The notes under the pieces were generated by a model. The model made no database searches. It was given only the letters and a program-made list of their open reading frames with translations, and had not been told where the DNA came from. From Xanthomonas sp. GPE 39 (GTDB taxonomy: Bacteria; Pseudomonadota; Gammaproteobacteria; Xanthomonadales; Xanthomonadaceae), in contig NZ_JZHZ01000007.1 of NCBI RefSeq assembly GCF_000963005.1, forward strand, positions 2,083,256 to 2,147,255: a DNA stretch of 64,000 nt, in the 5' to 3' direction. The translations under genes were made by a program, and so were the position numbers. Positions 1-64,000 of this stretch are shown here, in pieces (position 1 is the first letter of the stretch; each line of letters opens with the position of its first letter).

Positions 1-825
1 ACTCAGCGCCTCGCGGTCCCGATGGACGTCCAGGTGAAATTGATCGAAAGCGGCCTTGTTGTGCGCGTACTGTTGTTGGTGCTGCGCTAGCCTAGCCGGC
101 TCAAGCACACTCTGTGGACCAGTGAAATGGGTGCCGCTGTGATCACCCAGGCGCATCGCCCGCAACGGATTGGGCGGCGCGGCGCCGGGGCTGGCGCCGA
201 GATAACGCCCTGTCCGGAGCGATTGCACATCCTCCGCGCTGGCCAAGATCACCACCATGCCGTAATGGCGGCTGGCCGCGCTCACGACGTCACCCGCCAT
301 CACGTAATTGGTCACCTGCCTGCCACCCTCCGGCACGTGGTGGCTCAGACTCACCGCACCGTAGGCATTGAACGTGGCGCCACGCAGACCAAACTCCGCC
401 GCCTCGATCTGCGCCAGTGCGCCGCCGAGGGAGTGACCGGAGACGGTGATGTGGTCTTTGGAAATGCCTTGCTGCTGCGCCTTGTCGAGCATCTCCCGGG
501 TGAAGCTATCGGCAGCCGCCTTCTGCGGATTGACTCGATCCCGCACCATCGTGAGGTCGGCGATTGCATCCGACACGGTGGTGCGCGTGTGGTGCAGCAG
601 ATCTGGATCGGTACCGCGATAGGCGATGATGATGTCGTTTGTATCTCTATTGAGATAGGCCGTCGCGTGAAAACCGGTGGATGGATCGTTTCCATATCCA
701 AATACTAAGTATTGCTTGCCACCAAAAATAACTTTCTTTGGATTTATTGGATCAGCATCACTTTGCGGACGATCTTTGTATGCGTCAATTGCTGCATCAC
801 CTCTATCTTGATCAGAAAAAGTCAT
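1..825 (-). CDS. Class-3-lipase-like putative toxin, copy 1 (C-terminus cut by window edge)
   Basis: The reading frame starts at the ATG at 825 and stays open to base 1, so the C-terminus lies outside the window (275 codons seen). A class-3 lipase nucleophile elbow GHSLGG lies near residue 139, preceded by an IIIAYRGTDP strand motif. The Asp of VMAGDVVSAAS and a GDHSGTHF segment are candidates for the rest of the Ser-Asp-His triad. It overlaps the upstream lipoprotein gene by 4 bases (ATGA), so the two are probably translationally coupled. There is no signal peptide. By family knowledge, paired lipases and lipoproteins of this kind are often antibacterial effectors with immunity proteins. No secretion tag could be recognised, so toxin status is inference. 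The N-terminal third is visibly AT-richer than the catalytic core. Confidence 0.75.
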   Translation of the reverse strand, partial: MTFSDQDRGDAAIDAYKDRPQSDADPINPKKVIFGGKQYLVFGYGNDPSTGFHATAYLNRDTNDIIIAYRGTDPDLLHHTRTTVSDAIADLTMVRDRVNPQKAAADSFTREMLDKAQQQGISKDHITVSGHSLGGALAQIEAAEFGLRGATFNAYGAVSLSHHVPEGGRQVTNYVMAGDVVSAASRHYGMVVILASAEDVQSLRTGRYLGASPGAAPPNPLRAMRLGDHSGTHFTGPQSVLEPARLAQHQQQYAHNKAAFDQFHLDVHRDREALS

Positions 826-1421
826 GGCGCAACCTCCTTGACTGTCACTGTGACGGGGAAGAATTCACTCGGATTTTTGGAATATTCTGGATTTACTTCC
901 GAATACCCAAGCGCCCCATTGCTAATGGATTTTTTATTTCCATAATCACTCTTCTTGAAATATTCAGTCTGCGAACTTTTTTTCAAAAATCTCTCAAACA
1001 CTGAGCCAGAGCTAAAAGGCACGCCACTCCCAATAAATCCCACTGAGACGCTCGTTGTATCCCAATGACATATACCAAGACCATAGTAATTTTCAGCCAG
1101 TACGGCGTCTCGATAGAAATATCCTCTCCATATTTTTTCACTCACGTGATTCATTTCAAAATCAATCGCCACATCTTTAGGCGTGATATGCACGCCAAGA
1201 AAATTATTCTCTGGCGTACACTCTTTATTTATTACATCGTAGAAAACTCTACCAATTACTTTATCCCAAGGCCCAGGCGCATCTGCCGTAGCGATGACTT
1301 CATAGCGCTTGAGCGGATGCGGGTTCTTTTTAGGATTATCGGGATCACCGTGCGACATAGAACATCCTGCGGATAGGCTAAAGAAAAGGGACAATGCAGC
1401 CAGAAGAGAGAGGGACTTCAT
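822..1421 (-). CDS. Putative immunity lipoprotein, copy 1
   Basis: 199 residues with a type II signal peptide and lipobox LSAGC at residues 16-20, so it should be a periplasm-facing lipoprotein. Shared with the two sister copies are the motifs NPHPxKRYEVIAT, APGPWD, a CxPE segment, GYFYRD, GxCHW and TEYFKKxxYG. The start at 1421 overlaps the stop of the truncated lipase copy 2 by 4 bases (ATGA), and its own stop overlaps the start of lipase copy 1 in the same way. Each lipase is therefore preceded by its own lipoprotein. The composition is clearly AT-richer than the surrounding genome, which suggests transfer or rapid diversification. A role in neutralising the downstream lipase is inferred from the pairing and the location, not from recognised homology. 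Confidence 0.7.
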   Translation of the reverse strand: MKSLSLLAALSLFFSLSAGCSMSHGDPDNPKKNPHPLKRYEVIATADAPGPWDKVIGRVFYDVINKECTPENNFLGVHITPKDVAIDFEMNHVSEKIWRGYFYRDAVLAENYYGLGICHWDTTSVSVGFIGSGVPFSSGSVFERFLKKSSQTEYFKKSDYGNKKSISNGALGYSEVNPEYSKNPSEFFPVTVTVKEVAP

Positions 1422-1981
1422 GCGCGCAATCCACGATGGTCGTGCAGCCGCATGGGCAGATTAGTCACCTGCCTGCCGCCCTCCGGCACGTGGTGGCTCA
1501 GGCTCACCGCGCCGTAGGCATTGAACGTGGCGCCGCGCAGACCAAACTCCGCCGCCTCGATCTGCGCCAGTGCGCCGCCGAGGGAGTGACCGGTGACTGT
1601 GATGTGGTCTTTGGAAATGCCTCGCGCATGCGCCTTATCGAGCATTTCTCGGGTGAAGGAATCGGCGGCTGCCTTCTGCGGATTGACCCGATCCCGCACC
1701 ATCGTGAGGTCGGCAACTGCATCCGACACGGTGGTGCGCGTGTGGTGCAGCAGATCTGGATCAGTGCCGCGATAGGCGATGATGATGTCATGGGGCGCAT
1801 CGAACTGCTGGTAAGCGGTGCCATGGAAACCAGTAGAGAGATCATCTTTATAGCCAAATATAATGTATTGATGTCCATTCAAAAAAGCTTTCCCAGGATG
1901 ATTAAAGTCGAGGTCTTTTTGCGGCCGATCGTTGTAAGAATCAATAGCCGCATCGGCGCGCTCTTGATCTGCAAGATTCAT
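1418..1981 (-). pseudogene. Truncated class-3-lipase-like protein, copy 2
   Basis: 187 codons. The protein tracks copies 1 and 3 from its start through the GHSLGG elbow and the FNAYGA strand, then leaves the family after GRQVTN. It ends with an unrelated tail of about 13 residues. In the other copies the putative catalytic Asp and His and a roughly 200-residue C-terminal region follow this point, so this copy should be catalytically dead and untargeted. The core is nearly identical in nucleotide sequence to copy 1 (compare 316-650 with 1464-1795), consistent with recent duplication or gene conversion. It overlaps the neighbouring lipoprotein genes by 4 bases on both sides, so the deletion kept the operon's coupling intact. 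It may be translated, but as a remnant. Confidence 0.75.
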
Positions 1982-2571
1982 AACCTCACCTCCTTGATCG
2001 CCATGGTTATTTTAAAGTAATCGCCAGGATTCTGAATAACACCAATATCGTCAATAGAATAGTTTTGTGCGCCATAGCGAACTAATGCCTTGTCACCATA
2101 GGAACTCTTCTTAAAATACTCCGTTTGCTGGCCATTGCGCAAAATTTGCTCAAATACTGCACCAGGGTCAAATGCAACGCCATTGCCAACAAATACAGTA
2201 GACACACTAGCAGGCTCCCAGTGGCAATCCCCTAAGCCATAGTAATCTTCATCCTGCATGAAGTCTCGATAGAAATATCCCTTCCAGGTTTTCTCATCGA
2301 TGCGCGTCATCTCGAAATCCTGCCCCACGATTGGCGGCATGACATGCACACCTAGGAACTTATCTTCCGGGGTACATTCTTGATTTGAAACTTTATATTC
2401 CAAGTAGCCTTTTACCGAGTCCCACGGCCCCGGCGCATCCGCCGTGGCGATGACCTCGTAGCGCTTGACCGGATGTGGATTATGTTTTGGATTCTTTGGA
2501 TCACCGTGCGACATAGAACATCCTGCGGATAGGCTAAGGAAAAGGGCGAGCAACGACAGAGTGGGTTTCAT
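1978..2571 (-). CDS. Putative immunity lipoprotein, copy 2
   Basis: 197 residues beginning with a signal peptide and lipobox LSAGC. It has the same motif order as the other copies (NPHPVKRYEVIAT, APGPWD, CTPED, GYFYRD, GDCHW, TEYFKKSSYG). The ATG at 2571 sits one base after a TAA (2573-2575) that closes a decayed-looking continuation of lipase copy 3, and its stop overlaps the ATG of lipase copy 2. Since its partner lipase is truncated, this may now act as an orphan immunity gene. It is more similar to copy 1 at its two ends than in the middle, as expected if the specificity surface has diversified. Function is inferred from context. Confidence 0.7.
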   Translation of the reverse strand: MKPTLSLLALFLSLSAGCSMSHGDPKNPKHNPHPVKRYEVIATADAPGPWDSVKGYLEYKVSNQECTPEDKFLGVHVMPPIVGQDFEMTRIDEKTWKGYFYRDFMQDEDYYGLGDCHWEPASVSTVFVGNGVAFDPGAVFEQILRNGQQTEYFKKSSYGDKALVRYGAQNYSIDDIGVIQNPGDYFKITMAIKEVRL

Positions 2572-2672
2572 CTTAGTGCGACACCGGAGGCATGGATGAT
2601 GGTATCCCCATGGCTTGCGCGCTGTCCGTGTTGCGCGAACGTGCCGCCAGACCGGTCAGCGCCCCATGGGGT

Positions 2673-3785
2673 TCAAGGGAAAAGCCGCAACGCCCGCCCG
2701 ATGCGCCGCCGAGGCCATGCGCTCGTCCATGTCGTGTACCGCATGGCCCAACGTGCGCGCGGCATCGCCGGCATCGTGCAGCTCGCGTGCTTTCGTACGT
2801 ATGCGTGATGTTCGATGCCCTCGCGCAGCGGCGTGTCGAAGTTCAACGCCAGGTATTCGTTCACCTGCCGCTGAATATCCGCTGGCAGATGGGTCTGGTC
2901 GGGGTGCGCGCGCATCTGGCGTAGCGCCTGGGACAGTTCGGCACGTTCGTGAGCAACCTCCCAGGTGAAATGCTCGAAGGCACTCTGGTGGTCCGCGTAA
3001 CGCTGCGACGCTTCGCTGAAACGCTGCGGGGCCAGGACGTTGTCCGGACTTTGGCTGCCGAAGTGCTGGGCACCGCCGTGGTCGCCCGGTCGCATTGCCA
3101 TCAGCACATTCGGTGGTGGTGCGCCGACGGGCGCATCCAGATAACGGCCAGCGCGCAGACTCTGCACATCGTCATGACTCGCCAGCGAGACCACACTGCC
3201 GACGTGAGGACTGGCGGCGCTCACCAGATCGTTGGCCATGCGGTAATTGGTGACTTGGCAGCCAGGCTGCGGGTTGCCATCGGTCAGCCCTCGCGCGCCG
3301 TAGGCGTTGTATGTGGAGCCGGTCAGGCCGTATTTGGCAGCCTCGATCTGCGCCAGTGCGCCGCCGAGGGAGTGACCGGCGACGGTCACGTGATCTTTGG
3401 GTATACCCTGCTCAGCCGCCTTGGCGAGCATCTGCGCGGTGAACGCATCGGCGGCGGCTTTTTGCGGATTGACGGCGTCGCGCACCATCGTGGCATCGAC
3501 GGCGATGTCCTGGAGGGTCGTGAGCGCATGACCTGCTTTTTCTGCCTTGGTCTCGCCGGTAAATAGACCTGGGTCGGTGCCACGGTAGGCGATGATGATG
3601 TTACCAGTCACGATATTTTGATAGGCCGTAGCATGAAAGCCAGTTATTGGGTCGTTCGCGTAGCCGAAAACGGTATGGTCTGCACCTCCTAGAGGTATTT
3701 TTTTCTCGCTATCAATATCGCTTTGTGGACGATTGAAATACGAATCATTGGCCGCATCGGCGCGTTCTTGATCGACAGTATTCAT
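2673..3785 (-). CDS. Class-3-lipase-like putative toxin, copy 3 (C-terminus probably frameshifted)
   Basis: 370 codons as read. Ser139 lies in GHSLGG, Asp186 in ANDLVS, and a GDHGGAQHF segment follows near residue 233, giving a credible triad. Residues about 240-330 form a helical region (ADHQSAFEHF, RAELSQALRQ, DIQRQVNEYL) shared with copy 1. From about residue 333 the frame turns into Trp/Arg/Met-rich sequence with poor codon bias. The neighbouring frame continues naturally as RELHDAGDAARTLGHAV and ends at 2656, and a third frame continues to a TAA at 2573, one base before the next gene. One extra base in the A-run at 2791-2793 and one in the G-run at 2662-2665 (minus sense) would restore a single protein of about 404 residues. 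The start overlaps the upstream lipoprotein stop by 4 bases. Confidence 0.7.
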   Translation of the reverse strand: MNTVDQERADAANDSYFNRPQSDIDSEKKIPLGGADHTVFGYANDPITGFHATAYQNIVTGNIIIAYRGTDPGLFTGETKAEKAGHALTTLQDIAVDATMVRDAVNPQKAAADAFTAQMLAKAAEQGIPKDHVTVAGHSLGGALAQIEAAKYGLTGSTYNAYGARGLTDGNPQPGCQVTNYRMANDLVSAASPHVGSVVSLASHDDVQSLRAGRYLDAPVGAPPPNVLMAMRPGDHGGAQHFGSQSPDNVLAPQRFSEASQRYADHQSAFEHFTWEVAHERAELSQALRQMRAHPDQTHLPADIQRQVNEYLALNFDTPLREGIEHHAYVRKHASCTMPAMPRARWAMRYTTWTSAWPRRRIGRALRLFP

Positions 3786-4390
3786 TGCTTGGCTTCCTTG
3801 ACAGCGATGGTGACTGGAAAGAAATCGCCCTGACTCTCTTTGTATTCAGGACGGAGGGCAGAGTAGTTAGGTGCGCCATAGGGAGAAAAGGAAGTATCTC
3901 CATACACGATCTTCTTAAAATAGCTCGTCTCAGGACTGTCATGTAGGAGTTCTTGCAACATACCGGACCAATTGAACCTAACTCCCTTGGCAATCGCAGA
4001 GATGCCTACACTGGTTACATCCCAGTGGCACACACCAAGCTTGAAATAATCCTCGTCCAGCAAGGCATCACGGTAAAAATACCCCTTCCACGTGTGATCA
4101 TCCACGCGGGCCATGGGAATATATAGCCCGGTATTGGGCATGTGCTGCTCGCCAATGAACGGGATCATCGGCACGCATTTCGGATTGATGACGTCATACC
4201 CGATATACGCCTTGATCGAATCCCACGGCCCCGGCGCATGGGAGGTGGCAATCACTTCGTAGCGTTTGACCGGATGCGGATTGAGGTGACCGGTAGCGCC
4301 GTCATTGCCGACATCGATGCCTTTGGAGCAGCCCGCAGCGGTCAGGGCCAGCGGCATGATGGCGGTGGCGGCAAGGTGTTGCAGTTTCAT
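3782..4390 (-). CDS. Putative immunity lipoprotein, copy 3
   Basis: 202 residues from the ATG at 4390, which has a GAGGA ribosome site 8 bases upstream and begins a lipoprotein signal peptide with lipobox LTAAGC. Family motifs NPHPVKRYEVIAT, APGPWD, GYFYRD, GVCHW and TSYFKKIVYG follow. The same frame is open upstream to 4639 and beyond with no stop, so a longer product starting at 4639 cannot be excluded. The lipobox in the middle of that longer product argues for the short start. Its stop overlaps the start of lipase copy 3 (ATGA). It is the first lipoprotein of the three-pair minus-strand array and the most diverged. Confidence 0.7.
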   Translation of the reverse strand: MKLQHLAATAIMPLALTAAGCSKGIDVGNDGATGHLNPHPVKRYEVIATSHAPGPWDSIKAYIGYDVINPKCVPMIPFIGEQHMPNTGLYIPMARVDDHTWKGYFYRDALLDEDYFKLGVCHWDVTSVGISAIAKGVRFNWSGMLQELLHDSPETSYFKKIVYGDTSFSPYGAPNYSALRPEYKESQGDFFPVTIAVKEAKQ

Positions 4391-4639
4391 CGGGTCGTCC
4401 TCGGGGAAATGGGTCGCGGATGCGGCGGATGCGGCGGCAGGCGGGTACGGCAGTGGCGCGGGTTTACGCTTGGGTTCCACTGGCAATCCGCCAGGTGGCA
4501 GTGGCCCCAGCTCGGCGCGCACCCGCGCATTGATGATGGCCATATCACGCAGGAGCTGCAGATCGTGCAACGGATCGCGCACTTTGAGTTTGCGCGGGCG
4601 ATAGGGATTGTCGCTGTGATCGTCGGTTTCCTGGCTCAT
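4391..4639 (-). other. In-frame open segment upstream of lipoprotein 3 (possible fused small gene)
   Basis: An ATG at 4639 with an AGGAGAGG ribosome site opens a frame of 83 codons. It begins MSQETDDHSDNPYRPRK, contains an Asp/Leu-rich helix (DPLHDLQLLRD) and then a Pro/Ala linker. It runs without a stop straight into the lipoprotein at 4390. It may be a separate first gene of the operon that lost its stop codon, or an N-terminal extension. I do not recognise the family. The strong ribosome site suggests it is translated. Confidence 0.4.
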
Positions 4640-4882
4640 CGCGCGTGACCTCTCCTTTTGATTTTGAGCAAGCCTCCCCACTGCGCCTGCGATCTTACGC
4701 CACGGAACCGATGCCGCCACTGCCTGACCTGCCCATGGAGTCGGCAAGGCCATGACCGGCGATGACCATGGTCTGACGCAGGATAGGCCAAGTCGCGCAG
4801 GTCCGTTAGCCGTTCTCATTGCGACACTCCCGCATACCAGCATCAGGTAAAGTTTTTCAACGTCCTTCGCGTGGAGCCTGCG

Positions 4883-6250
4883 ATGTATCCTCAGTCCACT
4901 CTTCCGCCCCAGCCGCTGTGCGACCACCACGCCACACAGATGCCACGGAATTTAGAGGCATTCTGGATGCCATTCACGGCCAACCGTCAGTTCAAGGCAC
5001 GGCCGCGGCTACTGGCCTCGGCCGAGGGCATGTATTACCGCAGTGTGGATGGACGCCAGATTCTCGACGGCACCGCCGGGCTTTGGTGTTGCAACGCAGG
5101 TCATGCGCGGCCACGCATCGTCGAAGCGGTGGCCCGACAGATCGCCACGCTGGATTTCGCGCCCACCTTCCAGATGGGCTCGCCACTGCCGTTCGTGCTT
5201 GCCGAGCGATTAGTGGCATTGGCGCCACCCGGACTCAATCATGTCTTCTACACCAACTCCGGCTCCGAGTCGGTGGATACGGCGTTGAAGATCGCACTGG
5301 CGTATCACCGCGCACGCGGCGAGGGCCAGCGCACGCGCTTGCTCGGTCGCGAAAAGGGCTATCACGGGGTCGGTTTCGGTGGTATCTCGGTCGGTGGGCT
5401 GCCGAACAATCGCAAAGGGTTCGGCCCGCTGCTGCCTGGCGTGGATCATCTGCGACATACGCTGGACATTGAGCGCAACGCATTCGCGCGCGGCCTGCCA
5501 ACACACGGCGCTGAATTGGCCGACGACCTGGAACGCTTGATCGCACTACATGACGCCTCCACCATCGCCGCGCTCATCATCGAACCGATTTCCGGCTCGG
5601 CCGGCGTGATACTGCCGCCACAAGGCTACCTGCAACGCATCCGCGCGTTGTGCGACAAACACGGCATCGTGTTGATCTTCGACGAGGTCATCACTGGCTA
5701 CGGCCGCATCGGCAACGCCTTGGCCGCGCAACGCTTCGGCGTGGTGCCGGACATCATCACCACCGCCAAGGGTCTGACCAACGGATGCGTGCCAATGGGC
5801 GCTGTCTTCGTGTCGGACGCAATCCACGACGCCTTCGCGCATGGCACGGCAGGATCCATCGACCTGTTCCACGGCTACACCTACTCCGGCCATCCGCTGG
5901 CCTGTGCTGCGGCATTGGCGACACTGGATACGTATGCGGAAGAAAACCTGTTCGACAAGGCGATACAACTCGGCACGGCCTGGGAACAAGCCATCCACGC
6001 ACTGCGTGGCTTGCCGCACGTGATCGACATCCGCAACTTCGGCTTGATCGGTGCGATCGAACTGGCCCCGCGCGAGGGTGCGCCCGGCGCGCGTGCCTAC
6101 GACATCTTCGAACGCTGCTTCCACGAGGGCGACTTGCTGATCCGCGTCACTGGCGACACCATCGCGCTATCGCCACCGTTGATCGTCGAGCACACGCACA
6201 TCGAACGCATGTTTTCTGTGCTGGCGGAGATAATCCGCAGCACGCCCTGA
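4883..6250 (+). CDS. Omega-amino acid:pyruvate aminotransferase (class III, PLP)
   Basis: 455 residues from the ATG at 4883, preceded by GTGGAG at good spacing. A GTG at 4871 is possible but has no ribosome site. Class III aminotransferase features are the N-terminal WMPFTANRQF, the cofactor-binding TNSGSESVD, the DEVITGYGR motif holding the PLP-binding Asp, and the Schiff-base Lys in TTAKGLTNG. The family moves the amino group of beta-alanine or other omega-amines to pyruvate, giving L-alanine and a semialdehyde. Alanine dehydrogenase follows 60 bases downstream on the same strand, so the pair can recycle pyruvate while releasing ammonia. The exact amine substrate cannot be read from sequence. 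The gene is divergent from the lipase island. Confidence 0.85.
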   Translation: MYPQSTLPPQPLCDHHATQMPRNLEAFWMPFTANRQFKARPRLLASAEGMYYRSVDGRQILDGTAGLWCCNAGHARPRIVEAVARQIATLDFAPTFQMGSPLPFVLAERLVALAPPGLNHVFYTNSGSESVDTALKIALAYHRARGEGQRTRLLGREKGYHGVGFGGISVGGLPNNRKGFGPLLPGVDHLRHTLDIERNAFARGLPTHGAELADDLERLIALHDASTIAALIIEPISGSAGVILPPQGYLQRIRALCDKHGIVLIFDEVITGYGRIGNALAAQRFGVVPDIITTAKGLTNGCVPMGAVFVSDAIHDAFAHGTAGSIDLFHGYTYSGHPLACAAALATLDTYAEENLFDKAIQLGTAWEQAIHALRGLPHVIDIRNFGLIGAIELAPREGAPGARAYDIFERCFHEGDLLIRVTGDTIALSPPLIVEHTHIERMFSVLAEIIRSTP

Positions 6251-6310
6251 CCGTTCACCCAACCACCCAGCCGCGCTCCCCACGCGCTGCGTCCACTTGG
6301 AGAACCGCTC

Positions 6311-7423
6311 ATGCTGGTCGGCATTCCGAAAGAGATTAAAAACCATGAATATCGGATCGGGCTGACCCCGTCCGGAGTCCGCGAACTGGTATTGCACGGA
6401 CACCACGTGTTGGTCCAGCGTGGCGGCGGCCAGAGCATCGGGCTGACCGATGCCGAATACGAACGCGCCGGCGCGCAGCTTGCCGAGGACGCAGCCAGCG
6501 TGTTCGCGCAGGCCGACATGATCGTCAAGGTCAAAGAACCGCAACCAGCAGAATGCGCGATGCTGCGTCCAGGGCAACTGCTGTTCACCTATCTGCACTT
6601 GGCACCGGATCCGCAGCAAGCCGCCGCGCTAGTGCACTCAGGTTGCACCGCCATCGCCTACGAAACCGTCACCGATGGCCACGGCGGCTTACCGCTACTG
6701 GCACCGATGAGCGAGGTCGCCGGACGCATGGCGATCCAGGCCGGCGCGCACGCGCTGGAAAAAGCCCAGGGCGGCTCCGGTGTACTGCTGGGCGGCGTGC
6801 CCGGGGTGAAGCCGGCGCAAGTCTTGGTGATCGGCGGCGGCGTGGTCGGAATCAATGCCGCACGCATGGCGATGGGCCTACACGCGCGGGTGACGGTGCT
6901 GGATCGCTCGCTGGAGCGGCTCAAATACCTGGACGAACTTTACGGCCAGCAACTGACAACACTGTATTCCACCCACGATGCCATCGAACACTGTCTGCCA
7001 CATGCCGATCTGGTGATCGGCGCGGTGCTGATCCCAGGCGCTGCCGCGCCCAAACTTGTCTCGCGTGCGCAACTGGCGCTGCTGCGGCCAGGCTCGGTGC
7101 TGGTGGATGTGGCGATCGACCAGGGCGGCTGCTTCGAGACCAGCTATGCAACCACCCATGAGCAGCCGACGTACAACGTCGATGGCATCGTCCACTATTG
7201 CGTGGCCAACATGCCAGGTGCGGTCGCCCGGACCTCTACCTTCGCGCTGACCAACGCCACCCTGCCGTTCGTGCTGCTGCTCGCCGAACACGGCGTGCAG
7301 GCCTTGCGCGACGATCAGGACCTGCGCAACGGCCTCAACGTACACGCCGGCAAACTCACCCACCGTGCGGTGGCGCAGGCGCTGGGCCAGGAGTTCGTCA
7401 GGCCGCTGGACGCGCTGGGCTGA
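6311..7423 (+). CDS. ald: Alanine dehydrogenase
   Basis: 370 residues, the usual length for the family. It opens with the family signature [17 protein letters not shown]. It has the substrate-site VKVKEP Lys and YLHLAP His, the Rossmann motif [12 protein letters not shown] near residue 175, and the C-terminal active-site DVAIDQGG. The enzyme reversibly deaminates L-alanine to pyruvate and ammonia with NAD. The start has a TTGGAGAA ribosome site. It lies 60 bases after the aminotransferase gene, whose product is L-alanine, so a shared transcript and coupled chemistry are likely. Confidence 0.95.
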
Positions 7424-7598
7424 TCGTGCATCTGTCTACTGTTGCCTTTCGCAAGCACAACGTATGCACTCACGCCCCCCATTACGTCGAAGCATGCCCG
7501 AGCCAAACGTATGGCACGCCCATGGATCGACTGCACCGCTGGGAAATGAACACTGCAATCGAACCTGCCTGACCCCGTGCTGCGTACACTAACCCGGC

Positions 7599-8900
7599 AT
7601 GAGCGTCTCTTCCGATCTCCCCTCGCCTCCCGATCCACGCCATACGCAGTTGCGGCGGATGAAACGGCTGGCCGTATGGCTGTTACTGGCAATGCTGTGC
7701 GGTTTCCTGCTCAGCCACGCCATGGGCATGCACGGCGCCTGGGCCTGGATCGGTGCGTTCTGCGAAGCCGCCACGGTCGGCGCGCTGGCCGACTGGTTTG
7801 CGGTGGTGGCGCTGTTTCGACATCCATTGGGCCTGCCGATTCCGCACACCGCCATCATCGCGCACGGCAAGACACGCATTGCCGATAGCCTTGCCGTGTT
7901 CGTCCGCGATCACTTTCTGGAGCATGACGCACTGCTCGCCAAACTCAACGCATTCGATCCTGCAGCACGGCTAGGCCATTGGCTGACCGAACCAGCGCAA
8001 GCAGGCAAACTCGCCGAACTGACGCGGGGCTGGGCGTTACAGGCGCTGAATCTACTCGACGAAGCCGCAATGCGACGCCGCATCCACAGCTTCGTCGTGG
8101 CACGGCTGCACGAATGGGATGCCACCGCCACTGTCGGCGAGATTCTCGGCCTGCTCACCGCCGACCGGCGCCGCCAGAGACTGCTAGACGAAGCATTGAA
8201 CCGGCTCGGCGAGCACCTGAACGATGCCGAGGTCAAACAACGCGTATCGAAGATGATCGTCAAATACGCACGGCGCGAATGGCCCAAGCTGGTCGGCACG
8301 GTCGCGTGGGTGAAGCCGGTGGAGGGCATCGCCGATAGTCTGGCCGAGCGTCTGGCGCAGGCGCTGCTGGAGGAACTGCAGGAGGTGCTCTCGCAGCCGC
8401 AGCATCCACTGCGCCAGGATTACGAGCGCTGGCTCAGCGGCTACGTACAGCAGTTGCGCACCGATCCGGCCATCGCCACCAAGGTCCAGGCGCTGAAGCA
8501 GCGGCTGATCGAACACCCCGATGTACAGGACTACGTGCAAGGGCTGTGGGGCCAGATCCATGCCAGCCTGCACGAGGACCTATCGCGTCCCGATGGCGCA
8601 CTGGCGCAACACTTGCGCAGCGCACTAGGCACCCTGGGCCAGTCATTGGCCCAGGACGGCGCACTGCGCGAGGCGCTCAACCAGCATCTGCTCGACGGCG
8701 CCGAACAACTCACCCAGCGCCTGCGCAACAGCGTCACCGCGCATATCGCGCAAACCGTCAAGGGATGGGACGAGCGCCATCTGGTGGATCAATTGGAATT
8801 GAGCGTCGGCCGCGACCTGCAATACATCCGTTTCAATGGCACCCTGGTCGGCGGCCTGATCGGCGTGATACTACACGCCACCGTCACGCTCCTTACGTAA
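7599..8900 (+). CDS. DUF445 family inner-membrane protein (YjiN-like)
   Basis: 433 residues. The N-terminal part has a hydrophobic helix at about residues 28-45, followed by the DUF445 signature GALADWFAVVALFRHPLGLPIPHTAII. The middle is long and helical, with repeated Ala/Leu/Gln heptads and a YVQxLRTDPA segment. A Gly-rich hydrophobic C-terminal helix (NGTLVGGLIGVILHA) follows. The layout suggests membrane anchors at both ends and a large soluble helical domain between them. The biochemical role of DUF445 proteins is not established. It stands alone, 175 bases after ald. Confidence 0.85.
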   Translation: MSVSSDLPSPPDPRHTQLRRMKRLAVWLLLAMLCGFLLSHAMGMHGAWAWIGAFCEAATVGALADWFAVVALFRHPLGLPIPHTAIIAHGKTRIADSLAVFVRDHFLEHDALLAKLNAFDPAARLGHWLTEPAQAGKLAELTRGWALQALNLLDEAAMRRRIHSFVVARLHEWDATATVGEILGLLTADRRRQRLLDEALNRLGEHLNDAEVKQRVSKMIVKYARREWPKLVGTVAWVKPVEGIADSLAERLAQALLEELQEVLSQPQHPLRQDYERWLSGYVQQLRTDPAIATKVQALKQRLIEHPDVQDYVQGLWGQIHASLHEDLSRPDGALAQHLRSALGTLGQSLAQDGALREALNQHLLDGAEQLTQRLRNSVTAHIAQTVKGWDERHLVDQLELSVGRDLQYIRFNGTLVGGLIGVILHATVTLLT

Positions 8901-9077
8901 TGGTCGAAATGTTGCTCCCCGCGCCAGCAATGGGGGCTGGTGCGGTCGCAATGTTCGCGCTAGCTTGGCAGAAGATGCTGTGCGGACCTGCGCGGTCACA
9001 ATGCATGCCATCGCGCACGGACTACGGGGATGCCGATGCTCACGCCGCACCAGCGTTGATCAGAGCAAGGGGAGCGC

Positions 9078-12000
9078 ATGTCGAATAAACGTTGGACACT
9101 CACCGCAGGCCCTACCCGGTCAGCGCGTTTTGCCACATTGGCCGTGCTTGGCGTGGGCCTAGTTGCTGCGGTGTTGGTCGCGCAAAGCGTGCAGCAACGT
9201 AACCATCAGCAGAACCAGACCAAGTTCCAGCAACTCGCCACGCATGTTGCCGATGAGCTGCGGCAGCACCTGGACATTTACGAACACGGCCTGCGTGGCC
9301 TGCGCGGCGCAGTGATCGTGGCCGGTGGTGATCGCATTTCGTCCGAGGGTTTCGCCCGCTACAGCGGCTCGCGCGAGTATGAACGTGAGTTTCCGGGTGT
9401 ACATGGCTTTGGTTATATCCGCCGGGTCGCGCGCACCGAGGAAACCGCATTCCTGAGGCAAGCCCACGAGGATGGCATGCCAGCGCTGCAGATCCACGAA
9501 CTGGCACCACACGATGGCGACCGCTTCGTCATCCTGTATCGCCAACCGCTGGGGCAAAACACCTTCGCACAAGGCTTCGATATCGCGTCCGAACCGGCAC
9601 AACGTGCCGCGGCGTTAGCCGCCGCTTACTCGGGCAATTCGATCATCACCTCGCCGATCCACCCGTCAAAAACCACACGCAACGACAACAGCCAATTTCT
9701 ACTGCTGTTGCCGATTTACCGCCCCGGCATGCCACTGGAGACTCCGCAACAGCGCTGGCAGGCCACCACCGGCTGGGCCTATGCGCCATTGAACATTGCC
9801 CAGGTGCTGGCCTCCTCGCCCTATCACGGCACCGATCTGCACCTGACAGTGGCTGACAGCCAGTCGCCCGACCAGCCTTTCTATCGCGGCGACGGTCGCG
9901 GGCACGCCAGCCCTGTGGCGGGCGCCACCAACCTGCGCGCAGTGCGCACTTTGCCCGTGTACGGACGTCAATGGCGATTAAGTATGCAGGCCACGCCGAG
10001 CTTCGTGCGCTCGCTCAACCAATCCTCGCCACTGCTCGATGGCGGATTGGTCGCTGGCGTCTCGCTGCTGCTAGCCGCACTGCTGTATCTGTCCCTGACC
10101 AACCGCCACCGTCGCGACCTGTTCCTGCGTGAACAAAGCCAATTGGCCGCACTCGTCAGCGGCACCGGCGAGGCGATCGTCGCCGAAGACCTGCAGGGCC
10201 ATGTGACCCATTGGAATCCCGCCGCCGAGCGCATCTTCGGTTACACCACTGCGCAGGCCATCGGCCAACCGCTGCACACGCTGCTCGGCCCAAACCTGCG
10301 CGATGCCAACGACAGCGACACGCAAGTGCGCGAACTGCGTCACCGCGATGGCAAAATCGTCAACGTGCTGGCCAGCGTCTCGCCGATCATGGACGCCGAG
10401 GGCAAGATGATCGGCCACTCGCACCTGTTGCACGATGTGACCGAGCGGGCGCGCGCCCAAGCGCGCGTATTGGAACTCAACGCCACACTGGAACAACAGG
10501 TCGCGCAGCGCACCAGCGAACTGGTCACTTACTCGGCGCTACAGCGCGCGATCCTGGCCCATGCCGGCTATGCAATCGTCGCCACCGACCCGGAAGGCAC
10601 CATCACCCTGTTCAATCCGGCCGCCGAAACACTGCTCGGCTATACGGCGCACGCGATGATCGGACGTAAAGCCACCGGCTTGTTCCTGGATCCGGAGCAA
10701 CTGGCCGAACGTGCCGAACGTATGACCATGCAGTCCGGAATCACGGTGCAACCAACGTTCGAATCCATCGCCGCATTGTCCACGCTGGGCCGTAGCGATA
10801 CCCGCGAATGGACCTACGTGAACAAAGATGGCATCGCGTTCCCGGTGCTGCTCACCCTGAGCACGTTGCGCGACGACGACGAGCGGGTGATCGGCTATCT
10901 GGGCATCGCTGTCGATCTCACCGAGCAAATGCGCCGCGAGCGCGAGCTGCGTCTGGCAATCGACGCGGCAGAGACCGCCAATCAATCCAAAAGCGATTTC
11001 CTGGCCAATATGAGTCACGAAATCCGCACGCCGATGAATGCGATTTTGGGCATGCTCTACCTGCTGCAAAACAGCGAGTTGCCGCAAGCGGCCAAGGACA
11101 TGATCCAGAAGACCGACATCTCCGCGCGGGCATTGCTGGACATCATCAACGACATCCTGGACTTCTCCAAGATCGAATCCGGGCGTATCGATCTGGAATC
11201 AGAACCATTCGATCTGAGCCAGTTGTTGGAAAACATCGCCACCCTGATGACCTCTGCGATCAGCACCAAACCGGTGGAGATGATCGTCGAGCCGTTGCCA
11301 GCAGGCTGCCGTTGGCTGCGCGGCGATGCGCTGCGCCTGAACCAAGTGCTGGTCAATCTGGTCGGCAATGCCATCAAGTTCACCGAACAGGGCGAAGTGA
11401 CGCTCTCCGTGCGTGCCTTCCCCAGCCCCGAGGCGGGCAAAATCAAATTGATGTTCTCGGTGCGCGATACCGGCATCGGCATTGCGCGGGAAAAACAGAG
11501 CCTGATCTTCTCGCCGTTTCTGCAGGCCGACACCTCAACCAGCCGTCGATACGGCGGCAGCGGCCTGGGCCTGACCATCAGCCGACGCCTGGTGGAACTG
11601 ATGGGTGGACAGCTCGAAGTGCAGAGCACTCCCGATCATGGCAGCGATTTTTATTTCGCCATCACCTTCGCGATGCTGCCTGCGCCGGCCGCCGAGCCGG
11701 AACTGTCCGAACCACCGAGAGTGTTGATTGCCGACGACCATGATCTGGCCCGGCGCAACCTGACCACCATTGTCAGCGGCTTCGGCTGGCAGGTGGAGGC
11801 CGTCGCCAGCGGCACTGACGCGCTCGCCGCCGCGCCGCAGGGCCACGACTTCGATGTGATCCTGTTGGACTGGCGCATGCCCGATCTGGACGGATTGAGC
11901 GTGGCGCAACGTATCCGTGCGCAGACAAGCTCGGACAAGCAACCGATCATCGTCATGGTCAGCGCTTACGAACGGCAGCTGATCGAAGAACGCAACCAGG

Positions 12001-13193
12001 GGTCCATCGACGTGGACGTGGATGCGCTCATGACCAAACCCGTCACCGCCCCCACCCTCTACAGAACCATTGCCACGCTACTGACACACCGACGCGGCGA
12101 AGGCCCCAATCCGCTGCTCTGTGGCGACAACACCTCACGCCTGGCCGGCGCACAGCTCCTGGTGGTCGACGACAGCCAGATCAACTGCGAAGTCGCGCAA
12201 CGCATCCTCGAAGGCGAAGGCGCGACAGTGGAACTGGCCCATGATGGCGAACAAGCGCTGCAGCGGCTGCGACAAGAGCCCAACCGCTTCCAGGTGATCC
12301 TGATGGACGTGCAGATGCCAAACATGGATGGCTACGAAGCCACCCGTCAATTACGCGCAGACCCGCTTCTGGCTGCACTGCCAGTGATCGCGCTGACCGC
12401 TGGTGCTTACCGTCAACAACAGGAACTCGCTCTCTCCAGTGGTATGAACGGATTCATCGCCAAGCCTTTCCAGGTGGAAAACCTGATTGCGACCATCCGC
12501 CAATTCCTCCCCATTCCCACGCCCATGACATCGCAACCGCTCGAACCGACGCCGCCTACTGCCATTGCCACTTGGCCAGCAGCCGACCCAGCCCTGCTCA
12601 ACATCGCCCAGGCGCAACAGTTCTGGGGCGAACGCGCGCCCTACCAGCGCTACCTACTGAAACTACTGCAGGAACACAGCGATCCAGCAGCGAGTGTGCA
12701 AGCATTGCTGAATGAGCAACTGTTAGAGCAGGCCATCTTCCACGTGCATACACTGCGCGGATCGGCCGGATCGCTAGCGTTACCGGCGCTGACCGCAGCC
12801 ACCGCGATGCTGGAGGAAAAGCTGTACACGGACCCGACACAGGCCGATACCGAAATCGCAGCATTGGCAACGACCATGGCCGCCACCATCGCGGAAGTGC
12901 AGCGCTTCGTCGCCGCAATCGACGCCGAGACGGCAGTCGCGGCAGCGTTAACGCCGGCACCGCCGCCGCCCACCGCCAGTGCTCCGACATCGACAGCCGC
13001 GCAGGAAGCCTGGCAGGTGTTGCTGCAGGCGCTGGACAGCGACGACCTGGACCGCATCGAGCGCGCGACCCAACGCCTGACCCCGTGGCTAGCAGAACCC
13101 AGGGCCACAGAATTGAATCAGCTCGTAGAAAATTTTTCCTTCCGTGAAGCCGAGGCTAAAGTCAGGCAATGGTTGGCCGATGCTAGTTCCTGA
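9078..13193 (+). CDS. CHASE-PAS-PAS hybrid sensor histidine kinase with two receivers and Hpt
   Basis: 1371 residues. In order: a transmembrane helix (about 17-37), a periplasmic CHASE domain (about 70-300), and a second transmembrane helix (about 318-340). Then come PAS 1 (about 354-470), PAS 2 (about 492-620), and HisKA with His647 in SHEIRTPMN. The ATPase domain (about 745-870) has an N-box ending NAIKF and glycine boxes DTGIGIA and GGSGLGL. REC 1 has its phospho-Asp in LLDWRMPDLDG, REC 2 in LMDVQMPNMDG, and an Hpt domain carries His1224 in HTLRGSAG. All phosphorelay residues are present. A small-ligand signal sensed in the periplasm should pass to the HD-GYP regulator 44 bases downstream. 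The ligand is unknown. The start at 9078 follows a GGGGAG ribosome site. Confidence 0.92.
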   Translation: MSNKRWTLTAGPTRSARFATLAVLGVGLVAAVLVAQSVQQRNHQQNQTKFQQLATHVADELRQHLDIYEHGLRGLRGAVIVAGGDRISSEGFARYSGSREYEREFPGVHGFGYIRRVARTEETAFLRQAHEDGMPALQIHELAPHDGDRFVILYRQPLGQNTFAQGFDIASEPAQRAAALAAAYSGNSIITSPIHPSKTTRNDNSQFLLLLPIYRPGMPLETPQQRWQATTGWAYAPLNIAQVLASSPYHGTDLHLTVADSQSPDQPFYRGDGRGHASPVAGATNLRAVRTLPVYGRQWRLSMQATPSFVRSLNQSSPLLDGGLVAGVSLLLAALLYLSLTNRHRRDLFLREQSQLAALVSGTGEAIVAEDLQGHVTHWNPAAERIFGYTTAQAIGQPLHTLLGPNLRDANDSDTQVRELRHRDGKIVNVLASVSPIMDAEGKMIGHSHLLHDVTERARAQARVLELNATLEQQVAQRTSELVTYSALQRAILAHAGYAIVATDPEGTITLFNPAAETLLGYTAHAMIGRKATGLFLDPEQLAERAERMTMQSGITVQPTFESIAALSTLGRSDTREWTYVNKDGIAFPVLLTLSTLRDDDERVIGYLGIAVDLTEQMRRERELRLAIDAAETANQSKSDFLANMSHEIRTPMNAILGMLYLLQNSELPQAAKDMIQKTDISARALLDIINDILDFSKIESGRIDLESEPFDLSQLLENIATLMTSAISTKPVEMIVEPLPAGCRWLRGDALRLNQVLVNLVGNAIKFTEQGEVTLSVRAFPSPEAGKIKLMFSVRDTGIGIAREKQSLIFSPFLQADTSTSRRYGGSGLGLTISRRLVELMGGQLEVQSTPDHGSDFYFAITFAMLPAPAAEPELSEPPRVLIADDHDLARRNLTTIVSGFGWQVEAVASGTDALAAAPQGHDFDVILLDWRMPDLDGLSVAQRIRAQTSSDKQPIIVMVSAYERQLIEERNQGSIDVDVDALMTKPVTAPTLYRTIATLLTHRRGEGPNPLLCGDNTSRLAGAQLLVVDDSQINCEVAQRILEGEGATVELAHDGEQALQRLRQEPNRFQVILMDVQMPNMDGYEATRQLRADPLLAALPVIALTAGAYRQQQELALSSGMNGFIAKPFQVENLIATIRQFLPIPTPMTSQPLEPTPPTAIATWPAADPALLNIAQAQQFWGERAPYQRYLLKLLQEHSDPAASVQALLNEQLLEQAIFHVHTLRGSAGSLALPALTAATAMLEEKLYTDPTQADTEIAALATTMAATIAEVQRFVAAIDAETAVAAALTPAPPPPTASAPTSTAAQEAWQVLLQALDSDDLDRIERATQRLTPWLAEPRATELNQLVENFSFREAEAKVRQWLADASS

Positions 13194-13237
13194 GATGTGC
13201 TTCGGTGCGGTCTCACTGCGCGCCGCCAAGGAACCCA

Positions 13238-14281
13238 ATGTTCAAACCAACCCTACTCTGCGTCGACGACGAGGCAAGCAACCTGGCGCTGATCCGCCAG
13301 ATCCTGCGCGAGGACTACACCCTGGTCTTCGCCAAGAACGGCGCAGAAGCGCTGCGTGGCGTCGCCAAACATCATCCTGCCTTGATCCTGCTGGATGTCG
13401 AGCTACCCGACATGGACGGCTACAGCATCGCCCGCACGCTCAAGCAAGAACCGCGTAGTGCGTCGATCCCGATCATCTTCGTCAGCGCCAAGGACAATGA
13501 AACCGACGAAAGCATCGGCTTCGAGGCCGGCGGTGTGGATTACATCACAAAGCCATTCTCGCCCAGCATCCTGCGCGCCCGCGTGCGCACGCACCTGTCA
13601 CTGGTCAGCGACGCCAGCCTGGCCAACAGCCACCGCGACGCGATCAAGATGCTGGGTATGGCCGGCCACTACAGCGATGCGGACACCGGCAACCATATCT
13701 GGCGGATGGCCGGCTACGCGCGGGCGCTGGCACTGGCCGCCGGGTGGTCGCGCGAGGATGCCGAACTCCTCGAACAGGCGGCGCCGATGCACGACACCGG
13801 CAAGATCGGCATTCCCGATGCCGTGCTGAAGAAACCCGGACCGCTGGATCCGGCCGAATGGGAGGTGATGAAACAACATCCACAGATCGGCTACGACATC
13901 CTCAGCCGCAGCAAAGCACCGCTGTTCCGGCTCGCCGCCGAGGTCGCATTGTGTCACCACGAACACTGGAACGGCAGCGGCTACCCGGCCGGCCTCTCCG
14001 GGGAGCGCATTCCCGAATCGGCCAGGATCGTCGCACTCGCCGACGTCTTCGATGCGCTGACCTCGCACCGCGCCTACAAGCAACCCTGGTCGTTGGACAA
14101 GGTGATGGCGCTGTTCCAAGAGCGCTCCGGCAACCAATTCGAGCCGCGTCTGGTCGAGCTGTTCGGCACGATCCTGCCGCAGATCCTGCAAATCCAGGCG
14201 TACTGGAACGAACACAAGCCAGACACCCCCTCCGCCCCGCATCCACTCTCGGCAAAGCCAGAACTGATGACGCCGTGCTGA
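13238..14281 (+). CDS. Response regulator with HD-GYP cyclic-di-GMP phosphodiesterase domain
   Basis: 347 residues from the ATG at 13238 (AAGGA five bases upstream). A receiver domain comes first, with acidic pocket VDDE, phospho-Asp in LLDVELPDMDG and a switch Lys in ITKPF. An HD-GYP domain follows with H185-D186 in HDTGKIGIP, HHEHWNGSGYP at about 242-250, and DVFDALTSHRAYK. All metal ligands expected of the family look intact, so it should degrade cyclic-di-GMP when phosphorylated. It resembles RpfG in architecture, but its partner here is the CHASE kinase rather than an RpfC-like protein, so I give no symbol. It probably shares a transcript with the kinase. Confidence 0.9.
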   Translation: MFKPTLLCVDDEASNLALIRQILREDYTLVFAKNGAEALRGVAKHHPALILLDVELPDMDGYSIARTLKQEPRSASIPIIFVSAKDNETDESIGFEAGGVDYITKPFSPSILRARVRTHLSLVSDASLANSHRDAIKMLGMAGHYSDADTGNHIWRMAGYARALALAAGWSREDAELLEQAAPMHDTGKIGIPDAVLKKPGPLDPAEWEVMKQHPQIGYDILSRSKAPLFRLAAEVALCHHEHWNGSGYPAGLSGERIPESARIVALADVFDALTSHRAYKQPWSLDKVMALFQERSGNQFEPRLVELFGTILPQILQIQAYWNEHKPDTPSAPHPLSAKPELMTPC

Positions 14282-14302
14282 CACGCGGTCACAGCGCCTG
14301 AT

Positions 14303-16483
14303 TCAACGTCGTTGCAGACGCCAGGCGCGGTGAATACGCCGGTTGCGTTCGAAATCCGGCGCGATGGTGTGCGCGCTGATCTCCTGGCAACTGGCAAACA
14401 CGGCGAGCGCATCCTCATCCAGCTTGAACCGGCGGAAATTGTTGGAGAAGTACAACACGCCCTCCGGCGTGAGCCGCATCACCGCCGCGCGCAATAAACG
14501 CACATGCTCACGCTGGATGTCGAAATCCTCCGCGCGCGCGGAGTTGGAGAAGGTCGGCGGATCGCAGAAAATCACGTCGTAACGGTTCTTCTCCGCATCC
14601 AGCCAGGTCAGCGCATCGGCCTGCACCAGGCGATGCTGAGCGCCCCCCTTGCCGTTGAATGCCAGGTTGTCGGCGCACCACTGCAGGTAGGTGCCGGACA
14701 AGTCAACGCTGGTGGTGGAATCGGCCCCGGCCACCGCCGCCTGCACGCTGGCCACACCGGTGTAGCAGAACAGGTTGAGGAAGCGCTTGCCGCGCGCCTG
14801 CTGCGCCATGGCACCGCGCAACGGGCGGTGATCCAGGAATAGTCCTGTATCCAGATAATCGAACAGGTTGACCCGCAGCAGCGCATCGTGTTCGCGCACC
14901 ACCAAGAACTCACCGCGCTGTTCGAAGCGGCCGTACTTGCTACCGCCCTTGCCGCGCTCGCGCGTCTTCAGCGCCACTTGCTCGGCCGGCACCGCGAACA
15001 CCTCGCGCGCGGCGGCCAGCAGTTCGTTACGACGGCGGCGCACGTCGGCATCGGGAATATTCTCCGGCGCCGCATATTCCTGCACATGCAAGAACGTGCG
15101 CGCCTGACCAGCGTCTTCCTGATACACGTCGATCGCCGCCGCGTACTCGGGCAGATCGGCGTCGTAAGCACGGAAGCACGTCACCTGCTCACGCATGCGC
15201 CAACTTTTGAACTTACGCAGGTTCTTGCGCAGACGGTTTGCCACCATCTGTGCTCCATCGCTGAGCGAGTGCGCCGCATCGGCACCCACGCGCGGCGCAA
15301 CCGCGATCGGATCGCAGACGATCAACGGACACTCCAACGCACCGTTGAACATCTGGTATTTTTTCGCCGCGCGCAGGCCGGTGGCGTAGGCCAGCTCGGC
15401 ATTGCCGCACAGCACACTGGCGCGCCACTGCGGCACCGCACGCTTCAACGCATCCCCCAGGCGCCGATACAACGCGGCATCGGCAATCAGGCGTTCGTCG
15501 TAGGGCGGATTGCACACGACCACGCCCAACGTCGGCGCAGGCACACGCAGATCGGCGACGTCGCGCACCTCGAACGCGATTGCCGCAGCAACCCCGGCTG
15601 CCTGGGCGTTCTCGCGCGCGGCACGAATCGCGTGCGGATCGAGATCGCCACCGTACAGCACCGGGCGAAGCGCGGCACGGCCGGTGGCCTCGCGCTGTCG
15701 CGCCTCGGCCAGCAATTGCTCCCATGCTGCCAGGTCGAAGCCCAGCCAGCGGCTCGGCGCAATACTGGACAGCGTGGGCACCGCATCGCCGTGGCGCGCA
15801 GCGGCCAACGCGACACGCAACAGACCCGGGGCGACATCGGCCGCCATCAGCGCCCCTTCGATCAGCAAGGTACCGCTACCGCACATCGGATCGAGTAGAC
15901 CGCCGCCCTGGGCATACAGCGCCGGCCACTGTCCACGCAGCAACAACGCGGCGGCCAGGTTCTCTTTCAGCGGTGCCTCGTTCTGTGCCTGGCGCCAACC
16001 ACGCCGATGCAGCGAACCACCGCCCAAGTCCACCGACACGGTCGCGCGGCCCTTGCGCAGCGACAAATTCAGACGCAGATCCGGATGCTCCACGTCCACC
16101 GACGGCCGCTCCAAACCAGCATTGCGCAGCGTGTCCACCACCGCATCCTTGACCCGCTGCGCCGCATAGCGCGCATGGGTAATTCCGGTACCGGACACAT
16201 GCGCATCCACTGCCAAGGTGTGCTCGGGGGTGAGGTGCTCGCACCATGGCACGGCGGCCACGCCGGCGTACAACGCCGCCTCGTCGGGACACTCGAAGGC
16301 GTGCAGCGGCCACAGCACGCGACTGGCCAGACGCGACCACAGCACTGCGCGCTGCGCATCGCGCAACGTACCCTCGACATTGACCCCGGACACGGTGGCC
16401 GTTGCCTGCGCCACACCGAAGGCAAGCAGCTCATCGACAAGCAGATATTCCAGGCCCTTGGCACAGGAGACGAAAAATTTCAC
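14303..16483 (-). CDS. rlmL: Bifunctional 23S rRNA methyltransferase RlmKL
   Basis: 726 residues from the GTG at 16483, which gives the family-typical start [19 protein letters not shown] five codons earlier is also open. A THUMP region lies at about 40-150. The first methyltransferase (RlmL, m2G2445) has SAM motif [13 protein letters not shown] and catalytic NPPYDERL. The second (RlmK, m7G2069) at about 480-726 has [14 protein letters not shown] and [10 protein letters not shown]. It acts on 23S rRNA helix 74 in the cytoplasm. It converges with the HD-GYP gene with only 21 bases between the stops and no obvious terminator. Confidence 0.95.
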
Positions 16484-16835
16484 GGCAATGCGGACCACAG
16501 CGGACAGAGGAAAGGCGCGACCGGCGTCGCCCCGCCCGACGCATCACCACGCAGCCGGTAACAGCGGAGGAAAGCGGTGCAGACGAACGAGGCCGCCATG
16601 GTCGGCCATCACGCCGCGTATTACCAGCCCGACCGACAAGCGCCGCGTCCTCTGCGGCGGATGTCGGCATGCGTTGACGCTAGCCTGAAGAGTGGCTGAC
16701 AAAACATCGCGAGTCGCTCAGCGACGCAGTCGCTTTGTTAGCGAGTGCAAGTGGAACCGCTGCGGCAGCGGCACAACGCAACGACCACGCCACTCTTGCC
16801 GCGCTCAGCGCGGCACTACAGCGCGCAGGCCATGC
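16484..16835. other. Gene-free gap
   Basis: 352 bases between the RlmKL start and the GNAT gene stop, both on the minus strand. I see no convincing coding frame, tRNA or T-tailed terminator. The rlmL promoter must lie here, but I cannot point to it. Confidence 0.5.
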
Positions 16836-17357
16836 TTAGGCTTGGACTGCAAATGCCGGGTGATACGCCACCTCGGCCACCGGCAACAAACGATCGCCGA
16901 AGCACAGCGCCTGGAAGGCCTCCACTGGCACACCCGGCAGAACCAATCCCGGCTCCTGGCGGAAGCCGAAGCGCGCGTAGAACGCCGGTTCGCCCAGCAC
17001 CACGCAACCGGCCGCGCCCAGCGCCTGCAACTGCGCCAGCGCTTCGCGGACCAGACGCGAACCCAAGCCTTGTCGCTGATGCCCCGGGCCCACCGACAGT
17101 GGCCCGAGTGCGTACCAATCGCGACTGCCATCGGACAGAGTCACCGCAGACACCGCAATGTGGCCGACGATGTAGCCCTCGTGTTCGATCACCAACGATA
17201 CGGTCAACGCGGCGTCCGCACGCAGGCGTTCGATGATCTGCTGCTCATCGTGGCGGCTGTGCGCGACACGGAAGAACGCGATCAGGGTCAGCGCCTCGAT
17301 CGCCGCCGTATCGGCCGCGCGCTCGGCGCGCAGCAACAGCTCCGGCGTATCGCTCAC
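16836..17357 (-). CDS. GNAT family N-acetyltransferase
   Basis: 173 residues from a GTG at 17357 that overlaps the upstream hydrolase stop by 4 bases (GTGA), which fixes the start. The acetyl-CoA motif A is LSVGPGHQRQGLGSRLVREAL, followed by CVVLGEPAFYARFGF, as in YhbS-type acetyltransferases. The acceptor substrate is not predictable. It is the last gene of a MOSC-hydrolase-GNAT operon in which every junction is a 4-base overlap. Confidence 0.85.
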   Translation of the reverse strand: MSDTPELLLRAERAADTAAIEALTLIAFFRVAHSRHDEQQIIERLRADAALTVSLVIEHEGYIVGHIAVSAVTLSDGSRDWYALGPLSVGPGHQRQGLGSRLVREALAQLQALGAAGCVVLGEPAFYARFGFRQEPGLVLPGVPVEAFQALCFGDRLLPVAEVAYHPAFAVQA

Positions 17358-17881
17358 AAACGCGCCAGCAATTGCGCGAACGCCTGTGCCGCCGTGTCCA
17401 CGTGATCGTTCAAACGATGCGTGTCGTCCACTAGCAGCAGCCGCGCCGCGCGGGCCTTCGCCCAACCGATCACCTCGGCGGCGGGAATCAGTTCATCGCG
17501 CCAAGCATGCACGATCGAGATCGGCACCGCGGCCGCATCCAACGCCGGCAGCGGCCCCATCCGCGTCGGTGGCACCATCAGGAACAGCGCACGCACTGGT
17601 ACCTGCAGCGATACCTGCGCGGCGATATAAGCACCCAGGCTGGAACCGGCCAGTACCAACGGTCCTTGCTGCGCCGCATGCTGGGCCCGCTCAAGCAGAC
17701 GCTGCAGCCGCGCCGGCACGTCACCGAGCTGGCTGACCTCCCGGCGCGCATCCAGATCGGTGTAATCCGGGCGCTCGTGGCTCCAGCCCATGCGCTGCGC
17801 GACCTCGGCCAGCGCGGTCGCTTTGGCCGCCTGCGGCCCGCTCTCGAAACCATGCGACACGATGCAGTGACCGCGACTCAT
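17354..17881 (-). CDS. Small alpha/beta hydrolase (YqiA/RBBP9-like)
   Basis: 175 residues from the ATG at 17881, which overlaps the MOSC stop (ATGA). It has an oxyanion-hole segment IVSHGFESGP near the N-terminus, the nucleophile elbow GSSLGAY, an Asp in HAWRDELIP and a late His in DDTHRLNDH, giving a complete Ser-Asp-His triad. No signal peptide, so cytoplasmic. It is short, like YqiA esterases. Substrate unknown. Coupled translation with the MOSC protein and acetyltransferase suggests a common stress or detoxification role, but that is inference. Confidence 0.8.
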   Translation of the reverse strand: MSRGHCIVSHGFESGPQAAKATALAEVAQRMGWSHERPDYTDLDARREVSQLGDVPARLQRLLERAQHAAQQGPLVLAGSSLGAYIAAQVSLQVPVRALFLMVPPTRMGPLPALDAAAVPISIVHAWRDELIPAAEVIGWAKARAARLLLVDDTHRLNDHVDTAAQAFAQLLARL

Positions 17882-18369
17882 AGCGCCACCACCGCATCGC
17901 CCACGCGCAAGGTGCCACCGTGGACAATCCGCGCGCACAAGCCGCCATGGCCGCGCATCGCGTTGTAGCCACCCGCGCCCAATGCCAGCTCCATGCGCGA
18001 GCACGGATCACATGGCGCGACGCCTTCCAGTTCGACCTCACCAATGCGGAAACGGCGTCCTTTCAGTGCGATCAACGCAATCCCGGAGACCACCAGATTG
18101 CGCCGCAGCGTCGCTGGCGCGACTTCGGCCTGGTCAGCCAGTGCGGCGATCACCGGCAGGTGTTCGGCCTGGATGAGGGTCACCCCACGCTTGCCGTTGC
18201 GTCCGGCATAGCGGTCGCCGGACAGGCCCGCCGCCGTTTTCGCCACGACCTCGTTCACCACGCGCATCGGCACCTCACGCGCCGCACGCAGGCCGATCCA
18301 TTCCACCCGTCCTGTACGCGGGAAGGTGGACATCAGTGCCGCCAGCGGGCTTTCCGAATTCAGATTCAT
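17878..18369 (-). CDS. MOSC domain protein
   Basis: 163 residues. It has the MOSC fold signatures GLSGDRYAGR, a strand with VTLIQAEHLP, RRNLVVSGI, and the conserved Cys pair APCDPCSRME. MOSC domains bind molybdenum cofactor-derived sulfur and act in sulfur transfer or in reduction of N-hydroxylated compounds. This is a single-domain form with no ferredoxin module. First gene of the three-gene overlapping operon. It diverges from the amidase at 18392, leaving only 22 bases between the start codons, so the two promoters must overlap the coding starts. Confidence 0.85.
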   Translation of the reverse strand: MNLNSESPLAALMSTFPRTGRVEWIGLRAAREVPMRVVNEVVAKTAAGLSGDRYAGRNGKRGVTLIQAEHLPVIAALADQAEVAPATLRRNLVVSGIALIALKGRRFRIGEVELEGVAPCDPCSRMELALGAGGYNAMRGHGGLCARIVHGGTLRVGDAVVAL

Positions 18370-18391
18370 GGGCGAATGCTAGCATCGGTGC

Positions 18392-18970
18392 ATGCCGCAG
18401 ATCCCACCACCATCCATCCACGATACGCCCCTGCCCTATGTCCAGCGACTGGAAACGCGTGCGCTGGACGCCATCGAACTGGCGGTGATCCACTGCACCG
18501 AACTGCCGGATCTGGCCAGCGCACGCGCCTACGGCGAACGCGTGCTGTATCCCTCCGGCACCGGCAATAGCGGCCACTTCTACATCGACCGCGACGGCAG
18601 CGTGTATCGCTACGTGCCGCTGGAACGCATCGCCCATCACGTGCGCGGCCACAACCGGCAATCGCTGGGCATCGAACTGGTCAACCGCGGACGCTACCCG
18701 CACTGGCTGGACTCACGCCAGCAGGCGATGGAAGAGTCTTATCCACCGGCGCAGATCCAAGCGCTGATCGCACTGCTGCGGCAACTGCACGCCGAGTTGC
18801 CGCAGTTGCGCCGCATCGCCGGACACGAAGCGCTGGACCTGAGCCTGGAGCCCGCCAGCGACGACCCGCGTTTGCAGGTTCAACGCAAGCGCGATCCCGG
18901 GCCGCTCTTCCCGTGGGCGCAAGTTCTGGCCGCAGTGGCGTTGACACCGTACACACCGCCTACGCAATGA
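18392..18970 (+). CDS. N-acetylmuramoyl-L-alanine amidase (Amidase_2, AmpD-like)
   Basis: 192 residues. An Amidase_2 zinc site is recognisable: VIHCTELP supplies the first His, HHVRGHNRQSLGIELVNRG the middle part, and RRIAGHEALD a further His. RDPGPLFPW near the C-terminus is typical of the family. There is no signal peptide, so a cytoplasmic role in recycling anhydro-muropeptides, as for AmpD, is likely. The N-terminal region differs from enterobacterial AmpD, so I leave the symbol open. Monocistronic. Confidence 0.85.
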   Translation: MPQIPPPSIHDTPLPYVQRLETRALDAIELAVIHCTELPDLASARAYGERVLYPSGTGNSGHFYIDRDGSVYRYVPLERIAHHVRGHNRQSLGIELVNRGRYPHWLDSRQQAMEESYPPAQIQALIALLRQLHAELPQLRRIAGHEALDLSLEPASDDPRLQVQRKRDPGPLFPWAQVLAAVALTPYTPPTQ

Positions 18971-19048
18971 TCGGCGAGCACGGTCTGCACGCTGCAATGA
19001 CCGTGCGCGGCCAGCCGTGCCGAGCCAGCGCTCGGCCACAACCTGGGC

Positions 19049-19987
19049 TCAGCGTGGACCCATATAGTTTTTCTCGCCCGCTGTCACCGCCAGCCCCATA
19101 AGATTGCCGAACGGTGCCAGCGGACACACCAAATGCGGCGTGAACGCACAAGGCGGATTTTGCGCCAGATTGAAATCCAACACGATGTGACGACCCTTCG
19201 GCAATTCGACAAATAGATAACGCGCACCGCCATAGCTCTCGCGACCACTGGTGCGATCAGAGAACGGAAAGAACAGACGTTTATTGCTCTCATCGCGCAA
19301 GGCCTGCAAACGATAACGATGCCCCTGCATCACGAACTCGGCGCTACCAGCCAAGGCCAGCGGCTCCGGCGTTCCGACCGAGGTGAGCAACACGACAGCA
19401 CGCTGCGTCGGCTGCGGATACCACTCGGCGACCACGCGCCAGTGCACATCGATCGGGAAATAATCGATACCGGGAAATGCGTAGCGCGCGGCGGCGTAGG
19501 GATCGCGGAAACGCCAACCGAACAAATTGCCGGTACGCACCACATAGAACTCCTGCGTCCCCAGGTTAAGGCGGGTTTCCGTATCGTGCGTCGCATCGGT
19601 ATTCAAGCGTCCAGCAACGAACGGGAGCCCCCCCACACGTACGTGTGCATCTTCCGCCACCTCGAAATACACCCCGTCCTGCGGGTCCACCCTCAGCGTG
19701 CCAAGGTGCGCAGGACCGCCCGGCAACTGCACATCGTTGTCGGCGGCATTGCCAACGCGGTGTACGCCGTCGCCCAGGCGCCCGGAGCCGATATAACTGA
19801 GCCAGCCTGAGGGCGCACGCAGCAATGCCACCCGTTGCATGCGACGTTGCTGCACCAATTCCCGGTAATCGGCGACTGCCTGCGCGCGGGGCGAGGCGTC
19901 GGCACCGATTGCGCCGGACATGTCCGCTCCACCACAGGCCACCAGCGCCAACATCATGACTAGCACACACGCTTCACGCCAACGCAT
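19049..19987 (-). CDS. DUF1684 lipoprotein
   Basis: 312 residues from the ATG at 19987, with a type II signal peptide ending in lipobox LVAC. The mature part has the DUF1684 signatures APSGWLSYIGSGRLG, FGWRFRDP, FPIDVHWRVVAEW, SYGGARYLFVELP and LDFNLAQNPPCAFTPHLVCPLAP. The last block is the hallmark of the family, with its conserved NPPCAF. DUF1684 proteins are exported and of unknown biochemistry. It is transcribed after the sulfurtransferase gene with a 73-base gap. Confidence 0.85.
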   Translation of the reverse strand: MRWREACVLVMMLALVACGGADMSGAIGADASPRAQAVADYRELVQQRRMQRVALLRAPSGWLSYIGSGRLGDGVHRVGNAADNDVQLPGGPAHLGTLRVDPQDGVYFEVAEDAHVRVGGLPFVAGRLNTDATHDTETRLNLGTQEFYVVRTGNLFGWRFRDPYAAARYAFPGIDYFPIDVHWRVVAEWYPQPTQRAVVLLTSVGTPEPLALAGSAEFVMQGHRYRLQALRDESNKRLFFPFSDRTSGRESYGGARYLFVELPKGRHIVLDFNLAQNPPCAFTPHLVCPLAPFGNLMGLAVTAGEKNYMGPR

Positions 19988-20060
19988 TGTTCCGCCCCAC
20001 TCTCGCCTGCTCCCTTGTCGTGTTGACCGCAATCGCGTTAACGCTTCGTCGCCATCCGCC

Positions 20061-20942
20061 CTATCCGCTAGCACACGGCCGTGCCGGATCGGCAATCCAG
20101 CCACTCCAGGAACCGGCATACACGCGCGCACCATGCAAACCGGCATGTTCCAACGCCAATAGCAGATGGCAGGCCGTCACGCCGGAACCGCACATCACCA
20201 CCACCTCGCTCGGATCGCGCCCGCACAACAGCGGTTCGAGTTCCGCGCGCAATTCGTGCGGCGAACGCAGGCACCCATCGCGCAGGTTCTCGCCGAGTGG
20301 TCGGTTGACCGCACCAGGGACGTGCCCGGCAACTGCGTCGATCGGCTCGACCTCGCCACGAAAGCGCTCGCCAGCGCGCGCATCCAGCAACCAGCCCGGA
20401 GCTTCATGCAGCCGCGCGAGCACCTCATCGGCCACGACGATACGACCGACATCGAAACGCTGCGGATACGGCGCGAGCGAGGAAGGCGATACAACCGCAT
20501 CCGTCTCCGGCAAGCCCAACCGGCGCCATTCGGCGAGTCCGCCATCGAGCACGGCAACGCGACGATGACCAAGCAGACCCAACATCCACCACAGCCGTGC
20601 CGCCGCCATGCTGCCGTCGGCCGCGTCGTAGACCACCACCTGGGTGTGCGGCGCGATGCCCCACTGCCCCAAGGTGTGCGCGAACGCGGCATCCTCCGGC
20701 AGCGGATGCCGCCCCAGGCCGGGGCGGCGTAGATCGGAAAGATCGGTATTGAGATCGGCGTAAACCGCGCCGGGCAGATGCGATTGCGCATACGCCTGGC
20801 GCATCGCGTCTGCGGCGCGCGGATCGAGCAACGCCGCTGGCGCAAACCGCGCATCGACAATGCGCAGGTCGGGATGATCCAGCGCGACAGCCAACGCCGA
20901 CGCGGCCACCAGATGCTGCCATTCGGGCAACGGTGAACTCAT
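20061..20942 (-). CDS. sseA: 3-mercaptopyruvate/thiosulfate sulfurtransferase
   Basis: 293 residues, two rhodanese domains. The N-terminal inactive domain has HLPGAVYADLNTDLSD and VVYDAADGSMAAARLWWML. The C-terminal catalytic domain has the active-site loop CGSGVTAC, whose small and hydroxyl residues are typical of mercaptopyruvate rather than thiosulfate enzymes. It transfers sulfane sulfur to acceptors such as cyanide or thiols. The ATG at 20942 overlaps the stop of the Nudix gene by 4 bases, so the two are coupled. Confidence 0.9.
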   Translation of the reverse strand: MSSPLPEWQHLVAASALAVALDHPDLRIVDARFAPAALLDPRAADAMRQAYAQSHLPGAVYADLNTDLSDLRRPGLGRHPLPEDAAFAHTLGQWGIAPHTQVVVYDAADGSMAAARLWWMLGLLGHRRVAVLDGGLAEWRRLGLPETDAVVSPSSLAPYPQRFDVGRIVVADEVLARLHEAPGWLLDARAGERFRGEVEPIDAVAGHVPGAVNRPLGENLRDGCLRSPHELRAELEPLLCGRDPSEVVVMCGSGVTACHLLLALEHAGLHGARVYAGSWSGWIADPARPCASG

Positions 20943-21739
20943 GCAGTTTGCTCCAGTCGTCGACGCAAATTGAGCAGAATCGCGGCGGTCGCGCCCCAGA
21001 TCCGCTGCTCGGGCCAGACATATTCCAGCACAACTCTCGACTGCCCACGATCATCGATCTCGATGCCACGTAGGTTTTCCGGCACCATCAAGTAAGCCAG
21101 CGGCACTTCGAACACCTCGGCCACCTCATCCGGATGCGGCTGCGGCACGAACGCCGGGTCGATTGCCGCGACCACCGGCATCACCCGGAAACCGCTGATG
21201 GTGAGGAACGGATCCAGATAACCCAATGGTTCGACCTGACTCGTGGCCAGTGCGATTTCTTCATTGCTCTCACGCAGCGCCGCTGCCACTGCATTGGCGT
21301 CGCCGGAGTCGATACGACCACCGGGAAAACTGACCTGTCCACCGTGGTGGCGCAGACGATCGGTGCGCCGAGTGAGCAGCACCCGGGTGCCATCAGCGCG
21401 CGGCACCAGCCCGACCAGCACGGCGGCCTCCACCGGCGCCCCAGCAGGCAGCAGATCCTGTAATTCATGCTGGTTCCAACCCGGCCCAAGCGGCGGTCGT
21501 TGCAAAGGATGCAGCGCGCACTGCAATTGGACACGTTCGACCAGACGTTGCGCCGGCGATGGCGACCAACCGCGCGCAGGCAATACAGCGTCCATGTATC
21601 GGCGGCGTTCGGCGTCGCTCATGTCGCGCCAACGCGCGATTTCCTCGCCGCTGCGCAAGCACCCCATGCAGTAACCACCTGCATCGAGGCGGCACAGACC
21701 GATACACGGCGTGAGCACGGCATGGGAGACAGTATCCAT
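20939..21739 (-). CDS. DUF1289-Nudix fusion, predicted CoA diphosphatase
   Basis: 266 residues from the ATG at 21739. A GTG four codons upstream is an alternative. Residues about 8-50 are a DUF1289 module with four Cys in the pattern TPCIGLCRLD...GYCMGCLRS, suggesting a small metal or Fe-S site. Residues about 95-260 are a NudL-type Nudix domain with LTRRTDRLRHHGGQVSFPGG and a Nudix box running from GGRIDSGD to RESNEEIAL. The Nudix part should hydrolyse CoA or similar nucleotides. DUF1289 is normally a free-standing small protein. First gene of an operon with sseA. Confidence 0.85.
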   Translation of the reverse strand: MDTVSHAVLTPCIGLCRLDAGGYCMGCLRSGEEIARWRDMSDAERRRYMDAVLPARGWSPSPAQRLVERVQLQCALHPLQRPPLGPGWNQHELQDLLPAGAPVEAAVLVGLVPRADGTRVLLTRRTDRLRHHGGQVSFPGGRIDSGDANAVAAALRESNEEIALATSQVEPLGYLDPFLTISGFRVMPVVAAIDPAFVPQPHPDEVAEVFEVPLAYLMVPENLRGIEIDDRGQSRVVLEYVWPEQRIWGATAAILLNLRRRLEQTA

Positions 21740-21797
21740 CGGATTGAACACTATTACAGGCTAGCGCGATTCACCGCGCCACCGTGGCTTGGCCGAC

Positions 21798-21832
21798 AAA
21801 AAAAATTGCGCCGGCATCGCTGCCGGCGCAAT
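21798..21832 (-). terminator. Rho-independent terminator of the FKBP gene
   Basis: A perfect 12-base-pair stem (21805-21816 with 21821-21832, loop TCGC on the plus strand), followed on the minus strand by eight T residues. It sits 26 bases after the FKBP stop. Confidence 0.95.
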
Positions 21833-21857
21833 CCTCGTACAACTAGATGCCTCGCAC

Positions 21858-22559
21858 TTACTTGACGCTGACCAGCTTGATTTCAAACTGCACAGCCACG
21901 TTCGGCGGGAACGGGGTGCGCGGATCGGCACCGTAGGCCTTGTCCGGCGGCAGGGTCACTTCCCACTTGGAACCAGCCGGCATCTGCAGCAGCGTCTCGC
22001 GCATGGCCTGCATCTCGACTTCGCTGACCTTGATCGCCGGAATCTGCTGCGCCGGACGCGCCTGCGGCGGGTGCTGACCGAACGGATACGGACCAGCCAC
22101 TTCCAACTGCACGGTGCTCGCCTGAGTCGGCTTGGCGCCCTTACCGGCTTCGATCACGCGGTACTGCACGCCGCTCGGCAGCGTCTGCACGCCTGCCTTG
22201 GCCTTGTTCTCGGCCATGAACTTTTCGCTCTTGGTCTTGTTCTCGGCGGCGGCCTTCTCGTAGTCGGCCTTGGCCTGCTGGGCACGGGCCTGCTCGCGCT
22301 TCTGGAACGCTTCGACAGCCGGCTTCAACTGATCGGCAGTGACCGCAGGTTGCTTCTTGGCGTAGGCATCCTGCAAGCCCTTCACCACCGTATTGATATC
22401 CAGCTGCTCGCCACGGCCAGACAGTTCGGCAAGATTGTTGCCGTAGTCGTAACCGAAGTAATAACTCAGCTTGCCCTTTTCGGACGATATGTCCTGGGCG
22501 AACGCATTGCCGCTCAGGGCCAGGGCCGCAACAGCGACCGCAATAGAACGCAACTTCAT
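21858..22559 (-). CDS. Periplasmic FKBP-type peptidyl-prolyl isomerase homologue, atypical FKBP domain
   Basis: 233 residues from the ATG at 22559 (TGGAGAA eight bases upstream). Signal peptide about 1-20 ending AFA. An FKBP_N dimerisation region with a long charged helix (about 20-125) follows, then a C-terminal FKBP fold recognised by PSGVQYRVIEAGKG, MPAGSKWEV and PPNVAVQFEIKLVSV. Between these, the usual segment carrying the DGxxFDSS active-site residues is replaced by AGPYPFGQHPPQARP. It may therefore act more as a folding chaperone than as a proline isomerase. It is related to FkpA/Mip proteins. Monocistronic with its own strong terminator. Confidence 0.85.
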   Translation of the reverse strand: MKLRSIAVAVAALALSGNAFAQDISSEKGKLSYYFGYDYGNNLAELSGRGEQLDINTVVKGLQDAYAKKQPAVTADQLKPAVEAFQKREQARAQQAKADYEKAAAENKTKSEKFMAENKAKAGVQTLPSGVQYRVIEAGKGAKPTQASTVQLEVAGPYPFGQHPPQARPAQQIPAIKVSEVEMQAMRETLLQMPAGSKWEVTLPPDKAYGADPRTPFPPNVAVQFEIKLVSVK

Positions 22560-22722
22560 CAAACAATTCTCCAGGGTGGTGGCACAGGACGGCCAGTGCC
22601 GCCTGAGATGACGCGTTAGGATAGCCGCAGCGGCGCATCACCGCTACCGACAACGCGCTTCACTAGACAGGCGCGGACTGCACAGAGTTCCCATCACCAT
22701 TTTTTTACATTTAGGAATGGAC

Positions 22723-23505
22723 ATGTCCGGCACACCGATCCTCACCGATACACAGGGGGCGATCCGCATCCTCACCGTCAACCGTGCCGACAAGCTCAAC
22801 GCATTGAATCGGCAGATATTACTGGCGTTGGATACGGCTTTCGCCAGCGCCGAGGACGACCCACAAATCCGCGTGGTGGTGTTGACCGGCGCCGGCGAAA
22901 AAGCCTTCGTGGCCGGTGCCGACATCGCAGAGATGAACGAATTGACACCGATGCAAGGCCGCGATTTCTCGCAACTCGGCCAACGCCTCATGCGCCGCAT
23001 CGAGCGTCTGTCCAAGCCCGTCCTGGCGATGGTCAACGGCTTTGCGCTCGGCGGCGGGCTGGAATTGGCAATGGCCTGCCATCTGCGGCTGGCCGCCGAC
23101 AGCGCCCGGCTAGGCCAACCGGAAATCAACCTCGGGCTGATCCCCGGATTCGGCGGCACCCAGCGCCTACTGCGGCTGGCCGGTCGCGCAGCGGCGCTGG
23201 AACTATGCCTGCTCGGTACCTCGATCGACGCAGCGCGCGCGCTGCAACTGGGCCTGGTCAACCGCGTAGTGGCCGCCGCCGATCTGCGCCAGACCACCTT
23301 GCAAGTGGCGCAACAACTCGCCAACGCCGCACCGCTTGCCTTGCGCGGCATTCTCGATGCGATCCAGGTCGGCGGCGAAACCGCGATCGAGCAGGGACTG
23401 GAGTACGAGACTGCGCAATTCAGCCTGCTGTTCTCCAGCGCAGACATGCGCGAAGGCACCCGGGCGTTCCTGGAGCGACGCCCGCCGCAGTTTCAAAACC
23501 GTTGA
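22723..23505 (+). CDS. Enoyl-CoA hydratase/isomerase family protein
   Basis: 260 residues from the ATG at 22723, which has AGGA six bases upstream. The ATG at 22717 lies too close to that site. The crotonase fold is shown by VNRADKLNALNRQ, the oxyanion-hole segment AFVAGADIAEM, NGFALGGGLELAMACHLRLA and GQPEINLGLIPGFGGTQRL, which holds the catalytic Glu residues of hydratases. It hydrates trans-2-enoyl-CoA in fatty-acid or related degradation. No other beta-oxidation gene is adjacent. The small gene at 23519 begins 13 bases downstream. Confidence 0.9.
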   Translation: MSGTPILTDTQGAIRILTVNRADKLNALNRQILLALDTAFASAEDDPQIRVVVLTGAGEKAFVAGADIAEMNELTPMQGRDFSQLGQRLMRRIERLSKPVLAMVNGFALGGGLELAMACHLRLAADSARLGQPEINLGLIPGFGGTQRLLRLAGRAAALELCLLGTSIDAARALQLGLVNRVVAAADLRQTTLQVAQQLANAAPLALRGILDAIQVGGETAIEQGLEYETAQFSLLFSSADMREGTRAFLERRPPQFQNR

Positions 23506-23518
23506 GCGCCCTCCACAG

Positions 23519-23890
23519 ATGTCCCACGCCTGCACCCCCGCTACCGTCTCGCCGCTGCAACTATTGCGCTGGATTCTCGACGACAACCTCGATGCCGCAA
23601 TCGAGGGTGGCCTGATGGATTATGTCGGCGACGATCCCGACCACGACACCCTGGATCCAGCGCAGCCACAGCTACGCGCACAACTGCTGGATGCACAGCA
23701 GCGGTTGCGCATCGCCTGGGCCGCACGCGCGCGCCACCGTGCGCGTGCGGCGCGCTTGGCACTGCGCGCACAAGCACGCCAGGCCCGCCGTGCCGCACCG
23801 GCAAGCGCCGCCACGGCGCCCCCACTTCCCGCAGCCGCAGCGGCGATCCTGGCCCGCGCAAAAGCCAAAGCGGCAAGGAGCCCGTCGTGA
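23519..23890 (+). CDS. Small Ala/Arg-rich hypothetical protein coupled to nth
   Basis: 123 residues. The N-terminal half has an acidic helical segment (LLRWILDDNLDAAIEGGLMDY, DDPDHDTLDP). The C-terminal half is an Arg/Ala-rich helix (RARHRARAARLALRAQA) with a net basic charge and a Pro/Ala tail. No signal peptide. The stop overlaps the GTG start of nth by 4 bases, and codon use matches neighbouring genes, so I take it as real. I do not recognise the family. The basic helix could bind nucleic acid, which would suit its neighbour, but this is a guess. Confidence 0.6.
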   Translation: MSHACTPATVSPLQLLRWILDDNLDAAIEGGLMDYVGDDPDHDTLDPAQPQLRAQLLDAQQRLRIAWAARARHRARAARLALRAQARQARRAAPASAATAPPLPAAAAAILARAKAKAARSPS

Positions 23891-24576
23891 GTGCGAGCGC
23901 GACCACCAGCACCACACGACGTGGACGCACGCTGCGCAAGGAGGAAATCCACGAGGTGTTTTCGCGCCTGGCCGCGCTCAACCCAACCCCGACCACGGAA
24001 TTGCAGTACAGCACTGCGTTCGAATTGCTGATCGCGGTGATTCTGTCGGCGCAGGCCACCGATGTCGGCGTCAACAAGGCCACCCGCCGGCTGTACCCGG
24101 TGGCGAACACGCCGGCCGCAATCCTGGCGCTGGGCGAAGACGGACTGAAGCGCTACATCTCCACGATCGGCCTGTTCAACGCAAAGGCCAAGAATGTCAT
24201 CGCCACCTGCCGCATCCTGGTCGAGCAGTACGACGGCGAGGTTCCGCGCGAACGCGATGCGCTGCAAGCGCTGCCCGGGGTCGGCCGCAAGACCGCCAAC
24301 GTGGTGCTCAATACCGCCTTCGGCGAACCGACCATGGCCGTGGACACGCATATTTTCCGCGTTGCCAACCGCACCGGGCTTGCGCCGGGGAAAGATGTGC
24401 GTGCGGTCGAGGATGCCCTGCTCAAACGCGTCCCGGCGCAATTCCTCTACGACGCCCACCATTGGCTGATTCTGCATGGCCGCTATGTGTGCAAGGCACG
24501 CAAACCCGATTGTCCGCAGTGCGTGATCGGCGACCTGTGTCGGTTCAAGGACAAGACGCCGGCAACCGAGCACTGA
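23887..24576 (+). CDS. nth: Endonuclease III (DNA glycosylase/AP lyase)
   Basis: 229 residues from a GTG at 23887 that overlaps the upstream stop (GTGA). The helix-hairpin-helix LPGVGRKTANVVLN contains the catalytic Lys, and the catalytic Asp is in VDTHIFRVANR. The C-terminal 4Fe-4S ligands are in CKARKPDCPQCVIGDLC, with the classic spacing 6-2-5. It removes oxidised pyrimidines in base-excision repair. The N-terminus has about 15 extra polar residues compared with E. coli. An ATG-initiated form inside the family core is not needed. Confidence 0.95.
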   Translation: MSASATTSTTRRGRTLRKEEIHEVFSRLAALNPTPTTELQYSTAFELLIAVILSAQATDVGVNKATRRLYPVANTPAAILALGEDGLKRYISTIGLFNAKAKNVIATCRILVEQYDGEVPRERDALQALPGVGRKTANVVLNTAFGEPTMAVDTHIFRVANRTGLAPGKDVRAVEDALLKRVPAQFLYDAHHWLILHGRYVCKARKPDCPQCVIGDLCRFKDKTPATEH

Positions 24577-24632
24577 AGCGATCTCGCGGCACGATGGCAT
24601 GACCCATGACCTGCGGGCCAGCATCAGAAAAC

Positions 24633-24659
24633 AAAAAGGCGGCGCATCTGCGCCGCCTT
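24633..24659 (-). terminator. Rho-independent terminator of the porin gene
   Basis: A GC-rich stem of 10-11 base pairs (24636-24646 with 24649-24659), followed on the minus strand by five T residues. It lies 35 bases past the porin stop. nth ends at 24576 on the opposite strand and has no T-tract of its own here. Confidence 0.9.
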
Positions 24660-24693
24660 CCTGCCGAACTTACAACCATCGCAGATCGGCGAA

Positions 24694-25938
24694 TCAGAAC
24701 GACATGTCGCCCCAGATGCCGAATTCCTTGGTCTTCACGTCGATCTTGCTGATGTCTTGCTGGTGGGTGTATTTGTACACCGTCGCCAACTTCAGGTTCT
24801 TCAGCACCGGGAACTCGACGCCAACGTTCCAGTACTTGTCGTAGAACGAAGGGTCAAGCGTCTTGCTCAGATCGACCTTGTCGTAACGCCCGAACAAGCT
24901 GATGCCGTTGTCGGCCAGCACCACGCTGCCCCACGTCGACCAGCCAGAGAGCTTATCGCTGGCAACGGTCAACACATTATTGAGATTCTTGGCGACGAAA
25001 TATTCACCACCCAAGCGGAATCTCGAATCCGCGTAGGCCACCATCGCGTTGGCGCGGTTGTAAGTGTGGTTGGCCTCAAGGATATCGGTCTCCTTGCCCA
25101 GCTTGCCCGAATAGGCACCGAGTGCGATGGCCAGGTTGGGAATCGGCGTGTAGGCGACGCGGCCTTCCACGTCCATCCGCTTGCTGCGCGCGAGGGTCTT
25201 GTAGCCAGCGCCGTTGACCACCGACACCGCATAGTTGACCTGCGTGCCGAGGTCACCAAAGGCGTGCAGACCCCAGTCGGAGGAGTTGGCCGTCTTCATG
25301 CGGTCATTCAGGGTGTTTTCGACGTAACGGTAACCGTAGTACTTATCGATCAACGGCAACCACGGCATATCGGCCGCACCGATGCGCAAGCCGAAAGCAT
25401 CGTTGAATTTGCCCTGCACGTATGCCTTCTTGATGAACAGTTCGGTGCTGGAGATGGCCGAGCTGTACTGGAAGTCGGTGGTCAGGTTGGCCGACCAGAT
25501 ATCGTTGAAGGAATGGTCGACGGTCAGATAGAACCGCTTGACGTCCAGACCGAAACCGCTGGCGGCGGTCTTGGCACCGCTGCTGGTCCTGTCGACGTCG
25601 CTCAGATCGAAGAACATCCGCCCACCGACCTTGGTGTTGTCGACCAGCTTGGCGAGCTTGTCGACCTTGCTTGCGCTGGCCTGTGCTGCTTCAGTGGCCT
25701 GAGCCTGGGTGACATTGACTTCCGACTGGGCATCGGACTGCGCCTGCAACGCTTGCGATTGCGCTTGTAACTGCTGCACCTGGGTTTGCAATGCTTCGAT
25801 CTGCGCCTGCAGTTGCTGCAACTGGGCCGCGGACACTGCAGGAGTGCTGGTCTTGGTCTTCGCAGCAGCAAATGCCTGCGGTGCCGAGGTCAGACCGAGG
25901 CTGACAAGGATCGCCGAAGCGAGTAGATGAGAACGCAT
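24694..25938 (-). CDS. OprP/OprO-like phosphate-selective porin
   Basis: 414 residues from the ATG at 25938. Signal peptide about 1-27, then a Gln-rich coiled coil (about 35-75; LQQLQAQIEALQTQVQQLQ), then a 16-stranded-type beta-barrel of the phosphate-selective porin family ending in the outer-membrane signature MSF with a terminal Phe. OprP family proteins are outer-membrane trimers that take up phosphate or polyphosphate, usually under PhoB control. It diverges from the first pstS gene and the two share an intergenic region, which supports a phosphate role. Strong terminator downstream. Confidence 0.88.
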   Translation of the reverse strand: MRSHLLASAILVSLGLTSAPQAFAAAKTKTSTPAVSAAQLQQLQAQIEALQTQVQQLQAQSQALQAQSDAQSEVNVTQAQATEAAQASASKVDKLAKLVDNTKVGGRMFFDLSDVDRTSSGAKTAASGFGLDVKRFYLTVDHSFNDIWSANLTTDFQYSSAISSTELFIKKAYVQGKFNDAFGLRIGAADMPWLPLIDKYYGYRYVENTLNDRMKTANSSDWGLHAFGDLGTQVNYAVSVVNGAGYKTLARSKRMDVEGRVAYTPIPNLAIALGAYSGKLGKETDILEANHTYNRANAMVAYADSRFRLGGEYFVAKNLNNVLTVASDKLSGWSTWGSVVLADNGISLFGRYDKVDLSKTLDPSFYDKYWNVGVEFPVLKNLKLATVYKYTHQQDISKIDVKTKEFGIWGDMSF

Positions 25939-26029
25939 TTGAGGATGTCTCCAGTGGTTGGTTGGACAACGATGTGATACGGCTGGGGTGGGCAACAGTC
26001 TGACCATTTGTAAAGATTCCGTCAAATAT

Positions 26030-26133
26030 ATGGAACTTTTAAGTCAAAACCGTGTCGGAATGAATTTAAATCCCATGGACCCCATGCCGGGGCCAAGTTA
26101 AATGGCCGTGCTAATCTGTCACCAAGATGAAAC
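26030..26133. promoter_or_regulatory. Shared porin/pstS control region with weak Pho-box-like sites
   Basis: On the minus strand, 26047-26030 reads TTGACTTAAAAGTTCCAT, two 7-base half-sites around a 4-base A-run, 8 of 14 half-site bases matching CTGTCAT. On the plus strand, 26116-26122 is a near-perfect half-site CTGTCAC, but the second half (26127-26133) is poor. PhoB control is expected from the genes served, but these sites are weak. Confidence 0.3.
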
Positions 26134-26225
26134 CTATTCTTCTTCAAGCATTCACGAAAAAGTCTTGCAATTTCACTGATGTCGGCAGGGGTGTCGGCAT
26201 CTCAACCTTCTCAGGAGTTCTCCAG

Positions 26226-27239
26226 ATGCGTTCCCTCAAGCTCCGACTGCTGGCAGCCGCTGCGGTCGTTTCGTTTTCGCTGGCGGCGCAAGCCACCGAT
26301 GTCACTGGCGCAGGCTCCAGCTTCGTCTACCCGGTGCTGTCGAAGTGGTCGGCGGCCTACGCTGAAAAAAGCGGTAACCGCATCAATTACCAGTCCATCG
26401 GTTCCGGTGGCGGCATCGCCCAGATCGAGGCCGCGACGGTGGATTTCGGCGCGTCCGACAAGCCGCTCAGTGCTGCGGAGCTGAGCAAGTTCGGCCTGGG
26501 TCAGTTCCCGGTCGTGATCGGCGGCATCGTGCCAGTGGTGAACGTGGCTGGCGTCGCGCCCGGCGCGATGAAGTTGGACGGCACCGTGCTGGCCAACATC
26601 TTCCTGGGCAAGATCAGCAAGTGGAACGACCCGGCGATCGCCGCGCTCAATCCTGGCCTGGCTCTGCCGGACATGAAGATCACCATCGTGCATCGCTCCG
26701 ACGGTTCGGGCACCAGCTTCAATTTCACCAACTACCTGTCCAAGGTCAGCCCGGAGTGGAAGAGTAAGGTTGGCGAAGGCACAGCGGTGCAATGGCCTGC
26801 CGGCATCGGCGGCAAGGGCAACGAGGGCGTGGCCGCTTACGTCAAGCAGATACGTGGCGGCATCGGCTATGTCGAGTATGCCTATGCACTGCAGAACAAA
26901 CTCAGCTACACCGGTATGAAGAATGCCGCCGGTAGTTTCATCATGCCGAACGACAAGTCTTTCTCCGCTGCGGCCGCGACCGCCGATTGGAAGTCCGCAA
27001 AGGATTTCAACCTGATCATGACCAACGCGCCGGGTCAGGACGCATGGCCGATCACCGCCACGACCTGGGCGATCATGTACAAAAAAGCCAAGAAGCCGGC
27101 CTCTTCCAAGGCGGCCCTGGAGTTCTTCAAGTGGTCCTTCGAGCAGGGCCAGGCGCAGGCCAAGGCGTTGGACTACGTGCCGCTGCCGGAGCCGCTGGTC
27201 CAGCAGATCGAAGCCTATTGGGCGCAGAACCTCAAGTAA
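26226..27239 (+). CDS. pstS: Phosphate ABC transporter substrate-binding protein PstS (first copy)
   Basis: 337 residues from the ATG at 26226, which has CAGGAG upstream. An in-frame ATG at 26127 has no ribosome site and would bury the signal peptide. Signal peptide about 1-21 (ends AQA). Phosphate-binding motifs GAGSSFVYPVLSKW, SIGSGGGIAQI, DFGASDKPL and HRSDGSGTSFNFTNYLS are all present, as is the C-terminal YVPLPEPLVQQIE. A soluble periplasmic protein. It has its own terminator, so it is probably expressed at a different level from the second copy. Confidence 0.95.
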   Translation: MRSLKLRLLAAAAVVSFSLAAQATDVTGAGSSFVYPVLSKWSAAYAEKSGNRINYQSIGSGGGIAQIEAATVDFGASDKPLSAAELSKFGLGQFPVVIGGIVPVVNVAGVAPGAMKLDGTVLANIFLGKISKWNDPAIAALNPGLALPDMKITIVHRSDGSGTSFNFTNYLSKVSPEWKSKVGEGTAVQWPAGIGGKGNEGVAAYVKQIRGGIGYVEYAYALQNKLSYTGMKNAAGSFIMPNDKSFSAAAATADWKSAKDFNLIMTNAPGQDAWPITATTWAIMYKKAKKPASSKAALEFFKWSFEQGQAQAKALDYVPLPEPLVQQIEAYWAQNLK

Positions 27240-27294
27240 CGGGCGTACCCCAGGTACCCGTCGCAGCGCGCGACGGCACCTGCAACCCCCACCG

Positions 27295-27320
27295 ACGCGG
27301 GCCGTAAGGTCCGCGTTTTT
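27295..27320 (+). terminator. Rho-independent terminator after pstS copy 1
   Basis: A 9-base-pair stem (27295-27303 with 27308-27316, one G-T pair, loop GTAA) followed by a T-run to 27320. Confidence 0.85.
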
Positions 27321-27412
27321 GTTTGCGCCCCCCATGCAGTCAGGCGTTGACATCCAATTAGCGCGGTCCGGAACAGCTCCCAACTCCGCGAGCGAATGCA
27401 CAAGTCATGCCC

Positions 27413-27430
27413 TTGTAACAAAATTATCAT
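27413..27430 (+). promoter_or_regulatory. Putative Pho box upstream of the second pstS
   Basis: TTGTAAC-AAAA-TTATCAT has the Pho-box layout of two 7-base half-sites separated by a 4-base A/T spacer. It matches 13 of 18 positions of the E. coli consensus, in an otherwise GC-rich stretch 55 bases before the start codon. Confidence 0.4.
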
Positions 27431-27484
27431 TTCATAGCGCGCGTCAGCCGGACGCACCGGCGCTCTTGGCCACGGAGTGAGTCG

Positions 27485-28585
27485 ATGAAACTGCAGCCAA
27501 CGCGTGTTGCCGTCCTATCCTCGGCGCTGATCTTCGCCCTCTCTGGCTGCCAGCCCGGCAATGGCGACACCTCGCAAGGTGCCGCCGATAGTACTGGCGG
27601 GACGCCCACCGCCGTTCCAACCGCTGGCGTCAGGAGTGCTGCGGAAATCTCCGGTGCCGGCGCGTCCTTCATCTATCCGCTGTTGTCAAAGTGGTCGGCC
27701 GACTACAACGCAGCCACCGGCAACAAGATCAACTACCAGTCGATCGGCTCCGGCGGCGGTATCGCCCAGATCAAGAACAGGTCCGTGGACTTCGGCTCTT
27801 CGGACAAGCCGCTGGCCAGCGCAGAACTGGCCGCCGCTGGCCTCGGCCAATTCCCGTCGGCGATCGGCGGCGTAGTGCCGGTGGTCAACCTGGAAGGCAT
27901 GCAAGCAGGCAAGTTGAAACTGACCGGCGCACTGCTGGCCGACATTTTTCTCGGCAAGATCACCACCTGGAATGCCCCGGCGATCACCGCGCTGAACCCC
28001 GACCTGCGCCTGCCCAACAGCAAGATCAACCTGGTTCACCGCTCCGACGGTTCGGGCACCAGCTTCAACTTCACCAACTATCTATCCAAGATCAGCCAGG
28101 ATTGGAAGAACAAAGTCGGCGAAGGCACTTCGGTGCAATGGCCAGGCGGCGTCGGCGGTAAAGGCAACGAAGGAGTAGCTTCGTATGTTCAACAGATCAA
28201 GGGATCGATCGGCTACGTCGAGATAGCCTACGCGCTACAGAACAAAATGTCCTATGTCTCGTTGCAGAACGCCGCCGGCAACTGGGTACAACCCAATGCG
28301 GACAGCTTCACCGCAGCGGCGGCGTCGGCGGATTGGGCCAGCGCAAAGGATTTCAACCTAATCATCACCAATTCCACCGCCGCGCAAGCATGGCCGATCA
28401 CAGCCACCAATTTCATGCTGGTGCCCAAGCATGCAAAAGACCCAGCCCGCAATCAGACGACCCTGGCGTTCTTCAGATGGGCGTTCGAGAACGGTCAGCC
28501 GCAAGCCAAGGCACTGCACTACGTGCCGCTGCCAACAACATTGGTGCAACAGATCGAAGCATACTGGAACGAGGAATTTAAATAG
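27485..28585 (+). CDS. pstS: PstS-like phosphate-binding lipoprotein (second copy)
   Basis: 366 residues. Type II signal peptide with lipobox LSGC at 17-20, then a Ser/Thr/Pro-rich linker of about 30 residues. The same binding motifs follow as in copy 1 (GAGASFIYPLLSKW, SIGSGGGIAQI, DFGSSDKPL, HRSDGSGTSFNFTNYLS). The protein is lipid-anchored, whereas copy 1 is soluble. A GGAG ribosome site precedes the start. It is the PstS directly upstream of pstCAB-phoU, 230 bases away, so it probably leads that operon. Confidence 0.93.
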   Translation: MKLQPTRVAVLSSALIFALSGCQPGNGDTSQGAADSTGGTPTAVPTAGVRSAAEISGAGASFIYPLLSKWSADYNAATGNKINYQSIGSGGGIAQIKNRSVDFGSSDKPLASAELAAAGLGQFPSAIGGVVPVVNLEGMQAGKLKLTGALLADIFLGKITTWNAPAITALNPDLRLPNSKINLVHRSDGSGTSFNFTNYLSKISQDWKNKVGEGTSVQWPGGVGGKGNEGVASYVQQIKGSIGYVEIAYALQNKMSYVSLQNAAGNWVQPNADSFTAAAASADWASAKDFNLIITNSTAAQAWPITATNFMLVPKHAKDPARNQTTLAFFRWAFENGQPQAKALHYVPLPTTLVQQIEAYWNEEFK

Positions 28586-28815
28586 GCGCAGAGCTGCCAT
28601 CCGGCAGGTTCTCCTACGACAAGTTCCAAGCCACACCCGCTCCGTGCAGTCCCATCTGTATATTACAAGCCCCCCGACGTCATCTGCGCACGCTGTGATC
28701 TGAACTTCCCGGTTCCGATCAGCGCAGCAACGATGCAACCACCCGCCGCGCGCGACTCCACCCGCCGCAGCCACCATCGGAACGTGCGCAAGCACGTCCC
28801 GGCGAGTTTCGAGCC

Positions 28816-29790
28816 ATGAATGCCCCTGCCATTCCCGACACAATGACGGCGCCTCGCAGACGCGACCTGCATGACGCCCGCGCCGACCGAGTGTTCCGCT
28901 GGATGCTGACCGCCACCGTCGTCTTCGTCCTCGTTGCCCTGGCCAGCGCAGCCATGTCGATGCTGTGGGGTGGCCGCCAGGCGCTGCAACTGCAAGGGCT
29001 GAGTTTCTTCTATTCCAGCGAGTGGAATCCGGTCGAGAACAAGTACGGCGCGCTGGCGCCGATCTACGGCACGCTGGTGACCGCGCTGATCGCAATGCTG
29101 ATCGCAGTGCCGGTGAGTTTCGGCATCGCGTTCTTCCTCACCGAGGTGGCACCACGCTGGCTGCGCGGCCCGGTCGGAACCGCGATCGAACTGCTGGCCG
29201 GCATCCCCTCGATCATCTACGGCATGTGGGGCCTGTTCGTGCTGGTGCCGGTGATGACCGACTACGTCACCCCCTGGCTCAACGATCACCTCGGCACGCT
29301 GCCTGTAATCGGGCCGATCTTCCAGGGGCCGCCACTGGGCATCGGCCTGCTCACCGCCGGCATCGTCTTGGCGATCATGGTGATCCCGTTCATTTCCTCG
29401 GTGATGCGCGAGGTGTTCCTGACCGTGCCGACCCGGCTCAAGGAATCGGCCTACGCGCTCGGCTCCACCCGCTGGGAAGTGAGCTGGGATATCGTGCTAC
29501 CCTACACCCGTTCGGCGGTGATCGGCGGCATCTTCCTGGGGCTGGGACGCGCGCTCGGCGAAACCATGGCGGTGGCCTTCGTGGTCGGCAACACAGTGCG
29601 ACTCTCGCCGTCGCTGTTGGAACCCGGCACCACGATCGCCGCACTGATCGCCAACGATTTCGGCGAAGCCACCGACACCTACCGCTCCGCGCTGCTGCTG
29701 CTGGGCTTCGTGCTGTTCATCGTGACCTTCATCGTGCTGGCGATTGCCCGGCTGATGCTGGCGCAGCTCGCGCGCAGGGAGGGCAACTGA
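28816..29790 (+). CDS. pstC: Phosphate ABC transporter permease PstC
   Basis: 324 residues. An N-terminal cytoplasmic stretch is followed by about six transmembrane helices. It has the binding-protein-dependent transport signature around LKESAYALGSTRWEVSWDIVLPYTRSAVIGGIFLGLGRALGETMA (EAA loop at about residues 205-255), including the Arg and Glu residues expected in PstC. It forms the inner-membrane channel with PstA. One base separates its stop from the pstA start. Confidence 0.95.
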   Translation: MNAPAIPDTMTAPRRRDLHDARADRVFRWMLTATVVFVLVALASAAMSMLWGGRQALQLQGLSFFYSSEWNPVENKYGALAPIYGTLVTALIAMLIAVPVSFGIAFFLTEVAPRWLRGPVGTAIELLAGIPSIIYGMWGLFVLVPVMTDYVTPWLNDHLGTLPVIGPIFQGPPLGIGLLTAGIVLAIMVIPFISSVMREVFLTVPTRLKESAYALGSTRWEVSWDIVLPYTRSAVIGGIFLGLGRALGETMAVAFVVGNTVRLSPSLLEPGTTIAALIANDFGEATDTYRSALLLLGFVLFIVTFIVLAIARLMLAQLARREGN

Positions 29791-29791
29791 A

Positions 29792-30661
29792 ATGGCCACA
29801 GACATCGCGCACCGCCTGTACCAGCGCCGCCGCATAATCAACGCAATGGCGGTCACGGTGTCCTGCCTGACCGCGCTGTTCGGACTGGCATTCCTCGCCT
29901 GGATCCTGTGGACGCTGGTCGGCAAAGGCATCTCGGGCATCCATCTCGATCTGTTCATCCGCATGACCCCGCCGCCTGGCGAGGAAACAGGCGGCTTGGC
30001 CAACGCGTTCTTCGGTAGCGCGGTGATGTGCGGCCTGGCCCTGCTGATCGGCACCCCGATCGGTGTCGCCGCAGGCACCTGGCTGGCTGAGTACGGCAAT
30101 GCGCGCAAGACCGGCCAGGTGGTGCGCTTCGTCAACGACATCCTGCTATCGGCGCCCTCGATCGTGCTCGGCCTGTTCGTCTACACCCTGTACGTGATGC
30201 AGACCGGCGGCCGCTTCTCGGCGATGGCCGGCGCGCTGTCACTGGCTTTCATCGTGCTGCCGGTGGTGGTGCGCACCACCGACGAAATGCTGCGTTTGGT
30301 GCCGGCGCAGATGCGCGAAGCGGCGCTGTCGCTGGGCATCCCGCAATGGAAGGTGACGATGCAGGTGCTGTATCGCAGCGCCTCGGCTGGCATCGTCACC
30401 GGCGTGCTGTTGGCGCTGGCGCGGATCAGCGGCGAAACCGCGCCGCTGCTGTTCACCGCTTTCGGCAACCAGTATTGGAACAACAACATCATGCAGCCGA
30501 TGGCGAGCGTCCCGGTGGTGATGAACTCCTTCGCCGGCAGCCCCTATCCCAGCTGGCAGTTACTGGCCTGGTCCGGCGCACTGGTGCTCACCGTGTTCGT
30601 GTTGCTGGTCAGCCTAGGCGCGCGCGCCCTGCTGCTGCGCAAAAAGATTTCCAACGATTGA
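29792..30661 (+). CDS. pstA: Phosphate ABC transporter permease PstA
   Basis: 289 residues with about six transmembrane helices. The EAA loop includes [21 protein letters not shown], followed by the conserved [19 protein letters not shown]. It starts one base after pstC with a ribosome site (GGAGGG) inside the pstC end, so translation is tightly linked. It partners with PstC for phosphate import. Confidence 0.95.
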
Positions 30662-30680
30662 TTTTCCTATGGAACAGGCC

Positions 30681-31508
30681 ATGAACGATCACCACAACGC
30701 CGCACCGATGCATCGCATCGCTATGCCCACCGGGCACACTGCGCTGGCGCCATCACCGGTCAAAATCGCCGCGCGCGGCCTGGACTTCTACTACGACAAG
30801 TACCATGCGCTGAAGAGCATCAACTTGCAGGTGCCGGAGAAGCGCGTCACCGCGTTGATCGGCCCATCCGGCTGCGGCAAATCCACCCTGCTACGCATTT
30901 TCAACCGCATCTACGCGCTGTATCCGAAGCTGGAAGCGCGCGGCGAAGTCCTGCTGGACGGGGAGAACATCCTCTCGCCGAAGTATCCAATGAACCGCCT
31001 GCGCAGCAAGGTCGGGATGGTGTTCCAGAAGCCAGTGCCGTTCCCGATGACCATTTTCGAGAACGTCGCCTACGGCATCCGCCACCACGAAAAATTGTCC
31101 AAGGCCGAGATGGCCGAACGGGTCGAACAAGCGCTGCGCCAGGGCGCGCTGTGGGACGAGGTCAAAGACAAACTCGGGCAGAGTGCGCTGGGGCTGTCAG
31201 GCGGCCAGCAACAGCGCCTGTGCATCGCCCGTGCGGTGGCGTTGCGCCCGGACGTGCTGCTGCTCGACGAACCCACCTCGGCGTTGGACCCGATCTCCAC
31301 CAGCCGCATCGAGCAGCTTGTCGAAGAACTCAAGACCGATTACACCATCCTCATCGTCACCCACAACATGCAGCAAGCCGCGCGCGTGTCCGACTACACC
31401 GCCTTCATGTACCTGGGCGACCTGATCGAACACGACCGTACCGAAACCATCTTCTCGCAACCCAGCAAACAGCAGACCGAAGACTACATCACTGGACGCT
31501 TCGGCTAA
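30681..31508 (+). CDS. pstB: Phosphate ABC transporter ATP-binding protein PstB
   Basis: 275 residues from the ATG at 30681. An ATG four codons upstream at 30669 is also possible. Walker [11 protein letters not shown]-loop [15 protein letters not shown] signature [14 protein letters not shown], Walker [14 protein letters not shown] and H-loop IVTHNMQQA are all intact. It energises the PstCA permease. It has a longer, His/Pro-rich N-terminus of about 30 residues before the nucleotide-binding domain compared with E. coli. Confidence 0.96.
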
Positions 31509-31636
31509 GCGCCTGCTGCGGCAGCCCTCTCGCCGCGACACCTGCCCACCGCAGAGCGGACAACAGCCACAGAAAGCCAGCGCCTTAAAGTTTGTAATGA
31601 TAGCGGCGACAACGCCGGATCAAATGGAGCCACACC

Positions 31637-32347
31637 ATGAATACTCCGCCCAACGAGCACATCGTGAAGAGCTACAACGAAGAACAGCATCGCCTCACCG
31701 CAGAAATCGTGCGCATGGGCGAAACTGCGGTGGCGCAATTGGAAGCGGCACTGGACGTGGTCGAACGCCGCGACGACAACGCTGCGCTACGCATCGTCGT
31801 CAACGACGAGGCAATCGACGCGCTTGAGCAATCGATCAGCCACGACGTCATGCGCCTGGCGCTGCGCGGACCGATGGCGCGCGACCTGCGCGAGATCCTC
31901 GCCGGCCTGCGCATTCCCTCCGACATCGAACGCATCGGCGACTACGCTGCCAATGTCGCCAAGCGCTCGATCGCGCTGAACCTGTCACCGCCGATGCCGC
32001 AGACCCTGGGCCTGCGCCAGCTCGGCAAACTCGCCGCGCAGCAGGTCCGGGCCGCGTTGATGGCCTACCAGAACAACGACGCCACCCTGGCACTGCAGGT
32101 CCGCCAGGACGATGCGCAACTGGACGCACAGTACACCGCGCTGTTTCGCGAGCTACTGACCTACATGATGGAAGATCCGCGCAACATCACCCCATGCACG
32201 CATTTGCTGTTCATGGCCAAGAACCTGGAACGGATCGGCGATCACGCCACCAACATCGCCGAGAACGTGTGGTTCCTGGTGCATGGCGACCAACCGCTGC
32301 CGCGGCGCGACAAACGCGACGAAACCAGCTCCACCAGCGGTATCTGA
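31637..32347 (+). CDS. phoU: Phosphate signalling protein PhoU
   Basis: 236 residues. Two repeats of a three-helix bundle, each with the metal-binding (E/D)xxxD pattern: DLREILAGLRIPSDIERIGDYAANVA in the first and LLFMAKNLERIGDHATNIAENV in the second. PhoU links Pst transport to the PhoR/PhoB two-component system and restrains the pathway when phosphate is plentiful. TGGAG ribosome site. Last gene of the pst operon. phoB and phoR are not in this window. Confidence 0.96.
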   Translation: MNTPPNEHIVKSYNEEQHRLTAEIVRMGETAVAQLEAALDVVERRDDNAALRIVVNDEAIDALEQSISHDVMRLALRGPMARDLREILAGLRIPSDIERIGDYAANVAKRSIALNLSPPMPQTLGLRQLGKLAAQQVRAALMAYQNNDATLALQVRQDDAQLDAQYTALFRELLTYMMEDPRNITPCTHLLFMAKNLERIGDHATNIAENVWFLVHGDQPLPRRDKRDETSSTSGI

Positions 32348-32518
32348 GAACGGATAACCGGGTTTGGCCGCAGCCGCGACTGCGGCTGTGCGACAAAAGG
32401 CATTGCGGAGTTTTCCGTGGCGCAGCGCGCCGCCGCATGCAAGCTCCTCCCACTGCGAGTAGGCTTGGCAACGCATCGGCGCGACGTCGGTGCCCATCCC
32501 TTCGCCAGGAGTCTGCGC

Positions 32519-32881
32519 ATGTCCCGATCACCACGCCCGTCCCCTACCCTCGCCGGTGCGATCCTGCTCAGCGGGCTGAGCATGTCCACCTCCGCGCTGG
32601 CAATGACCGACCTCGACCAAGGCTACGCGCTCGGCACTCAGACGAGCACACCGCCGCAAACAGAAGACCCGACGGCGACACCAACCGCGACGCCAACACC
32701 ATCGGCCGCGCACATCGAACACAACCAGCCCAGCGCCAAGACTGCCGAAGGCAAGTGCGGTGCGCATGCCCCCACGACCGCAGATAGCAAGAAAAAAGCA
32801 GGCAAGGCCACCGCCAAACACCACGACAAGGCCATGACCGAAGGCAAATGCGGCGAAGGCAAATGCGGTGGCGGCGGCTGA
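32519..32881 (+). CDS. hvfA: HvfA/bufferin-like RiPP precursor with three EGKCG motifs
   Basis: 120 residues. Signal peptide about 1-28 (ends ALA). A Thr/Pro-rich spacer follows, then a Lys/His-rich region carrying three EGKCG pentapeptides at residues 77-81, 108-112 and 113-117. The only three Cys of the protein are the motif Cys (80, 111, 116). In the HvfABC family these Cys are converted by the HvfB-HvfC enzyme pair into oxazolone-thioamide groups that bind copper. Here the modification is inferred from the motif and neighbours. The CAGGAG ribosome site fixes the start. hvfB begins 4 bases after the stop. Confidence 0.88.
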
Positions 32882-32885
32882 AGCC

Positions 32886-33737
32886 ATGCTGCGGCCCCTG
32901 GCTGCGGCGAGCGCCGGACTCGGCCTACGCCGCGGCCTGCTACCGGACCTGCTCCACCTGCCCGCAGACGCCTTCGATTTTCTCGAATGCGCGCCCGACA
33001 ACTGGATCGGTGTCGGTGGCCGTCCCGGCGAAATGCTGCAGACACTGAGCACGCGCCATCCACTCAGTTGCCATGGCCTATCGCTGTCGCTCGGCGGCAT
33101 CGCGCCACTGGACGCGATGTTGTTGCGGCAGACACGCCAGTTTCTGGATCGGCACCGGGTCGTGCTGTATAGCGAACACCTCAGCTACAGCGCCGACGAC
33201 GGCCAGCTCTACGAACTACTGCCGTTACCGTTCACTGACGAGGCGGTGCGCCATGTGGCCGCACGCATCGCCCAGGCTCAGGACGCACTCGGCCGACGCA
33301 TCGCCGTGGAGAACGTCTCCTACTACGCCGCGCCGGGACAGGCACTGAGCGAAGCCGCATTCGTCAACGCGGTGCTGAGCGAAGCCGACTGCGACCTGCT
33401 ACTGGACGTCAACAACGTCCATGTCAATGCCCATAACCACGATTACGACGCCATGGCCTTCCTCGCCGCCATGCCCAGCGCGCGGATCGCCTCGTACCAC
33501 ATCGCCGGACATCGCGACGATGCCGCCAGCGGCCTGAAGATCGATACCCATGCCGCAGCGGTCATCGACCCTGTCTGGCATCTGCTGAGCACCGCTTATC
33601 GTCTACACGGCGTGCGTCCGACCCTGCTGGAGCGCGACGGCCAGTTTCCGCCGCTGACGGATCTGCTGGGCGAGATCCAACAGATTCGCGACCTGCAGCA
33701 ACACGCACTGCCCTCGCAGTGCAGCGCACATGGCTGA
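32886..33737 (+). CDS. hvfB: DUF692 multinuclear iron-dependent oxidative enzyme (HvfB-like)
   Basis: 283 residues from the ATG at 32886. A GTG at 32868, inside the hvfA end, is an alternative. TIM-barrel metal-ligand motifs of DUF692/MNIO proteins are in order: [50 protein letters not shown] and LLERDGQFP. The His, Glu, Asn and Asp ligands of the iron centre all appear present. The family oxidises precursor Cys residues with the help of a DUF2063 partner. The last 8 bases overlap the next gene, supporting one transcript. Confidence 0.9.
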
Positions 33738-34476
33738 GACATTGCGCAGCCAGCAACTCGCGCTGACCCTGCATCTGCGCGATCCGCAGCGACACGCGCC
33801 ACCGGCAGACATCGAACCGCGCCGCTTGGCGGTATACCGCGCGCTGTTCTTCGATAATCTCGCCCAGCTACTGGGCGCGCAGTTTCCTGTACTGCGCACG
33901 ACGCTCGGCACAGCCGACTGGGATGCACTACTACGTGCGTTTTGCGCCGAACATCGCGCGCACACCCCACTGTTCCCGCGCCTGGGCGGCGAACTGGTGC
34001 GGTTCCTGGAACAGCGCGCGGCCGATCCACGCCGACCATGGCTGGCAGAATTGGCCCACTACGAGACTGTCGAACTGGACGTCCAGATCGACGACAGCGC
34101 ACTGCCACCACACGATCCACACGGCGACCTGCTCGATGGCGTGCCGCAACTCTCACCCTGGCTGCGCCTGCTGCGCTACCGCTGGCCGGTGCAGCGCATC
34201 GGCCCGGCGTGGCAACCCGACACGGCACCGCCCGCACCGACCTACTTACTGGCGCGACGCGACGCCGACGGTCAAGTCCGCTTCGCCGAACTGGCGCCGC
34301 TCACCTATGCGATGCTGAGCGCACTGCAGTCTGGCACGCGCAACGGACGCGCACTGCTGCTGGAGCTGGCCGACACACACAACCACGATCCGGGCACCAT
34401 GCTGCACGACGGCGCCGCCCTGTTCGAGCGCCTGCGCACGCAGGGCAGCCTGCTCGGCACCCGCCCACCACGCTGA
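33730..34476 (+). CDS. hvfC: DUF2063 partner protein (HvfC-like)
   Basis: 248 residues. The N-terminal DUF2063 domain (about 1-95) has [25 protein letters not shown] and [16 protein letters not shown]-terminal domain follows with [15 protein letters not shown] and a winged-helix-like end (about 190-240). DUF2063 proteins bind the precursor peptide and present it to the MNIO enzyme. The start overlaps hvfB by 8 bases. No HvfD (DoxX) gene follows; the next gene is rnt. The operon therefore looks like a minimal three-gene form. Confidence 0.88.
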
Positions 34477-34540
34477 GCCGCAGCACATCCAGGCGCATCG
34501 CCGCGACGGGCACTTGACGCTGCTCTGCTACCCTTGTCGC

Positions 34541-35197
34541 ATGAACGATCCACTCGAAGCGCACTCCCCCCAAGCTCTCGCCATTACCCCGATGTCGCGA
34601 CGTTTCCGCGGCTATCTGCCAGTGGTCGTGGACGTGGAAACCGGTGGCTTCGACTGGAACCGACACGCGCTTCTGGAAATCGCGGTGATCCCGCTCGAAA
34701 TGGACGCGGCCGGCATGCTGTCCCCCGGCACCACCGCCAGCGCACACGTGGTGCCGGCCCCTGGCACCGTCATCGATCCCAAATCGCTGGAAATCACCGG
34801 CATCGTCCTGGATCACCCGTTTCGCTTCGCCAAGCCCGAACGCGAGGCACTGGAACACGTCTTCGCACCCGTGCGGGCGGCGGTGAAGAAATACGGCTGC
34901 CAACGCGCGATCCTGGTCGGACACAACGCGCATTTCGACCTGAATTTTCTCAACGCGACCGTGGCGCGCTGCGGCCACAAGCGCAACCCGTTCCACCCCT
35001 TCAGCGTGTTCGACACCGTGACCCTGGCCGGCATCGCCTACGGGCAGACTGTCCTGGCACGCGCGGTGCAGGCCGCCGGCTTCGAGTGGAACGCCGCCGA
35101 CGCCCACAGCGCGGTGTACGACACCGAACAGACCGCGCGGCTATTCTGCAAGATCGCCAATGCCTGGCCCGCCGCGCAGAGCGGAGCGCCCGCGTGA
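34541..35197 (+). CDS. rnt: Ribonuclease T
   Basis: 218 residues from the ATG at 34541. A DEDDh exonuclease: [20 protein letters not shown] carries the first Asp-Glu pair, [14 protein letters not shown] the second Asp, and [13 protein letters not shown] the His and last Asp. RNase T trims 3' ends of tRNA and rRNA and turns over the CCA end. The N-terminus has about 25 residues before the fold. It converges with rlmB, and a bidirectional hairpin lies between. Confidence 0.95.
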
Positions 35198-35238
35198 ACC
35201 CAGTGCCAGGCCGGCACCAGCGCTTCTACAGATAAAAC

Positions 35239-35271
35239 CGGCGGCGTACTCCCGCCGCCGCGCAGCTTTTT
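35239..35271. terminator. Bidirectional hairpin between rnt and rlmB
   Basis: An 8-base-pair GC stem (35239-35246 with 35253-35260). On the minus strand a four-T run follows closely, suiting rlmB. On the plus strand a five-T run starts six bases after the stem, suiting rnt. Confidence 0.5.
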
Positions 35272-35325
35272 ACTGCTTGGCCCCGCAATGCAAACTACAG
35301 CAGCCCGCACGCAGCACAGCGGCAC

Positions 35326-36072
35326 TCAGCCCATGCGCTGGCGCACCGCCTCGAACAGGGTGACACCGGCCGCCACCGACACGTTGAGGCTCTCGATCTC
35401 CCCGGGCATCGGAATCCGGACCAAACCGTCGCAATGCTCGCGGGTCAGCCGACGCAGACCGTCCGATTCCCCGCCCAGCACCAACGCCACATTGCCACGC
35501 AGATCCTGCGCGTACAGCGAGGTCTCGGCCTCGCCGGCCAGACCATAGATCCAGACCCCCTGCTTCTGCAGCTCGCGCAGGCAGCGCGCCAGGTTGGTTA
35601 CCGCCACAATCGGCAGGCGGTCAGCGGCACCAGCGGACGTCTTGCGCACGGTGGCATTGACTGGGGCGGATTTGTCCTTTGGGATCACCACCGCCGTGAC
35701 GCCCGCCGCCGCCGCGCTGCGCAGGCAGGCGCCGAGGTTGTGCGGATCCTGCACCCCATCCAGTACCAACAGCAGAGCACGCCCTTGCGCAGCGGCTACC
35801 AAGCCCTCCAGCTCGTTCTCGGCCCAGGTGCGCGCCGCCGCATAACGCGCCGCCACACCCTGGTGGCGCACCGCACCGCCGACACCGTCCAGCGCCTGGG
35901 TATTCACCCGCCGCACCTCGATGCCCTTGCGCCGCGCGTTCTCCTCAATCTCCTGCAGTCGCGGATTCTTGCTGCCGGCTTCGACCAGCACTTCGCGCAC
36001 GTTGTCGGCATCGTTCTCAATCGACGAAGCCACGGCGTTGACGCCGACGATCCACTGGTTCTGCTTGCTCAT
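35326..36072 (-). CDS. rlmB: 23S rRNA (guanosine-2251-2'-O)-methyltransferase
   Basis: 248 residues, SPOUT/TrmH family. N-terminal substrate-binding domain (about 1-75, starting IVGVNAV), then motif 1 LVLDGVQDPHNLGACLRSA, motif 2 LVLGGESDGLRRLTREHCD and motif 3 IPMPGEIESLNVSVAAGVTLFE, which form the knotted SAM site. It methylates G2251 in the peptidyl-transferase P loop. It follows rnr on the same strand after a 188-base gap. Confidence 0.96.
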   Translation of the reverse strand: MSKQNQWIVGVNAVASSIENDADNVREVLVEAGSKNPRLQEIEENARRKGIEVRRVNTQALDGVGGAVRHQGVAARYAAARTWAENELEGLVAAAQGRALLLVLDGVQDPHNLGACLRSAAAAGVTAVVIPKDKSAPVNATVRKTSAGAADRLPIVAVTNLARCLRELQKQGVWIYGLAGEAETSLYAQDLRGNVALVLGGESDGLRRLTREHCDGLVRIPMPGEIESLNVSVAAGVTLFEAVRQRMG

Positions 36073-36260
36073 GCCACCGGACTACACGAAAGGAAAGCGC
36101 GCATGGTAGGCGCTGCGGGCGCTCGCGTCACATGCTCGACCGCGCGACATGATCGGCGGTGTGCACGAACGCCTGCGCGCCGTCGCGGCCATCCTGGACG
36201 ATCGGCCAGCGGCGGCGCCGCACAGCCATCACCACGATGCGCGTGCCGCCCCATGCGCCA

Positions 36261-38699
36261 TCAGTACTTCTTTTTCTTGCGCTTGGCCGGCTGTCCGCGC
36301 GCGGGCGGCGGTGGCAGGTCTTCGTGCGAGGAGCTGCCCTCCTCGACCAGGCGGAAATCGATCTTGCGCTCTTCCATGCTGGCCTTCAGCACCAGGATGC
36401 GCACCCGGTCGCCAAGCCGGAATTGGCGGCCGCGACGCTCGCCGGTCAAGGTCTTGCGGCTGGCGTCGAACTGATAATAGTCCTGCGGCAACTGGGTCAC
36501 GTGGATCAGGCCGTTGACCTTGGACTGGTCCAGTTCGACGAACAAACCGAAGCTGGTGACACCACTGACCACGCCATCGAACTGGCCGCCAACGTGCTTC
36601 TCCATCCACGCCGCGCGGTAGCGCTCGTCGACTTCGCGCTCGGCCTCGTCGGCACGGCGTTCGCGCTCGGAGCATTGCAAGGCCAACGCCGCCATCGCGC
36701 GCGGCGCATACAGATACTTGTCCGGCGCGCCACGGGTCAGCGCATACTTGATCGCACGATGCACCAGCAAATCCGGATAGCGACGGATCGGCGAGGTGAA
36801 GTGCGCATACGCTTCCAGCGCCAGACCGAAATGGCCGGCGTTGTCCGGCGAATACACCGCCATGCTCTGGCTGCGCAGCAAGACCGATTCCAACAGCGCC
36901 GCATCCGGGCGCTCGCGCACCTTTTTCAGCAGCTTGGTGAAGTCGCCTGGCACCACTTTGGCCCATGCCGGCAGGCTCAGCTTGAACTCCTTGAGGAACT
37001 CCAGCAGATCGGCGTACTTGGACTCGGGTGGACGCTCGTGCACGCGGAACGGCGCCGGAATCCGCGCATCCAACAGACAACGGGCTGCCGCCACGTTGGC
37101 GGCGATCATGCATTCTTCGATCAACTTGTGCGCGTCGTTGCGCATCAGCATCCCGGCCTGGGTGACCTCGCCGGTGTTGTCGAGGACAAAACGCACTTCC
37201 GAGGACTCGAACTCAATCGCGCCACGGCGCGCACGCGCCTTGGCCAACACCTGATAGAGCTGGTGCAGACGCTCCAAGTGCGGCAGCACCGCCGCCAACT
37301 CGCTGCGCACCTGCGCATCGCGCTCGCCCACCGCCTGCCACACCTGGTCATAGGTGAGCCGCGCATGCGAATTCATCACCGCCTCGTAGAAGCGCGCGCC
37401 GGCGACCTCGCCCTGACGATCAATCTGCATATCGCAGACAAAGCACATGCGGTCCACTTTCGGATTCAACGAGCAGATGCCGTTGGACAGCGTCTCCGGC
37501 AACATCGGCACCACGAACCCGGGAAAGTACACCGAGGTCGCACGCTTGACCGCTTCGGTATCCAGCGGCGTGCCCGGACGCACGTAGTGGGAGACATCGG
37601 CAATCGCCACCACCAAGCGGAAACCCTCCGCGTTGGACTCGCAGAACACCGCGTCGTCGAAGTCCTTGGCGTCGGCGCCATCGATGGTCACCAAGGGCGT
37701 GTGGCGCAGATCCACCCGGCCCTGGATCGCCTCCGGCGCCACCGTCAACGGCACCGCCGCTGCCTCGTCCAGCACCTCCTGCGGGAAGGCGTAGGGCAGC
37801 TCGTGACCATGGATTGCCGCTTCCACCAGCAGCGACGGGGTCAACTTGTCGCCCAGCACCGCGATGATCTTGCCGATCGGCGGACGTCGCGCATCCGGCG
37901 TGGAGGTGAGTTCGCACACCACCAGTTGGCCGTCGCGCGCCTCGCCGATGGCATCGTGGGGAATCTGCACGTTGCGCTGGATACGCTTGTCGTCCGGCAC
38001 CACGTAGGCGATACCCGCCTCCAGGCTGAAACGGCCAATCAAGCGGCTCAGGCCGCGTTCGAGCACGCGCGCGATGCTGCCTTCGCGACGGCCACGGCGG
38101 TCGATGCCGGTGACGTTGGCAAGGGCGCGGTCGCCATGCAACACCTTGCGCATCTCGTAAGGCGGCAGGAACAGGTCGTCGCCGCCCTCGTCCGGACGCA
38201 GGAAGCCGAAGCCATCCGGATTGGCGATCACCACACCCGCAATCAGGTTGGTCTGCTGCAACGGCGCGTAGCCGCCACGACGGTTCTGCACCACCTGCGC
38301 CTCGCGCAGCATCGCCCCCAGGCGCTTGCTCAGCGCCTCCATGCGCGAAGGCTCGGTCAAGCCGAGCTGGGCGGCCAATTCCTGCAGCGTCTGCGGACCA
38401 TCGCAACGATGCAGCAACTGCAAGATCGCCTCGCGGCTGGCGATCGGCTCAGCGTAACGTTCTGCCTCACGCGCGGCGTGTGGATCGTGGAGCGGCGTCG
38501 CAGCGGCGGAGGGGGCCGCTGCGGGCGACTCAGGGTGCAGGGGCTGCAACGGTGGTTTGGGGCCACGGCGCAGGAAACTGGGCATCCAGGCGGGCAGGCG
38601 CGATGGCTTCGGCGTGGTGGCGGGAGCGTGTTTGCTAGCGGGTGCGTCGTTGGACGCAGACTTGCCGGACTTGCCGGACTTACTTTTGCGAGTTGTCAT
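36261..38699 (-). CDS. rnr: Ribonuclease R
   Basis: 812 residues from the ATG at 38699. A Ser/Lys/Pro-rich N-terminal tail (about 1-80) is followed by a helix-turn-helix (about 85-145), cold-shock domains, and the RNB catalytic domain (about 300-630) with TIDGADAKDFDDAVF and metal-ligand Asp residues. An S1 domain (about 690-775) and a basic tail ending KRKKKKY complete the protein. It degrades structured RNA 3' to 5'. The basic tails are typical and help RNA or ribosome binding. It lies in the usual rnr-rlmB order. Confidence 0.96.
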   Translation of the reverse strand: MTTRKSKSGKSGKSASNDAPASKHAPATTPKPSRLPAWMPSFLRRGPKPPLQPLHPESPAAAPSAAATPLHDPHAAREAERYAEPIASREAILQLLHRCDGPQTLQELAAQLGLTEPSRMEALSKRLGAMLREAQVVQNRRGGYAPLQQTNLIAGVVIANPDGFGFLRPDEGGDDLFLPPYEMRKVLHGDRALANVTGIDRRGRREGSIARVLERGLSRLIGRFSLEAGIAYVVPDDKRIQRNVQIPHDAIGEARDGQLVVCELTSTPDARRPPIGKIIAVLGDKLTPSLLVEAAIHGHELPYAFPQEVLDEAAAVPLTVAPEAIQGRVDLRHTPLVTIDGADAKDFDDAVFCESNAEGFRLVVAIADVSHYVRPGTPLDTEAVKRATSVYFPGFVVPMLPETLSNGICSLNPKVDRMCFVCDMQIDRQGEVAGARFYEAVMNSHARLTYDQVWQAVGERDAQVRSELAAVLPHLERLHQLYQVLAKARARRGAIEFESSEVRFVLDNTGEVTQAGMLMRNDAHKLIEECMIAANVAAARCLLDARIPAPFRVHERPPESKYADLLEFLKEFKLSLPAWAKVVPGDFTKLLKKVRERPDAALLESVLLRSQSMAVYSPDNAGHFGLALEAYAHFTSPIRRYPDLLVHRAIKYALTRGAPDKYLYAPRAMAALALQCSERERRADEAEREVDERYRAAWMEKHVGGQFDGVVSGVTSFGLFVELDQSKVNGLIHVTQLPQDYYQFDASRKTLTGERRGRQFRLGDRVRILVLKASMEERKIDFRLVEEGSSSHEDLPPPPARGQPAKRKKKKY

Positions 38700-38839
38700 C
38701 CGCTCATGGTACTCGCATGGCGGGCACCACCAACGCAACCGCAACCCCGCAATGCGCACATCGGCAGAGCCCAGAAACGACGAAGCCCGCGTCGCGGGCC
38801 GGTCACGGCGAGAGTTCAGCGCTCTCGCGATCTTGCTTG

Positions 38840-38924
<85 letters not shown>

Positions 38925-39276
38925 GCTGAAGGCCGCGCATTCTGCGGTGCGGCACCGTACTTGTCAACGCGCCTGACGCCGGCACACGCCACAGACAAAC
39001 GCATCGGCCGCGTGCGCACTGAAACCCGCGCTGCACTGTCGCAACAGCGCCTGCGTAAGCCTCTGCCCAGGCACGGCTCATCGAGTGGCACCTGCCTTGA
39101 GCGGAAAACCGCGTTTTGCATGCCACTCGAACATCGCGCGACGAACACAACCTAACCTCGAACACAGTGTGACGGCACCGGGAAATCGCGTTTTTGCCGG
39201 TTGACTCGATCCGACAAAACGCTAGCGTGCAATGCACGATCCGTCGCCCTCCCCCATGCTCCGGAGCTTGCATCCC

Positions 39277-39714
39277 ATGAAACCTCTCCACCTTTCCCTG
39301 CTCGCCGTGGCCTTGTTCGCCAGTGCAACGGTGGCTTCCGCTCACGCGCCACTGGATTCGCTTGCCGACATCGAACATGCCCTGGACAGCGGCAACTCGG
39401 TCGCCGTGGCGATCGATCTGAGTCAGTGCACGCCCACGTCCGGTGGCGCCACGCCGAGCCAGATCCATGGCGGCCTGCGTATCGGTTCTTACCGCGTGAC
39501 GCCCGACGGCACCCTGTCTTTCGCAGACGATCACATGACCGTTGGGCGCGACGGCAAGCCGATCCAGCAGTTCCTGCGTTACCAAATACATCCGGACAAC
39601 AGCATCGACTTCACCATGTTCATCTTTGCCCTGCCCAGCTACGAGCAAACCGGCCAGACGCTGGGCTACCGCTGCGCGATCAACCAGGGCCTGCGTTTCA
39701 ACGCCAGCCACTGA
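39277..39714 (+). CDS. VirK-family secreted protein
   Basis: 145 residues from the ATG at 39277. Codons upstream to 39232 are open but precede the signal peptide. Signal peptide about 1-22 (ends SAHA or ASA). The mature protein matches the VirK domain with LADIEHALDSGNSVAVAIDLSQC near its start and CAINQGLRF near its end, and it has two Cys that could form a disulfide. The family is periplasmic or secreted and of unknown function. The name comes from Agrobacterium virK and does not imply a Vir system here. It lies between two divergent tRNA-Leu genes. Confidence 0.8.
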   Translation: MKPLHLSLLAVALFASATVASAHAPLDSLADIEHALDSGNSVAVAIDLSQCTPTSGGATPSQIHGGLRIGSYRVTPDGTLSFADDHMTVGRDGKPIQQFLRYQIHPDNSIDFTMFIFALPSYEQTGQTLGYRCAINQGLRFNASH

Positions 39715-39803
39715 CCAGCCGCTGTGGCGACGGCGCGAGCTGCCGCCGTCGCCACAGCGCTTGACAGTCCCTTGCGCCACACAGACAATTGTCGTTCTGA
39801 GTT

Positions 39804-39888
<85 letters not shown>

Positions 39889-39915
39889 CGACCGAAAGGT
39901 CACGTTGGATCAAAC

Positions 39916-39938
39916 AAACCCGCTGCGGCGGGTTTTTT
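39916..39938 (+). terminator. Rho-independent terminator of tRNA-Leu copy 2
   Basis: An 8-base-pair stem (39916-39923 with 39928-39935, loop TGCG) running into six T residues. Confidence 0.92.
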
Positions 39939-39966
39939 GTTGGCACCACCGCGCGAACCATCTTGC

Positions 39967-40164
39967 TCAAGGCGGCGATGGGCGAAACGGACCGATCTCC
40001 ACGCGGACGCCATCCACCCACATCGCCACCACATAGGCACGGTAGCCAGGGTTGCGACGCTCGGCCGCAGATGCGGCCAAGTAGGCATTGGCAGCATGTA
40101 CCAACACTTGCAAAGACGGCTTGAATTGCGCAATCGGCTTGAGTTTCAGATCGTATTTGGTCAC
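39967..40164 (-). CDS. Small hypothetical protein, 65 residues
   Basis: A GTG start at 40164 has an excellent ribosome site (GGAGGG, seven bases upstream), which decides it over an upstream ATG at 40185. The sequence has a basic start (TKYDLKLKPIAQF), a helical centre (LQVLVHAANAYLAASAAERR) and a strand-like end (AYVVAMWVDGVRVEIGPF). No family recognised. It is divergent from the XRE regulator at 40415 with 250 bases between, an arrangement common where the regulator controls both genes. Confidence 0.55.
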   Translation of the reverse strand: MTKYDLKLKPIAQFKPSLQVLVHAANAYLAASAAERRNPGYRAYVVAMWVDGVRVEIGPFRPSPP

Positions 40165-40414
40165 GCGACGCCCTCCATTGTGCATACGCGAACAACACGC
40201 TGCGCGGCCGTAGGCCACCTGACAGCAGTAATGCAACGAAAATACGACATCTCCACTCCTGAGGCATCCGTGTCGTGCGTGCCAACGCGCATCGGCGCGT
40301 CCGCACCACAGAAGTATTGAATTACCGAACACCTAGAGTCAAGCGTGACTGTACGACAAGTTGGCGGATGCTCCATATCTTGGTAAGCCCGTCGTCTCTG
40401 CAAGGCCCACCGCG

Positions 40415-40762
40415 ATGAAAAGCTTCGGCGACCGGTTGCGCGAAGCCAGAAAAGCTGCGGGGCTCACTCAGGAGCAACTGGGGTTCTCCCTGGGCGTTAC
40501 CAAGTCGTCGATTTCGGCCTGGGAAAACGACCGTGAGACACCCAGCTTCCGGCTACTGCCGATGCTGCGCGTGGTGCTGAAGCGCTCACTCGACGACCTG
40601 ATCTGCGGGCATGCCTCCAGCGTGCGGCTGCAGGAAGCGTCCCCCGATTACACCCTGCAAGCGCGCGATCAGCACGAGCAAGCCTTGTTGACCCGTTACC
40701 GCAATATGCCGGCCCGCCGTCGCGAGGCAGTGCTGGAGCTGCTCAAACCCGACAAAGGCTGA
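40415..40762 (+). CDS. XRE-family transcriptional regulator
   Basis: 115 residues from the ATG at 40415. A Cro/CI-type helix-turn-helix fills residues about 5-60 (FGDRLREARKAAGLTQEQLGFSLGVTKSSISAWEND). A short C-terminal region of unknown fold follows (RYRNMPARRREAVLELL). It resembles phage-type or plasmid-type regulators. It sits just past the tRNA-Leu pair beside a divergent small gene. No integrase, toxin or other phage gene is seen next to it. Confidence 0.8.
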   Translation: MKSFGDRLREARKAAGLTQEQLGFSLGVTKSSISAWENDRETPSFRLLPMLRVVLKRSLDDLICGHASSVRLQEASPDYTLQARDQHEQALLTRYRNMPARRREAVLELLKPDKG

Positions 40763-40939
40763 GAGTCGCCACCAACGACGGCATCGCCGCCTGACGGACG
40801 CGCAGAACGTTCGCAATCCTCAGGCAGCACCTTGTACGCAGCACTTGCTGTGCGTTGCGCCCGCCCGACAACGACGGGCGAGGTTTGATTGGTCACGATG
40901 AGCCGACACACGCGCCATGCCGCACGCGCCGACGTATGC

Positions 40940-42403
40940 TCAGCCGCCGACGCCGACCGCGCGCAAGGCATCACCCCAAATGCGATAACCATCCTCGCTG
41001 GGATGGGTGCTGTCGGGCATCAGCGCCGCCGGCAAGCTGCCATCGGGCTGTAGAAAACGTGTACCGATGTCGAGCCAGCGCACCTGCCGATCGTGGTCGA
41101 AGCGCGCGGCCAGCAGACGGTTGGTCGCCAGGATCGGCGCACGCAGCGGCCCATCGGCGGCAAAGCCGCGCGGCAGGATCGCCATCAGAACAATCTTGCT
41201 GTGCGGCAGTCGGCGACGCACCTCGGCCACCACTGCGGCAACACCGTCGGCGGTTTCCTGCGGCGTGTTGGTGCGCGCATGATCGGTGCCGGCGAGGTTG
41301 TTGGTGCCGATATTGATGACCACCCAACGCGGTGCCAGCCCATCCAATTCGCCCTGACGCAGACGCCACAGCACGTTCTGAGTGCGGTCCCAGCCAAATC
41401 CCAGGTTCAGCACCCGCGCGCTGCCGAAGGTTCGCTGCCAGGCTTGCGCGCCGTTGACCCGGGTCGCCAGCGGCGGCCCGCCCCAGAAATGGGTGATCGA
41501 ATCGCCCAGCAACACGATTTGCGGCTGCAACGGCCGGCCCTGCGCAAGCGCGGCATGATGGCGCGCGTACCAGTCGTAGGAATCCTGCTCCAACCACGGC
41601 ACCGGGATCAGCGCGGTATTGACCTCGCTCATCGCCGCCAGTGGGACCTGCGGCGGTGCGTCGAGCAGGCGCGCCAGGGTCGGCTCGATGGCTTCGGCCA
41701 GACGTTGTTGTGCCTGTGGCGTGGACGCGGACGGCGCATCGCCCGGCAGTGCCGCGACGACATCCAGATAGGTCACGCGCGGATGTTCACCATAGTGCAC
41801 GGCCAGCATGCGATTGACTGCATCCACGCGCGCACGCGCCTGCGCCGACCCGCTGCCGGGCAGCACGCCAAGCAACAGAATGCGCGTCTTCGGCAGACGT
41901 TGCTCCAGCGTCGCCACCAGCGCATCGATTCCGAGCACGGTGTCCTCGGCGCTGCGCATGTCGTGATCCTCCGCTGCGGTCCGCAGCAACAGCATCGCCA
42001 CCTTGGGCTGGATACCGTCGAGTTCACCGTGTTGTAAGCGCCACATCACATGCTCGGTCGCATCGCCGTCCACGCCCAGATCGAGCGCACCGCGCACCCC
42101 GTAAAAGGTCTGCCAGGCCGATGTGGCCACCGCATCCGGCCCGCTGCTGCGGAAGATGGCGTCGCCGATCAACAGCAGCGGAGTCTGCGCATGCGCACGC
42201 ACCTGCGCAAGAATCTGCTGGTGGCGCTGCATCCATCCAGCCGCGTCCGCGCGCTCGGTCGGCGTGGCCGCAGCGACGATGGACGCTTGCGATATGCCGG
42301 CGCTGGCAGCGATGACAACCGCCAGCGAGAGCACGTATGCGCAGGCACGCCACGGCCGGACATGTTCGAAACGACACCACAAGGCGCGCAGAAAACGCTG
42401 CAT
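40940..42403 (-). CDS. Tandem SGNH/GDSL hydrolase, N-terminal domain degenerate
   Basis: 487 residues from the ATG at 42403 (CAGG eight bases upstream; an ATG at 42439 is also open). A hydrophobic N-terminal anchor or signal lies at about 15-35. Domain 1 (about 45-240) keeps the fold pattern but reads LLIGDAIF where block I should be GDS and lacks the GxN block. Domain 2 (about 265-487) has an intact LLGDSITHFWGG, a GTNN block III and DSTHPSEDGY block V, so it should be an active esterase of the PAF-acetylhydrolase-like type. Both domains share the ALDLG/VLNLGFGWDRTQNVLWRL-type segment, showing internal duplication. Probably periplasmic. Confidence 0.85.
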   Translation of the reverse strand: MQRFLRALWCRFEHVRPWRACAYVLSLAVVIAASAGISQASIVAAATPTERADAAGWMQRHQQILAQVRAHAQTPLLLIGDAIFRSSGPDAVATSAWQTFYGVRGALDLGVDGDATEHVMWRLQHGELDGIQPKVAMLLLRTAAEDHDMRSAEDTVLGIDALVATLEQRLPKTRILLLGVLPGSGSAQARARVDAVNRMLAVHYGEHPRVTYLDVVAALPGDAPSASTPQAQQRLAEAIEPTLARLLDAPPQVPLAAMSEVNTALIPVPWLEQDSYDWYARHHAALAQGRPLQPQIVLLGDSITHFWGGPPLATRVNGAQAWQRTFGSARVLNLGFGWDRTQNVLWRLRQGELDGLAPRWVVINIGTNNLAGTDHARTNTPQETADGVAAVVAEVRRRLPHSKIVLMAILPRGFAADGPLRAPILATNRLLAARFDHDRQVRWLDIGTRFLQPDGSLPAALMPDSTHPSEDGYRIWGDALRAVGVGG

Positions 42404-42595
42404 ATCCGAACCTGCCGACGTTTGCGAAGGGAGCCGCATTCTGTTGCATCGCGCGCAGCAACGGCAAGCGCAAGAGGGCGACTGGACACGTCAGCGTGCC
42501 GACCAGCGATGCACCACCTCCAGCCAAGCATGGCGCCACGCCAGGGCGGCGTCATCGCCACGCAGCAGAGCACGCACCGCAGCGGGGACCGCCGC

Positions 42596-44173
42596 TCAAT
42601 GACCTCCGGCCGCCGCCGCTCCACCGCCGCCGCCAAACGGCGGCTTGGCCAGCCACACCAGGAAGATGATCGCCAAGAACCCCCAGCCCAGCAGATAGCA
42701 GATGTCGTTGAACCCCATCTGCGATGCTTGGTGATTGATGCTGTTGTTGAGAAGCGCCGCGCCGTTTTGCAGACTGCCGCCGCCCATCGCCTGTATCCGT
42801 TCCTGCGTGCTGGGCGAATACGCGAAGATATGCTCGGTCAGATGCGCATGGTGCAATTGGGTGCGCTTGGCCCACAGGTAGGTGGTCAACGAGGCGGCGA
42901 AGCTACCGCCCAAGGTCCGCAGGAACGTCGCCAGACCGGAGCCGGCCGCGATCTCGCGCCCGTCCAGATCCGACAGCAGGATCTGCAACATCGGCATGAA
43001 GAACAGCGCCACCCCGATCCCCATCAACAACTGGATACCGGCCACGTTTTCGAAGCTGATTTGCAGATTGAAATCCGAACGCATGAAGCTGGTGATCGCC
43101 ATGACGATGAAGGCGATGCTGGCAAGCAGGCGCAGATCAAAACGCGGTGCGTACTTGCCGACGAACGGCGTCATGATTACCGGCAAGATGCCAATCGGCG
43201 CGGTGGCAAGGCCGGCCCAGATCGCGGTGTAGCCCATATCGCGCTGCAGCCACTGCGGAATCAGCAGGGACACGGCAAAAAATCCCGCATAGGCCACGAT
43301 CAGCGCCATGGTGCCACTGCGAAAATTCCGGTGACGGAACAGACGCAGGTTGACGATCGGGTCGCTATCGGTGAATTCCCAGATCACGAACGTGGCCAAC
43401 GCCACCACCGAAATCGCCGTGAGCACGACGATCTTGGTCGAGTTGAACCAGTCCTCGTCGTTGCCCAGATCCAGCACCACCTGCAGACATCCCACACCAA
43501 TGATCAAAGTGATCAGGCCGACGTAGTCCATGCGCGGACGCTCGGTCGGTTCGGGCCTGTCGCGCAACTGCGCGCCGACCACACTGGCAGCGATGATGCC
43601 CAGCGGCACGTTGATGAAGAAAATCCACTGCCAACTATAGTTGTCGGTGATCCAGCCACCGAGAATCGGCCCCGCGATGGGCGCCACGACGGTGATCATC
43701 GACAACAGCGCCAGCGCATGCCCGCGCTTCTCGCGCGGATACACCGAAACCAGCAGGCTCTGGGTGATCGGATACATCGGACCGCAGACGAAGCCCTGCA
43801 ACGCACGCGACACCACCAGCATGCCCATGCTCTGAGCCAGACCGCACAGCAACGAGGCCATGGTGAAGGCCAAGGTGGCCCACACGAACAACTTGGTCTC
43901 GCCGAAGCGACGACTGAGGAAGCCGGTCAACGGCAGTGCAATGGCGTTGCTCACCGCGAACGAAGTGATGACCCAGGTCGCTTGTTGCGAACTGGCGCCG
44001 AGATTACCGGCGATGGTCGGCAAGGACACATTGGCGATGGTGGTGTCGAGCACCTGCATGAACGAGGCCAGCGCCAAACCGAATGTGCACAACGCCACGC
44101 TGGCCGGACGAAATCCGGCGACTGGTGCGCCTGGCATGCCGGGCGCGGCAGGAGCAACAGCTTGGTTGGACAT
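42596..44173 (-). CDS. emrB: Multidrug MFS exporter, DHA2/EmrB family
   Basis: 525 residues with 14 predicted transmembrane helices, beginning ASVALCTFGLALASFMQVLDTTIANVSLPTIAG. That segment carries the EmrB-family signature LDxTIVNVAL-like motif. Motif A is GFLSRRFGETK, and motif C is in SMITVVAPIAGPILGGWITD. It ends in a Gly/Ala-rich tail. The protein pumps hydrophobic compounds out of the cytoplasm through EmrA and an outer-membrane channel. It lies 7 bases after emrA in the MarR-OMF-emrA-emrB operon. Confidence 0.92.
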   Translation of the reverse strand: MSNQAVAPAAPGMPGAPVAGFRPASVALCTFGLALASFMQVLDTTIANVSLPTIAGNLGASSQQATWVITSFAVSNAIALPLTGFLSRRFGETKLFVWATLAFTMASLLCGLAQSMGMLVVSRALQGFVCGPMYPITQSLLVSVYPREKRGHALALLSMITVVAPIAGPILGGWITDNYSWQWIFFINVPLGIIAASVVGAQLRDRPEPTERPRMDYVGLITLIIGVGCLQVVLDLGNDEDWFNSTKIVVLTAISVVALATFVIWEFTDSDPIVNLRLFRHRNFRSGTMALIVAYAGFFAVSLLIPQWLQRDMGYTAIWAGLATAPIGILPVIMTPFVGKYAPRFDLRLLASIAFIVMAITSFMRSDFNLQISFENVAGIQLLMGIGVALFFMPMLQILLSDLDGREIAAGSGLATFLRTLGGSFAASLTTYLWAKRTQLHHAHLTEHIFAYSPSTQERIQAMGGGSLQNGAALLNNSINHQASQMGFNDICYLLGWGFLAIIFLVWLAKPPFGGGGGAAAAGGH

Positions 44174-44180
44174 GGCAGGC

Positions 44181-45362
44181 TCAATTCGCCTTGGCGACGG
44201 CGGGCAGGTTGGCTTGGATGATCTGCGCGACTGCCGCGTCGGCTTGCTGCAACTGCTGCGCATAGACATCGGTGCCCAACAGCGGGCCGGAGGCCGGCTT
44301 GATCGGCAGCACATTGCCGTTTTGCTGGTGCATGTCGACCTCGGTCTTCATCGATAGACCGATGCGCAATGGATGCTCCGCCAGTTGCTTGGCATCGATG
44401 GCGATGCGCACCGGCACGCGCTGCACGATCTTGATCCAATTGCCGCTGGCATTTTGCGACGGCAGCAACGAGAACGCACTGCCGGTGCCGATGCCCAGGC
44501 TTTGCACCGTGCCATGGTAGACCACCCCACTGCCGTACACATCCGACTCCATGTCCACCGGCTGGCCCAGACGCATGTGCTTGAGCTGGGTTTCCTTGAA
44601 ATTGGCATCCACCCAGACCTGATTCAACGGCACCACCGCCATCAATGTGGTACCAGGCTGCACGCGCTGACCGACCTGCACCGAACGCCGCGCCACGTAG
44701 CCGGAAACCGGCGCCAGGATGGCGGTGCGGGCGTTGTTGAGAAAGGCCTGACGCATCTGCGCGGCAGCGGCCTGCACTTCGGGTTGCCGATCCACGCCAG
44801 CGGCGTCGATCAGCACGCTGCTGCGCGCCAAGGTTTCGCGCGAACCGCTGACAGCCGCTTCAGCGGCGGCCAACTGGTCGCGGGCATGCGCCAGCTCTTC
44901 GGCGGAGATCGCACCGTTGGCCACCAGGCCGGCGCGGCGGGCCACATCGGCACGGGCGCGCTGCAAAATCACCTGCTGCGCGGACAGTTCGGCCTGTGCG
45001 CCGTCGACCGAGCGGTACAAGCCACGCACCTGACGCACGGTGCGCGCCAGATTGGCCTGCGCCTGCTGCAACGCCACCTCGGTTTCGGCAGGATCGAGCT
45101 TCACCAGTAGCTGACCGCGCTCCACGCGCATGCCATCGTCAGCGTCGATCCGCACCACGGTACCGCCTACCATCGGCGTGATCTGCACCAGATTGCCCTG
45201 CACGTAGGCATCGTCGGTTTGCTCGTACCAGCGACCAATGCAGAAATACCAGATTGCGAAGGCGATCAGCGCCAGCACCACGACGACGGCCAAGCCGCGC
45301 AGCAGCTTGCCGCGCCGGCTGGAGGCGGCAACGGAGGAAGCGGGAGTGGATGTCTGATTCAT
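44181..45362 (-). CDS. emrA: Membrane-fusion protein, EmrA family
   Basis: 393 residues from the ATG at 45362. One transmembrane helix at about 23-42, then a biotinyl-lipoyl half-motif (WYEQTDDAYVQGNLVQITPMVGGTV), a long periplasmic alpha-hairpin (about 95-210), the second lipoyl half (APVSGYVARRSVQVGQRVQPGT) and a beta-barrel (VWVDANFKETQL). It bridges EmrB and the outer-membrane channel. It starts 10 bases downstream of the channel gene stop. Confidence 0.93.
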   Translation of the reverse strand: MNQTSTPASSVAASSRRGKLLRGLAVVVVLALIAFAIWYFCIGRWYEQTDDAYVQGNLVQITPMVGGTVVRIDADDGMRVERGQLLVKLDPAETEVALQQAQANLARTVRQVRGLYRSVDGAQAELSAQQVILQRARADVARRAGLVANGAISAEELAHARDQLAAAEAAVSGSRETLARSSVLIDAAGVDRQPEVQAAAAQMRQAFLNNARTAILAPVSGYVARRSVQVGQRVQPGTTLMAVVPLNQVWVDANFKETQLKHMRLGQPVDMESDVYGSGVVYHGTVQSLGIGTGSAFSLLPSQNASGNWIKIVQRVPVRIAIDAKQLAEHPLRIGLSMKTEVDMHQQNGNVLPIKPASGPLLGTDVYAQQLQQADAAVAQIIQANLPAVAKAN

Positions 45363-45372
45363 TGCAGCGATC

Positions 45373-46869
45373 TCAAGAATGCGAAGAAGCGGTAGAAGAC
45401 GTGGGTGCGTCGGCAGCGGAAGTGGCTTCGTCACCACCGCCCAGCGCCTGATTCAGGCGCACCGAAACCAGGATTTGGTTTGTCTGTAGCAAGGCCAGAC
45501 GCTGCTGCGCCTCGAACAATTGCTGCTGGACGCTGAGCACGTCCAGATAGTTGCCGATGCCAGCGTGGTAGCGCTGCTGGGCCAGATCGAAAGCGGCTTG
45601 CGCGGTGTCCACTGCCTGCGTCTGCTGCTGGGCCTGCTGCGCGAGCGAGCGCGCCGCACTGACCTGATCGGCCACTTCGCGCAGTGCTGCCACCAACGCC
45701 TGGTTGTAATTGGCCACGGCCAAGTCGTACTGGGCATCGCGTTCGGCAAGCCGGCTGCGCAGTCGGCCGCTATCGAACAACGGCAGGCTCAACCCTGGGC
45801 TGAGAATGCCCAACACCGACCCGCTCTTGAAGAAATCGCCAGGGTTGCTCGAGACCAGGCCGCCCAGAAAGGTGAGGTTGATGCTGGGGTAGAACTGCGT
45901 CTTGGCCGCATGAATCCCCTGCGCGGCAGCCTCGACTCGCCAACGCGCGGCGACCACGTCGGGACGGCGGCCGAGCAGGTCGCTCGGCAGCACCGACGGC
46001 AGCGACACCGCCTGTGGGTCGAGCAAGCGCGGGCGCTGGATCTGCAACCCGCGATCAGGACCACGCCCAAGCAAGGCCGCCAGCGCGATTCGTGCTTCGT
46101 CGATCTGCTGCTGCGCCGCCTGCTGCTGCTGGCGCGCCAAGGGCACGCGCGCCTCGGCCTGGCGCAGTTGCAAGCTGCTGTCGATCCCGGCATCGCGACG
46201 CTGCCGCACCAGTTTCAGGCTGTGATCGGCACGCGCCAGTTCCGCGCCGGCAAGATCGTACAAGCGCCAGGCGTAACCGAGTTGCACATAGGCGCGGGCG
46301 ACAGCAGCGGATAGATCCAGACGCGCGGCCTGCGCATCGACCTGTGCGGCATGCGCCTGATCCACCGCCGCCTCCCACGCTGCACGTTTACCGCCCCACA
46401 CGTCGACGCCATAGCTGAAATCCAGCAGCGCATGCTCGTCGTGGAGGTATTGGCCGCCGATCTTGTCGCCGACCAGATTCTTGGGCAATTGCAGCCCGGT
46501 GTAACCGGTCGACAGCGACAATTTAGCGCCACGATCGGCATCGGCGGCACCGGCCTGCGCCTGCGCCAGGCGCACGCGCGCGTCTGCGGCTTCCAAGCTC
46601 GGCGTGCCCTGCAAGGCTTCGGCAATGAGCGCGTCGAGTTGCCCATCACCCAACGCCTTCCACCAATCCTGCTGCGGCCACGGCGCAGGCGTCAGGACGT
46701 CGTCACGCAAGGTGTGATCCAGATGCAACTGGCGATCGGCATCGAGCCGATGGCCGTGCGGCTCCAGGCCACGACTGCTGGCGCATGCGGCCAGCGCCAG
46801 GGTCAGTGCAGCGACCACCAGCGGACGCAGACGAGGAAACGTGGTGGATGGCTTCATGAGGGTATTCAT
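45373..46869 (-). CDS. NodT-family outer-membrane efflux lipoprotein (TolC-like channel)
   Basis: 498 residues. Signal peptide with lipobox LAAC at about residue 29, followed by two outer-membrane efflux repeats. The repeats have typical coiled-coil segments (ARVRLAQAQAGAADADR and AARSLAQQAQQQTQAVDTAQAAFDLAQQRY) and the NodT signature SDLLGRRPDVVAARWRVEAA. It forms the trimeric exit duct for the EmrAB pump. Its ATG shares one base with the MarR stop (TGATG), so it is coupled to the regulator gene. Start could alternatively be four codons later. Confidence 0.9.
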   Translation of the reverse strand: MNTLMKPSTTFPRLRPLVVAALTLALAACASSRGLEPHGHRLDADRQLHLDHTLRDDVLTPAPWPQQDWWKALGDGQLDALIAEALQGTPSLEAADARVRLAQAQAGAADADRGAKLSLSTGYTGLQLPKNLVGDKIGGQYLHDEHALLDFSYGVDVWGGKRAAWEAAVDQAHAAQVDAQAARLDLSAAVARAYVQLGYAWRLYDLAGAELARADHSLKLVRQRRDAGIDSSLQLRQAEARVPLARQQQQAAQQQIDEARIALAALLGRGPDRGLQIQRPRLLDPQAVSLPSVLPSDLLGRRPDVVAARWRVEAAAQGIHAAKTQFYPSINLTFLGGLVSSNPGDFFKSGSVLGILSPGLSLPLFDSGRLRSRLAERDAQYDLAVANYNQALVAALREVADQVSAARSLAQQAQQQTQAVDTAQAAFDLAQQRYHAGIGNYLDVLSVQQQLFEAQQRLALLQTNQILVSVRLNQALGGGDEATSAADAPTSSTASSHS

Positions 46870-47312
46870 CAGGAATTGAGAGAATCGCGAACGCGGATCA
46901 ACAGCGAAGTGAGGTGCTCACGCTCCTCAGCGGAAAGATCGCTCAGAGCGATGGCGATGACCTCGTCGCCACGCAGCCTGAGTTGCTCCCACATGGCGCG
47001 GCCCTCGTCATTGAGGACGATACGCAAGGCACGCCGGTCATGCGCGTGCGCTTCGCGGCTTACCCATCCCAGTTCCTCGAACTTGTCCAGCAGACGGGTG
47101 ACCGCACTGGGGTTCTGGTCGATCGCCTGAGCCAGGGCGTTGGCACTGCACGGCGACATCTGCGCCAGAGCCTTCATGCCGATGTAATGGCTGGCGCCTA
47201 AACCGAGCTGCAACTCGGCCATCCCAGCATCCAAACGCCGCATCAGAGCGTCGCGCACCTGCCGCAGGAGCAGGCCGAACGCGGGAGGGTCTGGGGAGGA
47301 GAAGGTGCTCAT
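46869..47312 (-). CDS. MarR-family repressor of the efflux operon
   Basis: 147 residues from the ATG at 47312. A winged-helix MarR domain is shown by LAQMSPCSANALAQAIDQNPSAVTRLLDKFEELGWVSREAHAHDRRALRIVLNDEG (recognition helix and wing at about 60-115), flanked by dimerisation helices. First gene of the four-gene pump operon, so autoregulation is expected. An ATG six codons upstream at 47330 would fall inside the best promoter, whose predicted transcript starts at the 47312 ATG itself. I therefore choose 47312 and note that no ribosome site precedes either. Confidence 0.88.
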   Translation of the reverse strand: MSTFSSPDPPAFGLLLRQVRDALMRRLDAGMAELQLGLGASHYIGMKALAQMSPCSANALAQAIDQNPSAVTRLLDKFEELGWVSREAHAHDRRALRIVLNDEGRAMWEQLRLRGDEVIAIALSDLSAEEREHLTSLLIRVRDSLNS

Positions 47313-47318
47313 CAGGTC

Positions 47319-47367
47319 AATTATTTTCATCTAAAAATATTTGTCAAGCGAATATTTTAAAATGAAA
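47319..47367 (-). promoter_or_regulatory. Promoter and candidate MarR operator
   Basis: Minus strand: -35 TTGACA (47347-47342), 17-base spacer, -10 ATAATT (47324-47319). An inverted repeat of two 17-base arms (47325-47341 and 47351-47367, 15 of 17 positions complementary, 9-base centre) overlaps the whole promoter. It is a sharp AT-rich island in GC-rich DNA. A bound dimer of the MarR protein would block transcription. Confidence 0.7.
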
Positions 47368-47491
47368 TTAAGCGTTCCATGCAGGCAGGCCATGCGCCCG
47401 CCACGAGAGCCTTCGCTGGACACCTGAGCAGACGCCATGCCTGCCTCGCCACGCTTCATGGATCGTCCACGGCCAGCCACGCGGCACGCAC

Positions 47492-47563
47492 GGCTCGGCA
47501 TTCCCTGCCGCATCCGGGATCACCGACCCGTTGCTCTGCGGCCTTCTTCGCCGCCTTCGCCTA
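47492..47563 (+). repeat. Diverged direct repeat, unit A
   Basis: 72 bases matching 47837-47907 at about 80% by eye with one gap. The longest shared runs are at the 3' end (CGCCGCCTTCGCCTA). Spacing between the units is about 345 bases. Confidence 0.6.
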
Positions 47564-47579
47564 TGTCCGGTCATCAATA

Positions 47580-47611
47580 ACCGTAGGACTGAATCACCGT
47601 AGGACTGAATC
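47580..47611 (+). repeat. Perfect tandem repeat of a 16-base unit
   Basis: ACCGTAGGACTGAATC occurs twice head to tail (47580-47595 and 47596-47611) in non-coding DNA. Confidence 0.9.
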
Positions 47612-47836
47612 CGCGCAAGGGAAGACCTTGCGCCCAACATCAGCGCCTAGATCACCCGTGACCTCGGCGTTTCACGGACGATGCACCTGCCCAGGGCCGC
47701 CCAGCACCGCCGCTCCACGCATCGATCCGGCTCGCAGCCGCGTCAATACCCACCTTTGTCGCGACGTCGCGGCCACTCTGAGGCCCTGCACCGACACGCG
47801 CTCTGGCCATCAAAGACCCGCGGCAACCGCACGCGC

Positions 47837-47907
47837 GGCTTGGCATTAACTGCCACATCCGGATAATCGATCAGTTGCTGTGCGGCGTCCCTCGCCGCCT
47901 TCGCCTA
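47837..47907 (+). repeat. Diverged direct repeat, unit B
   Basis: Second copy of the 72-base element at 47492. It ends 16 bases before the parC start codon, so it covers the probable parC promoter or leader region. Confidence 0.6.
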
Positions 47908-47923
47908 GAGGTGTTTCCTGCGC

Positions 47924-50167
47924 ATGACCGATCTCGCCCGCCCCGCCTTCCATGGTTTCGAGCAGCTACCGCTGCGCGAATACGCCGAACGCGCCTACCT
48001 CGACTACTCCATGTACGTGGTGCTGGACCGCGCCCTGCCGTTCCTCGGCGATGGCCTGAAGCCCGTGCAGCGGCGCATCGTCTATGCGATGAGCGAGTTG
48101 GGCCTGAACGCGGCGGCCAAGCCGAAGAAGTCCGCACGTACCGTCGGCGACGTGATCGGCAAGTACCACCCGCACGGCGACAGCGCCTGCTACGAGGCAT
48201 TGGTGCTGATGGCGCAGCCGTTCTCCTACCGCTATCCGCTGATCGAAGGCCAGGGCAACTTCGGCTCCACCGACGATCCGAAATCGTTCGCGGCGATGCG
48301 CTATACCGAATCCAAGCTGACCCCCATCGCCGAAGTGCTGCTCGGCGAGCTCGGCCAGGGCACGGTGGACTGGTCGCCGAACTTCGACGGCACCCTGGAC
48401 GAACCGACCTGGATGCCGGCACGGCTGCCGCACCTGTTGCTCAACGGCACCACCGGCATCGCCGTGGGCATGGCCACCGACGTGCCGCCGCACAACCTCA
48501 ACGAGATCGTCAGCGCGCTGATCCGCCTGCTCGACGACCCCGACGCCAGCATTGCCGAGCTGTGCGAACACGTGCGCGGCCCGGACTATCCGAGCACCGC
48601 AGAAATCATCACCCCGGTCGCCGACTTGCACGCGATGTACGCCACCGGACACGGCAGCGTGCGCGCCCGCGCCACCTACCAAAAAGAAAACACCAACATC
48701 GTGGTGACCGCGCTGCCCTACCAGGTCTCCCCGTCCAAGGTGATCGAGCAGATCGCGCAGCAAATGCGCGCCAAGAAGCTGCCGTGGCTGGAGGACATCC
48801 GCGACGAGTCCGACCACGCCAATCCGGTGCGCGTGGTGCTGGTGCCGCGTTCCAACCGGGTCGACGCCGACCAACTGATGGGCCACCTGTTCGCCACCAC
48901 CGATCTGGAACGCAGCTACCGCATCAACCTCAACGTGATCGGCCTGGATGGCCGCCCGCAGGTCAAGAACCTCAAGACCCTGCTGGAAGAATGGCTGCGT
49001 TTCCGCAGCGATACCGTGGTGCGCCGGCTCAACCACCGCCTGGAGAAAGTGGAACGGCGCCTGCACCTGCTGGAAGGTCTGCTGGTCGCATTCCTCAACC
49101 TGGACGAAGTGATCCGCATCATCCGCAGCGAAGACGAGCCGAAACCGGCGTTGATCGCGCGCTTCGCGCTCAGCGAGGAACAGACCGACTACATCCTGGA
49201 AACCCGCCTGCGCCAGCTCGCGCGGCTGGAAGAGATGAAGATCCGTGGCGAGCAGGACGCTCTGGCCAAGGAACGCGAACAATTGCAAGCGTTACTGGCC
49301 AGCAAGACAAAACTGAAAAAGCTGATCAAGGACGAACTGATCGCCGACGCCAAGAAGTTCGGCGATGCGCGACGCTCGCCGCTGGTGCGGCGCGAAGCGG
49401 CGCAGGCCATCGACGAGACCGAACTGGTGCCGAGCGAACCGATGACCATCGTGATGTCGGAGAAAGGCTGGATCCGCGCGGCCAAGGGCCACGACGTGGA
49501 CCCGGCCGCCCTCGCCTACCGCGACGGCGACAGCCTGCTGGCGGCGGTGCGCGGTCGCAGCACCCAGCAGGTGGCGTTTGTGGATTCGGAAGGCCGCGCC
49601 TATTCGACCCTCGTGCATACCCTGCCCTCGGCGCGCGGCAATGGCGAACCGTTGACCGGGCGCTTCTCGCCCGCGGCCGGCGTGGCATTCCAGGCGCTGG
49701 CGACGGGCGAAAACGATACCCGCGTGGTGTTAGCGTCTTCGCACGGCTACGGCTTCATCACCCGCTTTGAAAACCTGACCAGCCGCAACAAGGCCGGCAA
49801 GGCCATGCTCAACCTGACTCCCAACGCCAAGGTGCTGTCCCCGGCCACGGTGAGCAATGCCGAGACCGACCGCATCGTCGCGGTCACCAGCGCCGGCCAT
49901 CTGCTGGCCTTCCCGGTCGCCGAGCTACCCGAGCTGGACAAGGGTAAAGGCAACAAGATCATCGACATCCCCAAGGCCAAGCTCGGCACCGAGCGAGTCG
50001 TGGCAATCGCGGCGGTGACGCCGGGTAACACCCTGCTGGTGAAGAGCGGCCAGCGCACCATGTCGCTGTCGTTCAAAGACTTGGATGCCTACCTGGGCGC
50101 GCGCGCCAGCCGTGGTGGCCTGTTGCCGCGTGGCTGGCAGAAGGTGGACGACCTCGCGGTGGAGTAA
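47924..50167 (+). CDS. parC: DNA topoisomerase IV subunit A
   Basis: 747 residues. Winged-helix active site with catalytic Tyr127 in AMRYTES. The quinolone-resistance region reads [11 protein letters not shown] with Ser87 and Glu91, the drug-sensitive residues. A coiled-coil gate region follows (about 340-490). The C-terminal domain (about 500-747) has degenerate ParC-type blades rather than the GyrA six-blade set with a GyrA box. It decatenates daughter chromosomes with ParE, which is not in the window. Confidence 0.96.
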
Positions 50168-50268
50168 GTCGGAAAGCAGGAACGCGCGAGCGCATACAGC
50201 GCTCGGCACAGTCCAGCCACCTGGGTAATCGCCGCCCGCACGCGGGCGGCACCGCGCTCGGCAGTCGG

Positions 50269-50754
50269 TCAGGCGTTCTTGGCGCGCGCGTCGATCTGCG
50301 CAGTCTGGTACAGCGCCAGGCCCAGACGTTTGATCAGCCCCAGTTGCTGCTCCAGCCACCAGGCATGGTCTTCTTCGGTGTCGCGCAGTTGTGCCAACAG
50401 CACGTCGCGACTGACGTAGTCGCCATGTTGTTCGCATAATTTCATGGCCGCAGCCAGATTCGCGCGCACTTCGTATTCGACCTTCAAGTCCTTTTCCAGC
50501 ATCTCCTCAACCGTGCGACCGGGCTCGAACGCGAGCGCACGCATGTCCGGATCTCCCTCCAGGAACAGGATGCGCCGCAGTATTGCATCGGCATGCTCGG
50601 TCTCCTCTTCCATCTCGTGATTGATCCGCTCGTACAGCGCCAGCAGGCCCTGATCTTCATAGCGCCGTGAGTGAATGAAATACTGGTCGCGCGCGGCCAA
50701 TTCACCACGCAGCAACTCCTTGAGGCATTGGACGACGTCGGGATGTCCCTTCAT
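50269..50754 (-). CDS. bfr: Bacterioferritin-family protein lacking the haem methionine
   Basis: 161 residues, the family length. Numbering aligns with E. coli Bfr at the start. Ferroxidase ligands Glu18, Glu51, His54, a Glu near 93, Glu127 and His130 are present. Residue 52, the haem-ligand Met in E. coli, is Thr ([11 protein letters not shown]). This subunit should oxidise and store iron in the 24-subunit shell without binding haem by itself, as known for some two-subunit bacterioferritins. No bacterioferritin-associated ferredoxin gene is adjacent. Confidence 0.9.
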
Positions 50755-51059
50755 AGGTGGGCTCTGTGTTGTCGATTGAAGCTGTCATAGTGCCCGAGAC
50801 GACGCTGTCACGTTCCAATCGGAATCATTCACATCCAGATTCCACGCCCGCCTGCGCGCCATCGCATCCATACGTGATAAGGCGCACAGCCTGCGTCAAC
50901 CACCATGCAAGCACGACACGCGCAGCGTCTAGACTCGACAGACGCACCACACGCTGACATTAAGCTCACCGGTACGACAATGACGCCTTACCACCATGCC
51001 GATACCGTGGCGCACACCGACAACCCCACCTCTCCTACCCCACGTGGAGTCCGAACCCA
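50755..51059. other. Gene-free gap
   Basis: 305 bases between the divergent bfr and beta-helix genes. No convincing coding frame. Promoters of both genes must lie here. I see no clear Fur box. Confidence 0.5.
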
Positions 51060-52133
51060 ATGAAGCATCGCCCCCTGCTCGCACTGCTACTACCACTGGC
51101 GACGGCCCTGGCGTCCACCGCCCACGCTGCGCCGTCCCAAGCCAAGACCGCTACTGCTGCGAGTACTGCGAGTACTAGTACTGCTACTACCGATTGCAGC
51201 GTGCGCGCGGAACCCGGCAACGACCTGCAGGCCATGATCGACAGCCTCCCTAACGATGGCAAACCGGCGACGCTCTGCCTGAGCGCCGGCGACTTTCACT
51301 TGAACAAATTGCTGTCGATCCAGCGCAACGGCCTGCGCCTGCGTGGTCAGGGCGATAAGACCGTGCTACGCATGCGCGATGGCGTGCAACAACCAACCAT
51401 CGTGCTCGGCGACTATCAGCACGAACGCCCGCTACGGCCGATCAGCGACGTGCAGATCAGCCAATTGCAGATCGTCGGCGGCGATGCCCAGAAGGAATTC
51501 ATGCCCGAACTGCCGTACCTGAGCAACAGCTTGGTGGTGGTGCGCAGCGGACAGAACATCCAACTCACCCATCTGCGGGTAAACAAATGCCGCAGCGCCT
51601 GCCTGCTCAGCGAATACGACAGCCACGACCTGCTGATCGCCCACAACGACATCTCCGGCGCGACCTGGGACGGGGTATCGTTCAACCGCAGCGCCAAGAT
51701 CAAACTGTTCGACAACACGATTCATGACAATGTCGCCGCCGGCATCACCACCGAGCACCTGGAAGACAGCGAGATCCAAAATAACCGCCTGGAGCGCAAT
51801 GGCAGCCAAGGCCTATACCTGTCCGATTCACGCGGCAACCTGTTTACCGGCAACCAGTTCATCGATAACAAGGGCGCGGGCCTATACCTGACCTGTTCGA
51901 TCCGCCAGCGCACGCCGGAGATCCTGTGCTGGGACAACAGCATGAGCCAGAACAACACCTTCGAGCACAACATCTTCCGCGGCAATCCGTTCACCTACAT
52001 GGTCGGCGTGAACAGCGCGGCCAACTGCAAAGGCAGCGATTTCCAACCGAATCTGTGGCGCGATAACGAGGGCACAGCCTCCGGCGTGGACATCCTGCCT
52101 GATCGCTACGGGTACTGCGTGCGGTTCAAATAA
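51060..52133 (+). CDS. Secreted right-handed parallel beta-helix protein
   Basis: 357 residues. Signal peptide about 1-23 (ends AHA), then a Ser/Thr/Ala low-complexity linker (about 25-44) encoded by near-repeated AGTACT triplets. A parallel beta-helix follows (about 70-300), recognised by repeated turns such as SHDLLIAHNDISG, KIKLFDNTIHDN, DSEIQNNRLERN and RGNLFTGNQFIDN. The regular N-ladder is as in NosD/pectate-lyase-like folds. Several Cys could form disulfides. No catalytic residues of a known polysaccharide lyase are evident, so substrate and activity are open. Confidence 0.75.
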   Translation: MKHRPLLALLLPLATALASTAHAAPSQAKTATAASTASTSTATTDCSVRAEPGNDLQAMIDSLPNDGKPATLCLSAGDFHLNKLLSIQRNGLRLRGQGDKTVLRMRDGVQQPTIVLGDYQHERPLRPISDVQISQLQIVGGDAQKEFMPELPYLSNSLVVVRSGQNIQLTHLRVNKCRSACLLSEYDSHDLLIAHNDISGATWDGVSFNRSAKIKLFDNTIHDNVAAGITTEHLEDSEIQNNRLERNGSQGLYLSDSRGNLFTGNQFIDNKGAGLYLTCSIRQRTPEILCWDNSMSQNNTFEHNIFRGNPFTYMVGVNSAANCKGSDFQPNLWRDNEGTASGVDILPDRYGYCVRFK

Positions 52134-52459
52134 CCGCATGCGGGAAGCAAGACCGAATCACTGGCATGGTTTGGTCTTGACTGAAGAACCAGCCCACTGA
52201 GAGCACGGCCAAACACCTCGGCTTCTCCAAGTCGCCGTGACTCAGTGGCAAGGCTGTAGAAAACATCAGCTCACAGGCAATGCCTGAGCTTAGATGGCCG
52301 CGCATTTGCGCCACGCGCGCTGCGACATCAGCAGCAACATTCTCCGCATTCGCACTTCCGGCTTGATACGCCACCAATCCGAACCCGATCGGCATTGTCT
52401 GCACAATCGCCGGTTCGAATGGCTGGCGGGGAATGCGACCGCACGCCCCGCCGCATCGA
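52134..52459. other. Gene-free gap
   Basis: 326 bases between the convergent beta-helix and asnB genes. Open frames exist but lack ribosome sites and family resemblance. No strong T-tailed hairpin is seen. Confidence 0.5.
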
Positions 52460-54151
52460 TCAGGCCAGCGCCTGTTCGTGCACGCCTGCGACCGCACGCC
52501 CGGAGGGATCGGCCATCGCCGCGAAGCTCGCGTCCCAGGCGATCGCCGCCGGCGACGAGCACGCAATCGACTTGCCGCCCGGCACGGTCTCGGCTGCCGC
52601 CGGCGTGGGGAACGCGCGTTCGAACAGGCTGCGGTAGTAATAAGCTTCCTTGGTCTGCGGTGGATTCACCGGGAAGCGCTTGTCGGCTGCGGCGAGTTCG
52701 CGGTCGCTGACCTGGGTCTGCGCATGCGCCTTCAACCCATCGATCCAGCCATAGCCGACGCCATCGCTGAATTGCTCCTTCTGCCGCCACAGGATCGACT
52801 CCGGCAGATAGCCCTCGAACGCCTCGCGCAATACCGCCTTCTCGATGCGCTTGCGGCCATCGGCGTGGACGCCGGCCATTTTGTACTGGGCGTCCATGCG
52901 CATCGCCACATCCAGGAACTCCACGTCCAGAAACGGCACGCGCGGCTCCACGCCCCAGGCCATCATCGACTTGTTGGCGCGCAGGCAATCGTAGTTGTAC
53001 AGCGCATCGAGTTTGCGGATCAGCTCTTCATGGAACTCGCGCGCATTCGGCGCCTTGTGGAAATACAGATAGCCGCCGAAGATCTCGTCGCTGCCCTCGC
53101 CGGACAGCACCATCTTCACCCCCATCGCCTTGATCCGCCGCGCCAGCAGGAACATCGGAGTGGAAGCGCGGATGGTGGTGACGTCATAGGTCTCGATATG
53201 GCGGATGACCTCCGGCAGCGCGTCCAGGCCTTCTTCGAAGGTGTATTCAAAACCGTGATGCACGGTGCCCAGCGCCTCGGCGGCAATCGCGGCGGCGGCC
53301 AAATCGGGCGATCCCCTCAGGCCAATGGCGAAGGAATGCAGGCGCGGCCACCAGGCCTCGGCCTGGTCGTTCTCCTCGATGCGCTTGCGCGCAAAACGCG
53401 CGGCCACCGCCGCCACCAGCGAAGAATCCAGGCCACCGGACAGCAACACGCCATAGGGCACGTCGGTCATCAACTGGCGATGCACCGCGCGCTCGAACGC
53501 CTCGCGCAATTCCTGCTTGCTCACCTCCACGCCCTGCACGGCGGCGTAATCGCGCCACGGCCTGCGGTAGTACTGCACCAACGCGCCGCTGGCGCTGTCG
53601 TAGTAGTGGCCCGGCGGGAATTGGGCGACATCGGCGCAAGTGTCGGCCAGCGATTTCATTTCCGAGGCCACGCGCAGGCGTCCCTGTGCGTCATGGCCCC
53701 AATACAACGGGCACACGCCCATCGGATCGCGCGCAATCAGCACGCGGCCTGCGGCCTTGTCCCACAGCGCGAAGGCGAAGATGCCGTTGAGCCGGTCGAG
53801 CAGCGCGGCTGGCGCGTCCTCACGGTACAGAGCGTTGATCACTTCGCAATCCGAACCGGTCTGGAACGCATAGGGCTGGGTCAGTTGCTGTTTCAGTTCG
53901 CGGTGGTTGTAGATCTCCCCATTGACCGCCAGGGCCAACTGGCCGTCCTCGGCCAGCAAGGGTTGCGCGCCACCGGCCGGATCCACGATGGCCAGGCGCT
54001 CGTGCACCAGAACCGCACCGTCATCGACATACACGCCGCTCCAGTCCGGGCCACGATGGCGCTGGCGCTGCGAGCAATCCAACGCCTGCCGACGTAATGC
54101 CTGCAGGTCGTCGCCCGGTTGCAGGCCGAAGATGCCGAAAATCGAACACAT
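52460..54151 (-). CDS. asnB: Asparagine synthase, glutamine-hydrolysing
   Basis: 563 residues. The N-terminal Ntn glutaminase has catalytic Cys2 (MCSIFG), HRGPD, the NGEIYN loop and GSDCEV. The synthetase domain has a pyrophosphate loop LLSGGLDSSLVAA and the family signature LSGEGSDEIFGGYLYFHKAP. It makes asparagine from aspartate, glutamine and ATP. The last 30 or so residues (SPAAIAWDASFAAMADPSG) are close to the E. coli pattern. Upstream on the same strand are a terminator (54265-54237) and a short Asn-containing leader peptide gene (54395-54300), so expression is probably set by attenuation. Confidence 0.95.
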   Translation of the reverse strand: MCSIFGIFGLQPGDDLQALRRQALDCSQRQRHRGPDWSGVYVDDGAVLVHERLAIVDPAGGAQPLLAEDGQLALAVNGEIYNHRELKQQLTQPYAFQTGSDCEVINALYREDAPAALLDRLNGIFAFALWDKAAGRVLIARDPMGVCPLYWGHDAQGRLRVASEMKSLADTCADVAQFPPGHYYDSASGALVQYYRRPWRDYAAVQGVEVSKQELREAFERAVHRQLMTDVPYGVLLSGGLDSSLVAAVAARFARKRIEENDQAEAWWPRLHSFAIGLRGSPDLAAAAIAAEALGTVHHGFEYTFEEGLDALPEVIRHIETYDVTTIRASTPMFLLARRIKAMGVKMVLSGEGSDEIFGGYLYFHKAPNAREFHEELIRKLDALYNYDCLRANKSMMAWGVEPRVPFLDVEFLDVAMRMDAQYKMAGVHADGRKRIEKAVLREAFEGYLPESILWRQKEQFSDGVGYGWIDGLKAHAQTQVSDRELAAADKRFPVNPPQTKEAYYYRSLFERAFPTPAAAETVPGGKSIACSSPAAIAWDASFAAMADPSGRAVAGVHEQALA

Positions 54152-54236
54152 GCGAAACTCCTGATCGTGGGGCCGAGTGGGGATTGTCCCCGGTCATGAC
54201 GCACCGGGTGATTGCAAAAGGTGCCCACGCACGCAC

Positions 54237-54265
54237 AAAAAAACCCGCATCGGCCGATGCGGGTT
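54237..54265 (-). terminator. Terminator in the asnB leader (attenuator candidate)
   Basis: A perfect 24-base palindrome (54242-54265) followed on the minus strand by seven T residues. It ends 86 bases before the asnB start and 35 bases after the leader peptide stop. It is too far from dapE to be a simple end for it. Its left arm (54264-54256) is complementary to 54318-54310 inside the leader peptide gene, so an alternative antiterminator helix can form. Confidence 0.85.
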
Positions 54266-54299
54266 GTCTGAGAGCTGGGCGTGGTGTTGCTGGTAACGC

Positions 54300-54395
54300 C
54301 TAGTCGCAGACCCGCATCAGCCACGCAGGATGATTCGCCAGCGCATGGTTACGAGCGTTGGCGCGAATCGGGCGGGAGGCAGACAGCGCGTTCAT
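54300..54395 (-). CDS. Predicted asnB leader peptide, 31 residues
   Basis: ATG at 54395, TAG at 54302-54300. The peptide has Asn at positions 2, 13, 16 and 21, three of them in the run ANARNHALAN, and then ends HPAWLMRVCD. Codons 26-29 contain GATGCGGGT, which can pair with the terminator's left arm. A ribosome paused at Asn codon 21 would leave that stretch free, while one that finishes would cover it. A promoter with TTGCGT (54430-54425), a 17-base spacer and TACGTT (54407-54402) would start the transcript at the ATG itself, which would explain the absence of a ribosome site. Function is inference. Confidence 0.6.
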   Translation of the reverse strand: MNALSASRPIRANARNHALANHPAWLMRVCD

Positions 54396-54433
54396 TGATC
54401 GAACGTAACCCGGTGCGCGAGCAGACGCAACTG

Positions 54434-55564
54434 TTACGAGAGCAACCGTTCGATCAGACGCAGGTAGAGCCCAGGCAATGCGTGCAGGTCGGCCACACGC
54501 ACATGTTCGTCCACCTGATGGATGCTGGCGTTGACCGGGCCGACCTCGATGCACTGGGCACCCAATGGCGCGATGAAACGCGCATCGGACGTGCCGCCGC
54601 CGGTGCTTTCCTCCGGTGGCGCACCGGCGAAGGCACCCAGCACCTCGCGCGCTATCCCGCGCAGAGTGCCTTCAGGGGTATAGAACGGTTCACCGCTGCG
54701 ATGCCACTGCACGCTGTAGTCCAAACCATGGCGGTCGAGCAGCGCCGCGATCTCCGCTTCCAGCCGTGGCGCATCCCAGTGCGGGGTGTAGCGCAGATTG
54801 AAGGCGACCTCCAATTGGCCGGGAATCACATTGTTCGCGCCGGTCCCGGCGTGCACGTTGGAAATCTGCAGACTCGTCGGCGGGAAGCTTTCGTAACCGT
54901 CGTCCCAATGCCGCGCGACTAGTTCGGTCAGCGCTGGCGCAGCGAGATGGATCGGATTGCGCGCCTTGTGTGGGTAGGCCACATGCCCCTGTACCCCGCG
55001 CACCGTCAACGCGCCAGACAAGCTGCCGCGACGCCCGACGCGCAATAGATCGCCAAGCCGTTCGGTGGACGAAGGTTCGCCGGTGATGCACCAGTCGATG
55101 CGTTCGCCACGTTCGGCGAACAGGCGCGCCACATGACGCACACCGTCGAGCGCAGGACCTTCCTCGTCGCTGGTCAGCAGCACCGCCAACGTGCCAGGGT
55201 GCTGTGGATGCGCCGCGACATACTGCTCGCACGCGATCACGAATGCGGCCACGCTGCCCTTCATGTCGGCGGCGCCGCGACCGTACAGCACACCGTCGCG
55301 TATCTGCGGCGCAAATGGATCACTGGCCCAGGCCTCACGCGGCCCAGGCGGCACCACGTCGGTATGACCGAGCAGCACGAGGACAGGGCCGTCACCACCG
55401 CCATGCGTCGCCCACAGGTTATCGACCTGGCCACAACGCAGATGCTCGATGACGAAGCCGGCGTGCGCCAAGCGTTGTGCGATCAATTCCTGGCAGCCGG
55501 CATCCTCCGGCGTCACCGAGGGACGGGCGATCAGGTCGCAGGCAAGTTCAATCACATCGGACAT
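54434..55564 (-). CDS. dapE: Succinyl-diaminopimelate desuccinylase
   Basis: 376 residues, M20 peptidase family. Zinc ligands and catalytic residues: His in [11 protein letters not shown], Asp in [11 protein letters not shown], the catalytic Glu pair in [11 protein letters not shown], and a late His in [11 protein letters not shown] dimerisation lid spans about 180-290. It releases succinate in the lysine/diaminopimelate pathway. It lies downstream of dapD on the same strand with the ArsC-like gene between. The promoter of the asnB leader begins right at its stop. Confidence 0.95.
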
Positions 55565-55738
55565 GGTCGGTCATCACGATCAGAGCAGCATTGCGTGGCT
55601 TTATGCTAGCAGCCGCAAATAGAGGGAAACATGCAGCATCGCGCCTGCGCTCAGCGCTATGCACACACGGGAACAGGCAGGCGGTGCAGCGAGCCCAAGA
55701 CTCAACTCAGACGCTGCAAGCGCACGCGCATCATGGCG

Positions 55739-56095
55739 TCAACCGACGCCAAAACGCTGCTTGAACGCATTATCGGAAAAGCCCTGACTGATCCGGCCAT
55801 CCGCGGTGAGCACCAGCGGCCGTCGGATCAGTTGCGGATATTCGCGCAACAGCAGCTTCCACTCGGCATCGGAACCCGGGGTTTTCTTGTTTTCCGGAAG
55901 TTGCCGCCAGGTGGTCGAGGATTTGTTGACCAGCGCGTCGAAGCCGCCGACCTTAGCCGCCCACTCCAGCAAAGTTTCGGGCGTGGGCGTGTTGGCACGA
56001 TAGTCGACGAACGTATGGGCGATGTCGAAACGCTCCAGCCACTTGATAGCTTTCTTGCAGGTGTCGCAGTTTTTCAATCCGTAGATCGTGATCAT
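55739..56095 (-). CDS. ArsC/Spx-family thioredoxin-fold protein (YffB-like)
   Basis: 118 residues from the ATG at 56095 (MITIYGLKNCDTCKKA). A TTG two codons upstream is less likely. Thioredoxin fold with CDTC in the active-site turn. E. coli YffB has only the first Cys, so a redox-active pair is possible here. FVDYRANTPT, SSTTWRQLPENKK and IRRPLVLTADG are family motifs. The same gene neighbours dapE in E. coli, and here it sits between dapD and dapE, but its role is unknown. It is unlikely to be an arsenate reductase. Confidence 0.88.
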   Translation of the reverse strand: MITIYGLKNCDTCKKAIKWLERFDIAHTFVDYRANTPTPETLLEWAAKVGGFDALVNKSSTTWRQLPENKKTPGSDAEWKLLLREYPQLIRRPLVLTADGRISQGFSDNAFKQRFGVG

Positions 56096-56230
56096 TTCCA
56101 AATCTCACTCTTGCGCGCCGCGCTTGTTCCAACACATCAAGGGATTAGAGTCAGGACAAACGCGCCGCGATGGGGTCGCATACTGCGCCACACGCATTCA
56201 CTGCGACGCGCCATCGGCGAACACAACGTG

Positions 56231-57211
56231 TCAGTCGGCCAGGCCGCGCAGCAGTTCGTTGACGCTGGTCTTGCTCCGGGTCTTGGCATCGACCTGCTTG
56301 ACGATCACCGCACAGTACAGCGAGTGCGAACCGTCCTTGGCCGGCAACTGGCCAGACACCACCACGCTGTAAGGCGGGACGTAGCCATAGGAAATCTCGC
56401 CGGTGGCGCGGTTGTAGATCCGCGTACTCTGACCAATGAACACGCCCATGCCGATCACGCTGTGGTGGCCGACCACCACGCCCTCCACCACTTCCGAGCG
56501 CGCACCGATGAAGCAGTGATCCTCGATGATGGTCGGACTGGCCTGCAACGGCTCCAGCACACCGCCAATGCCGGCACCGCCGGACAAATGGCAGTGTTTG
56601 CCGATCTGCGCGCAGGAACCGACCGTCGCCCAGGTATCGACCATGGTGCCCTCGCCCACGTGCGCGCCGATGTTGGTGAAACTCGGCATCAGCACCACGT
56701 CCTTGCCGAAGTAACTGCCGCGTCGCGCAACCGCACCCGGCACCACACGCACCCCGGCCTTGCGGAATTCGGCTTCGTGGTAACCGGCGAAACGCGATTC
56801 CACCTTGTCCCAGAACGGTGCCGGCTGCGCCTCGATGACCGCCATCTCATTGACCCGGAAATACAGCAGCACGGCTTTCTTCAGCCACTCGTTGAGTTTC
56901 CAGCCGCCGTGTCCATCCGGTTCGGAAACACGGAATTCGCCTGTTTCCAGGCCATCAATGACACGATTGACCACAGGCCGGGTCGAACCCTCGATCTCGT
57001 CCAGAGTCAACATGGCGCGGCGCTCGAAGGCGCTGTCGATCATGAACTTCAGTTCGTCGACACTGGGCGTGGCAGCGGGCTTGACCTGCGCAATGCTGGA
57101 TGCGGACTTCGGCACCGACCTGGGCGCAGTACGCTTGGCGGCAGTGGCACGCTTGGCCGGCTTAGCTGTGGCAACGGACTTCTTCTTCGCGGCAGGCTTC
57201 TTGGTAGCCAT
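56231..57211 (-). CDS. dapD: Tetrahydrodipicolinate N-succinyltransferase with Lys/Ala-rich N-terminal extension
   Basis: 326 residues, against about 274 for E. coli. Residues 1-45 are a basic, H1-like tail ([18 protein letters not shown]). The conserved domain follows: helical N-terminal part ([20 protein letters not shown]), then a left-handed beta-helix of hexapeptide repeats ([24 protein letters not shown]) and the C-terminal end [25 protein letters not shown]. It succinylates tetrahydrodipicolinate before DapC and DapE. Its ATG shares one base with the glnD stop (TGATG), which fixes the start and confirms that the tail is translated. Confidence 0.93.
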
Positions 57212-59850
57212 CAATGAACTTCTCCAGGCGGGGTATCGGGGTCCAGGCATGCCTGCAACGCGGCATGCAGCGCCTGGCGGGATGCGTCGGTCAACGGTAA
57301 GTTGTACTCGTCGGTAATGTGGAACATGTCCTCGGCGCGCTCGCCGAAGGTGGCGATGCGCGCGTCATGCACGCGCAAGCGCTGGCAGCGCAGCACCAAG
57401 GTCACATCCGCCAGCAAGCCTGGACGGTCCGGTGCGACCAGGCTCAGACGGGTCAGGCGCTCGTCCAGGCTGTCGGGAAACTCGATGCGCGGTGGAAAAC
57501 GGAAATACCGCAGTTGCCGCGGCACCGCACGCCGCGCCGGACGCAAACGCGCCAGGTCGCCGGCCAGCGCTTCGCGCAGCGCCGCTTCCAGTTGCACCGT
57601 GTCGCTCGTGGCAAACGTATCGCCCGGCACCACCTCGAAGGTGTCGAAGATCGCCCCGTGCGGTGCGTCGAGCGCGCGTGCGCGGTGGATGCCATAGCCA
57701 AGCCGGCCCAGGGTCATCACGATTCCGGCGAACAAGCCGTCGCGATCGGGCGAATAGACGAACACTTCCAGCGCAGCATCATCGGGCGTGACCGGACGCA
57801 CCCTCACCAAAGTGCCACCCAATTCCACCTCCATCAGCGAAGTGGCCTGCCACGCCAGTTGCTCGGGACGAAAGCGCAGGAAACTCTCGTCCGGCATTCC
57901 GGAGAACTGACGCGAGATGATGGCATCGTCGTGCCCCTGGAAGTGCATCAGCGCACGCGTGGCATCGCGTGCTTCCTGCAGCCGTTCCGCCACGGGCAGC
58001 GGATGCTCCAGACCTTCGCGCAACGCGCGACGCGCGGCGAAATACAGGTCTACCAGCAGTCGGTCCTTCCACGCATTCCATAATTTGGGACTGGTGCCGG
58101 CGATGTCGGCACAGGTCAGCAGATACAGATAATCCAGGCGCTCGCGGTCGCCCACCAGCGTGGCGAAGCGATGAATCACCTCCACGTCGGTGATGTCCTG
58201 CTTTTGTGCGGTCACCGACATGTGCAGATGCTGCTGCACCAACCAGGCGACCAGCTCGGTGTCGACAGCAATGAGGCCGTGACAGGCGCAGAACGCACGC
58301 GCATCCACCGCCCCCAGTTCGGAGTGATCGCCACCACGTCCCTTGGCGATATCGTGGAACAGACCCGCCAACAACAGCAATTCCGGCTTGCGCAACCGCG
58401 GCCAGACTTCGCGTGCGATCGAAAAGCGCTCGTCGGCGCGCGTACTGGCAAACGTCTCGATGTTCTTCAACACCATCAGCGTGTGCTGATCGACCGTGTA
58501 GACATGGAACAGATCGAACTGCATGCGTCCGGACACCTGCGCGAACGCTGGGATCCACTGCCCGAGCACACCCAAGCGCGCCATTCTGGTCAGCGTCTGT
58601 ACCGCACGTGGACCGCGCAGCAGCGCCATGAAGCGCTCGCGCGCCAGCGTGCTGGCGCTGTCATAGGACGGCAGCGACGCCAATGCCTCCGCCAGGGCAC
58701 GCGCGGTCAGCGAATGCAGGCCACGTATCTCGCCATGCGCGGCCCAGGTTGCGAACAACGCAAACACCTGCACCGGATCGGCCTGCGGCCAGCTCTCGGC
58801 ATCGGCGGCGAGATAACCACGCCGCAGCGAGAATCCACCGCCGAGCGGCTGCGGCTGCGTTTCGCCATCGAACTGTTCTTCAAAGCGCTGCAGCAATCTG
58901 TCGCTGATCCGGCGCACGATCGCCGCACTGCGATAGAAGCGCTGCATCATCTTCTCCACTCCCAGGCTCTCGGGATCGTCGGAGAAGCCCATTCGCTGCG
59001 CCAAGGCCTTCTGATAATCGAAGCGCAAGCGCTCTTCCGGTCGGTTGGCCTGCAGATGCAGGCCATAGCGCAGCCGCGACAATTCGCAGCGTTCGCGACG
59101 CAAGGCCGCAGCCTCGTCGCTACCGACATGGCCCAGCCCGACCAGCGGTTCAAGATCGCGCACACCGAAGGCACGCAGCGCCATCCAACCCAGGGTGTGC
59201 AGATCGCGCAACCCACCGGGGCCGTCTTTGATATCCGGTTCCAGATTGTCGGCGGTGTCACCGAAACGCTGATGGCGGGCCTGTAATTCTTCGCGCTTGG
59301 CCTGGAAGAACGCACGCGGCGGCCAGCGGTGCGGCGGCGCGATCGCGGCGGCCAACGCCGCCGTCGCGGCGGCATCGGCGAGCAAGGGACGGGCTTCGAT
59401 CAGCGCGGTCAGCACGGTCTGGTCGGCGCAGGCCGCCGTGCATTGCGCGGCCGAGCGCACCGCATGGCTGACCGGCACACCGGCATCCCAAAGCAATGGA
59501 AACAGCCGCGCCAGTGCCTGTTCGTGGACCCCATGGCACGCACATTCGCCGAACACCAACAGGTCGATGTCCGAACGCGGGAACAGTTCGCCGCGACCGT
59601 AACCGCCGACCGCGAACAACGCCAAACCTGCCTCCGGCGGCACACAACGCCGCCAGGCATCACGGATGACGTGGTCGAGCGCGCGCGCGCGCAACGCCAA
59701 CAGGCGGTCGATTTCCTCGCCCTGGTCGAAGCGCTTGCTCAGCCGGGCATCGGCCTGCGCCAGCAATTGCCGGATCGCGAGCGCCCACGCCGCATCGTCC
59801 ACATCGGCACCCGGCATGCCGGCATCGGCACCGACCGACAACAGGCTCAC
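57211..59850 (-). CDS. glnD: Bifunctional uridylyltransferase/uridylyl-removing enzyme GlnD
   Basis: 879 residues from a GTG at 59850 that overlaps the map stop (GTGA). The nucleotidyltransferase domain has [19 protein letters not shown] near residue 80, a PII-uridylyltransferase linker has [18 protein letters not shown], and an HD domain (about 440-560) has [19 protein letters not shown]. Two ACT domains at the C-terminus ([16 protein letters not shown] and [15 protein letters not shown]) sense glutamine. It modifies PII proteins and so sets nitrogen control. It lies between map and dapD with overlaps on both sides. Confidence 0.95.
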
Positions 59851-60641
59851 GGCGCGCCGAGGCCGCCTGGCGACAAGGTGAGCACATCCACCCCATCCTC
59901 GGTGACCGCGATCATGTGCTCCCACTGCGCCGAGAGCTTGCGGTCCTTGGTCACCACGGTCCAGCCGTCCGGCAGCACCCGGGTATGGCGCGAGCCCTCG
60001 TTGATCATCGGCTCGATGGTAAAGGTCATGCCCGGTTTCAGCACCAGCCCCTCGCCGGGGCGGCCGTAGTGCAACACTTGCGGCTCATCGTGGTAGACCT
60101 TGCCGATACCGTGGCCGCAGTATTCGCGCACCACACTGAAACGCTGGCTTTCCACGTATTGCTGGATCGCATGGCCGACGTCGCCCAGCGTGGCGCCCGG
60201 TTTCACCGCGCGGATGCCGCGCCACATTGCCTCGTAGGTTGTCTCGACCAGGCGCCGGGCCATCACCGACGGGGTGCCGGCGTAGTACATGCGGCTGGTG
60301 TCGCCGTGCCAACCGTCCTTGATCACGGTCACGTCGATATTGACGATGTCCCCGTCCTTCAGGACCTTGCTGTCGCTGGGAATGCCGTGGCAGATCACGT
60401 TGTTGACCGAGCTGCACACGGTCTTCGGGTAGCCACGGTAGCCGACATTGGCCGGCACCGCCTGCTGCACGTTGACGATGTGGTCGTGGCAGAGCCGATC
60501 CAGCTCGGCGGTGGTCACGCCCGGCTTGACATACGGGCCGATTAGGTCGAGCACCTCGGCAGCCAGGCGGCCGGCGACGCGCATCTTCTCGATGTCCTGG
60601 GGAGATTTCAGATTGACTGTCATGCCCCCATTATCGCTCAT
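59847..60641 (-). CDS. map: Methionine aminopeptidase, type I
   Basis: 264 residues from the ATG at 60641, preceded by AGGAA at good spacing. Metal ligands: Asp in VNIDVTVIKDGWHGDTSRMY (two Asp), His in CGHGIGKVYHDEP, Glu in TIEPMINEG and Glu in WEHMIAVTEDG. It removes the initiator Met in the cytoplasm. First gene of the map-glnD-dapD run, in which every junction overlaps. Confidence 0.96.
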   Translation of the reverse strand: MSDNGGMTVNLKSPQDIEKMRVAGRLAAEVLDLIGPYVKPGVTTAELDRLCHDHIVNVQQAVPANVGYRGYPKTVCSSVNNVICHGIPSDSKVLKDGDIVNIDVTVIKDGWHGDTSRMYYAGTPSVMARRLVETTYEAMWRGIRAVKPGATLGDVGHAIQQYVESQRFSVVREYCGHGIGKVYHDEPQVLHYGRPGEGLVLKPGMTFTIEPMINEGSRHTRVLPDGWTVVTKDRKLSAQWEHMIAVTEDGVDVLTLSPGGLGAP

Positions 60642-60851
60642 CCGACGCTTCCTGAACGGACAACGCGAGTCCGGCGGTTTTTCGGCACCCGCATGGCAGG
60701 TCGCACGCCATCACAAACATAAATAGAATAAAAAGCGGCTTACATCAAAATTCAGACCGCGATAAATATCTAAAAATACACGTAATGGCGCACGTTTTGC
60801 ATCACAAATGGCACCGGCGGTCATCCGTCATTTCACCAATAGAGCAGTGCC

Positions 60852-61355
60852 ATGCAAACCCTTCAACGCGCCATCGCCATCGCTGTGCTGTTCACCGCCA
60901 CCTCCGGCCTGGCATCGGCCCAGACCGATTCGCGCACCTTCAACGTGAAGATCCAGATCGCCAGCGCGTGCAACATCCAGACCGCCCCAACCGATGTCAA
61001 CTTCGGCACCGTCAACTCGACCCAGACCTCGATCACCAGCACCGGCACGTTGAACGTGCGCTGCACCACCGGCACCCCTTACAACATCTCGCTCAATGCC
61101 GGCACCGGCACCGCTGCGACGGTGCTCACGCGCACCATGGGCAGCGCCACTAGCAGCAACACCTCACGGGTGCCCTACTCGCTGTATCGCGACTCGGCAA
61201 TGACCCAGAACTGGGGATCGACCATCGGCCTGGATACCCAAGCCGGCACCGGCAACGGCAACGTGCAGCCCGTCACTGTCTACGGCCAAGTCGCCAGCGC
61301 GAACTATCCTGCCGATTCGTACAGCGACATCGTCACCGCCACCGTGACTTGGTAA
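60852..61355 (+). CDS. Csu-type pilus subunit (spore coat U domain)
   Basis: 167 residues. Signal peptide about 1-23 (ends ASA). The SCPU domain starts FNVKIQIASACNIQ, with a first Cys pairing with the Cys of VRCTTGTPYNISLNAG. Strand-rich throughout, with a C-terminal VTATVTW typical of donor-strand subunits. Subunits of this family assemble into thin archaic chaperone-usher (Csu) pili used in attachment and biofilm. First gene of a subunit-chaperone-usher operon, divergent from map across an AT-rich promoter region (60700-60790). Confidence 0.88.
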   Translation: MQTLQRAIAIAVLFTATSGLASAQTDSRTFNVKIQIASACNIQTAPTDVNFGTVNSTQTSITSTGTLNVRCTTGTPYNISLNAGTGTAATVLTRTMGSATSSNTSRVPYSLYRDSAMTQNWGSTIGLDTQAGTGNGNVQPVTVYGQVASANYPADSYSDIVTATVTW

Positions 61356-61383
61356 CACCAAACTCATCGGAGTACCTGCCTGC

Positions 61384-62124
61384 ATGTTTTCGCGATCGCA
61401 TGACATGCTGCGCCTGACAGCCATCGGTTTACTGTGGCTGGCGGTGGCTGCCGCCTGCACAGCCTCCAGCTTGCAGGTCGCTCCGACGTCGGTGACGCTG
61501 AGCGCCACGGACAGCGCTCAAGGCATCTGGCTCAGCAACAGCGGCGATGTGCCGCTGCATGCGCAGGTGCGGGTATTCCGCTGGCATCAGCACAATGGCG
61601 AAGACGTACTCGACCCCAGCGACAAAATCGCGATCAGCCCGCCAATGCTCGAACTGGCGCCGCATTCGCGGCAACTGGTGCGCATCATCCGCCTGGATGA
61701 TGCGCCCAGCGGCAACGAGCAAACGTATCGCATCCTGGTGGACGAATTACCGACGAAGGATGGAGCAACCAACAGCAACAGCGGCCTGCAATTCATCTTG
61801 CGCTATTCGCTGCCGATCTTCGTCACCCCGAGCGGCAAGGTCACGCCCGTGTTGCATGCGCGCTTGGTCCGCGATGGCGCGACCCAGTCACTGGAAGTGG
61901 TCAACCAAGGCAACGGCCACGCGCAAGTGGTAGACCTTGATTTCGTGACCAGCGATGGCCGCCATCTCCCAATCAGCAATGGACTGGCCGGTTACATCCT
62001 GCCGGGCCAGCGCAGACGCTGGCCGCTAACCAGCACGCTCGCACATGCGAAAGGCACGTTCCAAGCCAAGATCAACGGTGCACCCCTTGCTCAGTCGCTT
62101 CCATTGGATGCAGCGGCTCCTTGA
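61384..62124 (+). CDS. Periplasmic pilus chaperone (PapD/FimC fold, archaic type)
   Basis: 246 residues, with an N-terminal signal of about 30 residues. Chaperone landmarks are LQVAPTSVTLSATDSAQGIWLSNSG at the N-terminal strand, the ISPPMLELAPHSRQLVRII segment, TYRILVDELP, and LRYSLPIFVTPSGKV, which ends domain 1. Domain 2 ends with INGAPL. It caps subunits and delivers them to the usher. It starts 28 bases after the subunit gene and overlaps the usher gene by 17 bases. Confidence 0.9.
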   Translation: MFSRSHDMLRLTAIGLLWLAVAAACTASSLQVAPTSVTLSATDSAQGIWLSNSGDVPLHAQVRVFRWHQHNGEDVLDPSDKIAISPPMLELAPHSRQLVRIIRLDDAPSGNEQTYRILVDELPTKDGATNSNSGLQFILRYSLPIFVTPSGKVTPVLHARLVRDGATQSLEVVNQGNGHAQVVDLDFVTSDGRHLPISNGLAGYILPGQRRRWPLTSTLAHAKGTFQAKINGAPLAQSLPLDAAAP

Positions 62125-64000
62125 GTTACTGCTGGCACTGTTGGCCTGCGCCGCCATCATCGACGTCGCCATGGCCCAGCCCAGCAATCCCGCACCCGCG
62201 CAGGAGACGCTGTATCTGGAGGTCACCGTGAACCAGACCCGCAAACCTGGCCTGTTCCAATTCCAACGCGATGGCACGCAATTGCGTACCAGCCCCGCCA
62301 CCCTGCGCCAACTCGGCTTGCGCGTGGACGCCAGCGACAACGCGGCGACACTGTCCTTGAACGATCTGGAAGGGGTGCGCTTCCGCTACGATGCCGCTCT
62401 GCAACAGTTGAACATCGACGCGCCGGTAGCCTTGCTCGACGCGCCAGTGACCCACATCGATGCGCAAGGCAACACACCGGCGCTACCGACGACCAGCTCC
62501 CCCGGTGCGCTGCTCAATTACGACCTGTACGCCAGCCACCAAGGCGATACCAGCAATCTCACCGCCAGTGGCGAAATACGCGCATTTGGGCTGGGCAATG
62601 GCGTGCTCGGCGGTGGTCTGTTGCGGCAATCGTTCGTCGGCCGGCTGACCCACGACCCCCTGCAAGACTGGCGCAGCCAAGCAATCCGCCTGGACACGCA
62701 ATGGCAATGGTCGCTCCCAGATCGCATGACCAGCGTGGTGGTGGGCGACACCCTGGGCAGCAGCACCAACTGGAGCCGCACCCTGCGCCTGGGAGGGCTA
62801 CGGGTCGGCAGCGACTTCGGCCTGCAGCCATACCGCGTGACCTCACCGCTGCCGGAATTCCTCGGCGAGGTCACCGTGCCATCGAGCATGGACCTGTACG
62901 TCAACGGCATCCGTCAATACGGCGCGCAATTGCCGGCCGGTCGGTTCCAGCTATCGGCCGCACCTGGCGTGGATGGTGCCGGCAATGCGCAGGTCGTCAT
63001 CACCGACGCCTACGGCCAGACCCGCTCGATCTCCTTCCCGTTCTACGCCACGCAGCAACTGCTCGCCACCGGCCTGAACGACTGGTCGGTGGCATTGGGC
63101 CGCGTTCGCCAAGGCTACGGCAGCAGCAATTTCGCCTACGCCAGCGACACGGTCGGCAGCGCCAGTTGGCGGCGTGGCCTCAACCCGCATCTCACCGCCG
63201 AAACTCACGCCGAGGCCGGCGCCGGGGTGCGCAACGCGGGTGCGGGAGTCATCTGGCTGCTGCCGTGGACCGGCGTGGTCGCCGCCTCTCTGGCGCACGG
63301 CAGCGACGCCACCAGCGACGGCCTCCAGTACACGCTCAGCTACCACTGGAACAACGGGCATTTCAATGTGGGGGTGGACACGCAGCGCGCGCAGCGTGGC
63401 TACCGCGACGTCGCCGCGGAGTACGGCGCGCCACCGGCGCGGATCAGCGACCGCGCCCTGCTCGGCACCTCATGGATTCCGCTCGGCAACGTCTCGCTCA
63501 GTTATGTGCGCCTGGCCTATCCCGGCAGCAGCCAAGCGCGCTATGGCAGCCTGTTCTGGAGCAAGGTCCTGGGACAACGGTCGTCGCTGACGCTCAGTGT
63601 CAATCAGAATCTGGACCAGAGCCGCGATCGCAGCGTCTACCTGGGCTGGACGATCGCATTGGAAGACAGCCGTCAGGCCTCAGTGGCACTGCAACAGGCC
63701 CGCGAGCGCATGAGCGCGACTGCCGACCTGAGCCATTCGGCGGCAACCGATAACCTCGGCTGGCGGCTACAGGCGCGCAGCGGCCAGGACAGCGGCGGTC
63801 TGGCCGAAGCAAACTTGCGCGGCGACAGCGCACGCTATGCCGGCGGTATCGCCAGCAACAACAACCAGATCTATACCTATGCCGAGGCATCCGGCGGCCT
63901 GGCCTGGATCGGCGGCGGATGGTTCCCGCGCCGCGATCTCGATCAAGCCTTCGCGTTGGTCTCCACCGACGGCGTCGCCGGGGTACCGGTGATGCTGGAA
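62108..64000 (+). CDS. Outer-membrane fimbrial usher (C-terminus cut by window edge)
   Basis: The frame opens at the ATG at 62108, overlapping the chaperone end by 17 bases. It stays open to base 64000, 631 codons. Signal peptide about 1-23. The N-terminal chaperone-binding domain (ETLYLEVTVNQ, then about 25-130) is followed by the 24-strand barrel. Usher hallmarks are GDTLGSSTNWSRTLRLGGLRVGSDF, the plug region LPEFLGEVTVPSSMDLYVNG and VVITDAYGQTRSISFPFY. Late motifs such as FALVSTDGVAGVPV show the middle or C-terminal domains beginning. It secretes and assembles the pilus subunits. Confidence 0.9.
   Translation, partial: MQRLLELLLALLACAAIIDVAMAQPSNPAPAQETLYLEVTVNQTRKPGLFQFQRDGTQLRTSPATLRQLGLRVDASDNAATLSLNDLEGVRFRYDAALQQLNIDAPVALLDAPVTHIDAQGNTPALPTTSSPGALLNYDLYASHQGDTSNLTASGEIRAFGLGNGVLGGGLLRQSFVGRLTHDPLQDWRSQAIRLDTQWQWSLPDRMTSVVVGDTLGSSTNWSRTLRLGGLRVGSDFGLQPYRVTSPLPEFLGEVTVPSSMDLYVNGIRQYGAQLPAGRFQLSAAPGVDGAGNAQVVITDAYGQTRSISFPFYATQQLLATGLNDWSVALGRVRQGYGSSNFAYASDTVGSASWRRGLNPHLTAETHAEAGAGVRNAGAGVIWLLPWTGVVAASLAHGSDATSDGLQYTLSYHWNNGHFNVGVDTQRAQRGYRDVAAEYGAPPARISDRALLGTSWIPLGNVSLSYVRLAYPGSSQARYGSLFWSKVLGQRSSLTLSVNQNLDQSRDRSVYLGWTIALEDSRQASVALQQARERMSATADLSHSAATDNLGWRLQARSGQDSGGLAEANLRGDSARYAGGIASNNNQIYTYAEASGGLAWIGGGWFPRRDLDQAFALVSTDGVAGVPVMLE

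Follow-up and report, generated by a model that had tools for sequence, protein, structure and literature searches.

A candidate asparagine-responsive leader-peptide attenuator before asnB in Xanthomonas and its order

The trp attenuator of Escherichia coli (trpL) places a leader peptide with end-product codons, an alternative RNA pairing and an intrinsic terminator before a biosynthetic gene. Asparagine genes are under T-box control in Firmicutes, where tRNA binds to the RNA, and under AsnC/Lrp control in enterics, which acts through a DNA-binding protein; neither is known to involve a leader peptide. The trpL leader of Sinorhizobium meliloti is leaderless, so a leaderless start of a leader peptide is not in itself new, and the rnTrpL RNA and peTrpL peptide are described as also acting in trans (PMC7298713).

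In the window, the 64,000-nucleotide stretch of Xanthomonas sp. GPE 39 DNA analysed here, asnB is preceded by a short open frame with Asn codons and by an intrinsic terminator. We consider it very likely that this region is a ribosome-mediated transcription attenuator sensing charged tRNA-Asn before asnB. Xanthomonas and its relatives probably switch asparagine synthesis on when charged asparagine tRNA is short for the ribosomes, as conservation of the region suggests. The open-licence literature that we searched yielded no description of an asparagine leader-peptide attenuator and none of asnB control in the order of Xanthomonas. If the proposal is true, asparagine joins the amino acids sensed through leader-peptide translation, in an order that includes plant pathogens and Stenotrophomonas, and at a locus where every part is defined to the base and the competing strands have natural variants.

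The asnB leader and its occurrence among relatives

All features lie on the minus strand (Table 1). A preliminary description of the locus, which listed a 31-codon frame with four Asn codons, a palindrome, seven T residues and then asnB, proved right to the base; the Asn codons are 2, 13, 16 and 21. The intrinsic terminator between leader ORF and asnB is present by sequence, as a perfect 24-base palindrome AACCCGCATCGGCCGATGCGGGTT (54265-54242) whose last two bases are the first two T of the T run. The alternative pairing proposed there stood in its core: leader GATGCGGGT (54318-54310) is exactly complementary to ACCCGCATC (54264-54256). The extension given for it was too short, the actual run being 12 pairs with one G-U, GCTGATGCGGGT (54321-54310) with ACCCGCATCGGC. 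Its promoter pair, with a 17-base spacer followed after the -10 by CGATCA and then the ATG at 54395, holds as a prediction of a leaderless leader, and the predicted start recurs in relatives. An inner stem between segment A and arm B, GGCGT/ACGCC, is predicted in the antiterminator and looks kept within the genus.

Table 1. Positions of the asnB leader features and flanking genes in the window
Feature	Position	Strand	Basis
-35-like hexamer TTGCGT	54425..54430	-	Read from sequence; TTGC recurs near the same place in relatives' loci
-10-like hexamer TACGTT	54402..54407	-	Begins 12 nt before leader ATG; sequence and recurrence in relatives
Predicted transcript start, leaderless	54395	-	Sequence prediction
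Leader peptide ORF, 31 codons, MNALSASRPIRANARNHALANHPAWLMRVCD, then stop	54300..54395	-	Sequence and comparison
Asn codon 13 (AAC)	54357..54359	-	AAC in 18/18 genus leaders
Asn codon 16 (AAC)	54348..54350	-	Asn in 18/18 genus leaders
Asn codon 21 (AAT), last sensing codon of the window leader	54333..54335	-	Asn in 17/18 genus leaders
Segment A, GCTGATGCGGGT, antiterminator strand within leader ORF	54310..54321	-	Pairs with terminator left arm
Inner helper stem inside antiterminator, 5' half GGCGT	54296..54300	-	Predicted by folding
Inner helper stem, 3' half ACGCC	54278..54282	-	Predicted by folding
Terminator left arm B, AACCCGCATCGG, common to antiterminator and terminator	54254..54265	-	Sequence
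Terminator right arm C, CCGATGCGGGTT	54242..54253	-	Sequence
Intrinsic terminator T run, 7 T	54237..54243	-	Sequence
asnB, asparagine synthase B	52460..54151	-	NF006949, 878.6 bits against a cut-off of 499
dapE	54434..55564	-	TIGR01246; upstream of the leader

In the proposed mechanism transcription would start at the A of the leader ATG, and a ribosome following RNA polymerase closely would translate the leader from a leaderless mRNA. When Asn-tRNA is ample the ribosome would pass the Asn codons and reach the stop codon, covering segment A; arm B would then be free to pair with arm C, and transcription would end at the T run before asnB. With scarce Asn-tRNA a ribosome held at an Asn codon would leave A free to pair with B before C is made; no terminator would form and asnB would be transcribed. 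The window genome is one of 77, out of 79 of the family, in which AsnRS (TIGR00457) exceeds its cut-off; tRNA-Asn can therefore be charged with free asparagine and, once charged, can report it.

A DNA search matched the region in all 20 genomes of the genus, counting the window's own. The AsnB protein search matched 90 of the 151 genomes of the order and, at E 1e-150, 268 of the 297 sampled genomes of the family; the other 29 had no match to the window AsnB at that threshold. Part of the AsnB matches were followed, and the upstream stretches examined comprise 75 loci of the window's family, 13 of family f12, three of f2, 21 of f7, seven of f9, one of f10, one of f5 and 80 named loci. One of the first 70 loci (L054) was left out because its orientation could not be set.

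An Asn-rich leader with a terminator (the module) occurs at 74 of the 75 loci of the window's family, and in two further families at 12 of 13 (f12) and 3 of 3 (f2). Four more distant families gave 1 of 21 (f7, locus L145), 0 of 7 (f9), 0 of 1 (f10) and 0 of 1 (f5); among these, the 18 f7 and two f9 loci added later were judged by eye and showed no module. All 41 named Lysobacterales loci carry it, counting L156, which has the same module in a MAG labelled only Pseudomonadota. The genera represented are Xanthomonas, Stenotrophomonas, Pseudoxanthomonas, Lysobacter, Luteimonas, Thermomonas, Arenimonas, Rhodanobacter, Dyella, Fulvimonas and Frateuria, with MAGs in addition. A loose criterion, which asked for a leader and a hairpin, let through 152 of the 181 loci screened; removing 20 other gammaproteobacterial loci and L146, and keeping L145, left a module set of 131 loci, 123 of them distinct (some named loci duplicate unnamed ones).

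Outside this set, no matching module was seen by eye at 35 other gammaproteobacterial asnB loci (Shewanella, Colwellia, Vibrio, Pseudoalteromonas and others, including two MAGs labelled only Gammaproteobacteria or Proteobacteria); 20 of the 35 meet the loose automatic criterion, but with leaders and hairpins unlike the module. Four loci labelled as other phyla or classes (L162, L168, L190 and L199) fail that criterion. The misses nearest the window's group, L142 and L143, have divergent AsnB (64% and 66% identity). Searches across the class recovered this type of AsnB rarely, in 4 of 274 genomes in one case and above the cut-off in 6 of 185 in another. When 18 near-genus leaders were made into a profile, it found matches at E 0.01 in 20 of the 79 family genomes and did not reach other genera. 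Three of its 21 matches (in G021 and G041, and the second in G048) are not beside a located asnB; in the window genome the asnB leader is the only match.

Some single loci deserve mention. L162, L168 and L190, labelled Holophagales, Rhodococcus and Deltaproteobacteria, encode AsnB 76-83% identical to the window's and lack leader and terminator; mislabelling of the records aside, this looks like a transfer of the coding part by itself. L145 combines a leader containing Asn, MFAIYNTINTTNNRLLRSAGSF, with a GC-rich terminator; it shows no clear promoter at the leaderless position and stands alone in its family, where 20 other loci are without the module. At L093 leader and terminator look intact though roughly 200-450 nt from asnB, with inverted repeats in between.

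Competing RNA pairings and the position of the ribosome

Segment A fits the terminator arm of its own locus better than arms of other loci. Among 41 representatives with less than 75% identity the A:B pairing score averages 22.4, against 18.9 (sd 0.56) with permuted arms, and none of 20,000 permutations reaches the own score; over all 123 loci the means are 24.8 and 20.5. The loci are related, so these permutation counts are not pure probabilities. Shuffling the leader end alone gives P < 0.05 at 84 of the 123 loci and not at the other 39. Shuffled A regions also pair often (0.44, against 0.74 for real ones) because the RNA is GC-rich.

Four Lysobacter-like loci of the 123 have arm GCCTGC and leader GCAGGC, Watson-Crick partners found in no other locus, and their terminator right arm keeps GCGGGC, pairing with GCCTGC by G-U. 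In the terminator the first two loop bases are left unpaired; at 37 of the 44 loci with the CCCGCATCG stem and a short loop the leader has partners for both of them, G-U counted as a pair. The exceptions are L060 with one mismatch, L079 with two, and five loci without the searched leader core. On an AsnB tree of 80 loci, 18 double changes fall on a single branch, and 9 of them keep the pairing. Permuting A among the leaves gives 6.9 on average and up to 14, so with so few independent changes the observed number is not significant and lends the pairing no support.

The preliminary description had staked its reading on conservation of the peptide and of the alternative pairing in relatives, and both are kept. 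It had further looked to the Asn codons, terminator and pairing changing together across relatives: all three are retained and A fits its own B, while the same-branch double changes are too few to lend support. As far as the sequence goes, then, conservation, Asn bias and the A:B fit support its view of the region as an attenuator.

A ribosome covers about 15 nt either side of the first base of its P-site codon. With this footprint assumed, a ribosome with codon 21 in the A site has its edge just before segment A, and one at the stop codon covers all of A except the first base. A 5-nt core of A is recognizable at 107 of the 123 loci (no convincing core at 16). Its place is nearly constant: by the medians, it lies 17 nt after the start of the last Asn codon ahead of it and 11 nt short of the stop codon's end. 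When the ribosome is masked at Asn, arm B is computed to pair with the leader before arm C is made at 122 of 123 loci, all Asn codons being taken. The corresponding 0 of 123 with the ribosome at the stop is a product of the mask itself, since the entire ORF is blocked in that state. As measured at first, this pairing fell under 0.3 at 15 loci, from Rhodanobacter and some others, where the last Asn is close to segment A. In the model, then, a stalled ribosome would free an antiterminator pairing that excludes the terminator, and a ribosome at the stop would cover it.

Equilibrium folding was tried as a test of the switch and dropped in favour of pairing before the right arm is made, the terminator being favoured in many loci and in the E. 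coli trp leader. Computed for the full RNA, with the ribosome at the Asn that favours the switch most, only 54 of the 123 loci have a terminator share under 50%; at the remaining 69 the modelled switch would need kinetics. The window, one of the 54, gives a terminator probability below 0.001 on average with the ribosome at Asn and 0.83 with it at the stop. The E. coli trp leader in its stalled state gives 0.97-0.99 terminator by the same calculation, so equilibrium folding is not a fair test.

Alternatively, the conserved leader end might be part of a small protein that is itself functional, and the terminator might do no more than set a fixed low read-through to asnB. The C-terminal ARPMRVCD, conserved among near genera, would suit such a protein, but other genera end in PRAGD, GWAGV or WRARA, and the RNA segment is kept in three reading frames (A cores at 100, 4 and 3 loci). 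Third positions at the leader end are also invariant within the genus. Among the 18 genus leaders compared codon by codon (from the 20 matched genomes, the window's included) the third-position difference rate is 0.106 in codons 1-10, 0.087 in codons 12-23 and 0.000 in codons 24-31, where first and second positions are low too (0.026 and 0.014). Two leaders gave no Pfam match, and the leader peptides tried gave no NCBIfam match. We regard a small protein of this kind as improbable.

Predicted promoter, asparagine codons and remaining alternatives

A promoter that would start the RNA at the leader ATG is predicted from the recurrence of its -10 element. Leaving out nine of the 123 loci without a usable ATG, a -10-like hexamer begins 12-13 nt before the nearest leader ATG at 89 of 114; the asnB ATG has one so placed at 2 of 114 loci, and random positions do in 249 of 3,420 cases. 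The -35 is the weaker element: adding a match of 4 of 6 to it leaves 27 of 114 at the leader, 0 of 114 at the asnB ATG and 23 of 3,420 at random. Picking the leader ATG by its best -10 gives 105 of the 123 loci with the hexamer starting 12 or 13 nt ahead of it. SD-like tetramers are present before the asnB ATG at 108 of 114 loci and before that of the leader at 21 of 114.

In the window leader taken by itself the Asn content stands out little. The two strands of the window contain, with nested starts counted separately, 413 stretches of 20-45 codons from ATG to stop; three of these have at least four Asn, the leader presumably among them, and the binomial P for at least four in 31 codons is 0.001 at 1.4% Asn, the rate of five window proteins. 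The window's own count is modest evidence; the strength of the case comes from conservation. Over codons -24 to -9 from the stop, Asn accounts for 36% in the 123 distinct leaders; its share in six window proteins is 1.5%, which makes a 25-fold enrichment. In their last 32 codons 105 have more than the window's four Asn, 14 (with the window) have four and four have three. Rhodanobacter has NNNNRANNNAN, Lysobacter NNNNRNNASLPRAGD and Stenotrophomonas maltophilia NNNNRNNLRANNRARPMRD. AAC (392) and AAT (367) are both used, which indicates that the Asn residue is kept and not one particular codon. At codons 17 and 22 the window leader has His; Asn occupies these places in 10 and 17 of the 18 genus leaders, and the window leader may therefore sense more weakly.

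These data bear on a second alternative, that the hairpin is the dapE terminator only and the ORF a chance reading. The window hairpin does follow dapE on the same strand, and dapE is detected upstream in 39 of the 123 loci. At the other 84, however, tblastn (E 1e-5) detected no dapE in the 600 nt upstream, and leader and terminator are still there, so the hairpin is not merely the terminator of dapE; the leader, moreover, has its own promoter-like pair and preserves Asn by either codon. We find this explanation very improbable. An equally poor prospect, in our judgement, is an attenuator that senses a general slowdown of translation, or another amino acid, in place of Asn: Arg, the next enriched residue of the sensing stretch, is frequent too, but at 1.9-fold, far from the 25-fold of Asn, and the downstream gene makes Asn, so that leader codons and gene product match. 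A T-box or metabolite riboswitch acting on the terminator, brought to mind by the T-boxes that regulate asn genes in Firmicutes, is scarcely credible, no Rfam family reaching its gathering score in window positions 52000-57000 or in loci L121, L161 and L164.

Comparison with known systems

Judged by features testable in sequence, the element appears to work like a classical attenuator and has the defining ones, with covariation on the tree staying within the range of its permutations. The kind of control is already known for other amino acids; asparagine specificity was not found described in the open papers searched. With the Firmicutes T-box and enteric AsnC/Lrp the proposed attenuator shares the pathway that is controlled.

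Among the uORF candidates of a 26-genome survey, such as uORFC-8-2 before cysS, codons for one amino acid likewise precede the matching gene; uORFC-8-2 is a Cys case from Rhodobacterales, and the words asparagine and asnB are absent from the survey's main text (PMC8632094). For the ilvBNC attenuator of Corynebacterium glutamicum, attenuator hairpins are likewise discussed along with leaderless initiation, in a system that serves branched-chain amino acids and belongs to another phylum (PMC11857589).

In the rnTrpL/peTrpL system the leaderless RNA is described as beginning with the leader ATG, a start that for asnB is a prediction only; the system differs in being Trp-specific and from another class (PMC7298713). 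By analogy with it, we entertain as a long shot that the asparagine attenuator class is old in the order and perhaps its main asparagine sensor, and that the terminated leaderless RNA of ~155-160 nt, or the Asn-rich peptide, may also act in trans on other mRNAs.

The asnB leader and trpL of E. coli have in common end-product codons, an alternative pairing and a terminator before a biosynthetic gene; in folding calculations the terminator is favoured at equilibrium in trpL as in many of the asnB loci. The codons are Asn in the one and Trp in the other. The asnB leader is predicted to be leaderless, few SD-like sequences preceding it, and its antiterminator strand is part of the leader ORF; that of trp, by the fold, lies past the stop.
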